64,000 nucleotides of DNA from Hypericum androsaemum (Eukaryota; Streptophyta; Magnoliopsida; Malpighiales; Hypericaceae): positions 1,674,001-1,738,000 of the forward strand of contig OZ023185.1 in the NCBI GenBank assembly GCA_963995505.1, in the 5' to 3' direction. Shown here one piece after another: positions 1 to 64,000 of this stretch. A program made the translations under genes and the position numbers. The notes under the pieces were generated by a model, which did no database searches, was not told the origin of the DNA, and worked only from the letters and a program-made list of their open reading frames with translations. Positions within the stretch are counted from its first letter, which is position 1; every line of letters begins with the position of its first letter.

Positions 1-439
1 AAAAAATTAAAGGTAAAAGTTGGTCTAAGTAGTAAAAGAAGAAAGAAAAATTAAAAATATGGAGGGCAAGAGAAGCAAAGTTTTTTTCGTAAGTTAAATT
101 TATGCAAATTGACCTAAATATTAGGACTTTAGAACGGTCATGGGATTTGATCCTTCCACCTCATGCTTAAGGACTGACACCGTATCCATCAGACCATACA
201 TGAGTTGGTAAATATGTTATCATATTATCACCAAAATTTGGTGAAGGGAAGCAAGTTAAGTGTTGGTTATGGAGGGCAAGAGAAGCAATGTTTTTTTTCA
301 AAAAAAAACTACCTTCTTTCATTCACCGAAAATTGCGGCGGTTGTCACTTTCCAAACAGTCATTCCCCTACCCCTACTGCCCCCATGCTATTACATTAAC
401 ATGGCCCCACCTTATTCTCTTGACCCAATCTCTCTCCCT
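1..439. other. AT-rich flank of the MULE, no gene seen
   Basis: No coding region with recognisable motifs is visible. A short phrase (GGAGGGCAAGAGAAGCAA) occurs twice, near 60 and near 270, so the flank contains a diverged local duplication. The last nine bases (440-448) are the left target duplication of the large MULE. Confidence 0.5.
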
Positions 440-448
440 CTAGTATTC
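440..448. repeat. Left 9-bp target-site duplication of the large MULE
   Basis: CTAGTATTC lies immediately outside the left terminal repeat and recurs exactly at 10071-10079. A 9-bp duplication is the usual size for Mutator-like elements. Confidence 0.9.
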
Positions 449-670
449 GGGTTTTTTTCCTGAATGGTATTACTATTCACCATTTTTTGTGAAAAAAGCG
501 TCCGATTTGAAAGTATTGCGGGGACGGTGTCCACGTGGCACGGAGGCCGAAAAAAGTCGGATCTTGGGCCAAGATCTGACTTTTTTTGTCGGATGACCAA
601 GATCCGACCGTTTTTGTCGGATGACCAAGATCCGACTTTTTCTGTCGGATTTTGGTCGATAATCCTATCC
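449..670 (+). repeat. Left terminal inverted repeat of the MULE
   Basis: About 220 bp match the reverse complement of 9821-10070 with few differences. Both ends share a stretch around a GGGGACGGTGTCCACGTGGCA core. The inner part consists of short palindromic units containing GTCGGAT and ATCCGAC (for example 560-650), so the TIR itself is subrepetitive. The right copy is slightly longer because it has more of these units. Confidence 0.9.
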
Positions 671-901
671 GCTATAAAGTGGATTTTCGAAGGATATCGA
701 GATCCAACTATAACAAGATCCAACAAAAAAAGTCGGATTTCGGTCGGTATAAACACCAAAATCTGACTTTTTCCCCGCTCCCCGCCCCCCGCCCCCCGCC
801 CCCGCTCCCCGCTCCGGCTCGCCCGCCTCTCGGTCCGGCCCCCGACGTCGTATTAGGTAAATTTTTTAATTAGTTAATTTTTTAATTAGTTAATTGTGAA
901 T

Positions 902-985
902 GTTAGTTAATTGGTAAATTGGTGATGTTAGTTAATTGGTTAATTGTTGATGTTAGTTAATTGGTTAATTGTTGATGTTGGTTAA
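902..985. repeat. 25-bp tandem repeat array (GTTAGTTAATTGG type)
   Basis: Three units start at 902, 927 and 952, followed by a partial fourth. Each is 25 bp, built from GTTAGTTAATTGGTTAATTG plus GTTGAT-like ends. It is subterminal inside the MULE, between the left TIR and the PMD gene. Confidence 0.85.
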
Positions 986-1095
986 TTGTAATTTGTAGAT
1001 AATTGGTTAAAAAAAATTTGGTCCGAATGGTGCGACCAAAATTTTGGTCTGACCGGTCTGGCCAAAAAATTGATCAGACCAAATTGACCAATTTA

Positions 1096-1220
1096 TGGTC
1101 CGACCGGTTTGACCGAAAAATGGTACGACCAGTTTGACCGAAAGATGGTCCGACCAGTTTGACCGAAAGATGGTCCGACCAGTTTGACCGAAAGATGGTC
1201 CGGCCGGCCAGTGTGACCAA
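1096..1220. repeat. 25-bp tandem repeat array (TGGTCCGACC type)
   Basis: Units start at 1096, 1121, 1146, 1171 and 1196, each TGGTCCGACCAGTTTGACCG plus AAAGA or a close variant. The period is 25 bp, the same as the unrelated array at 902. Similar GACCGGTCCGACC-rich sequence recurs in inverted orientation at about 9270-9490 near the other end of the element, so this is a subterminal repeat of the MULE. Confidence 0.85.
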
Positions 1221-1407
1221 AATAAGGTCTGAGTGGTTTGACCGTTAAACAATGTGACCGTAATATGGTCTGTAATAACGCTATTTTAATTAATTTTTTG
1301 ATTAATGTTCTAATTGTTCAATGTTTAACATTGTTGGATTTGCTAAGTTTGTTAATATATTGGTAAGTTAATATAATGTTCTAATATGTCTATTGTGTTG
1401 TTTAGAT

Positions 1408-4299
1408 ATGGATGCACAGCCATACGGGCATCTTCTAGGGAATGGAGGACCCTTAGATACGTCGGTATTAGTGCACCAGGATGTGCACCGTTCTCAGGAC
1501 GTGTGGAACCGTGAGGTTCGTGAAGGGATTAATGATAATCAGGACACATTGTTGAAGATACACCGACGGAAATGGACGGTGTCTCATGTGCAGAACGAGG
1601 CCTTTATAGCCTATATGAAGGAGGCAGGTTTCTGGGATGTGTGGTGTATTGGCTGGGTCGTTCTCGAAACAGCATTTGTTACAGCCTTGGTGGAGCGGTG
1701 GCGGCCCGAGACCCATACGTTCCATATGCCTGTGGGTGAGATGACAGTTACTCTTCAGGACATTGCTGTGTTGTTCGGGCTTCCTATCGATGGTCACCCA
1801 GTAACTGGGTTGCAGACACCTCCTGATTGGCACGAGTTCTGCGTACGCCTATTTGGCAGTAACCCGGCAGATACCCCTGGAATGGTTTGGAAAAACCAAA
1901 TTGCCCTTAAATGGTTCGAGGACCATTTTGACCCTGCTACTATCCCAATTGATGCTGGTGATGAGGTCGTAAAACGATATGTTCGAGCGAACATATTGCG
2001 ACTTATCGGATGCATTCTTTTTCCCGAGTCTAGTGATGCCAGGGTGAACACATACTGGTTGCCACTTCTAGAGAATGTAGAGGCAATTGGTTCTTACAGC
2101 TGGGGTAGTGCGTGTTTGTCACACACGTACAGCCATTTATGTAGAGCCACAAGCTCGACACGTTCACTTATTGCCGGGGCGATGACGCTAGTATGTATGT
2201 GGGCTTGGGAACGGATCATCCCAAATCGTCCGGTTTTGTTAAATCCGGCAGTGCAACAACCTGGGCAAGCACTGGGCATCAGGTACAAATTATTACTTAA
2301 TGCGCTGTAGCCGCTGATTAACCTTATAGACTTGACGTGATATTTTTATGTCACTGTGCAGGTGGAGTGGAAAATTTAACAGAGCGGCCAGCAAAAAAAT
2401 AACAACCGTATCTGTTTACAGACGCAGGTTGGATGAGCTTAGAGAATCAGATGTAAGTAATTTGTTTATTAAATTTTAATGAATAGTTTTGACTTAAATC
2501 ATACTGTGTTGCATACATATAACCATGACCATTTGGACGAGCTACGACTGTGTGCATTTGTTACAGGTTGTATGGATGCCGTATAACGACGAGATTCTTA
2601 GCAATCTCCCGACAATATGCCATCGTGATTGTGGCTTATGGTTGGCACGAGTCCCGTTGATATGCTTTTTGCATGTGGAGTGGCATTATCACGATCGGGT
2701 GTTACGACAGTTCGGATTACTCCAGGGTATTTCGGCTAACCCTGAGATCGATGAGGCGACACATAGTGCGGTGGATGGTCGGGGTCAGGCTGGCCAAAAT
2801 TGGAATGCTATTTACGAAGGCCATGTGAAGATCTGGGTGGAATTTCGGACAAGATATGTGTATCACGGAGTACCTATATCGCCGTATATCCATTATCATG
2901 ATGGATATATGGATTGGTACAGGAAGATTACTCGGCGATTCATCAGCCCTGCTAGCGCAATGTTACACATGAGTGTAAGTCAATTTAGCTATGTTAAATA
3001 AAGATGTTGTCTATTTTAATTTTAATAGCGATGTTCCACAATGCTAATGATAATAAAATTTTATTTGTAGGCAGATGTTGTTGAGCATATACGCCACAGG
3101 TCTTCAGACATTTCAGAAATTCAGAATTTGTCGCAGGTTGCACTTGGGTTCGCCGGCGAGCAAAGACGGTACCTAGGTCTCCGCGACAGCCAGCCACCTG
3201 TGGGACTGGCGGAGCACATGACATACGATCTTCCTCAATCAGAGAGGGTATCTGTCGTGAGACGCAAAACCACCCTTTTCAACAAGCGGCAACCAATACC
3301 CCGGCCTGAGCCCGTACCTGGTTATCAAGTGGAGCCCATGGTCTGGGAAGATTATCGGTCGAGATCGCAGATTCCAGCAAACACAGTGACGTCTCTCAGC
3401 ATGGATACCTCCGCCTCTCATCCATTCTCCCAGCACACAGATTTTGGCACCCCAGGCTCCGCTTCCCAGCCGTCCCACCAGCACTCGAGTTACGGCCTAG
3501 CCCACACTGGGGTGCCGCATTCCCAGCTGTTTACTCCCCCTAGGCAGAGGTATTTGTTTATCTTAATTTGTGGTATTAATTATGAATTTTATTATAATAT
3601 GTTCAATTGATTTGATTTCATTATTATATAAATTTTTGGGTTTGTTATTAGGGGTATTGTCTTTGGAGACGGTACAACGGCAGCTAGGTCTGTGCAGCCG
3701 TTTTCTTACGGACTGGGCCCTTCCGGATCGGGTTTCGGCGTTGCCCCCTCCGCTGCTCATCCATTATTCAGGGAAAATATATTTGGTTGGCCCCAAACTG
3801 GGGCTCATACGTCCGACACGCAGTCCAGTTTTTGTTTGACCCGGTCTGGTGTACAGACATCCCAACTATTTGAGACACCTACACAGAGGTTGGTTCTCTA
3901 CAATTTGGTGTGTGTAAATTATGAATTTTATTTAAAAATTTTGAATTGATTGTATGGCTTTATTGTGTTGATAACATAATTTGTTGATTTTGATAAATTT
4001 GTATGATATTTTATAATAGGACTTCGCCACGTGATACTACAACTCATGGTAGTGGTGACTCTTCATTTGACGATCCAACCGATTTTGAGGATGAAGAAAT
4101 ACCTCTGGTCCGGCGTCAGCCTAATCGGGGAGCTAGAGAGGCTGGTGTGCGATGTTTTACAGGAGGATACCTGAATGTGTCTGGAAAGGGAAAGGGGAAG
4201 GCGAATGCTCACGCAGATAAGCATCAAAAGGAGAAGCCTCAGAAGAAAGAAGAAGTAGTTTATGCTTCTGTACTAGACATTCGTTGGATGCTTTTATGA
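1408..4299 (+). CDS. Plant mobile domain (PMD-C, MAIN/MAIL-like) protein encoded by the MULE
   Basis: I join six exons: 1408-2282, 2362-2452, 2567-2974, 3071-3549, 3652-3888 and 4020-4299. All junctions are GT/AG and in phase, giving 789 residues ending at TGA 4297-4299. The start ATG follows a TTTAG acceptor-like sequence, so an untranslated first exon is likely. The first ~460 residues show the plant mobile domain pattern: AFVTALVERWRPETHTFHMP, TVTLQDIAVLFGLPIDG, TYWLPLLENV, VYRRRLDELRESD and VVWMPYND, then a Trp/His-rich block. Exons 4-5 are a low-complexity Ser/Pro/Gly/Gln tail, and exon 6 ends in a Lys-rich segment. In Arabidopsis, MAIN and MAIL1 act in the nucleus with the phosphatase PP7L in silencing and gene expression. 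The reading frame is intact, so this copy could be expressed. Its role in the element is inferred. Confidence 0.85.
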
Positions 4300-4555
4300 C
4301 TGTATTAACTTCACTTTTTTATGATTTGTGTTTTAGTTCTCGAAACTTTTCAAACGTTATACCTTTCTAGATAAGTATGCCGTCTAGATATTAAACAAAG
4401 TACGATATAAGGAAATACGACATGACAAAACTAAGAAGTGCAATACTAAAATAGGATGACAACAATCTGAAATAACAGATAAAAAAAATGTCTTTATGTT
4501 TCTCAACACGTTGTCACAATTCTCATCAGAATTCCCGGTAGGGACATATTTGCCA

Positions 4556-6287
4556 CTATTCCTTGAAAACTCGTTTAACATTCTCGTGATCAACACTGAA
4601 ATGTATTCGATTTTCTTCATACGAGACATAAATCTGTTCAAAAAATACTTAATTAGGTCAATGATTATATTAAAATAATTTACTGACGACGATGTAATGA
4701 TAATATAAGCTTACATCTTTCACTAGCAACACACATCCATCACAATAGGTACTCTCAATGTCTTGTAAACTCCCCGTGATTTCGCCAGTAGGATCCTTCA
4801 TAAATTTATAGATATGAAGTCTTTGATAATTAAAAAATATGATTAAGAAATAAATAATACATTATATTATAATACCTGAAAAACTGCTCGGAAACTATTG
4901 CCGTATACATGTTTCTTCTTTTTCACGTACAGAACCATCTGCAAGTCTCTTAGTTAACAATAACATTACTTGCAAATTACAAAATTTTCATATATGTACA
5001 AATGTTACCTGTGGAATTGTGATGCTTTCAGAGATTGTTTTTACATCCTCAATAGATACTCCATCAACGTTAGCTCCATACATCAAACCTAAAAAATTTA
5101 AAAATTAGATACTCCATAAATATAAGTAACAAGTATGTATAAGTATTTTCGTAATACCGTGAGATAGAACAAATTCAATAGCTGTTGTCCATGGTTCATT
5201 GTTGAAAATGTCATTGGCTTTGCGGTCTGCTTCAGCTCGTATGGCTTTCCTTCGAAGGGCTGATTTAGCTTCAGCTTCCTTTTTATGCAGCTCTAACCTC
5301 TTTTGTTCTTGGAGCCACTCAAAGGCCTCTGAGCCATATAGTGCCTTCAAATCGGCACCACGTCCCTCAGGATATGGTGCTGGAGGATAAGGACGACGAC
5401 CATCATAGGATGGTGCTGGACGAGTTTGTTCTTGGGAATCTTCATCAGATTCTCCATTTTTCTTGAACACTTTGACCACGTTCTCATCAGTAATGCTAAA
5501 TAATTTGTTGTTCGGGTATGGGGACGAGTCAACTTTTACCTGTTGAAGAACCAGAAAATCAGTAAACAACTATCTGGGACTATTGAGAAAAAAAAAGGAT
5601 ATGCTCACATTTTTAAAATACAACACACATCCACCTTCAACAAGACCGGTAGAGTCATTTATGGTACCAGTAATACTGCCTGTAGAATCCTGTAATATAT
5701 TAAAAGTTTAAAAAATTTCTCACATAACATAAATATGTAAGAATAAATAAAATTCTTTTAATTGTACCTTTAATGTCGCAAGTGCGCCAATTCCGACACG
5801 CTGAAAATGGGTCACCTCTACAACCATCTACAAGAAAATACAAAATACTTGTTATAAAATTGACTATGATGCTAACTCAAATTAAAGGATAATGTAAAAT
5901 TTCTTACCGACATAACTGTAGTACCACTATAGGTATTTTTGAAGCTCTGAATACTTGTCCCTTTAAAACAGGTTCCTATCATCATCCCTGTAAAATAAAT
6001 TAAAATTTAATAAAAATATTATGTGATCCAATATAGAAATACGGAATACCTTCAACTGTCAGAAAGTCCATGGCTCTACTCCACGGTTCTGGATCTCGCT
6101 TGACAAGCTTGTAATAACAGTTGCTTTTGGTAGGTTTCTGAGGAGGGACTTCTGATCTATCGTTGGATGGCCTCTGTAATCGTTTGAAAATATACCCAAA
6201 CTTAGAACCACATAGAGCATTCCAATCGATTTGAGGATGCTCCGGCTCTTCGTCATCATGTGCGATTGGCTCTTTGCCCTTTGCCAC
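4556..6287 (-). CDS. Protein with two tandem HROB-like OB-fold modules, encoded by the MULE (5' end unresolved)
   Basis: Nine minus-strand exons join with GT/AG sites and consistent phase: 6287-6050, 5987-5908, 5827-5768, 5689-5609, 5539-5158, 5088-5009, 4938-4876, 4795-4715 and 4633-4556. They give about 380 residues ending at TAG 4556-4558. Module 1 has LATLKDSTGSITGTIND, GGCVLYFKNV and LFSITDENVVKVF. Module 2 has FRAVFQDPTGEITGSLQD, DGCVLLVKD and HFSVDHENVKRVF. This order (LKDPTG.I.GT, G.VLLL..V, L.IT..NVVKVF) is that of the HROB/C17orf53 OB fold (DUF4539), which in animals recruits the MCM8-MCM9 helicase in recombination repair. Each module is preceded by a similar segment (PWSRAMDFLTVEG, PWTTAIEFVLSHG). 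A charged coiled-coil-like stretch joins them. The first exon has no in-frame ATG and an in-frame TGA lies just upstream of GTG 6287, so an upstream exon or a frameshift is missing from this model. The family call rests on motif order only. Confidence 0.6.
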
Positions 6288-6475
6288 TTCTCCTCATCGG
6301 CACACCTGAACAATTATGACAATAAACATATACATAAAATGTGTAATGCGTCATTATTCTGCTAAGATAGAGTAACTTAAACTTCAGACTGTTACAAAGA
6401 AACTCAACACAACTCACATAGAGTTTCACAAAATATTACAAAGTACAATCCTTTCAGTTCAAAATTAATTACAAT

Positions 6476-9160
6476 TCAACGTCCACGACGGCGTCTACTC
6501 GTACTTGCCCCTACGGATACAGCTGCCGCTTTAGCTGCTTTAGCCGCTCTTGCCGCCGCAACTGCTCTTATATTAGTACAATTGGCTTTTGTGTGACCCC
6601 TTGTTTTACAGAGCGTACAACGGACGAAAGGCACTGTATCCATTTCATTATGTATGCGCTTCCGTGGCTGTCCTCTACCCCTCGCTAATCTTTCATCTGG
6701 AATGAGCCTTACAACCGTTGGATCTTCAGGATACGGCCAATATTTAGGATTGCCCAGAGGAACAAACTTCAGTTGGTAGCAAGCTTGCATGGTTTTCAGG
6801 CGATAATATTTATCCACAAATATCTTGTAATTGATGCCAAGTTCAGTACAACACGCCATCACATGTGAGCACGGATAGTGGTAAGCCTGAAATTTTCCGC
6901 AGCCACAAAATCCAGTGGAAAGATTAACTGAATGCTTTCTGTCCCCCTTTTGTCTTCTCATATCGTACCCAGTGCGAACTTCGTACGATCCAACTGTACT
7001 GTCAGAAACTCGCACTCTATGTCCATTGGCCTTTCACTCCCACCGCTCCAACCTGTTTAGGAGCTTCTGTGACATCAATATTTTGCCAGTACAGCTCTCT
7101 TTCATACACTTAGTTGATCTCTCTTCAAAATATTCGGTTAGCTTGTTAAATGTCTCTGCCACCAAGGCCGTCACCGGTAAACGACGAACTTTTTTGAAGA
7201 TCATATTTACGCACTCGGCAAAATTCGTCGTCATGTTACCATATCGGCGTCCGCCATCCCACGCTAAGCTCCACTTGGGCAATTCCTGTTCATACATCCA
7301 GTTGAAGACCTCCTGGTCGACATTCCATATTTCTCGCATGTTAGCTTCCAACTTCCACAGTTGAGCTTGCATTCCTACAACCAACATAGTAAAAATATTA
7401 AATGTGGAGTAACAACTTGTAAAATAGTTTTAGACTACAAAACATTTGTGCATGTCACCTGCAATCTTCATGACATTCCTCATGGCGTCGTTTTTGAAGT
7501 GTTTGTTAAGATTGCTTGCTACGTGTCGAAGACAATATCGATGGGCGGTATCACTGTCTTCTCCCCAACCATACTCCGTATCCATTGCCTTTAATATGCC
7601 AGCATGTCGATCAGAAATAACACATATTCCATGTCGGCCAGCCGTGACGTGCTTCCAGACTTGTTTCATGAACCACGGCCAACTATCCGTGTTCTCACCC
7701 TCTACCAGAGCAAATGCTATTGGAATTATAGCATTATTACCATCAATTGCAGTGGCGATCAGGAGGACATGCTTGTATTTTCCATACAAGAACGTTCCAT
7801 CAATCTCCAAGACAGGCATGCAATGTTTGAAAGCTTCAATGCAAGGCTTGAAGCTCCAAAAAACTCGCTTAAAGATCTTTGTTCCAGGCATCAGTGCTTC
7901 CACGTAATGGTCGCAACCAGGGAGGGTGTGATAATATTCCCATTCAACAACAGTTCCAGGATTATTTGCCTTGCATGCTGCAAACCATTGCGGAAGGCGA
8001 TTGTAAGATTCTTGCCAATCCCCCCATAAATCTTGAAACGCCTTCTCTTTTGCCCACCAAGTCTTCGTATACGAGGGTCTAAACTTCATATGGTCGTGGA
8101 TCTCTGACCTTAAAGTGGCCACACGAATTTCTGGTTGTTCCTCTACTCGTTTCTTAATAATTTGTGCAATGAAAGCAGAAGTGAGTTGTTTATGATCCTG
8201 CGACTTTCGTAGGCGACCACAGGTATGGGGGTAGGTGTGTTTCACGATTTTCCATGGACTGAAAAGTGTGCCCCTTCTTTCCTGTGAGACACGGATCTCC
8301 CATTTGCAATCATCCGTCTCCCATTTTTTACACTTCACAGAAAAAGTTTCTGGCCTTGTTTCTTTTTGGACAAACTCACGCCCATCGTTCATTACGAACG
8401 CCTCGATCTCCCTCTTTGCATCAAATTTGCTCTTCCAAATCGTACCCTCTTTCAACAAACCAGAACAACTTCCATCTATTGCTCGGTCGCAATCCCATTC
8501 TTCACCATAAACAGTCATCGATGATTGTTCACCGGGATCAGTTATAGCGAGTTCACCGTATTGTTGTTCTCGGTATTGTTGTTCCTCTTCTTCTACTACT
8601 TCTTCTTCATCTTCGTCTTCTTCTGCTTCGTCTTCGTCTTCTTCTGCTTCGTCTTCGTCTTCTACTTCTTCTGCTTCGTCTTCACGAACAAAATTGTATG
8701 TGGCATATGGACCCGTCTCTCTAGGATCATTTTCAAACCAATCAAATATTGGTTCATGAGCAACATCCATCCCCGTTGACGTACCAGCTTCAACGACAAA
8801 CGGGTTGTAATTATTAACCCTCTTTTCCACAATGATTGTAAGCTTAATCTCCTTCACCATTGGTCCAAAGAAGTTAATCATGGTCTCCAGCATTATCCTA
8901 ACATCTTCATCGTCGTTAATAAACATTGGACCAAATTGTCCTCTTCCAAATGGACATCTAAATATCAATGGCCCAAATTCTTCATTTGGACCTATTGGGA
9001 TCTTTTCGTTAACTTTTTTCTGCAAGATATTGTATCTAACAAATGCTGCATGAAACTTCAACTTCTCTTTCCCACCACCTTGGTAATCAAAACCGGTTTC
9101 ATTATTGTTGAAAATTACTCCATCGTATTTCAACTTTATTCTTATAACCCGGTTAGCCAT
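6476..9160 (-). pseudogene. MULE (mudrA-type) transposase, broken by one in-frame TGA
   Basis: Exon 1 is 9160-7459, the intron 7458-7375 (GTGACA..TTGTAG) and exon 2 7374-6476, giving 866 codons. The N-terminal region is a typical plant MULE leader followed by an acidic run (about residues 155-195) and a zinc-finger-like DNA-binding region (WKSKFDAKREIEAF, TYPHTCGR). The DDE domain has D454 (VLEIDGTFL), D517 (CVISDRHAGI) and E621 (NFAECVNMIF). After it come a SWIM finger (C724, C726, C736, H738) and a CCHC knuckle (CTLCKTRGHTKANC). Codon 681 (7034-7036) is TGA between the DDE domain and the SWIM finger. The frame continues unbroken on the far side, and CGA to TGA by CpG decay would explain it. 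It cuts and reinserts the element in the nucleus if functional. Unless the stop is read through, this copy makes a protein without its C-terminal zinc motifs. Confidence 0.92.
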
Positions 9161-9269
9161 TATGAATACTACAACAAAAGAAAACAGTATGCAATTCTAT
9201 ATTAGCAACACAAAACATAATTTATATTAACGAAAATATCATATAAACATACATTCTTCTCCATCAATT

Positions 9270-9490
9270 TTTTGGTCCGACCACCTTAAGAACCAGATGA
9301 AATTTAATCGGACTGGCAGGGTGGTCACTTTTTGTACTCGACCATCCGGAATTTACCAAGAAAAAATTCACAATCTGACCGGTCGTTTCAGTCGGATTGG
9401 TCAGACTAACCAGACCGGTCCGACCGACCAGACCGATCCGACCGACCCGACCGGTCCGACTCATTAAACCGGTCTGGCCATTGGGGTTGG
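9270..9490. repeat. GACCGGTCCGACC-rich subterminal region
   Basis: Short imperfect repeats of GACCGACC, ACCGGTC and TTGGTCAG fill about 200 bp between the transposase 5' end and the right TIR. They resemble the 1096-1220 array read in the opposite direction. Such arrays are commonly transposase-binding regions, but that function is not demonstrated by the sequence. Confidence 0.55.
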
Positions 9491-9508
9491 TCAGTTTATA
9501 AAATCCGC

Positions 9509-9740
9509 ACACCCACAAAATTTTAAACAATCAGATATCACACTCAAAAAATAGAAGGAATTAATAATTTCAAAGCTAAAATATACTAATTATTTTTAAT
9601 TAATGAACAAACTCTACATATATACACCCACAAAATTTTAAACAATCAGATATCACACTCAAAAAATAGAAGGAATTAATAATTTCAAAGCTAAAATATA
9701 CTAATTATTTTTAATTAATGAACAAACTCTACATATATAC
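9509..9740. repeat. Perfect 115-bp tandem duplication
   Basis: The block at 9509-9623 is repeated immediately at 9624-9738 with no difference I can see. Each copy includes AATCAGATATCACACTCAAA and ends with CTCTACATATAT. It lies just inside the right TIR of the MULE. Perfect identity implies a recent duplication. Confidence 0.9.
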
Positions 9741-9820
9741 CAAAATATTAAAGTAAATTAATTTACCTGATTTTGGGCAGGGTCTTGGTCATATCCGAAA
9801 TCTCCTATTCAGATTTCGGA

Positions 9821-10070
9821 TATGGTTTATCGACCAAGATCCGACAAAAATGGTCGGATCTTGGACCAAGATCCGACTTTTTTTGTCGGATATATCATCC
9901 GACTAAAAAAGTCGGATCTTGGTCATCCGACAAAAAAAGTCGGATCTTGGTCCAAGATCCGACTTTTTTCGGCGTCCGTGCCACGTGGACACCGTCCCCG
10001 CAATACTTTCAAATCGGATGTTTTTTTCACAAAAAATGGTGAATAGTAACACCACTCAGAAAAAAAAACC
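9821..10070 (-). repeat. Right terminal inverted repeat of the MULE
   Basis: This is the inverted partner of 449-670. It contains extra palindromic GTCGGATCTTGG / CCAAGATCCGAC units relative to the left copy. It ends at 10070, next to the CTAGTATTC duplication. Confidence 0.9.
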
Positions 10071-10079
10071 CTAGTATTC
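10071..10079. repeat. Right 9-bp target-site duplication of the large MULE
   Basis: CTAGTATTC is identical to 440-448 and abuts the end of the right terminal repeat. Confidence 0.9.
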
Positions 10080-10137
10080 CACCCAAAAGTTTCAAAAAAT
10101 AAATAGTATTCCACCCGCCATCACTATTTAACATGCC

Positions 10138-10170
10138 AACATAAAATATCTCCATGAGATATTTTATGTT
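10138..10170. other. Short perfect hairpin
   Basis: A 15-bp arm (AACATAAAATATCTC) and its exact complement are separated by three bases. It is AT-rich and isolated. It could be a terminator-like or chance palindrome; no function is claimed. Confidence 0.4.
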
Positions 10171-10238
10171 GATCTTTACATATTAAGTTATTTGATAATT
10201 TTGTATGTCTCTACCAATCCCGTAATTATAAGTGGAAG

Positions 10239-11199
10239 TGTCGGACCTTGCATTAGTCCACGTGTAAATGATCTACTTATGAGATATATCTGTAATTAAT
10301 GACTGACCAAAACATTGAAATAAACTCCCAAAATAATTATTAATTAACCATTATTCTTGTACCAATATTAATATTTTGTTATCTTTTTATGAGTTCTTAG
10401 TAATAATATTCATCAAAATTTCCACGAAGAACTAACTAATTTTTTTAAAGGAGTGTTCTCCTCTAATGGTTTTTTTAATAAAAAGAACATCATCTTGATA
10501 AAATTGGATGATGTACTATTAGGGACCTTGATTCATTTGTATGTCAAAAAACATGGACTAGATTCGTGTCAAATACATTGAATAACATATTTTTCAAAGT
10601 CGAGACATGCACATTTTTTTCTCTTTTTATTAAATGATCAAAAGAGATATTGTATAATGTAATTTAGTAATAGTTGCTTATGAGCAACATGAAAATGCTA
10701 GAATAATGTTTGAGAAGATGTTGCTAGTGAGAATTCTACATCATATGAGAAAACTAAATAGCATAACCATATTTTTCCCTCGAAATCTCTTAATTTCTGG
10801 TATTTGATCACTTTCAACAATTTTTGGAGTTATATGGGTTCAAGATATTTATATTGGTATTGATTGGACTCGAACAAAAAAATTACTACATACTTTGATG
10901 TATAAATAAAGCTTACAAAAATGTTGATAATATTCATGCGAAATAAAATAAAATGGAAATTAAATATACAATATGTATATGATTTGGAATATATTTTAAA
11001 AATAAGTCTTTCTCCATGCCGAAAATAAAAGGTAATAATTAAATTATTATTTGGTTTAAAAAGTAAAACTTCCTTTTCTAATGCACAATTGGCGAGAATC
11101 ATGGTTAATGTTTAATAAAAACTTGAGATATGTTTCCATTAATTACAAATATATCTCATAAGTAGATCATACATACGTGGACTAATGAAAGGTCCGACA
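10239..11199. repeat. 961-bp segment bounded by 63-bp inverted repeats
   Basis: 10239-10301 (starting TGTCGGACCT) matches the reverse complement of 11137-11199 with only a few mismatches. The interior is AT-rich and non-coding. The flanks (AAGTGGAAG and TTTAGGGGT) do not form a convincing target duplication. It may be a decayed non-autonomous DNA transposon or an inverted repeat of another repeat family. Confidence 0.6.
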
Positions 11200-11202
11200 T
11201 TT

Positions 11203-11403
11203 AGGGGTGGCAGAAATATCCATACCCCGAGAGTCTGACCTTACCCTTACCCTATAGGTATAGGATCTGTTTACTTTGACTGTGTCTAGGGTAGAGTATG
11301 GGTAGGGATCTACTTTTAGAGGTGGGTTCTAGGGAAGGATATGAATCCTATGAATTCCTACCATACACTTACTCTTTTACCCTATTTTGGACCCTACACT
11401 AAC
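11203..11403. mobile_element. Truncated hAT-like fragment
   Basis: It begins TAGGGGTGGCAGAAAT, a typical start of plant hAT-type termini. It continues with ACCCTA/TAGGGT-rich words and is cut by the LTR beginning at 11409. No opposite end was found. Confidence 0.35.
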
Positions 11404-11408
11404 TAGAC

Positions 11409-13635
11409 TGTAATACCCTACTCTACTAATCATATTAGTCAGACTTAAGTAAAGTATACTTAGTCATAATGATATATTGGATTAATGTTTGGAGTAAGAT
11501 TGTTATGTAAATGGAGTGCCAAAGATAGTTAAAAGAGAAGGATTGTTATATCGGACTACCTCAGACGATTCCAAGCATGACGTGAGAAGCTGCTCACAAG
11601 TTATTCATCCGAGATCCCAAATGAAATTACTAAAAATGCTGTGAAAAGGTAAGAAATAGATTTATAAGCTTTTGAAGACATGAATTTTTCATGCTAGTAA
11701 TTTGGATCAAGCCTAGCAAGTGGTTAAACAACTCACTTGTATTGTCGATTCTTAAAGTACTTCGGTTGCACTTCTCGGTCTTTAATTCAATAATGATTCA
11801 TATTTTTACACATTTATGAAGTGTGCATATGCATGATTTGGTCTTCTAAGGGTTCTAGATCAAGCTCAACAAAGCCTAGTCAAATTATTTCTAAGTTTTA
11901 TGAATTTAGTTGGAGAATTTTGTATAGAATGACCTTTGTTTAGTTAAATAGACACATATTTCTCAATTTTGCTCCAAATATTACAAATAAATATGATTTA
12001 AAAATTAGACACATAGAGCTATAATTAATCTGCTAATAAGTTTTGACAAAAAGTAAGTAAAGAGAGTGAAAATGGAGCCGCAATCAGGAATTTTCTGATT
12101 GGATCATATTTTTCAAGCAACCAATCATAATGACTTGCAAACTCATTAGAATGAGTTGAAAAGGTGGTTCACGTGGTGTGGTTAGTTACCTACTCTCTTT
12201 TATGATACAAAAATATGAAGGAGGAGAAAGAAAACTCCAGAACTTGCCCATAAACGAGAAGAAGAGAAAGAGGAGAGAGAGCAAGAAGAAAGATAAAAAA
12301 AATAAGAGAAGAAAGAACGGCTTCGTAAGTGATTTTTCCTTCAATTTGACTTTTATGTCTTTATAAAAGTCGTAGAAGACTCAAAGATATTTCTAACGGT
12401 ATATCATATGTTCTATTTGGATGAAGGAATCAACGGAAAATTGATTATGAACTACAGACTGATTACTTCAGTATTCGATTGAGCGGGTGTCAGAAGAAGT
12501 TCTTGGTAAGCCTACTTAGACTATGAATTGGACTTTGATTTCTTCTTACAGATTGTAGAAGACTCAATTATATTTCTAACACCATATTATATTCCCTATT
12601 TGGATGAAGGGTTCATCTTAAAAACTCTATCGAAAGTTGGACTGACTAGCTGGGTTTGGAATTGAGGTGGTTGAAGAAGATGTGATCGGTAAGCGTATTT
12701 TGGCTTAGAAATAGATTTTTCATGAAACATAAAAGTTGTAGAGTATTTTTAAAGCTATAGAAATAACAAGGAAGTGGTGTATTGATAAAGATATGAGTAA
12801 GTTAGCAATGGACCAGAGATAAGGCGGTGCATGAATAACGAATTGGTAAGTGGTTCTTTGGACTTCTAATTTTATTTATGGACTTGGTATGATCATGAAA
12901 CAACAAGGAAGTGGTGTATTGATAAAGATATGGACTTGGTTCTGTACGATATTGAGTTATATGGGCTGCTTTCCATTGTTATAAGTGATTGGATGTATCT
13001 TGTGCTCTGTGTGATTACGGTTGGTTAAAAAGATCCATAATGCATTTTGGATCATGAGAGCTTTGTGTTTAGATTATGTACATATGAGTAAGTTAGCAAT
13101 AGACCAGAGAGTGAAAGGAATCAAACTAATTTGATAGACTTAAGTCATTCTGATGTTGGTTGTCGATTATGCCATAGTTGGTTATTTTCAAGTGTTGGAA
13201 GTGATTTGCTTGAGGAAGTGAGAAACTGACCTTATTTTGTAAATTGAGATTATTATACAGAGTATTTGAGGCTTCCTTAAGGTTTTTTGGTGAAAGAAAT
13301 AAGCTTAGAAAGAAGGATTGGACGAAGGTCCATAGTGAAAGGAGAATTAAACCAGGAATGAGCATTCGTCGAGCGGTCTTCAATTGAGTAAGCATATAGA
13401 TCATGAAGACTTTAGTTTGTTTGGTACATGTGCATGTTTCAGATCTTAAGTATGTGATTCTCATGCATATGAGTATTAGTTATGAAGTGGTTATGTGCTT
13501 ATGTGATATGTTTGGTCATACTTGGATTGGTTGGTAACATATGTGGTATATGTGTGTGGCCAGCTAGAGAATATGTGTTTCCTAACTTGGGGCCGATTTG
13601 TGAGGATGTCATTGTCCATTTCTGTTGGAAAAGTC
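11409..13635 (+). repeat. LTR copy A (forward, 3'-truncated)
   Basis: It matches the solo LTR at 36110 from its first base. It contains a purine-rich GA tract near 12250 and repeating ~180-bp units, each ending in a GGTAAG or CGTAAG motif (about 12324, 12505, 12688 and 12845). It stops where the inverted LTR copy B begins. Confidence 0.8.
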
Positions 13636-16600
13636 TGTCACGACCCGAATTCAAATCAGGTCGGTGACAGGCGCTAGACTCTAATCCGTTGACAACACAA
13701 AATGAGCCTAGCCAGCCTCAAATATATTTTAACTTTAAAAAATCGTCAATCTCAAAAACTAAATGAAATACAAATATTTTTACATCGTCCCCGGGATCAA
13801 AGTGAACACTGTAGCTACGGAGCTGCTAGACAAAAGAGCAAAATAGAAGCCAGAGACTTTATGCAAGTCATGAAGAATCAAATGGACTTGACACCAACAA
13901 AGCTATCTCCGGATAGATATAAAGTCATATGAATGAACCTGCAAAACTGGTGAGAGGGGGGTGAGTGTTTTAGAATACTCGTAAGCACATAAAATATAAC
14001 ATATCAGTTATGTTAGATACATATGAGAGAGACATAATTTAACTATTTCCCACATCAAACCCAACCAATACTAACACAAAGCTAAGACAACAAAATGCCA
14101 TCTCACAAATAAGGTTATCAGAGTAATCGCATATCAAACATAACCAGAATTTCAGATAGACCTTCACAAACATATAACACAAATCGAATGAACTTCAGAT
14201 AGGCCTAGATAGTGTCACTCCCACACCGACACGAGGATGCCATATCTTAAAGGTGCCATCAGAAATTAACCCCGCTGGCCAAATATCATATCGCATACAT
14301 ATTCAATGTATCCTCAGTAGGGGTGTGTAAATGGGATTCGGGATTTTTGGTATTTTTTCGGTATTCGGGATTTCGGGATCGGTATTTCGGGATTCGGGAT
14401 TTAATTCGGTATGGGTTTTTTGAAAAATTTGGTGAATTTTGGTATTCTGTAGAATTTCGGTATATACCGATATTATTTCGGTAATACCGAAAATACCGAA
14501 GTACTAAAATGTAACTTTGCCATATTATATATATAAGCCTAAAACACACAGCACAACTCAACCTCTCCTCCTCTCCTCTCTCCTTTCTTTTCCTTCCCCG
14601 ACTTCCCCACTTTTTTTCTCTGTAATTTTTTTGGTCGAATTTTTTTCTCCCAATCTCACACATCAAAATACACACTCCGGCGAGGCGACCACCACGAGGC
14701 CCCAACAAGCGACGGCTACCCTCTTCCTTATCCTCTCCCTATCTCCTTCTAATTTGTGATTTTTTTCTCAATTTAGGGTTTCAAAATTTGGGGGTTTTGA
14801 AACTAGATAATGAATTTATGCTTATTTTTCACTTTTAGTTGCTTCTATGCGTATGTTGCTGATTTGTTGGGTTTTAATTTCGTCCTCTTTCTTTTTTTAA
14901 TTTCGTGCTTGAACATTTACTCTATGAATTGACTGTCCTTCCTTTGCTTCAACATGAACTTCCGTCCTTATTCCATGCTTAGGGTTTAATATTGTTCTTC
15001 TTTTGATCTTTTGATTTTTTGGGGTAGATGTTGATTTCTGGGATCAATTTTGTTTGAAGCATGCATATTACAATTCGGGATTATGGGTAAATCTCGATCC
15101 CAATCCCGAATTTAATTCAGTATTCGGTATGATACCGATATAATTTCGGGATCGGGATCGGGATAGAGATTTTTTGAAATTCGGTATTCGGGATATTCGG
15201 TATTCGGTATTTGGGATCGGGATATCCCGAATGCACACCCCTAATCCTCAGTATATGTGCACATATGCCAACAGCCCCGGTTGGTCACGGGTAGACCTTA
15301 TCATCTGCCATCACACAAATAACGTATCAAACATTCTAAAATTCCCATATACCCAAACATATTGGTCACATATCTAAATATATATTAAAGCAGCCCCAAG
15401 CTAGAAAACACATGTTCTCTAGCTGGCCATACAAGTATGTCACACACTTCACAAACTAATCTAAGTATGACTGAGCATAACACATATGGACATGATGACT
15501 TCATAACCAAAACCCATATGCATGAGACGCACATACTTAAGTCTAAAACATGCACATGTACCAAACAAACCAAAGTTGGCATGATCTATATGCTTACCCT
15601 AATGAAGACCATTCGACGAATCCTTATTACTCGATGCAATTCTCCTTTCAAAGTGGACCTTCGTCCAACCATTCTTTCCAAGCTTATTTCTTTCACCAAG
15701 AACCTTGAGGAAGCTTCACATACTATGTATAATAATTTTCAATCACAAAGTGAGATCAGCTCCTCACTTCTCCAAGCAAATCACTTCCAACACTTGAAAA
15801 TAACCAACTATGGCACAATTGACAACCGACGTCAAAATGACTTAAGTCCATTGAAGTAGCTTGATTCCTTTCACTCCATAGTCCATTAATAACTAACCAA
15901 CATGTACACAATCTGAACACTAATCATCCATGACCAGAAGTTCACAAAAAGATCTATTTTGCCCAAGCGAATACACACCAAGCACAAGATAAGTCCAATT
16001 ACTTCTAATTTTGATAAGTAGCCCATATAACTCAAGATCACACAAAACCAAGTCCACGTCTTCATAATTATATATTTCTCTGTTCTTTAATCATCACACC
16101 AAGTCCAAAAATCAACTTAGAAGTCCAAAGAAATCACGTACCACATAGTTCTTCTTCAACCACCTCAATTTCAAGATCTGCAAATCTGTCAGTACTTAAA
16201 TAGGCTATCCAGGGAACCTCCTTTATCCAAACAAGACATACGATACTATTTTAAAAAGATAATGAAGTCATATACAACTTTTATGTTTCATGGAAATACC
16301 AATTTCAAACAGAAATACACTTACCAGCCCTTTCTCATAAACACCGCTCAATTCTGAATCCAGCCAATGCCTTTCGTCCAAACTTTCAAAATAATTTCTT
16401 AATCCAAATAGAACATATAATATATGCTTAGAAAGGTCTTTAAGTTCTCTACAATCTGTATGAAGACACTAAAGTCTGATTCGAAACTAAAATAGATTTA
16501 CCAAGTACTTCTTCTTTAACTAGTTCAATTATATCTCCAGCAGACAGTCCGTTGTTCAAAACTGAATTCATGCTGACTTCTTAATCTAAATATGACATAT

Positions 16601-17584
16601 AATATACGGTTAGAAAGCTCTATGAGTCCTCTACAACTTCCAAGAAGACCTTAAAGTCCAAATCAAAGAGAAAACTAACTTACGGAGCTAATCTTTCTTA
16701 ACCTAATTCTTTCTCTTTCATCTTTGCTCTCACTCTCCTTATCTCTTCAATTTTGGTTTATGGCTAAGTTCCAGAATTTTCTACCTCTTTCTTGGTGTTT
16801 CTGAGTCTTAAAACGTGGTGGTGAGTAAGCATCAATCATTATTCACCTTCTTGGCCAATTTTAATTAACTTACAAGCGGTGAAAGGTGATTGGTTGCCTT
16901 TTCTACGTGGTCCAATCAGAATATAGCATATTGAGCCTCATTTTTCACTCACTTTCGTTGATTTTCATCAAAATGTGTCAACAGATTAATTGTAGCCCTA
17001 TGTATCTAGTTTTCAAATCATCTTCAGTTGTCAAATTTAGAGCAATAAAGTTATGATTTACCAAGTAATGCTACTGCTGTCCGAATTTACCCAACAGTCT
17101 TCATAACACTTGTGAATTAATTGAGTATGCTTTCTTGAGCTTGATGTAGAATCCTTTGAAGACCAAATTATGTCTATGCACACTTCATAAAGGTGTAAAA
17201 ATATGAATACTTGTTGAATTAAAGACCGAGAAGTCCAACCGAAGCTCTTTAAAAATTGACAAAATAATCTGTCATTTATCCACTTGCGAGGCTTGATCCA
17301 AATTGCTAGTATGAAAAATCCATGTCTTCTAAAGCTTATAAAGCCATTCCTTACCTTTCCACACCATTTTGAGTCACTTCCTTTTAATCCGAAATAAAGA
17401 ACTTATGATCAACTTATCATAGCATATCTGAGGTAGTCCGAGATAACAAATGCTTCCCTTCCATCTATATTTGACACTTTATTTACATAAAAATATTATT
17501 CTAGCTACTAATCCAATATGTCATTACGATTAAGTATTCTTAACTTAAGTCAGATAAATATGATTAAAAGACTAGAGTATTACA
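13636..17584 (-). repeat. LTR copy B (reverse orientation, carries a nested hAT element)
   Basis: It begins TGTCACGACC, the complement of the LTR end, and finishes GTATTACA, the complement of the LTR start. Without the nested 926-bp hAT element it is about 3.0 kb, so nearly full-length. The five bases outside its 3' end (AAGTC) are the complement of GACTT, which follows the 5' LTR in the element at 21811. Confidence 0.8.
14318..15243. mobile_element. Non-autonomous hAT element nested in LTR copy B
   Basis: The element starts TAGGGGTGTG and ends CACACCCCTA. It is flanked by an exact 8-bp duplication ATCCTCAG (14310-14317 and 15244-15251), the hAT hallmark. Its termini are filled with ATTCGGGAT / ATCCCGAAT words in inverted arrangement. 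The middle has a TATATATAAGCC sequence and a pyrimidine-rich leader like a transposase-gene 5' end, but no transposase coding region. Confidence 0.88.
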
Positions 17585-18145
17585 TGATTCATATTTCTAT
17601 ACCTTTATAAAGTATGCATAGACATAATTTGGTCTTCAAAGGATTCTAGATCAAGCTCAACAAAGCCTACTCAATTAATTCAAAAGTGTTATGAAGATAG
17701 TTGCGTAAATTCGGATAACAGTAGCACTACTTGGTAAATTAGACACAACTTTCTCAATATTACTCTAAATTTGACAAATAAATATGATTTGAAAACTAGA
17801 CACATAGGGCTACAATTAATCTGTTAACAAGTTTTGATAAAAATTAACAGAAGTCAGTAAAATATGGGGCTCAATGTGCTATATTATGATTAGACTACGT
17901 GAAAAAGGTAACCAGTCACCTTTCACCACTTGCAAGTTAACTAAAATTGGTCAAGGAGATGAATAATGATTGATGCTTACTCAACCCCATGTTTTAAGAC
18001 TCAGAAACACCAAGAAAGAGGTAGAAAATTCTAGAATTTAGCCATAAACCAAAACTGAAGAGATAAGGAGAGAGAGAGAGTAAAGATGAAAGAGAAGGAA
18101 TCAGGTCAAGAAAGATTGGCTCGGTAAGTTAGTTTTCTATTCTAT

Positions 18146-20610
18146 TGATAGGAATTCAATAACTAGAGAACAAAATGCACAAAGAACACAGACGCAAGAG
18201 ATAACGTAGTTCGACCTAATGCCTACATCCACGGGGAGAAAGGAGAACTTTTATTGATGAGTTTCCGAGCCACAAAGCCATACAAAACCTTAGGGTAACA
18301 TACCTTTATATAGAGGCAAACCCTTGGTGTACAAGTAACCTATCTAGGTCAGATTAGGAGTCCAAAACCTAGTCAGAATAGGAATAGGAATAGGAATAGA
18401 AAATAAGTCTTTCCTATTTCTCGCCATCCCAACAATCTCCACCTTGGCGAGAAATCATCTTGTGGAAGAACCATGAAGCTCCACCCGAACTTCAACAAAC
18501 TCCAGCTTGACAAAATACCGCCCCATGAAGAACCATGAGATCTTGCAAAACCAATCCGACTCCACCGATTCCATCTCGGACCATAGATAACTGCATCAAT
18601 AAGACCATCTCAACTTTCTCTTCACCTTTTGTTCAATCACTTGGAGCCAGCCCCCAAACTCGAGCTTTTGAACTTGCTTGGCCTATTTCCTCCAACCTCC
18701 ATCGAACCCCAACTAGCGAGTCCACTTTCTGAAGTAACCTTGCGACTAATAGACATACCTTCTATTTTTTGATCAAACCTATGCTCCGAAACCTCAGACT
18801 GCTCTTCCGTTGGACCTTTTTGCCTCAAACCAATGCTACTTGCCATAGCATACAAAGGGCAACCTTTTCTTCTACCAAGTAGAACTCTCGACATGCCACG
18901 AACTCCACCGTTCGGCCTTGAGTGAGATACCCGATTCACCCGTGGTGCTACCAACGGCTTCGCATTCCCCATGTAAAACCTACCCAACACCTTTGACGTG
19001 TACGTCTCTTTAGACAACCATAGCGAAAACTTGCTAACTTTGTCTCTGCGAATCCCAACTCCACTCAAACCATTCATGTCAAGCTTTCGCTCCATCACAC
19101 AAGAGCTTTTCTCCCCTCTATCGGAACCCAACGATGTGACTCCACCTACAATCGTGTTCCCTACTAACCTATAGGTATTTCTAGCATTCCTTTCACCCTT
19201 CATCACCACCACAGCATCCTTCTCCACCTCCATTAGCCCGCCTACAATATTATAGTTGTACCCACTATAATCCAAGGCTCCTAACGAGATCAAATTTCTC
19301 TCCAACTTTAGAACATGCCTAACCCCACACAATTTTCTCTCAACAGCATCCCACATCTTGATTTGGATATCACCTATGGCAGTAATTCTATAAGTAGAAC
19401 CATCACCCATAGTCACCATACCTGAATCAACGAACTTGTAAGTGTCGAACCACCCTCTCTTGAGCGTCATGTGGAAAGAGCAATCGCTATCCAAAATCCA
19501 GACAAAATAGAAAGAAGATCACCATCCGACCCGTCTGAATATAAGGCCACATTCACGGAATCTGATCCTTTTTTCTCGCAATCCCGAGTTCTTTTTGGAC
19601 AATCCTTCTTCACGTGCCCTTTTTCTTCGCACTTGAAGCAATTTTCCTTGAACCTCCTTGACCACGACTTGGATCCCTTCCCGTCTTTTGCTTTACTATG
19701 ATCACCATGGCTACCTCTCAAAACCAGCCCTTCTGCTTGTTCATCACCAATTTTCCTTCTTTGATGAAACCCTAGCAGAGCACTTGTGATATCTTCCAAC
19801 ACCAGGGACTTCTTCCCCCAAGTTAGAGTTGTAACCAAATTTTCGTAGAGCTAAGTAAAGAATTCAGCAGTAATAATATCTTGTCTACTTCCTCGAACTT
19901 CACATCAACCTTTTTCAAGTCGCTCACAAGTTGACTGAAATCATTAATGTGTTGGCTCAAATCCGAGCCCTCCTTCATCTTGAGCCCGTACAATCTTTGC
20001 TTAAGATAAAGCTTGTTCGACAAAGACTTAGACATATACCTTGCCTCCAATTTCTTCCATACCTCAGCTAGTGACTCCTCATCCATGACGTGATATATCA
20101 TCCGCCAAGCACAAGCAAATTGTCGCCACCGCCTTGGCCTCCATCTCCTTCCACTCTTGCTCCTCCATCTTCTCGGGCTTCTTCTCCGAGAGTGCGATGA
20201 CCATCCCTTGTTGCACGAGGAGATCTTTGACACGCCTTTGCCATAACCCAAAATTCGAAGAACTATCGAACTTCACAAGAGCAAACTTCGCACCGTCTGT
20301 CATTCTCCAACCCAAACTCTGATACCAATTGTTAGGAATTTAGCAACTAGAGAACAAAATGCGCAAAGAACACGGACGCAAGAGATAACGTAGTTTGGCC
20401 TAATGCCTACATTCACAGAGAGAAAGGAGAACTTTTATTGATGAGTTTCCGAGCCATAAAGCCATACAAAATCTTAGGATAACATGCCTTTATATAGACA
20501 AACCCTTGGTATACAAGTAACCTATCTAGGTCAGATTAGGAGTCCAAAACCTAGTCAAATTAGGAATAGGAATAGGAAATAAGTCTTTCCTATTTCTCGC
20601 CATCCCAACA
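18146..20610 (-). mobile_element. Internally deleted Ty1/copia element nested in LTR copy C
   Basis: Two similar ~280-bp LTRs lie at about 18146-18434 and 20332-20610, each ending CCATCCCAACA on the plus strand. Read on the minus strand, the LTR at 20610-20332 is followed by TTGGTATCAGAG, the initiator-Met tRNA primer site. The interior encodes gag, a protease start and a scrap of the reverse transcriptase C-terminus. Integrase and most of the RT are missing. Flanking pentamers TCTAT and TATTT are not an exact target duplication. Confidence 0.82.
18637..20315 (-). pseudogene. Copia gag with partial protease and an RT scrap, frameshifted
   Basis: The reading starts at MGWRMTDGAKFALVKFDSS (ATG 20315) and shifts frame at about 20090 and 19830. 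Gag features include the WKKLEARYMSKSLSNKLYLK and LKMKEGSDLSQHINDF motifs and a CCHC zinc knuckle CFKCEEKGHVKKDC. Next comes a protease-like DSDCSFHMTLKRGWF, in which the usual catalytic DSG is DSD. The sequence then passes to a motif resembling the RT C-terminus (LWLSKETYTSKVLGRFYMGN), so more than 2 kb of integrase/RT has been lost. The last part near 18640-18760 is diverged. Confidence 0.75.
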
Positions 20611-21639
20611 TATTTGGACTTCAATGTCTTCTTAGAAGTTGTAGAAGACTCGTAGAGCTTTCTAACCGTATATTATATGTCATATTTGGCTCAAGGAATC
20701 AACATGATTTAATTTTGAACAACGGACTGTCTGCTGAAGATACAATTGAACTAGTTGAAGACAAAGTACTTGGTAAGTCTATTTTGGTTCTGAATCGGAT
20801 TTTGGTGTCTTCATACAGATTATAGAGGACTTAAAGAACTTTCTAAGCATATATTATATGTCCTGTTTAGATTAAGGAATCGTTGTAAAAGTTTGGACGA
20901 AAGGCAGATTGATTGGCTGGGTTCAAATTTGAGCGATATCCATGAGAAAGGACTGATAAGTGTATTTCTGTTTGAAATTGGTATATCCATAAAACATAAA
21001 AGTTGTAGAGGACTTCAATACCTTTCTAAAATAGTATCGTATGTCTTGTTTGTAGAAAGAAGTTGTCCTAGACAGCCTATTTAAATACAGACAGATTTGC
21101 GGGTCTTGAAATTGAGGTGGTTGAAGAAGAACTATGTGGTAAGTATTTTCTTTAGACTTCTAAGTTAATTTTTGGACTTGCTATGATGATTAAAGAATAG
21201 AGAAATGTATATTTGTGAAGATGTGAATTTGGTTTTGTGTGATCTTGAGTTATATGGGCTTATCAAAATTAGAAGTGATTGGACTTATCTTGTGCTCGGT
21301 GTGTATCTGCTTGGGCAAAATAGATCTTTTTGTGAACTTCTGATCATGAATGATTGGTGTTCAGATTGTGTACATGTTGGTTAGTTATTAATGGACTATG
21401 GAGTGAAAGGAATTAAGCTACTTCAATGGACTTAAGTTATTCTGACGTCGGTTGTTGATTGATCCATAGTTAGTTATTTTTAAGTGTTGAAAGTGATTTG
21501 CTTGGGGAAGTGAGGAGCTGACCTCACTTTGTGATTGAAAATATATTTGAGGCTGGCTAGGCTCATTTTTTGCTGTAAACAGGTTAGGATCTAGCACCGG
21601 TCACCGACCTAATTTGAATTTGGATCGTGACAGACTTTG

Positions 21640-21810
21640 ACATATGTGGTATTTGCGTGTGGCCAGCAAGAAAATATATGTTTCCTAGCTTGGGGCCGAT
21701 TTGTGAGGATGTGATTGTCCATTTCTGTTGGATATGGACAGGTTATGTTTGGTTTTGTGAATGGGTTAAGGTCTAGCACCGGTCACCAACCTCGGATTCG
21801 GGTCGTGACA
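21640..21810 (+). repeat. LTR copy D: 3' end of the element's 5' LTR
   Basis: It repeats the block at 13537-13629 (ACATATGTGGTAT to TTCTGTTGGA) and then jumps to the LTR end GGGTCGTGACA. The duplication of about 92 bp on both sides of the B/C pair suggests recombination between LTR copies or misaligned repair. Confidence 0.7.
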
Positions 21811-21814
21811 GACT

Positions 21815-21826
21815 TAGTATCAGAGC
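21815..21826 (+). other. tRNA-iMet primer binding site
   Basis: TAGTATCAGAGC lies four bases after the LTR end. It matches the common plant PBS TGGTATCAGAGC at 11 of 12 positions. It marks the junction between 5' LTR and internal region. Confidence 0.8.
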
Positions 21827-22179
21827 ATAGTTTAGAGCCTACATTTGTGCTCTTGGTTTGGTCATTTGAGATCTTTGGTTTGAGCTCTAGGTTTGAGCAA
21901 AGTATTGATTCTTGAGTCAACTTTCTAAAGTTGTGCTATGGAGCATAGGATCCGTCATATCTTGTTGTTGATCATCTTCCTAATCCTTAGATCCTTTGAA
22001 TTGTGAAAGTTGTTTGTGCATTTGATTGTGGACTATTTTAATGATGATGATGATTAATTTGTGATTTGCATGTTTAGTGGTCTCATGGGTTAAGTTGCTT
22101 GGAGAGTCCAAGTAAAATAAATGTGAACATATAGAGACCATACATATAGGAGGTTACCTAGTAAAGCAATAAATTATGA

Positions 22180-22270
22180 CTCAATGGCAGGTGATAATAG
22201 CCTATATGACCCAGCGGTGGGTAAGAATAGCCGATTATGGCCCAACGGCAGGTAAGAATAGTCGATTGAT
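22180..22270. repeat. Short tandem repeat, about 31 bp period
   Basis: Units of the form TGACCCAGCGG-TGGGTAAGAATAGCC recur about three times in the untranslated leader of the gypsy-like element. They are diverged from one another. Confidence 0.55.
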
Positions 22271-22815
22271 GTTGGCTTCACTAAGGTAGACTCCGGACGT
22301 CTATACACATTGATATGTAGTGAGATATGACATTGCATGGTTTTCATTTTTCTTTAGTGATTATAAGTTTGTCATATACATTTTATTTTTCTATCGGGGG
22401 TCCATATAGTTTGTGTTACCCCAGTCAGTGCATTATTTGGGTATGTTTGTGAGTGTTTTGATCTAACTTTTGATGGTTGCATATCGTCCTCAAAAGATAT
22501 AATATGTGTACCAAAGATGGTTTGATCAAGACTAATTAGCGTAGGTGATCATGATATGAGGGGCATATATGTATGTTGGAGGTGGAGGGACAAGATTTAT
22601 TGAATGACTTACATATGTTGGAATGAGAGAAGTTTGATATAATTTGGGTATGGATTGATTATAATCGTATCACACAACAATAGATTATTTCAGTAAGATT
22701 ATGATCTTCAAGATAAAGGGTGAGCCAGAATTTATGTTTCGAAGTTTTGGGATGGCGATTATATAATGTTTGAAGGCTTACAGATTGTTAATAAAAAAGT
22801 TATGTTATTTGGCAT

Positions 22816-24000
22816 TTGTTAAAGAAGTTAATGAAGATACAGAAGACAGTTATTAATGAGATCTTTGTTGTGAAAAAATTCTCAGATGTATTTTCAGAAG
22901 ACTTAATAGGTTTACCACATCAGAGAGATATTCAGTTTTGTTTTGATTTCACGGTTGGTTGGATGAGGGTTATATTTTGTCTAGTATTTTCTCGTGGCTG
23001 CTGCTGTGCTGTTTGTATGGAAAAAGATGAGAGTTTGCAGTTGTGCATTGATAAGGTATAGAGGATATCACTTAATAATTACTCAACATTTTGGTGAAGG
23101 TTCTTATTCTATCTGGCATATATAATTTCTTTGAAAGGTTCATTCGAATATATATATAATTTTTCTTTGGGTAGATTTTGATTGTGTGACTGGCGAGCAC
23201 ATCATCAAAACACCCTTATATAGTTGATATGTTCATATTATAAGTTAGGTCATATCATATGATTTGTTAGAATCTCACCATTTGAATGAGTGTATGCCTT
23301 GTGAGTCTTATAGATGTCACAGAGATCTACAGTATTACAGTTATGATTTGACTGGAAATTATACTCAGGTATAAACTTTGCCAATTAAGAATGGATGTGC
23401 TAAGAAAATATTGTCCCAGAATTTGGTATTGGGATAAAATATAGATATGATATATGTTGACACAAAACCGTTTCTATGGCTACTTGAATACGGTGAAGGA
23501 AGTAAAAGAAGGAAAGTTTACATATGGATTTGATTCTTTTAGTAGAGTATCTGAATATTTTAGAAGAACATCATAAACATCTAAGGGTTGTATTGTATAT
23601 AATGTGAAAACACCAAGTATATGCCAAGTTTTCTATGACTGAATTTTTGTTGCAAAGTGTAGTATTTCTAGGATATGTTCTGACCAAGAGTGTGGTAAAT
23701 TATAAATTGAACTACAAGTTAAAAGTTATATTGGTATTGGTTCTACCTTCGAGATCAGAAGGATATTATGCTTCAAGAGTGGGTTTGAGGTGTGTCATTA
23801 CACAACAAGAGAATGTGCCTATGTTCGTGGGTCAAGTAAAGAAGTACAAGTAAAATTATTCAGAGATGTCAATAATGGTCATTACACTTAAGATTTGAAG
23901 AAATTGTTCATATCAAGAGAAGTTTGAGATTATTTATTTTGGATTCCCCAAACTTTGATGGAGTAAGAGTTAAGTTAGAATTTGAGCATGTTATGGAATT
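22816..24000 (+). pseudogene. Ty3/gypsy pol relic (RT/RNase H)
   Basis: Short readable islands remain: VVKKFSDVFSEDLIGLPHQ near 22866, which matches the pre-RT motif of plant gypsy elements (V.EFPDVFPEDLPGLP); EHHKHLRVVLY and VVFLGYVLTKSVV near 23575-23700, from the RT thumb side; and a GLRCVITQQENVP motif near 23790, resembling the RNase H start. Stops and frameshifts separate them. The YxDD motif was not found. Confidence 0.7.
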
Positions 24001-24564
24001 GACTAAACTTATGACATAAGTGCACACATGTTTGACATTTCGAGATCCAGTTATGGAGTAACAAAATAAGGACCCTAAGATTGATGAGATTACAGTATAA
24101 GTTAGAAATGATTTATTGTCAGACTTCGGACTTGGAACATATGATGTATTGTATTTGATGATATGAATATTGAAGATTGTAGTATGAAAGTGCGAGCTGA
24201 TCAGAATGAATGTGTTTCTAGTATTTTTAGTTACACAGAGGAGTTATGGTTCTACGTGGATGACAGTGGACAATTGGCCATGTAAGATTATATTCTTTCA
24301 GTAAAAAGAACTTTTGACGATGCTAAGTTTGATCAGTGATTCAAATTTTAGAAGACATGATGTGAGTTTGTATGAAAAAATGGGAGCACTAAGAGTATGA
24401 TAGACTTTGCAAGGCTAAGTGATTGACAATGGAGATAAGTATGAACATTTTTATTGGTTAGGATACATGAGATTTAGAAGAGACATTTGAATAAGTAGTC
24501 ACACATATTGCATAGTAATGTGAGTGAACATTCAATTGAAATAAATTCGGGGATGAGTTTTTAT

Positions 24565-24577
24565 AAGGAGGGGAGAA
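24565..24577 (+). other. Polypurine tract
   Basis: AAGGAGGGGAGAA immediately precedes the 3' LTR. This is the expected plus-strand primer of reverse transcription. Confidence 0.75.
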
Positions 24578-25298
24578 TATAATACCCTACTCTATTAATC
24601 ATATTAGTCAGACTTAAGTAAAGTATACTTAGTCGTATGATATATTGGATTAATATTTGGAGTAAGATTGTTATGTAAATGGAGTCCAAAGATAGTTGGA
24701 AGAGAAGGATTGTTATATCGGACTACCTCGGACGGTTCCAAGCATGACGTGAGAAGCTGCTCACAAGTTATTCATCTGAGATCCCAAATAAAATTACTAA
24801 AAATGGTGTGAAAATGTAAGAAATAGATTTATAAGCTTTGAAAGACATGGATTTGTCATGCTAGTAATTTGGATCAAGCCTAGCAAGTGGTTAAACAACT
24901 CACTTGTATTGTCAATTCTTAAAGTACTTCGGTTGAATTTCTCGGTCTTTAATTCAACAAGGATTTATATTTCTACACCTTTATGAAGTGTGCGTAGGCA
25001 TGATTTGGTCTTCTAAGGATTCTAGATCAAGCTCAACAAAGCCTAGTCAAATTATTTCTAAGTTTTATGAATTTAGTTGGATAATTTCAGACAGAATCAC
25101 CTTTGTTCAGTTAAATGGGCACATCTTTCTCAATTTTACTCCAAATATTACAAATGAATATGATCTATAAACTAGACACATAGGGCTACAATTCAACAGT
25201 TGAAAAGTTTTGATAAAAAGTAACGGAAGATAGTAAAAATGGAGCGGTAATCAGATATTTTCTGATTGAACCACATTTTTCAAGCAACCAATCATAAT
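24578..25298 (+). repeat. LTR copy E: truncated 3' LTR
   Basis: It matches copy A from 11409 onward with high similarity (for example CTACTCT-TTAATCATATTAG and GTAAAGTATACTTAGTC). Its first two bases are TA instead of TG. It breaks off after CAAGCAACCAATCATAAT at about 25298. Confidence 0.8.
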
Positions 25299-25587
25299 TC
25301 ACTATTGGTTTTTGAACTATTGGTTTACTAATTCAGATTTGACTTATATGATATCTTTAAAATATAGCAAAGTTTTTCCGAAATATATTTAACATCGCTG
25401 TGTCTCAAAAACTCGAACTCAAAAATTGGTTAAATGAGACCCTCTTGATCTAAATACTTACTTATTTAGAATTAATCTGATAGGTTGCTGGCTGGTTTTT
25501 CTTTATGTAATAAATAAATAATCGGAGAGTGAGTAAAGATGAGAGCCTTTTTTATGGGTCTGGTCTGGCCGTGGTGGATTGATTTAA
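25299..25587. other. Intergenic, nothing recognised
   Basis: AT-rich sequence between the truncated gypsy-like LTR and the MULE at 25588. The last nine bases, TTGATTTAA, are the imperfect target duplication of that MULE. Confidence 0.4.
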
Positions 25588-27577
25588 GGGATAATTACTC
25601 TCGGACCTCTGATGTTTAGTATATTCGCTTTTCACGCCTTATTTTTCGATAATCGATTAAGAAATTTTCATAGTTTTGTTTTATTATACTTTCAAGCACC
25701 TCGCTAATGTTAGCAGATATTTTTTTATTTTTTATCATGGAAATGACAAAAATACTCTTGAAAAAATAAAAAAAATCTATTTCTTCCGCCTTTAGATCTC
25801 ACTATGTATACCAAAAACTAAATCTGAAATCAACAAAAATCTACCATGTACTCCTCCGAGATTGAAGCCCAACAAAAATTCACTATTTGTCTCGACCTTG
25901 AAGAACTGCTACCAAGCAACCCAACCTTCGTCTTTGATTTTCTCTAGCTCGACGTTCTGTCACCGGCCAATGTTGACAATCGTCGTGGGAGCGAGTGCTT
26001 TGAAGAGCAAGCGAGAGACCATCACTGTACTATTGGCCAGAACAGACAAATTTGTCTCGATGATTTTCGACGATAGACATAGTCACATTAGTGGCATAGA
26101 ATCAAAATCAGGGTTGAACCATCCCAATTTGGGTTTTTGCCCAAAATGGTGCTACAGTACAACTTTATCCCCAAAATGGTGTTACTATTAAAAAAATTCT
26201 GGATATGGTGTTTCTCTCTCCTCAGATCGAAATTTTTTTTCGACTTGGGACCAAAATCGAAAAAAAATTCGGCCTGGGACCGAGTACTGTAGCAAATAGT
26301 GAATTTTTTTGAAAATTTCGTACTGTAGCATTTTTTGAAAATTTTTGTTAGAAATCTAAAAAACTCAAAAAATAGGTCTTAGATTCTTCTATTTTTGTAA
26401 ATTTTTGTACTGTAGTACCATTATTTTTGTTAAAATAATGAAAAATCTAAAAAAACTCGAAAAATTGGTCTTAGATTCTTCTTCTATTTTTCAAAATTTT
26501 CGTACTATAGCACCATTATTTTTGTTAAAATAATGAACAATCTTAAAAAACTTCAAAAATAGGTCTTACATTCTTTTTCTATTTTTGAAATTTTTTTTTA
26601 CTGTAGTACCATTAATTTTGTTAAAATAATAAAAAATCAAAAAATAGGTCTTCGATTTAAGACCAATTTTCGAGTTTTTTAGATTTTTTATTATCTTAAC
26701 AAAAATAATGTTGCTACAGTGTACTTACATTATCTTTGTAAGTTTTTTTCCATTTTCGTTGCTACAGTCGTTTTTTACTATTGCTACAGCCCGTTTACTA
26801 TTGCTACAGTACGCGTTTCTATTGCTACAGTAAAATAATGGTTCCAGGTCGAAATTTTTTTTCGATTTTGGTCCCAGGTCGAAAACATTCTTTCGACTAC
26901 GGAAGTCAAAAAAAATTTTGGTTTGGTCCCGAGTCGAAAAAAAATTTCGACCTGCGCTCCGTAGGTTGAAAATTTTTTTTGACCTGAGAAAGGAACACCA
27001 TTTTGGGAATTTTTTAAATAGTAACACTATATTGGTAAATAAATTTGTATAATAACACCATATTGGACAAAAACCCTCCCAATTTTGGTTCTACCCTATT
27101 TCCAGAATTGGGGATTTTTCTGGAGATATTACAAATTTGTGAGTAGTCAATTTGAAGAAGAAAGAAGAAAGAAGAATTGGGGTTGTTTAATTGCACCGCT
27201 ATCCTCCTCCTGGAAAGACCCACTTCGTAATTTCATTTCCTTCCTCTTTATTAAATAAAGATCCTTCTTTTGGGTTCCATTGCACCGTAGTAGTTATTGG
27301 CTTTATAATGGTTTACAGAGGTGGTGTCGTTCCTAGGTGCAGTTTGGATATCTTTCTCGGTAGTTTCTTGGTGTTCATAGTGAGATCTAGATGTTGAAAA
27401 AGGTAGATTTTTTTAAGGGTATTTTTGTCATTTTGATGGAAAAAATATCTGCTAACGTCAACGAAGAGCCTGAGCGTATAATAAAACCAAATTATGAAAA
27501 AAATTTAATCAATTGTCGAAAAAGAAGGAGTGAGAGACGAATATACCAAAGATCAGGGATCTAAGAGTAATTATCCC
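25588..27577. mobile_element. Non-autonomous MULE-like TIR element upstream of CHYR1
   Basis: The left end GGGATAATTACTC is mirrored at 27577. The two terminal regions match over about 150 bp, including the GTTAGCAGATATTTTTT inner part. The flanks are TTGATTTAA (25579-25587) and TTTATTTAA (27578-27586), a 9-bp duplication with one mismatch. The interior lacks a transposase and is split by a second MULE (26131-27076). A non-coding stretch at 25860-26120 could be captured host sequence, but I do not recognise it. Confidence 0.85.
26131..27076. mobile_element. Non-autonomous MULE nested inside the 25588-27577 element
   Basis: It starts GGGTTTTTGCCC and ends CAAAAACCC, with an exact 9-bp duplication TCCCAATTT at 26122-26130 and 27077-27085. 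The termini (GGGTTTTT, ATGGTGTTACTATT) resemble those of the large MULE at 449-10070, so it may be mobilised by that family. The interior is made of TTTCGA / TCGAAA and TGCTACAGT repeats, with no gene. Confidence 0.88.
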
Positions 27578-27677
27578 TTTATTTAAACAATTTCCACCCC
27601 CACCATCTCGGGCCATCCCAAATTAGGAAAAAAGTTCCTTTTCTTCCTCTTTCCTCGCCCCCAAAAAAAAACCCCAA

Positions 27678-29792
27678 ATGGAATCCACCGAGCCATCTAA
27701 TGAACGCCTTAGTTTTGGGAAGATGGGTTATGGGTACACTCAATTTCTCTCCCCTTTCATCTTCTTGCCCCTTTTTTTCCAATTAATGGCTTCTTTTAAT
27801 TTATATTTTTATATTGTTTCTGGTGCACTTTCTTCAGGTGTAAGCATTATAGGAGGAGGTGCCAGATTAGGTCTCCGTGTTGCAACGAGATCTACTCTTG
27901 TCGCCATTGTCACAACGAAGAAGTGGTACCTATTAAATTTCCAATCTTTAATGTCTTTTCTTTGTTTCAGCTCAGAAAGTTTCGATCTTTTATACATGTT
28001 TTATGATCCGGGTTCCTTGTCTATTGTCCTTGTGGTATTGTAATATTGAGCAACATCACCATTTTGACTCGTTCTTTTACCCTTGACTTGAGGATATTGA
28101 GTTGCTTGATGTTGTTGCTACATGTACCAGATGCTGTATGTTGCTCCACTTGAGGTTGGTTTTAGTTCTGATTTGAATTCTATGTTGTCTCTTTTCGTGT
28201 TAGAGCTTGTTGAAGAACGTCTGTGATCGGCATGAGCTCAACCGGTTCGATGTCAAGCAGGTATGGTGGTATTCTAGACTGGCTTCTTAGTACCAATCTT
28301 ATGTCCTTTTTCCTGCATACTTTTACCGGGTTGTGTTGAACTTCTGATAAGAAGATTGGTCCTGACTTATGCTGTTGTTTCAGGTTGTGTGCTCAGTTTG
28401 CGACACGGAACAACCAGTATGTTTCGTCTTGAAAGTGCAGCATCAAATCGTTTCCCCTGGATTTTTTGTCGAGTCTAATTTAGATCAATCTATCTTTACT
28501 GCTATCACAGGTTCAACAAGTCTGCACAAATTGTGGCGTCAATATGGGGGAATACTTTTGCGAGATTTGCAAATTCTTCGACGATGATGTAATCTTGGCA
28601 AAACTGTAGTGTGATTGTGATTTGTGTCGATTGCTAGTCATCCATCTTTTAAAAGTGACTCATTTATCTGCTTTATGCAACAACACTCACTGTCGTTTTG
28701 ACTGTTGCAGATAGAGAAGGGGCAGTTTCACTGTCATGATTGTGGAATTTGTAGGTTGGTGGAGATTAAAATCCTGTTGAACTGTTCTTTTGTTGCAATC
28801 CCGCTGGATAATCTACTAATGACATGTCTTTTTGTTTCTCATCAAAACAGAGTTGGTGGTCGTGGAAATTATTTTCACTGTAATAAGTGTGGTACGTGTT
28901 TTATGTGACTACACTTCTGGAATATTCCATGCCCTTGTATTTTCACTTACCTTTGGCTAACAGATTTTCTGATGCGTGCACAGGTTCTTGCTATTCAATG
29001 TCCATGCGTAATAATCATTCATGTGTAGAGAACTCAATGCGTCACCATTGCCCTATATGCTATGAGGTTTAGTTCCCGTCCTAATTGTTTAGAGGAAGTT
29101 TGTTACCCGGGTCGAGCGCTAAAAACTTTTGTTACTTGTATCTGCAGTACTTGTTTGACTCGATGAAGGAGACTACTGTAATGAAATGTGGCCACACGAT
29201 GCATTGCGAATGTTACAATGAGATGATAAAGCGTGCGAAGTAAGCTTCAATCACCTTCATTTACTGTGTGCGTTTTAGCATTTCACGTCTCGATGCCGGT
29301 ACTTAACTTGAACTGGTTCGTCACCCAGATACTGTTGTCCGATATGCTCCAAGACAGTGATTGACATGTCCAAAGCGTGGAAAAGAATTGACGAGGAGGT
29401 AAGTTACTTTTGAGTGTTGTTGGGGTCAAGTGTAGTGAAGTATATAACATGATAACTTCATCCTTTAATCGATCTGCCACTCATGTTTTTGTCGAATATT
29501 TGTTGTTAGATTGAAGCGACGGTCATGCCTGATGATTACCGCAACAAGAAGGTCCTTACTTTCATCCCCTTTTAATAATACTTCTGTAGAAATTGTAGTG
29601 CAATCGTAGCTCACTTTTTTAGTGAATCCAACAAAAACATCTGAGGAGCTGGGTCATCTAGTGCAGGTCTGGATACTATGTAACGACTGCAATGACACGA
29701 CGGAAGTCTATTTCCACATAATCGGGCACAAATGCAGCCACTGCAAATCATACAATACCCGAACGATCGCACCCCCGGTTCTTCCGCAATGA
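27678..29792 (+). CDS. CHYR1: CHY zinc-finger and RING E3 ubiquitin ligase, CHYR1/RZPF34-like
   Basis: Twelve exons with GT/AG junctions, all in phase, give 269 residues: 27678-27733, 27838-27925, 28204-28260, 28384-28416, 28511-28588, 28711-28754, 28851-28891, 28984-29066, 29148-29239, 29329-29398, 29510-29551 and 29667-29792. Domains in order are a CHY-type finger ([25 protein letters not shown]), a CTCHY finger ([31 protein letters not shown]), a RING-H2 ([27 protein letters not shown]) and a C-terminal zinc ribbon ([24 protein letters not shown]). All expected Cys/His ligands I can check are present, and the length equals the family norm. In Arabidopsis CHYR1 is a nuclear/cytosolic ubiquitin ligase acting in ABA and drought responses. 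A MULE ends only 100 bp upstream of the ATG, so the promoter has probably been rearranged. Confidence 0.93.
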
Positions 29793-30501
29793 TTCGATTG
29801 TTTGTTTTGGGGACCATGCTCCGGCTTCGCGCACCGGGGCTACAGGAAAACCTCCGAGATTGCAGATCTTTTGAGCTGGTCCATACATCATCTGAATCAT
29901 CATTTTATTGTACTTGGATATTGTTCTGTACAATAGGGATGTAATTCATTAGCAACTATTCCAAGTCATTCTTCCTCCAATTGTGGAGTGAGACCATACT
30001 ATCCTATTGAAGACTGGTGTAAACTCATCTTTTGTATACAACAATGGCTTGAAAAAAGACGATTGATTGTTATATATACTTTTGGACTGATGTTGATCAC
30101 TCGTATGGTCTTACACTTTCATCATCTAGACAATGTTGGAAAAAATTCACATTTAAAAAAAATTCGGGTTCCAAGTCGAGACCTCCTCAATAGAATGTAA
30201 ATTTCTTACCATATTGATCAACCCAGTTAGTATCTGTATGTTGCGCTGCGCTGCAATATGAGACTGGCTAGAACGGAAGAATATGCACTGGCTTGGTGCC
30301 GTTTAGAGTTTTTTACCAAACGATCGATGACAAGAAACTGTCGTCCAATATGCCAAAGCGCGATCCCATAAACGACCAGTCGTTTCAGAATCCATCCCAT
30401 CCTTCTCTACCCTCAAAAAAAAAAAATCTCCCCTTCTCCCCTCTCAAAACCCTCGGCTTCGTTCCACTCGCTGACCCGCATCACAGTCCGGTCCACTCTC
30501 C
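29793..30501. other. CHYR1 3' region and promoter/leader of the PPR gene
   Basis: About 700 bp without a coding region. The first part should hold the CHYR1 3' UTR. The pyrimidine-rich stretch at 30370-30480 fits a 5' leader of the downstream gene. No clear TATA box is visible. Confidence 0.5.
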
Positions 30502-33275
30502 ATGCAGGTCGTCTCCAACACGCGCCGGTTCGCTCGGGTCTTAAACCCGATCCGGCTTAAGCCGCACGCCGATCTCACTTCCGCTCCTGAAATCGTCCGG
30601 CCCCTAACCGTCGCTCCTTCATGCCAATGGCACCTCCTCAACTCCTTCTCCTCTCTTCATTTACCTCCTCTCCCGCTCTCCTCCTCAAGTACTCTTTAAT
30701 CTCCCTTTCGCTCGCTTTTTTTTTTGTTCCTAGCATTTTTTTTTGTCTGATTTAATATTTTCTTTTTTTGCATTACCGGAGAAGTTTCTCGAGAGAATAG
30801 TGTTCCGGCGCTACAGAAGCTCGCGTTGATCTCCGAGGCACATTTTTGTAGCGAAGCCGCTCCGGTAGAATCCAGCGCTTCAGGTTCTGAGTTCGATCTT
30901 CGATCGCTTCTATTGTTTAAGAGTTAGTTTAGGTTTTAGCTTTCGTTTCCTGCTACTTTCCTTTGCGTTCAATTGTGAACTCTTTTGTTACTCGTAAGTG
31001 AATCACACACAAACACAGATTGATTACCGAGATTTTTCGTGGCTTCGTTTATTGAAATTTAGATGTCGTGAAGGAGTTCTACGATAAGATAGTGGAATCA
31101 GTTAATGTGAAGCGCACTATGTCTCCCAACGCATGGTTGTGGACGTTGATTAGTAACTGCCGGACTCTGGATGATGTCAATCTTCTGTTCGACGCTCTGC
31201 AGAATCTTCGCCGATTTGTTAGTTTTTGTTTCGATGTTCCATCTCTGTGCAAGACGATCGGTCTGTTTGGTGTTGGTATGTGGTTTAATGTACTTCTATT
31301 TTCTGTGCAGCGACTGTCAAATCTCCGTATACACGACAACTTCAATAGCCATCTTTGTCTTGAAATCTCCAAGGCATGCATACGAGCTGGGGCAATTGAT
31401 TTTGGTGTGTGAACATTTGAAGTCTAGCTGTGATTTTGTGAAGATGTGGAAGTTTTGTAGTCTCTCAGTGAATTGAGGGTTTGTTGCTTGACATCACTGT
31501 TGTGATGAATTCAGGAAAAAAGGCCTTGTGGAAGCATAATGTGTATGGATTGACTCCGGCTGTTGGATCTGCCAACCATTTACTGGTACGGTACATATAT
31601 AGCTGGTTTTGTCTTCTTTTGGGACTTTTCTCCATAAGTCTTCACGTGCTTTACTTTTCTGTTTCTGTGCTGCAGTCCTATGCCAGGGATCGGAAAGACA
31701 CCAAGCTGTTAACTGAAGTGATGAAACTCATGAAAAGAAACGGCATAGAACTACAACCTAGTACTGCAGATATTGTCTTTAGGTGTGTCCTGTGAAGTTA
31801 ATGCAGTGGTATTCTTTCTATTTTGTTTGTCACATTGCTCTATATCAAAGTGCTTCGGCCCAAGGCCGTTAGGTGTTTGATGGACTTTGTCTCATGTGGA
31901 AGAGTAGTTGACTAGAACAAGAAATTCCTGTAAATAATAAGATGTAGGATTGAGTTGGACCTCTGTTTATCATTGGTATTGTAGCAGATTGGACTTGTTC
32001 ATGAACTCCATTTCCCATTTCATTTTTCATTTGTTCGACATGATTTCTCTTGCTGTTATCTAGTTGATCTAATGAAATCTGTAATTCAGTGCTTGTGCTG
32101 ACTTGGATGATTGGGAGCTGATCTCAAAGTATTCAAAAAGATTTGTAAGGGCAGGTATCAAACTACGGAGAACTTCATTTGATGTATGGATGGACTTTGC
32201 TGCCAAAAGAGGTGGGTCCCTCCCTAATCCAAATTCTCAATAGCAAGTTTGCTTTGAGTTCCAAAGTCAAGGCCGTATTTTCATCTTGCATTATCTGCCA
32301 TAAGAGTCACTGTTCTGCAGGGAATACCGAGGCATTATGGAAAATTGAAAAATTACGGTCTGAATCAGCAAACCAGCATACTATTGTCAGTGGATTTGCA
32401 TGTGCCAAGGTTATTTAACTCTCATGGTCTCTTTACAAAATTGTCATCCATGGAAACTGATGGATGTTTGTTCAGGGTTTAATTCTTGACTCTTGAGTTA
32501 TGGAATCTCTTTGCAGGGTTTAATTCTTGATAGGAGGCCCCAGGAGGCTGCTGCTGTCATTCAAACCCTTTATCAGGTGCTTAGTGCATGGTATACACAT
32601 GAATAGGAGAGAGTCGAGAACTTCAATTTCATCATCTCTTTCTGGGGTTTTTACGGATAACATAAATTTGTCCTTGTAGTTTGCACCAACATAAAAATAC
32701 TCCACGAGGTTTGTATAATGAAGTTTTACCAGTTCAACCAAGGTTGTGGGGGTAGGGTGGGAAATGGTGATTCCCGAGTCTGCTACCATAAATAAAATCT
32801 TTTCTAGAATGCGTCACAGCCGGACCTTGAATATCAGATCCGCAACAGATGCGTGATTGTGTTTTGGTATAGATGTTAGCCGAAACCATCAAACTTACTC
32901 TTAACTTAGCTTGCACGATTAATTTTTGTTTTTTCCATTCCACAGACTTTACCAGAGACTAAGAAGTCTGGGATTGGGGGCGAACTTCGGAAACTAGTCA
33001 GCGTGTGGCCTTTCGATGTAGTCAAGTACCATGAAGGTGAAAACAGAAAGGTTTGTTGAGTTAACTGTGTTTTTTGTCGCTGATTCTAAATTTTCTTCTC
33101 TTGTTTTATAAGGCAAGCATCGAGTTGATGTTTTTCACTTCCACTTTCTCTGTCATAGGCCATGGTTGATGCGTTAAAATCAGACATTTCTAGCATGGCC
33201 GCCAACCTGTTGCGCACGGGCTTAGAGGTAGAAGTAAATTTAGAAGATCTAACGCAGATAGAAATCCAGTGTTGA
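30502..33275 (+). CDS. Mitochondrial pentatricopeptide-repeat protein (At4g35850-like)
   Basis: Eleven exons join in phase: 30502-30688, 30785-30883, 31063-31217, 31311-31404, 31515-31585, 31676-31782, 32090-32211, 32321-32409, 32517-32576, 32946-33050 and 33159-33275. They give 401 residues. The N-terminus (MQVVSNTRRFARVLNPIRLK) is Arg-rich without acidic residues, a typical mitochondrial targeting peptide. The rest is helical-repeat protein, with PPR-like pairs such as WLWTLISNCRTLDDVNLLFD, DTKLLTEVMKLMKRNGIELQ and DWELISKYSKRFVRAGIKL. From memory it resembles the conserved single-copy protein At4g35850. Repeats are weak and no E/DYW editing domain is present, so a structural or ribosome-associated role is more likely than RNA editing. 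No frameshift or stop was found. Confidence 0.85.
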
Positions 33276-34299
33276 GATGCCAAGACGGCACTGCTGCCAT
33301 TTTTGCCTTGATACTGTATACGGAGAAATGTAGCTGATTACATCTGATGATCTTCCTCAACATGAAACCAGAGCTGCCAGTCCCATGCTTCCAACTGGTT
33401 CATAATTCTGCAGATTGGTTTCATTGAATTGCATCAAGTTTAATCTACCTGGAACTTTTCTCAGCTTAAGTGATCGGCATTAGGTTGGCCATCGGAGGAA
33501 CTCGATATCCACCTTTTTCCACAGGAAATGCCAAACATTGTCCAAGCAAGTTCCCTTTCCTTTTCATCTTCATCTTGGGTCAAATATAACGTCCCAGGTT
33601 AGTTTTCTACTACAGCAGAGTCTAGTTGCTCTTGTTAACTCTCTGCTGGACCTGAATCTTCTCCGGTGGTTTTGATTTGAACCATGAATGAAATTATGTC
33701 GATTGAAGCTATTGCAAGGTATTGAATTCATCTATTATATTGTTCAAAATACTTTATTTTGATATATATATTTATATATCCTTGTAATAGTTACACCAAA
33801 GAGAAACACCAATGTGTTACAAATGTAAACAAATGCACTTGAGCTCCAAAACTAAAAAAAACTTGAAGACTACAATCTTGTCTTCTAATTGTTCAAAATA
33901 CATTTGAATTCCTTAATTTGTACCATGTTCTACCTTTATACCAAATTACTCCACATTGTCAATATATGCAAATATTATTTATAAATTTAAGTTTCTTGAG
34001 AATCCTACATCGCTTAGTGCAAGAGTGGAGGACAAGTTTGTTAGTGTGAAGGACAAGTTTATCAGTGTGGAAAATCTGCCAATTTGTTGCCTTAAGGTTT
34101 TGGCTTAGATATAGAGATTCTAACATAGTTTCAGAGTGGGTTGATCTCGTGCTCATTATTGTACTTATCTTATTTCTTGCACGTTGGTGAAGCAAGAATG
34201 AGGGTTAAGTTTATAAGTGTGAAAAATACATCAACTCATTGTTTTAATATTTTGAGTTGGATATAGAATTTCTAACAAAGTTAAATATTATATAGTTTT
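33276..34299. other. 3' UTR of the PPR gene and AT-rich intergenic DNA
   Basis: No gene seen. Around 33990-34280 a phrase about TTCTAACA(T/A)AG and TTTTG-AGTTGGATATAGA is repeated twice, which looks like a decayed LTR or MITE fragment. I could not define its ends. Confidence 0.4.
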
Positions 34300-35330
34300 A
34301 TTTTATCTTGCTTAAATTTTACTCGACAAACTCAAGCTTGTCCGGTCATGGAGAAAATGTCCATCCGGTGAATACACACCGTTGATGCAACCGACAAAAT
34401 ATCGGAGGACTTGTTAGACGTCAGAAACACCATAAACGCATCCTTCAAAATTACCCCACGCCACCAATAAAATTTCGCGTAAAAGACACTGACACTGTGT
34501 TTTTTAAATGATAAATTATTATTATTAAAATCAATAACCTTTGATACATTGAACATGAGACCAGATTGACTAGGGACTAAAGAAAAATTGTTCTTAGGTG
34601 GTGACTAAATTTTGGGCCGTCAGATTCGATTGTAAAAAAATATATTTTTAAATATGATGATCAATAATAATTTACATGTGAAGTGATATTGGTTTGCATG
34701 TGGAGTAATATTGGTTTGCACGTGTAGTGATATTTGTGTGATATTGGTTGGTTTGCATGAAGTGATATTGATTTGTATATAAAATGATATTGGTTTGCAT
34801 ATGTAGTGATATTGGTCTGCATGTGGTCTTGATATTGATTTTCTTTAGTCCCCATGGGTGGGGACTAGCCTAGTCTCCCACCAAATCCGCCCGCAATCCA
34901 TGAGGTCGCACATTTGTAAAGGGGTGTTTAAGGAGATCTAACATTATTTTATTCTCAATACTCTTAACCCAAAAAATTAGGTCGTACTTGCTACCCATTT
35001 ATGGAATTTTAAAGAGATCTAACATTGTTTTATTCTCAATACTCTTTAACCAAAAAACTTGCTACCCATTTATGGAATTTTAAGTTGAGCTAAATATGGA
35101 CGATTTCAACGTTTTGCAGGGTAATGGATGAGGCGACGACTAATTGATGATTGCAACGTCGCATGGGCTGCCGAGAAGATGTTACGTTTAACCTCTTATT
35201 TGATTATCATGATTCGACATTTTAAAAAATATCTGCGATGTGCTGGGCCTGGCCATCCCATTATTGGAAATTTATATAATAGTAAAAAAACCCTATTAAT
35301 ATTGCTGAACAAATTGGCTTTACCAACTTC
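34300..35330. repeat. Copy 1 of a duplicated intergenic segment
   Basis: Blocks at 34380-34450 (TTAGACGTCAGAAAC) and 35060-35300 (GCATGGGCTG, TCTTATTTGATTA, AAATATCTGCGAT, AAATTTATATAA, CCCTATTAATATT) recur in the same order at about 47970-48045 and 48200-48930. The region between them differs. It includes a minisatellite at about 34675-34835 and an ~80-bp tandem duplication at 34931-35085. Confidence 0.7.
34675..34835. repeat. Minisatellite with TGATATTGGTTTGCATGTGG-like units
   Basis: About six diverged units of roughly 20-30 bp containing GATATTGGTTTGCA. No coding potential. Confidence 0.6.
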
Positions 35331-36104
35331 ACTTGTACACTCGTAAAAAAAATTCAGTTGTACATAACTCAGATTTAGAATTGAATACAAAAATTATAAC
35401 ATAGTGACAACAAATTGATAGAGTGATATGTTGTTTTTATACGACCATTTTCAGTTTGTCGGTAACTATGTACCTGAGACCGCCCCTTGGCTTAGAATTC
35501 AGGCTCTTTTAGATTGGCATCTCATCAATGGCTCAAATTCCCATGAAGGGGGCCTTCTTCGCCTTCCGCCTAAGCTGCGCATGTGTTGGGATAAAAATGT
35601 GCGAGAATGTCGATCGATCTCGTGACGGCCCGGAGTGCTCGTCCCAAAGTCGGTCTAATGCTGAAAGTAATAATGGGTGGTCGAAGCCGGGACTACTACC
35701 TACAACTACTAACTAAACTAAGATAAAAGCCGAAGCTTGAGAGAAAATTTGTGTTTTGATCTGGTGATGTCTCTCTGCCTTGCTTATATAGAGAAGAATA
35801 GTGACCCGGCCTCCCTCCTTAGTTGTGTTGTAGTCGGACTCAAAGTCCTCAAAGTTCATCCCCCGATGTGCCTTATCCTTATCCGGCCCGAATTCGAAGA
35901 CCCTGAAGCCTATCTTTTCCAATGCTTATCCCCGCCTAACTCGGATTTCCAGTGCTTATCGCTTTCTTTACAGAGTCTGCACCTACTTTTGCCTCTTGAG
36001 AGTCCAGAGACACTTGGCCTCTTTACACCTCCTGCTGAGAGTCTGGGTTTCCTTGATGTCCTACCTCACTTATGCCCTTTACTTCAGATAGAGATCGAAA
36101 GTCG
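35331..36104. other. Repeat-like region without recognised gene
   Basis: Near 35630 the phrase GTCCCAAAGTCGGTCTAA, followed by a TATATAGAGAA box near 35790, resembles the sequence at 63490-63640 (GTCCCAAGGTCGGTCTAA, TATATAGC). Both are probably parts of one LTR-type repeat family. Longer open frames here carry no recognisable domain. Confidence 0.4.
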
Positions 36105-36109
36105 ATGAG
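36105..36109. repeat. Left target duplication of the solo LTR
   Basis: ATGAG, repeated exactly at 38948-38952. Confidence 0.85.
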
Positions 36110-38947
36110 TGTAATACCATACTCCGTTAATCATATATTTTCGACTTAAGTGAAGTATGCTTAGCCGTATTGACCTATTGGATTAGTATTTAGAGTTACA
36201 TTGCTATGTAAATAGAGTACCAAAGAAAGTTGGAAGGAAAGCATTCGGTATCTCGGACTACCTCGGACGATTCCAAGCATGGTATGATGAATTGATCATA
36301 ATGTCTTCACCTGGGATTTAAAGGAGATGATTCAAAATGGTATTGAAAGGTAAGAAATGGATTTATAAGCTTTGGAAGACATGGATTTGTCATGCTAGTA
36401 ATTTGGACCATGCCTAGCAAGTGGTTAAACAACTCACTTGTATTGTCGATTTTTAAAATGCTTCGGTTGGAATTCTCAGTCTTTAAGTCAACAAGGATTC
36501 ATGTTTCTACACCTTTATGAAGTGTGTATAGACATAATTTGGTCTTCTAAAGATTCTAGATCAAACTTAACAAAGCCTACTCAATTAATTCACAAGTGTT
36601 ATGAAGATAGTTGGGTAAATTCATACAGCAGTAGTACTACTTGGTAAATTGGACATATCCTTCTCAATTTTGCTCCGAATACTACAAATAAATATGATCC
36701 AGAAATTAGACACATGGGGCTACAATTTATCTGTTAACAAGTTTTTCCAACAAGCAACGGAAGTTGGTAAAAAATGGGATCCAAATTACTAAATTCTGAT
36801 TGGACCACATGGAGGGTGGAACCGATCACAAACTAACACTTGCCTTCCTTGCAAATTGACACAAGGACCTTTATAGAAGGGATGCTTATCTATTCAAGGA
36901 CATTGTAAAATATGGAAATATCTAGAAAAATGTGGAAAAAAAGACAAAAAGATCTCAAATCCGAAATAGAAGAGAAAGAGGAGAGAGAGAGAGCAAGAAG
37001 AAGAGAAAGAAGTATGGGAAGAAAGAATGGCTTGGTAAGTGATATTCTCCTTCGATTTAGACTTTTATGTCCTAATAAAAGTTGTAGAGGACTTAAAGAT
37101 CTTTTTAACGGTATATCATATGTTCTATTTGGATTAAGGAATCAACGGAAAATTGATTTTGAACTACAGATTGATTACTGCAGTATTCGATTGAGCGAGT
37201 TTCAGAAGAAGTGTTTGGTAAGCCTACTTGGACTCCGAATTAGACTTTAGTTTCTTCATACAGATTGTAGATGACTCAATAAGCTTTCTACTTTAGTTTC
37301 TTCATACAGATTGTAGATGACTCAATAAACTTTCTAACACCATATCATACGCTCTATTTAGATAAGGGAAGCATCCGGAAAGGTGGTTGCAAGACAGACA
37401 GACTGGCTGGGTTCGGAATTGAGGTAGTTGAAGAAGATATGATCGGTAAGCATATTTTAACTTGAAAATGGAATTTTTATGAAACATAAAAGTTGTAGAG
37501 AACTTAAAGACCTTTCTAGAGCTATATTATTGTCCAATTTGGACAAAGGAATCAGCCCAAAATTATTGTTTCAAAATGGACTGACTGCTGAGTTTTAGAA
37601 ATAAGGTGGTGCATGAAAAATGAATTGATAAGTGATTCTTTGGACTTTTAAGTTGATTTTTACACTTGGTGTGATGATTAAAGAATAGAGCAATGGTATA
37701 TTTATGAAGATATGTACTTGGTTTTGTGTGATCTTGGGTTATATGGGGGCTTTCCGATGTTAGAAGTGATTAGGCTTATCGTGTGCTCGGTATTAATTCC
37801 ATTGGTAAAATAGATTTGTAAGTGCACTTTTGGTAATGAACAAATATTGTACAGGTTATATATGTGTGAATGAGTGAATAATGGACCATGGATTGAAAGG
37901 AGAATAAAATCGAGGAATGAGCATTCGTCAAGTAGTCTTCAAATGGGTAAGAAGATAGAACATGATAAATTAATTTTATTTGGTGCATGTGCATATTTCA
38001 GATCTTAAGTATGTGCGTCTCATGCATATGAGGTTTGTCTATGAATTTTTTGTGTGCATATGTTTTGTGTTTGGTGATATTTGGATTGGTTGATCTCACA
38101 TGTGGTATTTGTGTGTGGCCAGCTAGAGAATATGTTTCCTAGCTCGGGGCCGATTTGTGAGGATGTGTTATGTCCATTTCTATTGGATATGGTCTCGGAC
38201 CTTTGATTATGTGATGGGTATGCTATGTTTGTTTCTGGTGAGAAATGGACAGGTTTTCTCATACTAACCGAGGATGTTAGCCTATGTGCACATAGACATA
38301 GGCTAGGGATATCCTATATTACTACTATATGCTTAGTATTTGATTATGGAAAGGAGATCTGATGACCATGTTAATTTGATTATAGTTCACTGTTTATTTG
38401 ACTATGTGAATATGTGTTTGTGGGATAAGTTGCGTGATAGAATGGGACGTCACGTAGATTGCCCACGTTTTTGTGTGCTTGTGTGATCGTATGATTAGTC
38501 TGTATATTAGTGTTATCTTGAATGATGTGGGACATCGTTAAGTTCTGTCTCTCCCACATGTATCTGGCATAACCCATATGTTATGTTCTATTTGTTTACA
38601 AAGTATTCTAAAATACTCACCCTCCCTCTCACCAGTTTTGCAGGTTCATTTATATGGTCATGTATTTGTCAGGAGATAGCTTCGTTGATGTCAAGTCGAT
38701 TTGCTTCTTCAAGACTTGTCTTAAGTCTCTGGCTTTCATTTTGCTCATTTGTCTAGTAGCTCCGTAGCCACAGTGTTCACTTTGACCCTGGGATAAGTGT
38801 AAAGAATGATTATAATTCTTTTTGAATTTATAAAAGGTGTATGATTTTGTAAAGTTAAAATACGTTTGAGGCTGGCTAGACTCATTAGGTGTTGTAAACG
38901 GATTAGGGTCTAGTGTCAGTCACTGACCCCGCATTTGGGTCGTGACA
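36110..38947 (+). repeat. Solo LTR (2838 bp) of the gypsy-like family
   Basis: It starts TGTAATACC and ends TCGTGACA. It is flanked by the exact 5-bp duplication ATGAG (36105-36109 and 38948-38952). It is the best reference copy for the fragments at 11409-25298. It contains a GA-rich tract near 36980, ~183-bp internal repeat units with GGTAAG/GATAAG motifs near 37033, 37217, 37444 and 37627, and a 46-bp tandem duplication at 37243-37334. A solo LTR forms by recombination between the two LTRs of one element. Confidence 0.93.
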
Positions 38948-38952
38948 ATGAG

Positions 38953-40684
38953 TCTCACTACTTGGACCCGAGACCTTTTGCACTCACAATAGTTAAGTCT
39001 CAGTACTTGGACCCAAGACTTTCCACACTTACAACCTTCCATTAGGTAGCTCTAATAGATAGCTCTACCAACCCGAGCTAATATACCCGATCTCACGGGC
39101 TTAATCAACTCTTTAAAGTTGCAAGTCGTCATCTCGAAGAGACGAATATCGATGATTGCACAGTGCTGACCACTATGGGTCAACATCCTATTACCATCGA
39201 ATTGAACCAGTTTGGCATTGACCGCCATCAGTCAGAACTCCTGGCGCTGACCACCACTGGTCAGAATTCCCGTCGCTGACCATGGCGACTTGGACCCAAC
39301 CTTGCTCCATTTTCCATAGGCGATAACTCCAAGTACCTAGACCCAACTTCGTTTCATCTCTCCATAAGCGCCGACTCCAAGTACTCGGGCCCAACTTCGT
39401 TTTGACTCCCTATAGGTGCTGACTCCAAGTACTTGGACCCAGCTTTGTTTTAACTCTCCAAAGGTATTAACTCCAAGTACCTTGACAAAAGTTGCCGACT
39501 TTATGTACCCAGGGCACTCCATACACCCAAGGCACTCAAGTGACCCAAGATATTCCACACACCCAAAGTACTCAAGTGACCCAAGGCACTCCAATGACTT
39601 CTCATACCCGAATTAAGCCACCGGCTCCACACACACAAGGCACCTCAACAATTTCTCGTACCCAACCTTGAATACACATTTACGCTTGAACCCTTTTAGC
39701 CGTTTGCATTCCGGTCGACTTTCTATTTTAAATGAGTTTTTGACACCTTTGTACTCCGAATTTGAAGAAGTCATCAACTATAAAGTTGTAGAGAATGTTT
39801 TGGCTTCACTCAACAATTTGAACCACCTTAATCGGACTTCGGAATAAAAAGTTATGATTTTCTTACCAAGTCCTGCCGACCATTGCCCAAATCACTGACC
39901 GAAGCTGGTCGAACTGGGTCTGGTATTGATCGAAGCTGGTCAGCACCACCAAATTGCTGACCAAAATTGGTCAGACCGGTCTTGGCACTGACCATTATGG
40001 GTCAGCTTCTCTGTCACTGACCGAAGTTAGATGAGCAATTTTAGCTTCAACCGCTTTTCGACCTTGTTCCACTTTGAATTTGCAAAAGACATGAACTACA
40101 AAGTTGTAGGCCTATCTCTTACATTTTCATAGCCTTAAGAATCATCTCAATTTGAGACTCGAGTACCAAGATATGGTCGATTTACTAATAATGGGTGTGG
40201 GTGCTCTGAGGCAGCTCCTACAAGCCAATGAGCGTCCGACCCCTCCAAGTGAGTGACCCGACTTGGGCAGGGCCTCCTAAAAAGTGTATGACCTGACCTA
40301 TGAGAGTTCCAACTTACTTGAGGCTGATGGTACTGAAACTGACTTGAAGTCAGGGGTACCTAGGTCATCTTACTCTGAGGGTGTCTAAGTTGATTCAAGA
40401 CTGAGGGTATCAACGGTGAGGGTACCCAAGCTGATGTGAGGCTAGGGGTATGCATGTTGCCTTACTTTGAGGGTACCCAAAGTGATTCAAGGCTAAGGGC
40501 ACCTTAGCCGACTTGAGCGTACCCAAGACAAGTTGACGTCCAAGTACAGCTATCTCTATGATCGCACTAGTCAACCCCGAGCTGCCAACATGTTATTTAT
40601 TTGCACTTTAACAGCAGGAAAGACCCAAAGTCATTCCCAGAGAACAGTAAAATTTCATAGGGTCGTTCTGTCTAGGTATAGGTA
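38953..40684. repeat. Degenerate tandem-repeat region
   Basis: Several periodicities are visible: ~48-bp units with ACTCCAAGTACTTGGACCCA at about 39307-39480, CTGACCA..GGTCAG words at about 39160-39300 and 39880-40020, and GAGGGTACCCAAG-type units at about 40320-40520. No gene is supported. It is probably the internal or LTR part of an old repeat into which both the solo LTR and the copia element inserted. Confidence 0.6.
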
Positions 40685-40689
40685 GTTCG

Positions 40690-40905
40690 TGTTGGGTTTG
40701 AATGAATTTATTCAATGCAAGCCCAATAATGGAAAGGCCTAAAAGAAAGGTCCAAAGGGAGATGGAAGGTTGCAATCCCACATTGATTAGAGCAAGGAGG
40801 ATTTCCTTGTTTATAAGGAATTTCCCTCCTTGCCTATCAACTTGATCGGCTACCCAAAAGGCTGACCCACCGCTAGCTGCCTGCGAGGACGGTGCGAAGC
40901 ACCAT

Positions 40906-40956
<51 letters not shown>

Positions 40957-41728
40957 CGCACGCGCTCGCGCACGCACACGTGCGTGTGCGCATGGCGCAT
41001 TGGACGCAGGTCGCAATGGGCGCTTTGTGGCGTACTTGGCACTTCGCACGTGCGCATCGTCGCGAGGAGCTGGAGGAGCCTTAAGTATTTTTCCCGGGTC
41101 CAGAGGCAGCTGCGCAGCTACCGAAGCGACGAGGAGCTGCGAGCGCCTTCAGGTTGGCCGCCGAAGAGGCACGACGGAGTGGAAAGTCCGGGAGGCTTCC
41201 AGAAGGTCGAAGGAGTGCGAGATCTCCCGCGAAAGGGTGCGAGCGCAGCCTGGCGCGCCTGGAAGGATCCGGAAGTCTTCGAAGGGCCACCAGTGCGCCT
41301 GGAAGGATCCAGAAGCCACTGAAGGGCCACGAGCGCAGCCAGTCAGCCTGTTGGCCGAGCGGACGCGTCCCTTCGGGGTGGCTGCCTCCCTGCCTCCTCC
41401 AGCCTATAAATAGGCATGCCCTCCTTGCCATTTCCTCATCCCAGCAGCACATGCATCTCCTAGCATTGTTGTCTTCTCCTCTCCCCCCGTTCTTCATCTA
41501 GAAAAGAGTCCCGAAAGTTCTGGGTATATAAGGGTTCGCCCGAAAGTTTCGAGATACGTGTGCAACGTTCTTGGAAATGCCCTAAACAGTCGTTGTATCT
41601 TGGGGACGATTGCCTTAGCCCGTACCGTACTGAAATATACGGGGCAATCTCGTCTTACGGAGAAAGTGTCCAACACTTGCCTCGACTGAAGTGATCCTAA
41701 TCAAGTACACCAACTCTGACAAACAACA
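40690..41728 (+). repeat. 5' LTR of the copia element
   Basis: 1039 bp, unusually GC-rich in the middle, with an expanded GAGCAC hexamer array at about 40908-40955. A TATA box CTATAAATAGG lies at about 41403-41413 and a second TATATAAGG near 41523. The segment CAATCTCGTCTTACG at 41645-41659 is the perfect complement of 41731-41745, just outside the LTR. Confidence 0.93.
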
Positions 41729-41756
41729 ATCGTAAGACGAGATTGTGTACTTGAAG

Positions 41757-44700
41757 ATGGCATCGACAAGCTCAGCACCAGTGCCAGCGGTCCCGGGAAC
41801 TGCCCACGCCGAAAGGCCGGCCAAGTTCAACGGTACCGAATTCAAGAGGTGGCAACAGAAGATGTTGTTCTACCTGACGATGCTCAACCTGGTCCGATTC
41901 TTGAAGGAAGAGGCTCCGAAGGTAGCAGAAAATGAGGCAGATCAACAGAAGATCAACGCCCTCGATGCATGGAGTCACAGCGACTTCCTATGCCGGAACT
42001 ACGTCCTGAATGGACTAGACGACACGCTCTACAACGTCTACGCGGAAGCTAAGACCGCTAAAGAGCTGTGGAGTTCACTCGAGAAGAAGTACAAAACAGA
42101 GGATGCCGGGACGAAGAAATTCATCGTCGGACGATTCCTCGACTTCAAGATGGTGGACTCCAAGAAGGTCATCGACCAAGTGCAAGAGTTGCAGTTGATC
42201 CTTCACGAGATCCAAGCCAAAGGGATGCAACTCAGCGAGTCCTTCCAAGTAGCTGCTATGATCGAGAAGCTCCCCCCGCTGTGGAAGGATTTCAAAAGCT
42301 ACCTCAAGCACAAGAGGAAGGACATGGGCCTAGAAGACCTGATTGTAAGACTGAGGATCGAGGAGGACAACCAAAAATCCAAAGTCAAGCAAGGCAAGGC
42401 CAACTCTGAGATCACAGTGCACCTCGCTGAGGGAAAAGGTGGCAAGAAGAGGAAGAAGTCTGAGGATAAGCAGAAGGAGCAAAAGCCCAAGAAGAAAAAG
42501 ATCAAGGGTGACTGCTACAACTGCGGGAAACCCGGCCACATGGCTAAGGACTGTCGCCAGCCGAAGAAAGACCAAGGAAAGGCTAACCTGGCTGAAGACT
42601 TGTCCCAGATGGATCTGTCAGCTGTAGTGTTTGAAGCCAACCTGGTGGACAATCCGAGAGAGTGGTTCGTAGACACTGGAGCTACCCGCCACATCTGCTC
42701 GGACAAGGAGATGTTCTCGAACTATATCCCGATCACCGGCCGAAAGCTGTTCATGGGAAACTCCGCAACGTCCAAGATCGTTGGTCTGGGAAAGGTGGTC
42801 CTGAAGCTGACCTCAGGAAAGGAGCTGACCCTCAAGGATGTGCTGCATGTCCCGGACATCCGCAAGAACTTAGTCTCTGGCTCACTGTTAAGCAAATCCG
42901 GTCTTAAGCTTGTATTTGAGGCTGATAAGTTTGTACTGACCAAAGCGGGTCAATTCATAGGAAAGGGTTATCTAGAAAGGGGGCTATTTAAGATGAATGT
43001 AATAACTGTACATCGCACCTTTAACGGTGAAAATAAAGTTAATGCTTCTTCTTACTTGGCCGAGTGTTCTAATTTATGGCATGGTAGATTAGGACACGTA
43101 AATCTAAACTCGCTAAGAAAGTTAGTATGTTTAAATTTATTACCGAATCTAGAGTTCAACACATCCGATAAATGTGAAGTATGTGTGGAGGCTAAAATGA
43201 CCAAAGCACCATTCCATTCAGTGGAAAGAAGTACTACGCCTTTAGAATTAATTCATACGGACACTTGCGATATGAAACACGTGCAAACTAAAGGCGGGAA
43301 GAAATTCTTCATAACGTTTATCGATGATTGCACGAGATACTGTTACGTATATCTCCTAAGGGGCAAAGACGAAGCTCTTGATGCTTTTAAGAGATATAAG
43401 AATGAGGTTGAAAATCAACTCAGCGTGAAAATCAAAATGATCTGAAATGATCGAGGAGGAGAATATGTAGCTCCGTTTGAGGAACTCTGTCAAGAACATG
43501 GCATTATTCATCAGACGACTGCTCCATATTCACCTCAATCGAATGGCGTAGCTGAACGCAAAAATCGAACTCTTAAGGAGATGATGAACGCTATGTTGAT
43601 TAGCTCGGGCTTACCCCAGAACATGTGGGGGGAAGCTGTGCTCTCAGCTAACCACATTCTAAACAAATTGCCACACAAGAAAAGGAATAAAACCCCATAT
43701 GAACTATGGAAAGGAAGGAAGCCTTCCTACGGTTACCTTAAAGTGTGGGGGTGCCTAGCAAAGGTCGAAGTACCTAAGCCTAAGCAGGTGCGAATAGGAC
43801 CCAAGACCATTGATTGCATCTTTATCGGATATGCGCAAAATAATAGTGCTTATCGATTCTTGGTGCATAAATCTGAAACCCTGAGATAAACACGGGAATG
43901 GTCATAGAATCAAGGAACGCAATATTTTTTGAAAATAGCTTTCCTAATAAGGAAAGAAAGGAAGCAAGTCCAAAGAAAAGGGCTCACGAGACTACGCAAG
44001 GGTCAAATCAGAAAGATGATGAACCTAGACGTAGTAAACGGACGAAGGTAACCAAATCTTTCGGTCTGGACTATCTAACCTATGCGTTAGAAGATGAACC
44101 CAGGACAATCCAAGAGGCATTGTCCAGTCCAGATGCTCCTCTCTGGAAGGAAGCTATCAATAGTGAGATAGAATCCATTATGCAAAACCACACGTGGGAA
44201 ATCGTGGATCTCCCACCGGGCTGCAAACCTTTGGGATGCAGGTGGATCCTAAAAAGGAAATACAAAGCTGATGGATCAATCGACAAGTACAAAGGGATAT
44301 AATTTCTTTGACACGTATTCACCGGTCAGAAGAATCACATCGATTAGAGTACTCATAGCTGTTGCAGCACTCTATAACCTCGAGATCCACCAAATGGATG
44401 TAAAAACAGCTTTCCTAAATGGAGAACTGGAAGAGGAGATATACATGGAGCAACCTGAAGGGTTTGTGGCTCCCGATCAAGAGCATAAAGTATGCCGACC
44501 AGTCAAGTCACTATATGGGCTAAAACAAACGCCGAAACAATGGCACGAGAAATTTGACAGAACAATATTGTCAAATGGATTTAAGATCAATGAGTGCGAT
44601 AAATATGTTTACATTAAGGGCACACCTGAAGCTTACGTAATTGTATGTCTCTACGTAGATGACTTACTAATTACGGAAAGCAATAAAGAAGTTATTGTGA

Positions 44701-45602
44701 AAACTAAGAACATGTTAAAGAACCACTTTGACATGAAAGATATGGGTCTGGCAGACGTCATACTAGGAATAAAAATTTCTAGGAAAGCTGACAAAATTAT
44801 CTTGACACAATCCCACTACGTGGAAAGCGTGCTCAAGAAGTTTGAAGCTTTCGACAAACCTCTGGTTAAGACTCCAGTAGATTTGAATCTACACTTAGCC
44901 AAGAATCGAGGGGACCCAGTATCGCAACTGAAGTATGCGCAAATTATCGGGAGCTTGATGTATTTAACAAACTGCACTCGTCCTGATATTGCGTACTCAG
45001 TTAGTAAACTTAGTAGATTCACAAGTAATCCAGGGAAGGATCACTGGCTAGCTCTAGAAAGGGTTTTACGGTATTTAAAACATACCATAAGCCATGGCAT
45101 ACATTATGCTAAATATCCAGCTGTATTAGAAGGATACAGTGACGCAAACTGGATATCAGACACTAAGGACTCCAAATCCACGAGTGGATACGTATTCACC
45201 ATAGGAGGAGGAGCTGTGTCTTGGAAGTCCTCTAAACAAACGTGCATAGCTCGATCCACCATGGAGTCGGAGTTTATAGCGCTAGATAAAGCTGGGGAAG
45301 AAGCTGAATGGCTCAGAAACTTCCTAGAGGATATTCCGTGCTGGAGTAAACCAGTGCCTCCCGTATTGATACATTGTGATAGCATGTCTGCAATCGGGAG
45401 AGCACAAAGTACATTGTACAACGGAAAGTCTCGACATATCCGTCGGAGACACAATACCGTTAGACAGTTGATCTCTAGTGGGGTGATCACCATTAACTAT
45501 GTAAAGTCCAAGGACAACTTAGCTGATCCTTTTACAAAAGGAATCAATAGAGATCAAATGTACAATGCAGTAAGGGGAATGGGATTAAAATTCACACACT
45601 AA
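41757..45602 (+). pseudogene. Copia gag-pol polyprotein gene with nonsense and frameshift lesions
   Basis: The start ATG 41757 opens [20 protein letters not shown]. Gag has a UBN2-like retrotransposon gag region (residues ~15-200) and a zinc knuckle [14 protein letters not shown]. The protease has [12 protein letters not shown], where the usual DSG is DTG. The GAG-pre-integrase region has [14 protein letters not shown], and the integrase core follows. A TGA at 43443-43445 interrupts the integrase just before NDRGGEY. A one-base frame change occurs near 43885. Near 44290 about ten codons, including the start of the RT finger motif, are missing with a frame change. RT then reads well (YVDDLLI at ~44655), as does RNase H ([19 protein letters not shown]), to the stop at 45600-45602. 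Not functional by itself. Confidence 0.92.
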
Positions 45603-46145
45603 AGAACATTCATAGCGGTAACTCAACCATGATGAGTGGAGATCCCACAAACTTGGTTCAATGAGACAACTAAGTTATGGAGGGTTCAGTGAACCACCTG
45701 GAACCTATCTCATTCTCAGAAGCTGCCCAGGTATTAACCTGCAGAGGTGTGGTAAGGTTAAGCATTACGCTTTTAATGATTCCTATACCTTGATTAAGGT
45801 GGAGTATGGCAGGATACTCCTGATAGGAGATCACCTATGTAAGTGTGAAGTGAGGCCGCTTCAAATGGGAAAAACACTTATGAATCCAAGATACGGTCCA
45901 TGGCCGAAATGGACACAACGTGAGAACCTAAATATACTAGGGTTATTATTGTGTAAATGTTATTGTCTTGGTTTACGCAAAAAGCTGACGGTTCAAGACA
46001 TCACGTTCACCGAGCAGCGAGTAAATTCGATAACATATTACTAGAGAAGGTTCAAAGCCACAAGCTACCTGTCTCGATGCAATAATAACACGTCAGAACT
46101 TTCGATTAGAGTCTGCATGCATTAATCATCATTCATGTGGGGGAT
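45603..46145 (+). other. Copia 3' untranslated region and polypurine tract
   Basis: About 540 bp between the RNase H stop and the 3' LTR. It ends in CATGTGGGGGAT, the polypurine tract. The open frame at 45661-46044 has no recognised domain. Confidence 0.6.
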
Positions 46146-47141
46146 TGTTGGGTTTGAATGAATTTATTCAATGCAAGCCCAATAATGGAAAGGCCCAAAA
46201 GAAAGGCCCAAAGGGAGATGGAAGGTTGCAATCCCACATTGATTAGAGCAAGGAGGATTTCCTTGTTTATAAGGAATTTCCCTCCTTGCCTATCAACTTG
46301 ATTGGCTACCCAAAAGGCTGACCCACCGCTAGCTGCCTGCGAGGACGGTGCGAAGCACCGTCCGAGCATGAGCACGAGCACGAGCACGAGCACACGCACG
46401 CGCTCGTGCGCATGGCGCATTGGACGCAGGTCGTAATGGGCGCTTTGTGGCGCACTTGGCACTTCGCACGTGTCGCGAGGAGCTGGAGGAGCCTTAAGTA
46501 TTTTGCCCGGGTCCGGAGGCAGCTGCGCAGCTACCGAAGCGACGAGGAGCTGCGAGCGCCTTCAGGTTGGCCGCCGAAGAGGCACGACGGAGTGGAAAGT
46601 CCGGGAGGCTTCCAGAAGGCCGAAGGAGTGCGAGATCTCCCGCGAAAGGGTGCGAGCGCAGCCTGGCGCGCCTGGAAGGATCCGGAAGTCTTCGAAGGGC
46701 CACCAGTGCGCCTGGAAGGATCCAGAAGCCACCGAAGGGCCACGAGCGCAGCCAGTCAGCCTGTTGGCCGAGCGGACGCGTCCCTTCGGGGTGGCTGCCT
46801 CCCTGCCTCCTCCAGCCTATAAATAGGCGTGCCCTCCTTGCCATTTCCTCATCCCAGCAGCACATGCATCTCCTAGCATTGTTGTCTTCTCCTCTCCCCC
46901 CGTTCTTCATCTAGAAAAGAGTCCCGAAAGTTCTGGGTATATAAGGGTTCGCCCGAAAGTTTCGAGATACGTGTGCAATGTTCTTGGAAATGCTCTAAAC
47001 AGTCATTGTATCTTGGGGACGATTGCCTTAGCCCGTACCGCACTGAAATATACGGGGCAATCTCGTCTTACGGAGAAAGTGTCCAACACTTGCCTCGACT
47101 GAAGTGATCCTAATCAAGTACACCAACTCCGACAAACAACA
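46146..47141 (+). repeat. 3' LTR of the copia element
   Basis: 996 bp, matching the 5' LTR nearly throughout. The main difference is a shorter GAGCAC array (about 46370-46395), which accounts for most of the length gap. The CAATCTCGTCTTACG segment is conserved at about 47058-47072. Confidence 0.93.
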
Positions 47142-47300
47142 GTTCGCATCTTCATAAACATGACTATTTCACAGAACCTCCCTCTTTGATAGTGCCCATA
47201 TAGTTATGCATTTCATGCATGTTGAAACTTACCCAGTAAAAAATTTTGCTACCTTAATACCGTTATGATAAAATCAAAATAGGTATTAACTTTTAATTGG

Positions 47301-47844
47301 GGTGGATACGCAGACCAAAATTTACCCAATTAGAATTGTTAATTGAGTAAATTTTGGTCTACTCATCCACACCAAGTGTAATGGCTGCTTTAGCCCTCCA
47401 CCTGGTTCCTCCACCACATCAATTACGCCGACCTTCGTCTTGCTTTGGCTGTCCATGTCCACCTCTAGGCCAAGAATATAGAGGTAGGAGATGATGATCT
47501 GTTGCGGAAATGTTTGTAGTGGAACTAAGTTGGGAGTACGGGGTAGTTGTACCTAAAATGACCACAAAATTTATATCAAACCTGGACCTTTGTTTAATTA
47601 ATTTCACATGCATCACGATTTTCTGTTTAATTCAAAATTGATTGTTGTCGGTTTTTATTTTGGATTCTATTGCATGCAATATTGAAAACCCATTTTTTAC
47701 AAGTTTTCTATATAAAGAAACTACCCCGTACTCCCAACTTAGTTCCACTACAAACATTTCCGCAACAGATCATCATCTCCTACCTCTATATTCTTGGCCT
47801 AGAGGTGGACATGGATAGCCAAACAAGACGAAGGTCGGCGTAAT
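47301..47844. pseudogene. CASP-like pseudogene arranged as nested inverted repeats
   Basis: Reading minus from 47456, the CASPL start (MDSQSKTKVGVID) is recognisable, followed by a deletion to the first membrane segment and loss of frame. Reading plus from 47811, a second copy of promoter, leader and start codon gives MDSQTRRRSA then a stop, because one base is lost. The two promoter-start copies form inverted arms at 47422-47548 and 47719-47844. A smaller inverted repeat at 47301-47334 / 47341-47373 is made of the GGATACGCAGACCAAAATTT coding segment. The source is the gene at 51818-52900 or a close relative, since the leader (ACTCCCAACTTAGTTCCA) matches. Confidence 0.85.
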
Positions 47845-48423
47845 CTTACGGTTCTCCTATCATTACTCTTTCCACATAATTTAGGGGGGAGAGAATATCA
47901 TGTAAAATTCCGTAAAATCTTAACCACCGAATATTTATCAAATCTTATATGTGAAATGATGACTATAAAATTGTATGGCCTACAAAATATCGAAGAATTA
48001 TTAGACGTCAGAAACGCCATACGTGTATCTTTCTCAAGATAAGAAGAAGAAAAAACATCCCTAATTGTCGTTCGGAATCACCATCTACATTGTTGGGAAT
48101 GTAGGCGGTACTTGGATCAACGGCTAAGTGAATATTAATCACCTAATTAATAAGTTTTGAATTCTAATTATTTAAAATAATATTAAATATTAATAGGAAA
48201 AGAACTTACTACCCATTATGGAATTTTATCTTGGGTCGATGACTAATTGACGATTTCAACATCGTGCATGGGCTGGCAATCAGATGTTACGTATACCCTC
48301 TTTTTTTAAAAAAATTTAGAACGTATTCTCTCTTATTTGATTAACACGATTTGACATTTTTATAAATATCTGCGATAGGACGGCCGGGACAACCCATTAA
48401 TAGAAATTTATATAAAGAAAAAG
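47845..48423. repeat. Copy 2 of the duplicated intergenic segment
   Basis: It shares ordered blocks with 34380-35300 (GACGTCAGAAACGCCATA, GCATGGGCTG, TCTTATTTGATTA, AAATATCTGCGATA). It continues beyond the insertion at 48911-48930. Copy 1 gives the state before two insertions found here. Confidence 0.7.
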
Positions 48424-48902
48424 ATCAAAGTTTTAAAATACAGATTTTAGCCCGTCTTTCATGTAGATCGGTCGGATCAGACCTTTTTATTTTAATAAAA
48501 TATTTTAAATATATATACATTACTATATAGGTAAGAAAGAGAGAGAGAGAGTGAGTGAGAGAGATACCTGAAGGCGACGACGGCATCGGCACCGAAGGTC
48601 GGGCATCGAAAGGTCGAGTAAGAGGAATCGATTTCGAAGGTTTTAGATTGATTTTTTACGATTTAGTTTTTTTTTTTCTTTTTGGGCGAAAAAAACAAAA
48701 TTACCCTTAAGTTGGGTCGGAATTTTAGTATTTTCCAAAAGTTCCAGTCGAGCCATCATTTACTAGTCATACCAAATGCAAAAATCGCCTGATTGGACCA
48801 AAAATATGGCAGTTCGACCAGACTCTATTTTTATCCCTAAAACGGGCCGCTCTATTGAACAATTTGTGGTCCAACCGGTCAGACCCTATTTTTTAAAACT
48901 AT
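48424..48902. mobile_element. 479-bp non-autonomous DNA transposon with 8-bp duplication
   Basis: AGAAAAAG flanks it on both sides (48416-48423 and 48903-48910). The ends are imperfectly inverted (ATCAAAGTTTTAAAATA and ATAGTTTTAAAAAATA). Copy 1 of the duplicated segment lacks it at 35270-35300, which supports insertion. It contains a GA microsatellite near 48535. An 8-bp duplication fits hAT. Confidence 0.65.
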
Positions 48903-48930
48903 AGAAAAAGCCCTATTAATATTTTAATTT

Positions 48931-49763
48931 AGGTTAAAGACACTTACGTACCCTGTGTTATTAGAAATAGATACCGAGGATCTCGTGTTATAAAAATACC
49001 CAAAAAATACCCTAAATTATTGACAACACTAAAATTCTCATATGGAAAAGTCCATTATGCCCCTCTGCAAAATAAAAACTTTAGAATATTAATTTTGTTT
49101 TTCTCTTCTCATCCTCTCTTTATTCTCTCTCGCCGGATCCGCCACCAAAAATGTCGGAATCCAACCAACCCCGCCTCGCCATCCTCACAACCCCATGTGC
49201 AGATGATTAGTTTCTGCTCATCTGAATTTTGTCTCTACCAACTCATCTTTTTATTTTTGGTTGGATGAAACTGTATATGTATGAATACCATAATGGAAAG
49301 ACTAGAGCTTTTGGTTAAAATTAGGGAGTTAATTACTATACTCCCCCAAAAAATTACGGCCTTATTTGAAGGGAAATCAAGTCCAATATCATATGCGCCC
49401 TCCCTCTTCTAAATATAACAGATTAGGGATTAAGAGGTCCCCTGTACCCATTTCCTGGCCTCTGCGATCTGGGTTTTGGGCCTTCTCACCGCCACCGACT
49501 CCAATTCCTAGATGCAAGAGGCGGTGGCGATAAGCATAGAGGGGAAGGAGCATGGCGGTCGGTGCACTTGGTGGCGGCTCCGGGGAGAGAGAAGAAAATT
49601 AAAATTAAATTTCTAAAGTTTTTATTTTGCAGAGAGGTATAATGGACTTTTCCATATGAGAATTCTAGTTTTGTCAATAATTCGGGGTGTTTTTGGGTAT
49701 TTTATAATACTGGGTGACAAGTATCTATTTTTAATAATACAAGGTATTTAAGTGTCTTTAACT
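48931..49763. mobile_element. MULE-like TIR element, non-autonomous
   Basis: Long inverted ends (AGGTTAAAGACACTTA on the left and its complement on the right) match over about 180 bp, including TATGGAAAAGTCCATTAT. The 9-bp duplication TTTTAATTT lies at 48922-48930 and 49764-49772. There is no transposase. A GC-richer middle has no recognised protein. Confidence 0.82.
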
Positions 49764-49772
49764 TTTTAATTT

Positions 49773-51817
49773 TTTTGAAATGGATCGTTCGACTAATTGA
49801 CGTCGTAGCTAGATTCGTTAATACATATGATATGTATTTTGGATATTTAAAATGTTATTATCTATTAAAAAATTTTGCAATGCACAAATGTGTATGCTAT
49901 TTACTAACTTTCACCGCCTAGTTCAAATATGAAAATTCTGATATGGTTAATACAGGTTGATTGAGCGGTATGTCATCTTCACAAGATCTTTCTGTAGCTT
50001 GTTAACAAAATCAAATTCCATGTTAACTACGATTTGGTGTTTAAGAAAGTGATTTTATAACGCAAATCCCACTTTTTTTACCCCATTCAAACATGAAAAA
50101 ATGAACATCTTAGGTTCCAGAGATAGCCCACACTCCGCCCATTGAAGAATATGGGATTTGACGGATATCAAAAAATTAGATCCCAGCCCAGCCACTTTAT
50201 TTCACCTCTTTTTTTTTTCACCTCTTTGGAAGCTCATATTTTGTCCTCCGTAAAATTTCTTACTAGACTTGGTCTAATTGGTAAAAAAAATTGATTCTTA
50301 ACAAAATTTTGAGTTCATATAATATTGGAAGAATCAGTTCATAAAATTCGACAATGATCGCCATAGAATATAAGAATAAAAGGTGTACATAAAAAAAAGT
50401 CCTATGGGATCTAAATCCCCTGGAATGTCCCTAGCTCTATCTTGACCGGGACCGAAAAAAATAAGTTTGTCTCAAACTCCTTAATTAATTAGTTATTAAT
50501 TTGTCGAAATCTATAATGGGTTTATGTCTTTTGGGATCGCTATTATGCCCTGCATTTATAATAGCGTAGGCTTTCATCCACCGTAGCTTGTCGACAAATA
50601 AATCGGTCATAACAACTTTATTTACATTGTCTTTATATTTTAAATAATTTCATTAATGCTTAAATATTTATTAATTTTCAGTAAATTTTAATTTTATTCA
50701 TTTAATATGTTCTAGACGGTGAAAGATCTCACTTTATTTACTTCTTTTTTTTCTCTCCCGCTTATTTTCTCCTTAGTTGCTGTCCTTTATTAGTTGTTTC
50801 CAAAAAAAAATAATTAGCCCACAATAATTCGAAGTGGATAGCCACAAACGACAGCTAGCGCCATTTATTAATTTAGCCCTACTATCCAAACGACATTCAA
50901 AACGAGCTACATGGAAAGCGATACTTAAGGGAAAAAAAAGAAAAGCAAAGCGATAGACGTGATGAATGAGATTGAACAACTTTTTGCATCGAATTAAAAT
51001 TTGTACGAGTTTTGATTCCATAAATATACGATAAAATAAAAATCATGCGTGTAATGTAAAGTTACGAGATCAACTCTGATGTTATATTCACATCTTTTTA
51101 TCTAATTTAAAATTTTAAACAATGAATACTTGTTGTTATTTTGATATCGTTGTGATTTTTCTCCCTTTGGAATTTCGACCTCTTAAGAAATTTTTACGTT
51201 TTTAAACTGGATTCAACTACTTGTTGCTACTTACTATGTTTCTTACTCTAACATTGAAATTATAACAATTTCTAATTATTAAAAAAACGCATGAATTTCG
51301 ACGTGAATGGGCTCGAACGACAAGTGACAACTTAATGTATTTATTCAATAGCCCTACCGTCTAACCAGTTGTCCCAAGTGCATTAATATGATAATTAGAG
51401 GAATAAAATGGAATTCAGTTGATCTAATGTGCAATTACTAGATTTGGATGGTACATCCAACAATTCAGAGGGTACGAGAGAGTTTCATGGAGTAAAGGGT
51501 AACATTTTTTTAAAAATTTTATATTCTGAACATTTCCAAATTTTTTTACGAATTTAAATATTTTACCATTTGGACTAATACATAACAGAGATTAATATAA
51601 GTGACCGAAAATAACTCTCTCACAGTTACTCTCATTATTCTCTTATAATCAAACAAAATTACATAAATTTACGTATAACAACACATTCGCTAACCAACTT
51701 TACACTTTATAGAACTATATAGTACTGTTTCTACGCTTCTACATAAACATAATGTCAAGGAAAGAGAAGTCGGAACAAAAACTAATCCAACTTCGAAACG
51801 AACGGTTCGAATCCACA
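49773..51817. other. Intergenic, no gene recognised
   Basis: About 2 kb of AT-rich DNA downstream of the first CASP-like gene. Open frames here are short and lack family motifs. No mobile element ends were found. Confidence 0.5.
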
Positions 51818-52900
51818 TCAGTTGTGTTTCTTTTGAAGGCGGAAGTTGGCGAGCGCAATAAGCAACACGAACATGATCGAACCAAGTAGAGACAGGACCA
51901 CTGAAACTGCTACTTGGTTGCAGAACCTGTCGAAGACATTGCACACCTTCCTCCATTGCACGTGTGAGTTCCCGTGGTAGCCGATGACACCGATGCTCGT
52001 GGCGGCGCCGTTGCCGGCGAACAACAATCCCACCATCAGCAGGTCAACGATCAGTACAAGCTGTGTCAACCCTTCCTTTCCGGCCAGCGAAAGGGCTATG
52101 GAGATCGCCGAGTATGAGCACGCTATTGCGTTTGCGATCACAAAGAACCTGAAAAACGTGACATCAACATACTATTAATGCACATACGAATAGATTTTTC
52201 GCACTCATAAACAAGTCAATTATTATTGTAACTATTAATGTAATAATCTCAAACCGTCTCCTCTCAACCGTGAATTACTCTTTTTCTACTACAATTTTTT
52301 TCACTCGATTTTACCGTGGCATGGTTTTAAGGAGGCTAGCGATGACAACCTCGAAAGAGAGAATTTTACACTAGTTAAGCTGTAAATATTTCCATTAATA
52401 AACTTTACTTATAAAAAATAACTAATATAGATTTTGACTCCGTTAACATGCGATGAAATATGGGTAGTATGAGGACAATAGATCAACCTGTTATGATACT
52501 ATGATAGAAGTCTTCACATTCACTCAAAAACTTCAAGGTAATTAGTAGACATATAAACACGTCAACCGCACTTGTAACTAACAACGTATTAATCCCAACA
52601 TACGTGTTATAAATCTAATTAAATTTGAAGAACTTACACAAAGGCAGACAAGTGATGCCACTTAGCATGAAGAGGAACATTAAGAGGTGGAAGGGAATCC
52701 ACAATTTTAATTGGGTAAATTTTGGTCTGCGTATCCACACCAAGTGTAATTGCAGCAGCCAAAGTAAGCAACAAAGCCAATACCCTAAGAACCAAATCAC
52801 TGACACTCTTATTCCTCCTTCCTTCAATTCCTTTAGGCCCTCTACCGGATTCCTCCACCCCATCAACGACACCTACCTTCGTCTTGCTCTGGCTATCCAT
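51818..52900 (-). CDS. CASP-like membrane protein, CASPL1E type (gene 1)
   Basis: Exon 1 is 52900-52638 and exon 2 52148-51818, with GTAAGT donor and CAG acceptor, giving 197 residues. The protein has a polar N-terminal ~40 residues and four membrane segments: near 41-60 (LRVLALLLTLAAAITLGV), 88-110 (VFFVIANAIACSYSAISI), 120-140 (TQLVLIVDLLMVGLLFAG) and 165-190 (VAVSVVLSLLGSIMFVLL). This is the MARVEL-like CASP fold. The VCNVFDRFCNQV motif in the last extracellular loop is characteristic of subfamily 1. CASP-like proteins form plasma-membrane scaffolds; the exact role of 1E members is not well known. A TATA-like CTATATAAAG sits about 57 bp upstream of the ATG. Confidence 0.9.
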
Positions 52901-52956
52901 GGGTTTTTTTGTTAAAATATACGTAATGGAACTAAGTTGGGAGTACGAGGTGTATT

Positions 52957-52966
52957 CTTTATATAG
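52957..52966 (-). promoter_or_regulatory. TATA box of CASP-like gene 1
   Basis: CTATATAAAG on the minus strand, about 57 bp before ATG 52900. The same box and leader are duplicated in the pseudogene at 47707-47845. Confidence 0.65.
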
Positions 52967-53243
52967 AGAAACTTGAAGGAATTGAGTTTTCGATATTTCA
53001 TGAACGATGAACGACAACCCTTAAATAAGTTCCGAGACTCGTCGACGAAAAAATGGGTTCTCAATGTTTGCATGAAAAGACAACCGCGATGCATGTGAAA
53101 AAAATTAACCAAAGGGCCAGGTGCATAAATTGTTATAAATTTTGGGGTCATTTTAGGTGCGGATTTTGGTACCACACAACTAAAGCAAGAACACATAGTT
53201 ATATGGTTGGAGAGAGCGACATGTAAACTAATAAAAAATGATA

Positions 53244-54289
53244 GGGATAATTGTCCTCAGGTCCCTGGCTTATGTCGTAATTAAGGTTAGGGTCCCTGTT
53301 ATTCGAAATATTATATTTCCGTCCCCGCTTTTTGTAAAAATGTTGGTTTCGGGTCCTTGGCTCTATTTTTTTCTTTTTTTTTGTCATGTGAAATGACTTT
53401 TATACCCTTACACGCACAAAAAAACCTTACATTTCTTCATCCTCTTGACACCAAGAACACAAAATTAAACAACCAATAAAACTCAGTTAATTAAACACCA
53501 AGAACACACAATTAAATATTTAAGATTAACCAATTACACAATTGAGCTCTGGCGACGCTTTCTCTACTTCCTCTTCTCTTCGGTTAAAGGGGAAATTAAT
53601 GTTGCGGTGAGCGGCGACGATGGCGAGGGATTGACGACGGCGAGGGATTGAGGGCGGCGGCGATGACAGAGAAGGTGGTGGGGCTCGATCTGGGTTCTGG
53701 TTTCCTCTTGCCGTCGCTAGACTCTAGCCTTAATTACAAATCAAATCCAATCTCTAAACCTAACTTCATCCAGGAACATTTAAAAAAGCCACAAACAAAC
53801 CCAGACAGAGGCGGGATGGGTCCGGTGAGTTCGTGAGGAGGCGTGGAGCAGGGATGAGGCCGGAGAGGTTGTTGTGGGAGAGGAAGAGGAGGCGAAGGCC
53901 GGTGAGGTTGGAGAGGGAGGATGCCGAGGCGAGGAGGGGGAGGATTCGAGGACAAGGCGGTTGAGTGGGTCGGTGCAAGGTGTTCGCAATTTCTGGGTTG
54001 GGGTTTTGTTGTGGTCGGTGAGGTTGGGGTTTTTTTAGTGGTCGCCATTTCTGGATGTTCAAAGGTTGAGAGATTGAAGATGGATGTTCAAATGTTGAAG
54101 ATGGCTTTTTTTATTTTTTAGCTAAAGGTATAAATGTCATTTCACATGACAAAAAAAATCAAAAATCAACCGCTAGGGATTCTATACCAATATTTTTACA
54201 AAAAGCGGGGACGAAAAAATAATATTTTGAATAGCAAGGACCCTAGCCTTAATTACGACATAAGCCAGGGACCTGAGGGCAATTATCCC
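53244..54289. mobile_element. MULE-like TIR element, non-autonomous
   Basis: Ends are GGGATAATTGTCCTCAGGTC and its complement at 54289. The inverted match continues about 170 bp, to a TCATGTGAAATGAC block. An exact 9-bp duplication AAAATGATA lies at 53235-53243 and 54290-54298. The GC-rich middle holds open frames without recognised domains, so they are not called as genes. Confidence 0.88.
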
Positions 54290-54494
54290 AAAATGATATT
54301 ATTACTTTAGAAGTATATAACTTTGTCTTCGAGATATAGTAAATTTTTTCATTTTGAAATTTATAGTAAGGTCAATTTAAATTTTTGTGGATACTTATGA
54401 ATACAATAAATTATTTAGCACTTAGCTTATTGCAATTAAGCAATAGTGTTATCAACGAGAATGAGAGTTGATATAAGTGACTTGAATTTTTTTA

Positions 54495-55617
54495 GGATAA
54501 ATTATTCTCTCTGTGGTATTTGGTATATTTAAAGTTCGTCCCTTTGTATTTCAGTAATCGATTAAAAAGTCTCTGAGGTTTAGTTTTATTATACTCTTAG
54601 GTCCCTCGCTGACGTCAACGATCATTTTTCTCATAAAAATGACTCATATGCCCTTACAAAAAAAAATTAAAATTAAAATATATTATCTCTCGCTGGAAAA
54701 AGCTAAAACGACGCTAGTCGACCCACCTAAAAATCTGAAACGACGCCGGTGACCTGCTTCCTCTCACGCCTGCGAGCTCTTCGTCCTTGCTCTCTCTCCT
54801 CCTCCTCTCCTCTTCGTCCATCTTCTGTCTCCTACTCATCTCCTCTCCTCTTCGTCCCGGTTCTCTCTCCTCCTCTTCGTCCAAAGTCACACACAATTTT
54901 GGCAATTTCAAGCAATTTAATTGATTTCTCGTCTCCAAGCCCAAAACCCATCTTAGTAGGCAAATTAATTGGGTTCTTCGTCTCCAACACCGAGCAATGT
55001 TGGATTTTGCAAGCTCAAGAAATCGATTTCGATTTGTTGGGTTTGGTGATTTCGATTTGTTAGGTTTGGTGATTTCGATTTGTTGGTTTCAGCTACGGAG
55101 GTCGGCGACCGTGGCTCCGAAAACGGAGAGCTGGTAGCGGTTAAAGGAGAGGACGACGGCGGAGTTCTCTGGTCGACAGCAGGTTCTCGAGAATGGGAGA
55201 CAGAGGGGAACGACGACAGGTCTTTATTCAACGTCGATTCTCGAGGATGGGAGAGAGAGGAAAACGACGACGATGTTCCTCGTGGGGTCGTCGAGAATGG
55301 GAGAGAGAGGGGAACGACGACGGTGGCCTTCTCAGTTTTTCTCTCCTATAGGCGCTCCAGCGGTGAATTTTTTATTTTGATTTTTGGTCGCCGGAAAAAA
55401 TTTGTTCGCCGGAGAAGATGACTGGAGGTTTTAGTTGACCGGATCAAAGGTATAATGGTCATTTCAGTAATAAAATAATAATTTTTAGACCGCTGACGTC
55501 AGCGAGGAGCCTGGGAGTATAATAAACCAAACTTCGGGAAGTTTTTAATCGATTACCGAAATACAGGGAGACGAGCCTTAAATATACCAAACACCAGGGG
55601 CTTGAGCTAATTTACCC
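54495..55617. mobile_element. MULE-like TIR element, non-autonomous, related to 25588-27577
   Basis: The ends (GGATAAATTATTC and GGGTAAATTAG read outward) enclose inverted repeats of ~150 bp with AATCGATTAAAAAG and the CTGACGTCA block. The layout and wording (TTTGGTATATTTAAAG, TTTAGTTTTATTATACTC) resemble the TIRs at 25588. Flanks are T-runs, so the exact duplication is ambiguous. Open frames inside are low-complexity. Confidence 0.78.
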
Positions 55618-57142
55618 TTTTTTATGGAGTTCTTGTGTTCAAGTCTTACGGATACCAAATGATATTTGACCTAATATTACAAAATATTGACGATTTGACG
55701 AAGGTCCAAGATTCAATCTCTGAAATATGTAATCATTGTGTAAAATATTGCCTTGAAAAAAGTTCTTACAGATGAAAAAACGCATTAAAAAAATCACCCT
55801 AAATATTGTACAATAATACTCGACTTTTAATAATAGATAATCCAACCAAAAAGGAGTGCCGTGACTTGTGCGTAGACGTAGCGATTGCAGTGGATGCCCC
55901 CACCCATGAAGTATCTATCCATCGAAGGAGTTGGGAACCATAAATGTTGTACAAAAAGGAATCGTTATCAATCTTGTTGGGAAACCAGAAGTTGTATGTT
56001 ACCTCAGAATTTATCACAAGATTGGAGAAGCATTGGGACTCAGACGATCTGTTGATTATTTTTAGGAGATGCTTAGTACTTAACGGTGGTACTAATATAA
56101 TGCACTAGTGTACATTTTATAGGAGATGTTAAAACGTAACGGTATTATAGATATAGTACACTCGTGCACATTTGACATAAATTTTTGATGAATAATAAAA
56201 TTGTATGTACGAAAAAAAATATTGCGACCCAAGGAGTATGGGCATGAGATTATATCCTGGCCCATCCATCCAATAGAGCAAGCCCATTTCAAACTCAACG
56301 TGTCAGGAAAAAACACGTTCTAGCCCAATTATTGATGATTATGGGAAAAATAGATTCCGGCTCACTTGACCCAGCCCACCTGTTCGATAGGGTGGCAAAT
56401 TAAATTACCGAATAAATAATTTTACTGTGGTTACGATATATTAGTGACAATTTTTTTATAATTTATTAAGTTTACGATAAGGAAGTGAATTATGTGGGAC
56501 TCCTTATAGAATTAAAATTTTTAAAATTCCTAAACTCTAGTATACCAAGTTTTCATGCCACAACATTAGTAAAAAATTCCCGAACTAAGATAACAATGAA
56601 CTGTCGGAACAATATGCTCTAATAACATATTTATCGAAAATTTTGAACTTCAATACAGGTCAACAATCTTCAATTTTTCATCATCTTGCGTTAAACCTCT
56701 CACATATCAGTGGATGGACTAATCTTCTCCTGTCAATTTTCCTCTTGGAATTCATTAAACCAATTTTTGATTTATCCAACGATCAGAATTTAATTCATCA
56801 CGTGATGACTCTCGATCATAATCTTGTCGCAGTTGAAAACTTACAATGTCTACCCACAGAGTCGGAATAACGTAGGATCTAATGAAGGGGACGTAATTGT
56901 CGACAAAGAAGAGCTCGATCTTCTACACCGTAAGAACCATATTAAGAAAGTACAGAATTAAACGTTCAACATCTTAGAAGCGAGCTACAAGGAAAGCGAT
57001 AATGGCGGGAACAGAAACTAATCAAACTCCTGAGCTCACAGGTTTGGTGTTTTTTAACGTAAATTTTTACATCATATTACACCAAATTAAACACTAGACT
57101 TCCGTTAATGTATGATTACGCCTTGTGCCGTTGGACATATGA
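55618..57142. other. Intergenic, no gene recognised
   Basis: AT-rich DNA. Around 56060-56170 the phrase TTATAGGAGATG(T/C)T occurs twice with TAGTGTACATTT-like sequence, a weak local duplication. No coding family motif was found. Confidence 0.45.
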
Positions 57143-59322
57143 TCAGTTGTGTTTCCTCTGAAGCCGGAAATTGGCAAGTGCAACCAGCAACACGAACACT
57201 AGTGAACCAAGCAGAGACAGGACATCTCCAACGGCTACTTGGTTGCAGAATCTACCGAAAACATTGCAGACCTTCTTCCAGTGCACGTGCGAGTTCCCGC
57301 GGTAGCCGATGAGGCCGACACCGACGGATGCGCCGTTGCCGGAGAATAGGAGCGCCACCATCAGCAAGTCAAGGATCATCACAAGCTGTGACAGCCCCTT
57401 CTTTCCGGCCAGCAAGAGGAGTATGGAGATTGCTGCGTATGTACACGCAATAGCGTTTGCGACCACAAAAAATCTGTCACATTAGGGTTGAGAATGGAAG
57501 ATTTTAGCATCATTCCACAGCACCACAAGGCGTAAAGAGGAAATGACGGAAGTCCACGTTCAATCACCCACCGACATGTATTTGGTCTAAGAAAATTTAG
57601 AAAAAAAATAACTTTTGTACCCTGTGATTTCGACCTATTTAACCTTGATACCTTGTGATTTGAAATACATCAAATTAGTAACCGAGGTTTCACCTTTTTT
57701 ACACTTAAGTGACACATAGAGCCTTTCTCATGCTGCCCAACTAGCTAACATGACACGTTAACTCATATTGCTATATGGATTGACACGTGGCTGAAAAACT
57801 TTTTAAATCTGCTCCAATTTTTTAACAAATGGTAAAAATCTTATTTTTTACAAAAAAATCCATGGCTGAAGCCCCTTTTAGGCTTTTACCACGCAACGCT
57901 ACCTTCCTAAAAATCTAATTCCCACGTTGCCTCCCTCTCAACCCCAATAACAACTGGGTGAAAAACAGTAGAAAACCAACCAGGGTACACATCCAAATAG
58001 TGAGGGAGGCGGCGAGGGAGATCACATATAAACTAATATCATCTGATAGATTATTGACTATCAAATTTAAAGATAATCAAATCTGACAGTCCAAAATGTA
58101 GTCCCAACCTGTAGACAAATTTTCTTTAGTCCTCACTCAATCCGATCTCTTCGAAATAGATCTTATCCTCAAAATAGGAAGGCATTAATTACCACCGCCA
58201 ATAACCAAGTGTTTGCGGTTGACTTTATATAAAATATGCGTCGGAAGTTTGACCGATGCTCCGATTGAACCGCTAACTCATGCAATTTGATCACTAAATT
58301 TCATAACATTGATTTTGATATATTATTATTAAATCATATCGAATAAGTAAAAAATCTATTAATTCTTGTTGAGCTAGATATATAAATTCTAACCAATAAA
58401 TTGACAAGTAACTTTTTATTTATAAATTAGACAAAATACAATGAAATTGTTTTAAATACTCAACTACACACAATTTAAAGTTCTCTAATTTTCTTAACAC
58501 ATTCAAATTCTCTATCAAGACTCAAGAGAGTTGCTAAGTTTGGATTAAAAGTTTAAAACTATATTTAATAGAGTATCTGAACGTTCTAAGTGTTTTTCTT
58601 GCTTTTATTAATGGTGAAGTTGATTACGAGTATGAAAAATTTACATGTCCATCACCTTAAAATTTTAAATTTTAAGTTAGATATGAAAATTTTAATATGG
58701 TATTATAGCGAGTGATTCTGTGTCCATTAATCGTCACGTAACCAGACAAAATCAAAACCCATGCAAATTTTTGATCAATAGGCTTCATTTCAGGGTGTGT
58801 GTTGAGATTACCGTATTTTTTTGAAAAGTAAGTTATTACACCAGTGCCAAGTTTTGAACTTTGGACTTCTTAGATATTTAAGACATCTTGTGTCGTTGGA
58901 CTACAAACCCTTTGACAATTACCGTATTGCTAGTGAATTTGTTTAGGGCTATGAAAAATTCATAGACTCGCACCTGATACGAAGTTTTTTAATATTATTT
59001 GTGTATAAAGTGATTATGAGTGTGTTAAAGTAAACAAGTTAAATCAAACAGATCCGGATAAATTCAACTAAATAAAAGAAACTTACACAAAAGCAGACAA
59101 GTAATGCCACTTGGCATGAGCAGGAACGTAGAGAGGTGGAAGACTATCCACCACCTTAACTGGGACAACTTTGGTCTGCTTGTCCACACCAACTACAATG
59201 GCGGCACCCAAAGTAAGCAACAAAGCCAACACTCTTAGAGCCAAATCACTCCTACTAATCCTCCTCCTTCCTCCTTCGGGCTCTCCACCGGACTCCTCAA
59301 CTCCATCGATTACACCTACCAT
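57143..59322 (-). CDS. CASP-like membrane protein, CASPL1E type (gene 2), shifted start
   Basis: Exon 1 is 59322-59087 and exon 2 57473-57143, giving 188 residues from the ATG at 59322. Four membrane segments match gene 1: LRVLALLLTLGAAIVVGV, VFFVVANAIACTYAAISILL, LVMILDLLMVALLFSG and VGDVLSLLGSLVFVLLVA. The conserved loop VCNVFGRFCNQV is present. In gene 1 translation starts MDSQSKTKVGV. The equivalent codon here (59343-59341) is ACG followed by DAQNKT, so the usual start is lost and the next in-frame ATG removes seven residues before MVGVIDGVE. The frame is open upstream, but a TATA box at 59397-59405 implies a transcript that begins too late to use it. The intron is 1.6 kb, three times that of gene 1, and contains transposon-like sequence. 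Confidence 0.88.
57590..57990. repeat. TIR-element-like sequence in the intron of CASP-like gene 2
   Basis: The text TTTTGTACCCTGTGATTT..TTGATACCTTGTGATTTG resembles the starts of the MULE-like elements at 48931 and 54495. I found no matching opposite end, so it may be a one-ended remnant. Confidence 0.4.
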
Positions 59323-59396
59323 CGTTTTGTTTTGGGCATCCGTGTGGAAGTTAGTAGGAGTTCTAAGTTGGGTTCTTTGTGCAGAGAAAATTGTGT

Positions 59397-59405
59397 TATA
59401 TATAG
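59397..59405 (-). promoter_or_regulatory. TATA box of CASP-like gene 2
   Basis: CTATATATA on the minus strand, 54 bp upstream of the lost start codon and 75 bp upstream of the ATG used in the model. Confidence 0.6.
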
Positions 59406-59599
59406 AGAAATAGGGTTTCACTTGCATAGAAGGAGACAAGCGTCGTATGTGAAATTGAATTGAGAGCCGACCCATAAATTGTTGGTTTCGGCCATTTAAG
59501 GCGATGTTAGCTGGCCATTGGTTAATGCAGCTTGGCAAGGACGAATGCAACCGAAGACAAAAATGTTGTTTTGTTAGATTTTTTTTATATCATCCATAT

Positions 59600-60826
59600 C
59601 CGGATCAAATATTTAACTGTGCTGTTTATTCTGTATTCGAGTTAGGTAAGATTTTTGAAATGCATTAAAACTCTTCCAACAAGTATTAAATATTGTTGCA
59701 TTTTCAATAGTTCGAACTCGAAATCTCTTAATTAAGGTAAAATAATGTTCTCACTAGTTGATTTAAGTGTTTGTTATCTCTTATATATCACTTTGTATAT
59801 GAGAACTAGTGGATAGCTTAATCTAAATTCGAGTTTGACACCATCCTTGAATAGTAATCAAAATTCTTCTAATAGATATTTTAAATTATATATTTAAGAA
59901 TTTGAAAATCAAATTCTATTAATTAAGTTATAACTATTTATTAGACCGAACTGAAAATATGTATATACATTACAAAATGACAACTCTGGATAGTGGTAGA
60001 TTGATGATCGATGTTGGTCTTTTGTTTCTGGGAACTTCAAATCACAAGTGACACGAAGCCCATTTAGTTGCGTGCCACATTGTGAAAGACAGGTGATGGA
60101 GCAACACACGTATCATATCCCTCAGAATCGTGTGTGTGTGTGTGGATAGATATATATGTTTTGTCTTCCTTCGATAATTGTCCTGGCCATCTTTGAAATC
60201 AAGATTTGGATCCTGGCTAGCTAGAAATAGCTTTTTAAAAATAAATTTAAGGTTTTTACGCATATCAATTCGCAATCGAGAGGGTTCTTGCGATAATAAA
60301 ACGTCAAGTTAGGGCACTTCTCTATCGAGGTAATTTTTTATCTACCGTGATTTTTTCCAATTGAATTTTGTAGCCGTGAAGCTTTGATATGACCGGCAGC
60401 GGTAATTTTGAAAAAGAAAATTCTACACCTAGTAGGTTAAAATGTTACAAATAATGAACTTTATTTTTCGAAAAAAATTTGATAAACGTCTGTAATTTGA
60501 GAGAGGGTCGTGTCTTGTGATGACCAGAGGCCGGAGCTGAAGGTGGACGACGATCGAGAGCCGGATTAATTGGCCGCAAAAATTTTAGGATTGACCAAAC
60601 ATAAACGGACACATGGAACGTGTTCCCACTTTTGAAAAACTGGTTGTCGACGTTGCGTTCAGACACCGAGTGGACAAGGAAAATACTGATGGGAATATAC
60701 CGAAGATCACATATATTCAAAAGATCTACCCCTGCCCCTTTTCCAATTTCAATCTAGATTTGACTTGGACGCACCAAAACACACCTAATGCTGAAAAAAA
60801 TTATCATCTCATCCTGATACAATCTA
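59600..60826. other. Intergenic, no gene recognised
   Basis: AT-rich with a short GT microsatellite near 60127. No coding family motif. Confidence 0.45.
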
Positions 60827-61076
60827 TGGAGTCTTTTTTTCGATGGGGGTTATTTTTATTGACAATTTTCTGAATGGAGTTTTCGGGGAAAATTTTTCGT
60901 GTCTGGGTTCGAACTGGCATTTTTGTATGCCAGAAATTGCTCTAATTAGAGCGTTTCCGTGCAAAAATCGCTCCATACAAAAATGCCAGTTCGACCCCAG
61001 ACATGAAAAACTTTTCCCAAAAATCCTATTCAGAAAATTGTCGGTAGAAATAACTCCCTTCGGAAAAAAGACTCCA
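60827..61076. repeat. 250-bp foldback (MITE- or miRNA-precursor-like) sequence
   Basis: The left arm (60827 to about 60930: TGGAGTCTTTTTTTCGATGG, GACAATTTTCTGAAT, GAACTGGCATTTTTGTATG) pairs with the right arm (about 60970-61076) at most positions. The loop is about 30-40 bp and itself contains a short inverted AGAAATTGCTCTAATTAGAGCG-like turn. No clear target duplication. Transcription would give a long imperfect hairpin. Confidence 0.75.
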
Positions 61077-62004
61077 ATCCATGACCACCAAGTCTGACGG
61101 ACGGGACATGAAATTTGGGGCCCACGGTGAGAAGACAAGTGACTTTGTAAGGTAGGCGCTGATGGATGGGACAGGCATGGGAAATGGGGGTTTAAATTTC
61201 AATTTGCCCCCTCCCATGTTTCCCCCTTATAAATTAGTACCCATTTGTTTACTTTTTTTTAATACAAAATGTGGACTACGAATTAGCCTCGAATTGAACT
61301 CGAAATGAATTTGCCTAATTGATAAATTATAAAATTTTGAACCATATTTAATTCATCTTTGGACGAATTTGAATCAATTTTTTGACGAATCAAATTATTG
61401 ATGAATCAAATCGAATTATTGACGAATCAAATCGAATCAGATCACGAATCGAATTTTAACAATGATCAGGTCTAGATAAGGTTTCGACTACTGCCAAGTG
61501 AGGATAATTTAGAGTTAACTGAAGAGATAAATTCCAGTGAGGGAGCAACTAATTTGCTAAAACGGTATTGAGGTTTTGCAACTTTACGTGAATATCCGTG
61601 TCAAATTGTATGGAGCATGATCAGAAAATATTTCAGTTTAAATTGTCTAAATGTTACGTTGTTTCGAACAAACATGTATAGTTCGTTGTCTGACTGTCCA
61701 TTGTCAGAAGGTCGAGAAAATTGCTGACCTGGTGATAGGGTCGACTCCACGATTAAAATCCCCCAACAATAAATATAACCGTTTAAAGATAGTTCAATTC
61801 TTTGCCGGGTAAGTTTTAACGCACAAAAGGCGTATCTATCTCTCGTTCAATGTTACCAAATTACCAATCAACATATATTGCTTTTAGATAATGAAATTTG
61901 TAATAGAGTCAATTGAGGCTTATCATCATGATCTAGACCAAACAACATGAGATAACTATCATCACCTAGGGACAGAACGTTGCCCAGGCTGATATAAGTG
62001 GAGA

Positions 62005-62245
62005 TTTTTTTTGAAATGGATAAAAAATATACATATTTTTTTTAAATAGACAAACATTTATATATATTATCTAAATATGTTAAAAATTATTTAATAGGCC
62101 TCCTCCACTATATTTTTTTCCTTCAGTTTTTCCCTCTTCTCCGGACATGAATGGATAGGTGCAGAGCGTTTCCAATTTTTTTTAATATTAAATAATATTT
62201 TAATCTATTTAAGAAATATGTATACTTTTTGTCTATTTAGGAAAA
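62005..62245. repeat. AT-rich MITE-like sequence
   Basis: It starts TTTTTTTTGAAATGGATAAA. It has inverted-looking ends sharing ATAGACAAA and TATACATATTT. A related fragment lies at 63388-63437 (TTTTTTTGAAATGGGCAAA). Ends are not exact. Confidence 0.45.
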
Positions 62246-63439
62246 ATAGTGTAGGGGTCGGAACAATTACAATCCTACAATTCTGTGATACTTTCGGTAC
62301 AATAACTTAGGGAATATATTACTAGGAATATAGGATACACCCAAAAAAAATGGAGTCATGCAAATAGGGTTGATTGACTTTATAGTTGAATCTTGATTAG
62401 AAGGGAGATGTAACAAGCAATTCAAGTTAATTTTATGGTGGGCAAAATATACTAAGTTATTTTTTTAATGTCTATCGCGATCGTGAACATAAAAAATAAT
62501 AAATAATTTCATAGCCATTTAACATGACAAGTTATATCGGCTAATATTTCCGGTGACAGAGTTCGATGGTCAACCCGTTTGAGGAACGGTAGATATATCA
62601 CGTGCATGGTTAATTTTCGTCAAATGTATAGTTTCAAACAATAAAATAAACAACTTGCGAGTTACTAAGCAATTACTTGTCATTGAAGATTACGCATCTT
62701 CCTATTGGAAAGAAAGAGCTGGCACTTGGATTCTTGATAAGATCAGATCATAAATATATACTAATTTTTAATACAATATATGGAGACTAAAGAACTAATT
62801 GTTAGGTACTCGTAGAGGAATGGCCAGGGAAGAAACAACTCGACATACAACGAGGCACATGTTCTCTAAATTGTGATCACAACTTCCGGCAATCGCGTTC
62901 AATTGATTTGTGTTCAATCAACTTGGTGTCACTGCGATGCAAGTATTTGTTGCATGTCCTTTCCATTTCTCAACAAATATAAAATGGCGATAACTTTCGC
63001 TATGATTCAAACTTGAGTTAGTCGGTTCATATAAGAGTTGATGAATTATATTTCATCTCTTTCATGATTTTAATATTCTGTTCAAAATATATTAAAAAAT
63101 GTTTAATTGATTTAATTGTATTATTCGTATCAATAATGTGCACATTCTTTTTTAGCAAACAAAATAAGAGTAACTCTTTTTTTTATCTTTAGAGTAAATA
63201 TAAACTTCAGCGAACTTGGTTTGGAGTAATTTCAAGATAAGTCACTTCTTGAGATATTTTTTGAAGTGTGTGTGAGCAAGACAAAACATGCTAAAAAGAC
63301 TCGTGCTATTTTTTGTTGTTCTGTTAAAAAAGTTGGTTAGATTACGAGACGTTAGAAATGGATAGCGAAGGGTTACAATTAGATTTTTTTTGAAATGGGC
63401 AAAAAAAAATACATATTTTTGCTAAATAGACAAAAAGTT

Positions 63440-64000
63440 ATTGTTGCAGGAAAAAGAGAACAAGTAACCCGAGATGGATCCGGAGTTGTCGTCCCAAGGT
63501 CGGTCTAACTTATACTAAAGCTATGCTAGGCTAGACTACGAGTTACGGCTATGGACTAAGGAAAAGCAATAAAGATAGAAGAGTTGTATGTTGTGTTGTT
63601 AATGTCCTTCTCTGTCGCCCGAGCCCCATTTATATAGCTCGTCTTGACCAAGCTCCATCCTTCTCGAGCAAAAAATCCCGTCCCGAATGAATATTTTGTT
63701 TCCAAATTAACTCGGCTTAGATTAGGAAAATCTAAACCGTCTTCTTCAAATGAACAGATCCCGTCTTCAAATAGGAATATCCTGATTGTGCCGACCAAGC
63801 AACTGTGACCCAAGATCTTGCCCGAATCTTAAAAATCCTGACTCAACTTAGGAAAATATCAGCCGACTTGATCCTCCCGAACCTTCTATGCAAAACTCAT
63901 CTCAAGCCCGTCATCGCCCAAACAACATACCACGCTTAGGCCCAAAATAAAACCCCAAAATGGCCCAAGCCTCCCACCTATATGGACCAAAATGAGCTTT
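63440..64000. repeat. Part of a dispersed repeat reaching the window end
   Basis: The GTCGTCCCAAGGTCGGTCTAA phrase and TATATAGC box resemble 35630-35800. It probably belongs to an LTR-type family whose other end is outside the window. No gene is supported. Confidence 0.4.

Follow-up and report, generated by a model that had tools for sequence, protein, structure and literature searches.

The described systems closest to the locus analysed here are VANDAL21 (Hiun) of Arabidopsis, which carries the genes VANA, VANB and VANC, and the plant MULEs that carry a PMD gene. VANC proteins carry DUF1985 and bind short motifs that are multiplied in non-coding parts and vary by family, and VANC21 is found in introns as well (PMC5735166). 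Several grasses and Amborella have PMD-C proteins fused to a MULE transposase, with an anti-silencing role being speculated (Ikeda 2017, PMC5418596), and a PMD, often antisense, is carried by the majority of members in several MULE groups of plants (Dupeyron 2019, PMC6446971). In the account of Ikeda et al., the function of the PMD is still to be determined and the use of captured PMDs against silencing is speculation (PMC5418596). The pairing of a PMD with a MULE is therefore already known (PMC5418596, PMC6446971), and what is new here is the VANC fold predicted for the PMD of such an element. This element lies at positions 449 to 10,070 of the window, a stretch of 64,000 nucleotides of the Hypericum androsaemum genome, and has the following features.

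440..448, left TSD, CTAGTATTC (from the sequence)
449..624, left TIR, containing 28-bp tandem units
556..738, left array of seven ATCCGAC / GTCGGAT sites, at 602 and 630 on the + strand and at 556, 588, 616, 644 and 732 on the - strand
882..1245, two arrays with a 25-bp period, the second made of GGTCCGACC-like units
1408..4299, + strand, PMD gene, exons 1408-2282, 2362-2452, 2567-2974, 3071-3549, 3652-3888 and 4020-4299
4556..6297, - strand, OB-fold gene, exons 6297-6050, 5987-5908, 5827-5768, 5689-5609, 5539-5158, 5088-5009, 4938-4876, 4795-4715 and 4633-4556
6272..6285, - strand, first OB exon, tandem duplication of 7 bp that breaks the frame (from the sequence and the exon lengths of 20 copies)
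6476..9160, - strand, MULE transposase gene with a SWIM finger, exons 9160-7459 and 7374-6476
7034..7036, - strand, in-frame TGA in the transposase gene of this copy
9391..9963, right array of eleven ATCCGAC / GTCGGAT sites
9509..9738, two 115-bp tandem copies, identical to each other
9895..10070, right TIR
10071..10079, right TSD, CTAGTATTC (from the sequence)

The two TIRs are 176 nt each and 93% complementary, and the TSD is an exact 9-bp duplication, within the 8-11 bp range of MULEs; the bounds that a sequence-only reading of the window had drawn from matching TIRs and an exact duplication were thus borne out. The PMD gene is on the + strand and the OB and transposase genes are on the - strand, so that a PF10536 gene lies inside the element, antisense to its transposase. 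An often antisense PMD, a 9-bp TSD and a SWIM finger are also features of the PMD-carrying MULEs MUDR, MUDRAVI2, MDR, MULE-Monocots and MULE-Solanaceae_1 (PMC6446971, PMC5418596). Like VANDAL21, the element is a MULE with a transposase and two more genes, but its middle gene encodes an HROB-type OB protein. All three gene models matched the Pfam families proposed for them, the PMD protein PF10536 (E 1.9e-73), the OB protein HROB PF15072 (E 1.4e-15 in two stretches, 57.4 bits against a cut-off of 30.8) and the transposase MULE PF10551 (E 8.3e-19, 68.3 bits, cut-off 27.6), the latter with a SWIM zinc finger (E 1.5e-6, 28 bits, cut-off 19.6). The 14 introns are all GT-AG, with each of their donor and acceptor sites retained in 19 to 21 of 21 copies. 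The domains proposed earlier stand, with three corrections: the copy is not intact, the OB gene encodes two OB units, and the PMD gene is on the opposite strand. The damage consists of the TGA in the transposase, the duplication of 7 bp shortly downstream of the OB start and a PMD end that is shifted, where the reading frame differs and the protein reaches 789 aa, versus 773-775 aa in other open copies. The first OB exon is 248 nt long in this copy; among 20 fetched copies it is 241 nt in 18 and 234 nt in one, and it is missing from one.

The family is abundant in the 385-Mb genome. A first look gave 654 left-end candidates, of which 40 were scored; 150 OB-exon matches were scored among 286 candidates, at least 36 of them (including the present copy) being protein-identical (100%) across the whole exon, and 76 transposase matches among 1884 candidates were scored at 96-100%. 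As the 20 near copies that were fetched had been selected by the OB exon, the presence of the OB gene in them is not independent evidence. However, among matches picked irrespective of the OB gene, the OB exon was found at the expected place in 64 of 76 scored transposase matches and 31 of 40 scored left-end matches. In seventeen of the 20 near copies, collinearity with the element reaches from ~325 to at least position 9190, interrupted in two of them by an internal gap of ~100 bp. A gene was counted as open if at least 770 (PMD), 360 (OB) or 855 aa (MULE) preceded the first stop, altered ends being disregarded; by this measure the PMD is open in 14, the OB in 15 and the MULE gene in 11 of the 21 copies that include the present one. 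All three are open in seven; in two of these, L018 and L021, the OB gene has a changed end or a short exon. There are also deletion copies: L028 lacks the PMD, and L023 a portion of its OB and transposase genes. These data are best explained if the element is one copy of a three-gene MULE family that is high in copy number and was recently active.

The same gene order, PMD forward followed by OB and MULE in reverse, is kept in three diverged relatives, L030, L031 and L032, which are partly decayed by stops or frameshifts. Their identities to L024 are 54, 58 and 59% (PMD, OB and MULE) for L030 and 54, 57 and 70% for L032, and 57% (PMD) and 59% (MULE) for L031, of which the OB model is poor. L031 is bounded by inverted ends of 333 bp (93%) and L032 by ones of 119 bp (86%); L030 has short, weak ones only. 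In L034, which was found via the HROB search and not via the family, MULE, OB and PMD genes occur in that order; its transposase is ~40-45% identical to the queries, both outer genes are truncated by the stretch, and a second HROB-like OB lies in between. In a tree with 70 plant homologues, one group (100/99) unites the PMDs from five element rows (four distinct sequences), and the PMD branching of L024, L030, L031 and L032 matches the transposase tree, which means that the subfamilies did not each acquire the PMD anew. Thus, the MULE, OB and PMD module is old.

If the PMD and OB genes were instead pieces of host genes taken up by chance, in the manner of Pack-MULEs, neither a constant order nor constraint would be expected. 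Such capture is frequent in MULEs (PMC6446971), and a PMD was found neither alongside the transposase and OB genes of L029, which match at 82-83%, nor in the 10 kb of L033, which has a diverged transposase and two OB genes. Of 117 PMD matches scored from 858 candidates, 52 have an OB-exon match within 8 kb, and 59, eight clustered PMD genes on C8 among them, have neither kind of OB match nearby. Conversely, six of 40 PF15072 matches (150 of 298 candidates were scored) have a scored PMD match within 12 kb, as compared with an average of 0.30 and a maximum of 4 in 2000 sets of random places, and 34 have none. These proximity counts, which rest on the scored lists, indicate that PMDs frequently occur without an OB gene, while the present lineage has both. 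Against chance capture stand the constant gene order across the diverged subfamilies, the seven of 21 copies with all three genes open, and the codon models. In a deep comparison, omega was 0.389 for PMD, 0.481 for OB and 0.367 for MULE, and omega = 1 was rejected for each, twice the gain in log-likelihood being 155, 29.5 and 209.5, respectively; for the neutral fit, kappa was fixed at five values between 1.5 and 4 and the best result was used. The rows were L024, L030, L031 and L032 for PMD, L024, L029, L030 and L032 for OB, and all five for MULE; they include decayed copies, which are expected to push omega up. The OB gene has the highest omega and the weakest rejection of neutrality. Capture by chance is therefore highly improbable, and the identity of the element as a Pack-MULE was rejected: as in Pack-MULEs, genes related to host gene families are carried, but the family has a transposase, and its extra genes are whole, ordered and selected.

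Pairwise comparison of 18 near copies, including the present one but leaving out L015, L023 and L028, gave similar dN/dS values of 0.40 (PMD), 0.47 (OB) and 0.39 (MULE). Stop-making variants are singletons throughout (4 in PMD, 2 in OB and 5 in MULE), and divergence is higher in introns (0.0154, 0.0126 and 0.0108 for PMD, OB and MULE, the last figure resting on 84 bp) than in exons (0.0119, 0.0084 and 0.0102). Transposase, OB and PMD genes are thus inherited jointly as a module under purifying selection. The dN/dS comparison that had been put forward as a check for passive capture came out on the side of selection for each gene, and the statement that the three genes move as one unit holds, the deletion copies L028 and L023 and the relative L029, in which a PMD was not found, notwithstanding.

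When the PMD exon of the element itself was modelled (pLDDT 90.7), the structure had a single significant match in the PDB, VANC21 bound to its target DNA, and a second model, seeded from the PMD of another plant, agreed with it; the two models are not fully independent, as most alignment rows are common to both. A sequence profile of PMDs found no match in the PDB, and the predicted common fold is shared at 10% identity. DUF1985 matches the PMD protein weakly (E 0.18) and was weakly detected, at E<=1, in 39 of 60 PMD homologues. The PMD is therefore predicted to have the VANC fold, as in VANDAL21, but a likeness of fold at 10% identity does not establish the same function, and the anti-silencing role is putative here.

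ATCCGAC has 18 occurrences in the non-coding termini (1.87 kb) and none in the 7,753 bp between the gene starts, introns and other inner parts included; the maximum count of any such 7-mer in 200 Markov replicates was 9. The symmetry of the TIRs and the tandem units raise the count, and the 18 sites are hence not independent events. Among the 20 near copies, the motif is present in both flanks of all 18 that were measurable, some flanks being truncated by the 10-kb stretch or containing host sequence, and in 17 copies none lies between the gene starts. The ends of L030 and L031, two relatives close to one another, have no ATCCGAC but 12 GGTCGAA each, a motif absent from the present element. 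The top motif of L032, ACCAAGA, occurs 9 times, inside the Markov range (maximum 9), and 8 times in the present element. Family-differing non-coding arrays, a further likeness to VANDAL21, hence hold for the present family and for L030/L031, and L032 is not above chance.

We give a probability of roughly 0.55 to the reading that, in this three-gene MULE family, a VANC-like PMD acts on the end arrays and the OB protein is an accessory. The PMD would, like the VANC of VANDAL transposons, bind short motifs in the non-coding ends of its own element and lift host silencing from its own family, and motif and PMD protein would change in step between subfamilies. A MULE of the VANDAL kind that counters the silencing of its own family, with an OB accessory added, would account for the anatomy, the predicted fold, the exchange of motifs and the constraint on all three genes. 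The analysis shows the structure of the element, its conservation and selection, the predicted fold and the motif arrays, from which we infer binding, anti-silencing and repair. Alternatively, the arrays may be subterminal repeats bound by the transposase, with the VANC-fold PMD serving another role. Subterminal transposase sites are known from other DNA transposons, and the arrays lie in and adjoining the TIRs. Moreover, the arrays are found at the ends only, with none in introns, whereas VANC21 also sits in introns (PMC5735166). Yet the one protein that the PMD matched significantly in fold was solved together with the DNA that it targets, and VANC targets are likewise arrayed, short, non-coding and family-differing (PMC5735166), which makes this alternative rather unlikely.

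Nor is it probable that the PMD acts, as a decoy or silencer, on the host MAIN/MAIL1-PP7L pathway and is no self-specific DNA binder. MAIN and MAIL1 are PMD proteins with a silencing role and PP7L binding (PMC8616336, PMC5418596), but end motifs that differ by family point to a protein that binds specific sequences. The earlier proposal that the element controls host silencing is strengthened in a narrower form, that of a PMD with the predicted fold of the anti-silencing protein VANC21, and an action like that of the MAIN/MAIL silencers is conjectural.

Together with the family-specific end motifs, the predicted VANC fold makes the anti-silencing speculation about PMDs directly testable by binding and methylation assays, and it provides a structural lead on the host MAIN/MAIL proteins. 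More widely, and still doubtfully, PMDs, VANC anti-silencers and DUF1985 could belong to a single fold family whose members bind DNA sequence-specifically; the MULE PMDs of many plants would be self-specific anti-silencing proteins co-evolving with end arrays, and the host MAIN/MAIL silencing proteins would be relatives of these proteins, by which transposons escape silencing; in this lineage the MULE PMDs would be paired with an HROB-like OB protein that would restore or spread the element via long-tract gap repair.

At E<=1, Pfam matches the OB protein to HROB and to no other family. Like HROB/MCM8IP (C17orf53), the proteins of the present element and of L029 (54.1 bits) exceed the curated PF15072 cut-off of 30.8, with L032 (26.9) and L030 (13.1) under it, but the present family has two OB units in tandem. 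Two units are also present in L029, and those of L024 are 31% identical to each other; one unit was found in L030 and L032. An open stretch in L031 and L032 starts with MRRSGK and reaches the start of one OB unit, and the OB proteins of the open copies of the family likewise start with MRRSGK. The human protein HROB/MCM8IP has ssDNA and RPA1 as binding partners and is required chiefly for long-tract gene conversion (PMC7290032). Since restoration of the element across a 9.6-kb excision gap would require long-tract synthesis, the OB protein may be an ssDNA/RPA-type accessory that aids long-tract repair or re-synthesis at the gap, or integration; this weaker part of the proposal, as regards repair, is drawn from the domain. 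It is somewhat less than an even chance that the OB protein is instead a mudrB-like co-factor of integration or expression. Integration in maize apparently requires mudrB (PMC6446971). OB folds in general have many roles, and the exclusive HROB match and the functions of human HROB speak for repair. As the accessory proposed here, the OB protein would fill the place of the little-understood VANB and mudrB genes of other MULEs, and its conserved gene offers a concrete example of what the little-understood extra genes of multi-gene MULEs may be. The terms OB-fold, HROB, C17orf53 and DUF4539 have no occurrence in the main text of PMC6446971, where the 'unknown ORF' of MULE-Solanaceae_1 may bear comparison with the OB gene.

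A second kind of HROB-like OB-fold gene was found adjoining other, diverged MULE transposases in two fetched stretches, L033 and L034, as follows:

L034:3825-4572, - strand, second-type HROB-like OB gene
L033:5427-5876, - strand, second-type HROB-like OB gene, copy 1
L033:~6320-7217, + strand, second-type HROB-like OB gene, copy 2

The two genes in L033 are arranged as an inverted pair, and the start of the second-type protein resembles NWED(Y/F)LQLDS(D/E)DESYYSLSL. Part of the repeated PF15072 matches may belong to this second type.

In the genome of the source plant, at least eight full-length, stop-free PMD matches lie on both strands of a ~79 kb span (C8:16594889-16673436), with open frames of 717-864 aa. 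These are the top-scoring PMD matches of the genome among those listed, and they form a cluster of PMD genes that probably belongs to the host itself. The transposase open frame is 903 aa at C20:9409252-9410970 and C19:13752833-13754551. For most of the remaining copies scored among the matches listed it measures only ~585-590 aa, a difference suggesting that the two longer copies either read through the intron or are intronless.

Within the window, two identical tandem copies of a 115-bp unit (9509-9738) lie near the right TIR of the element. On the + strand, the interval 41736-45602 holds a pair of long ORFs, of 569 and 449 aa, which read like a copia-type gag-pol, as judged solely by eye from a CCHC knuckle and integrase-like and reverse-transcriptase-like stretches.
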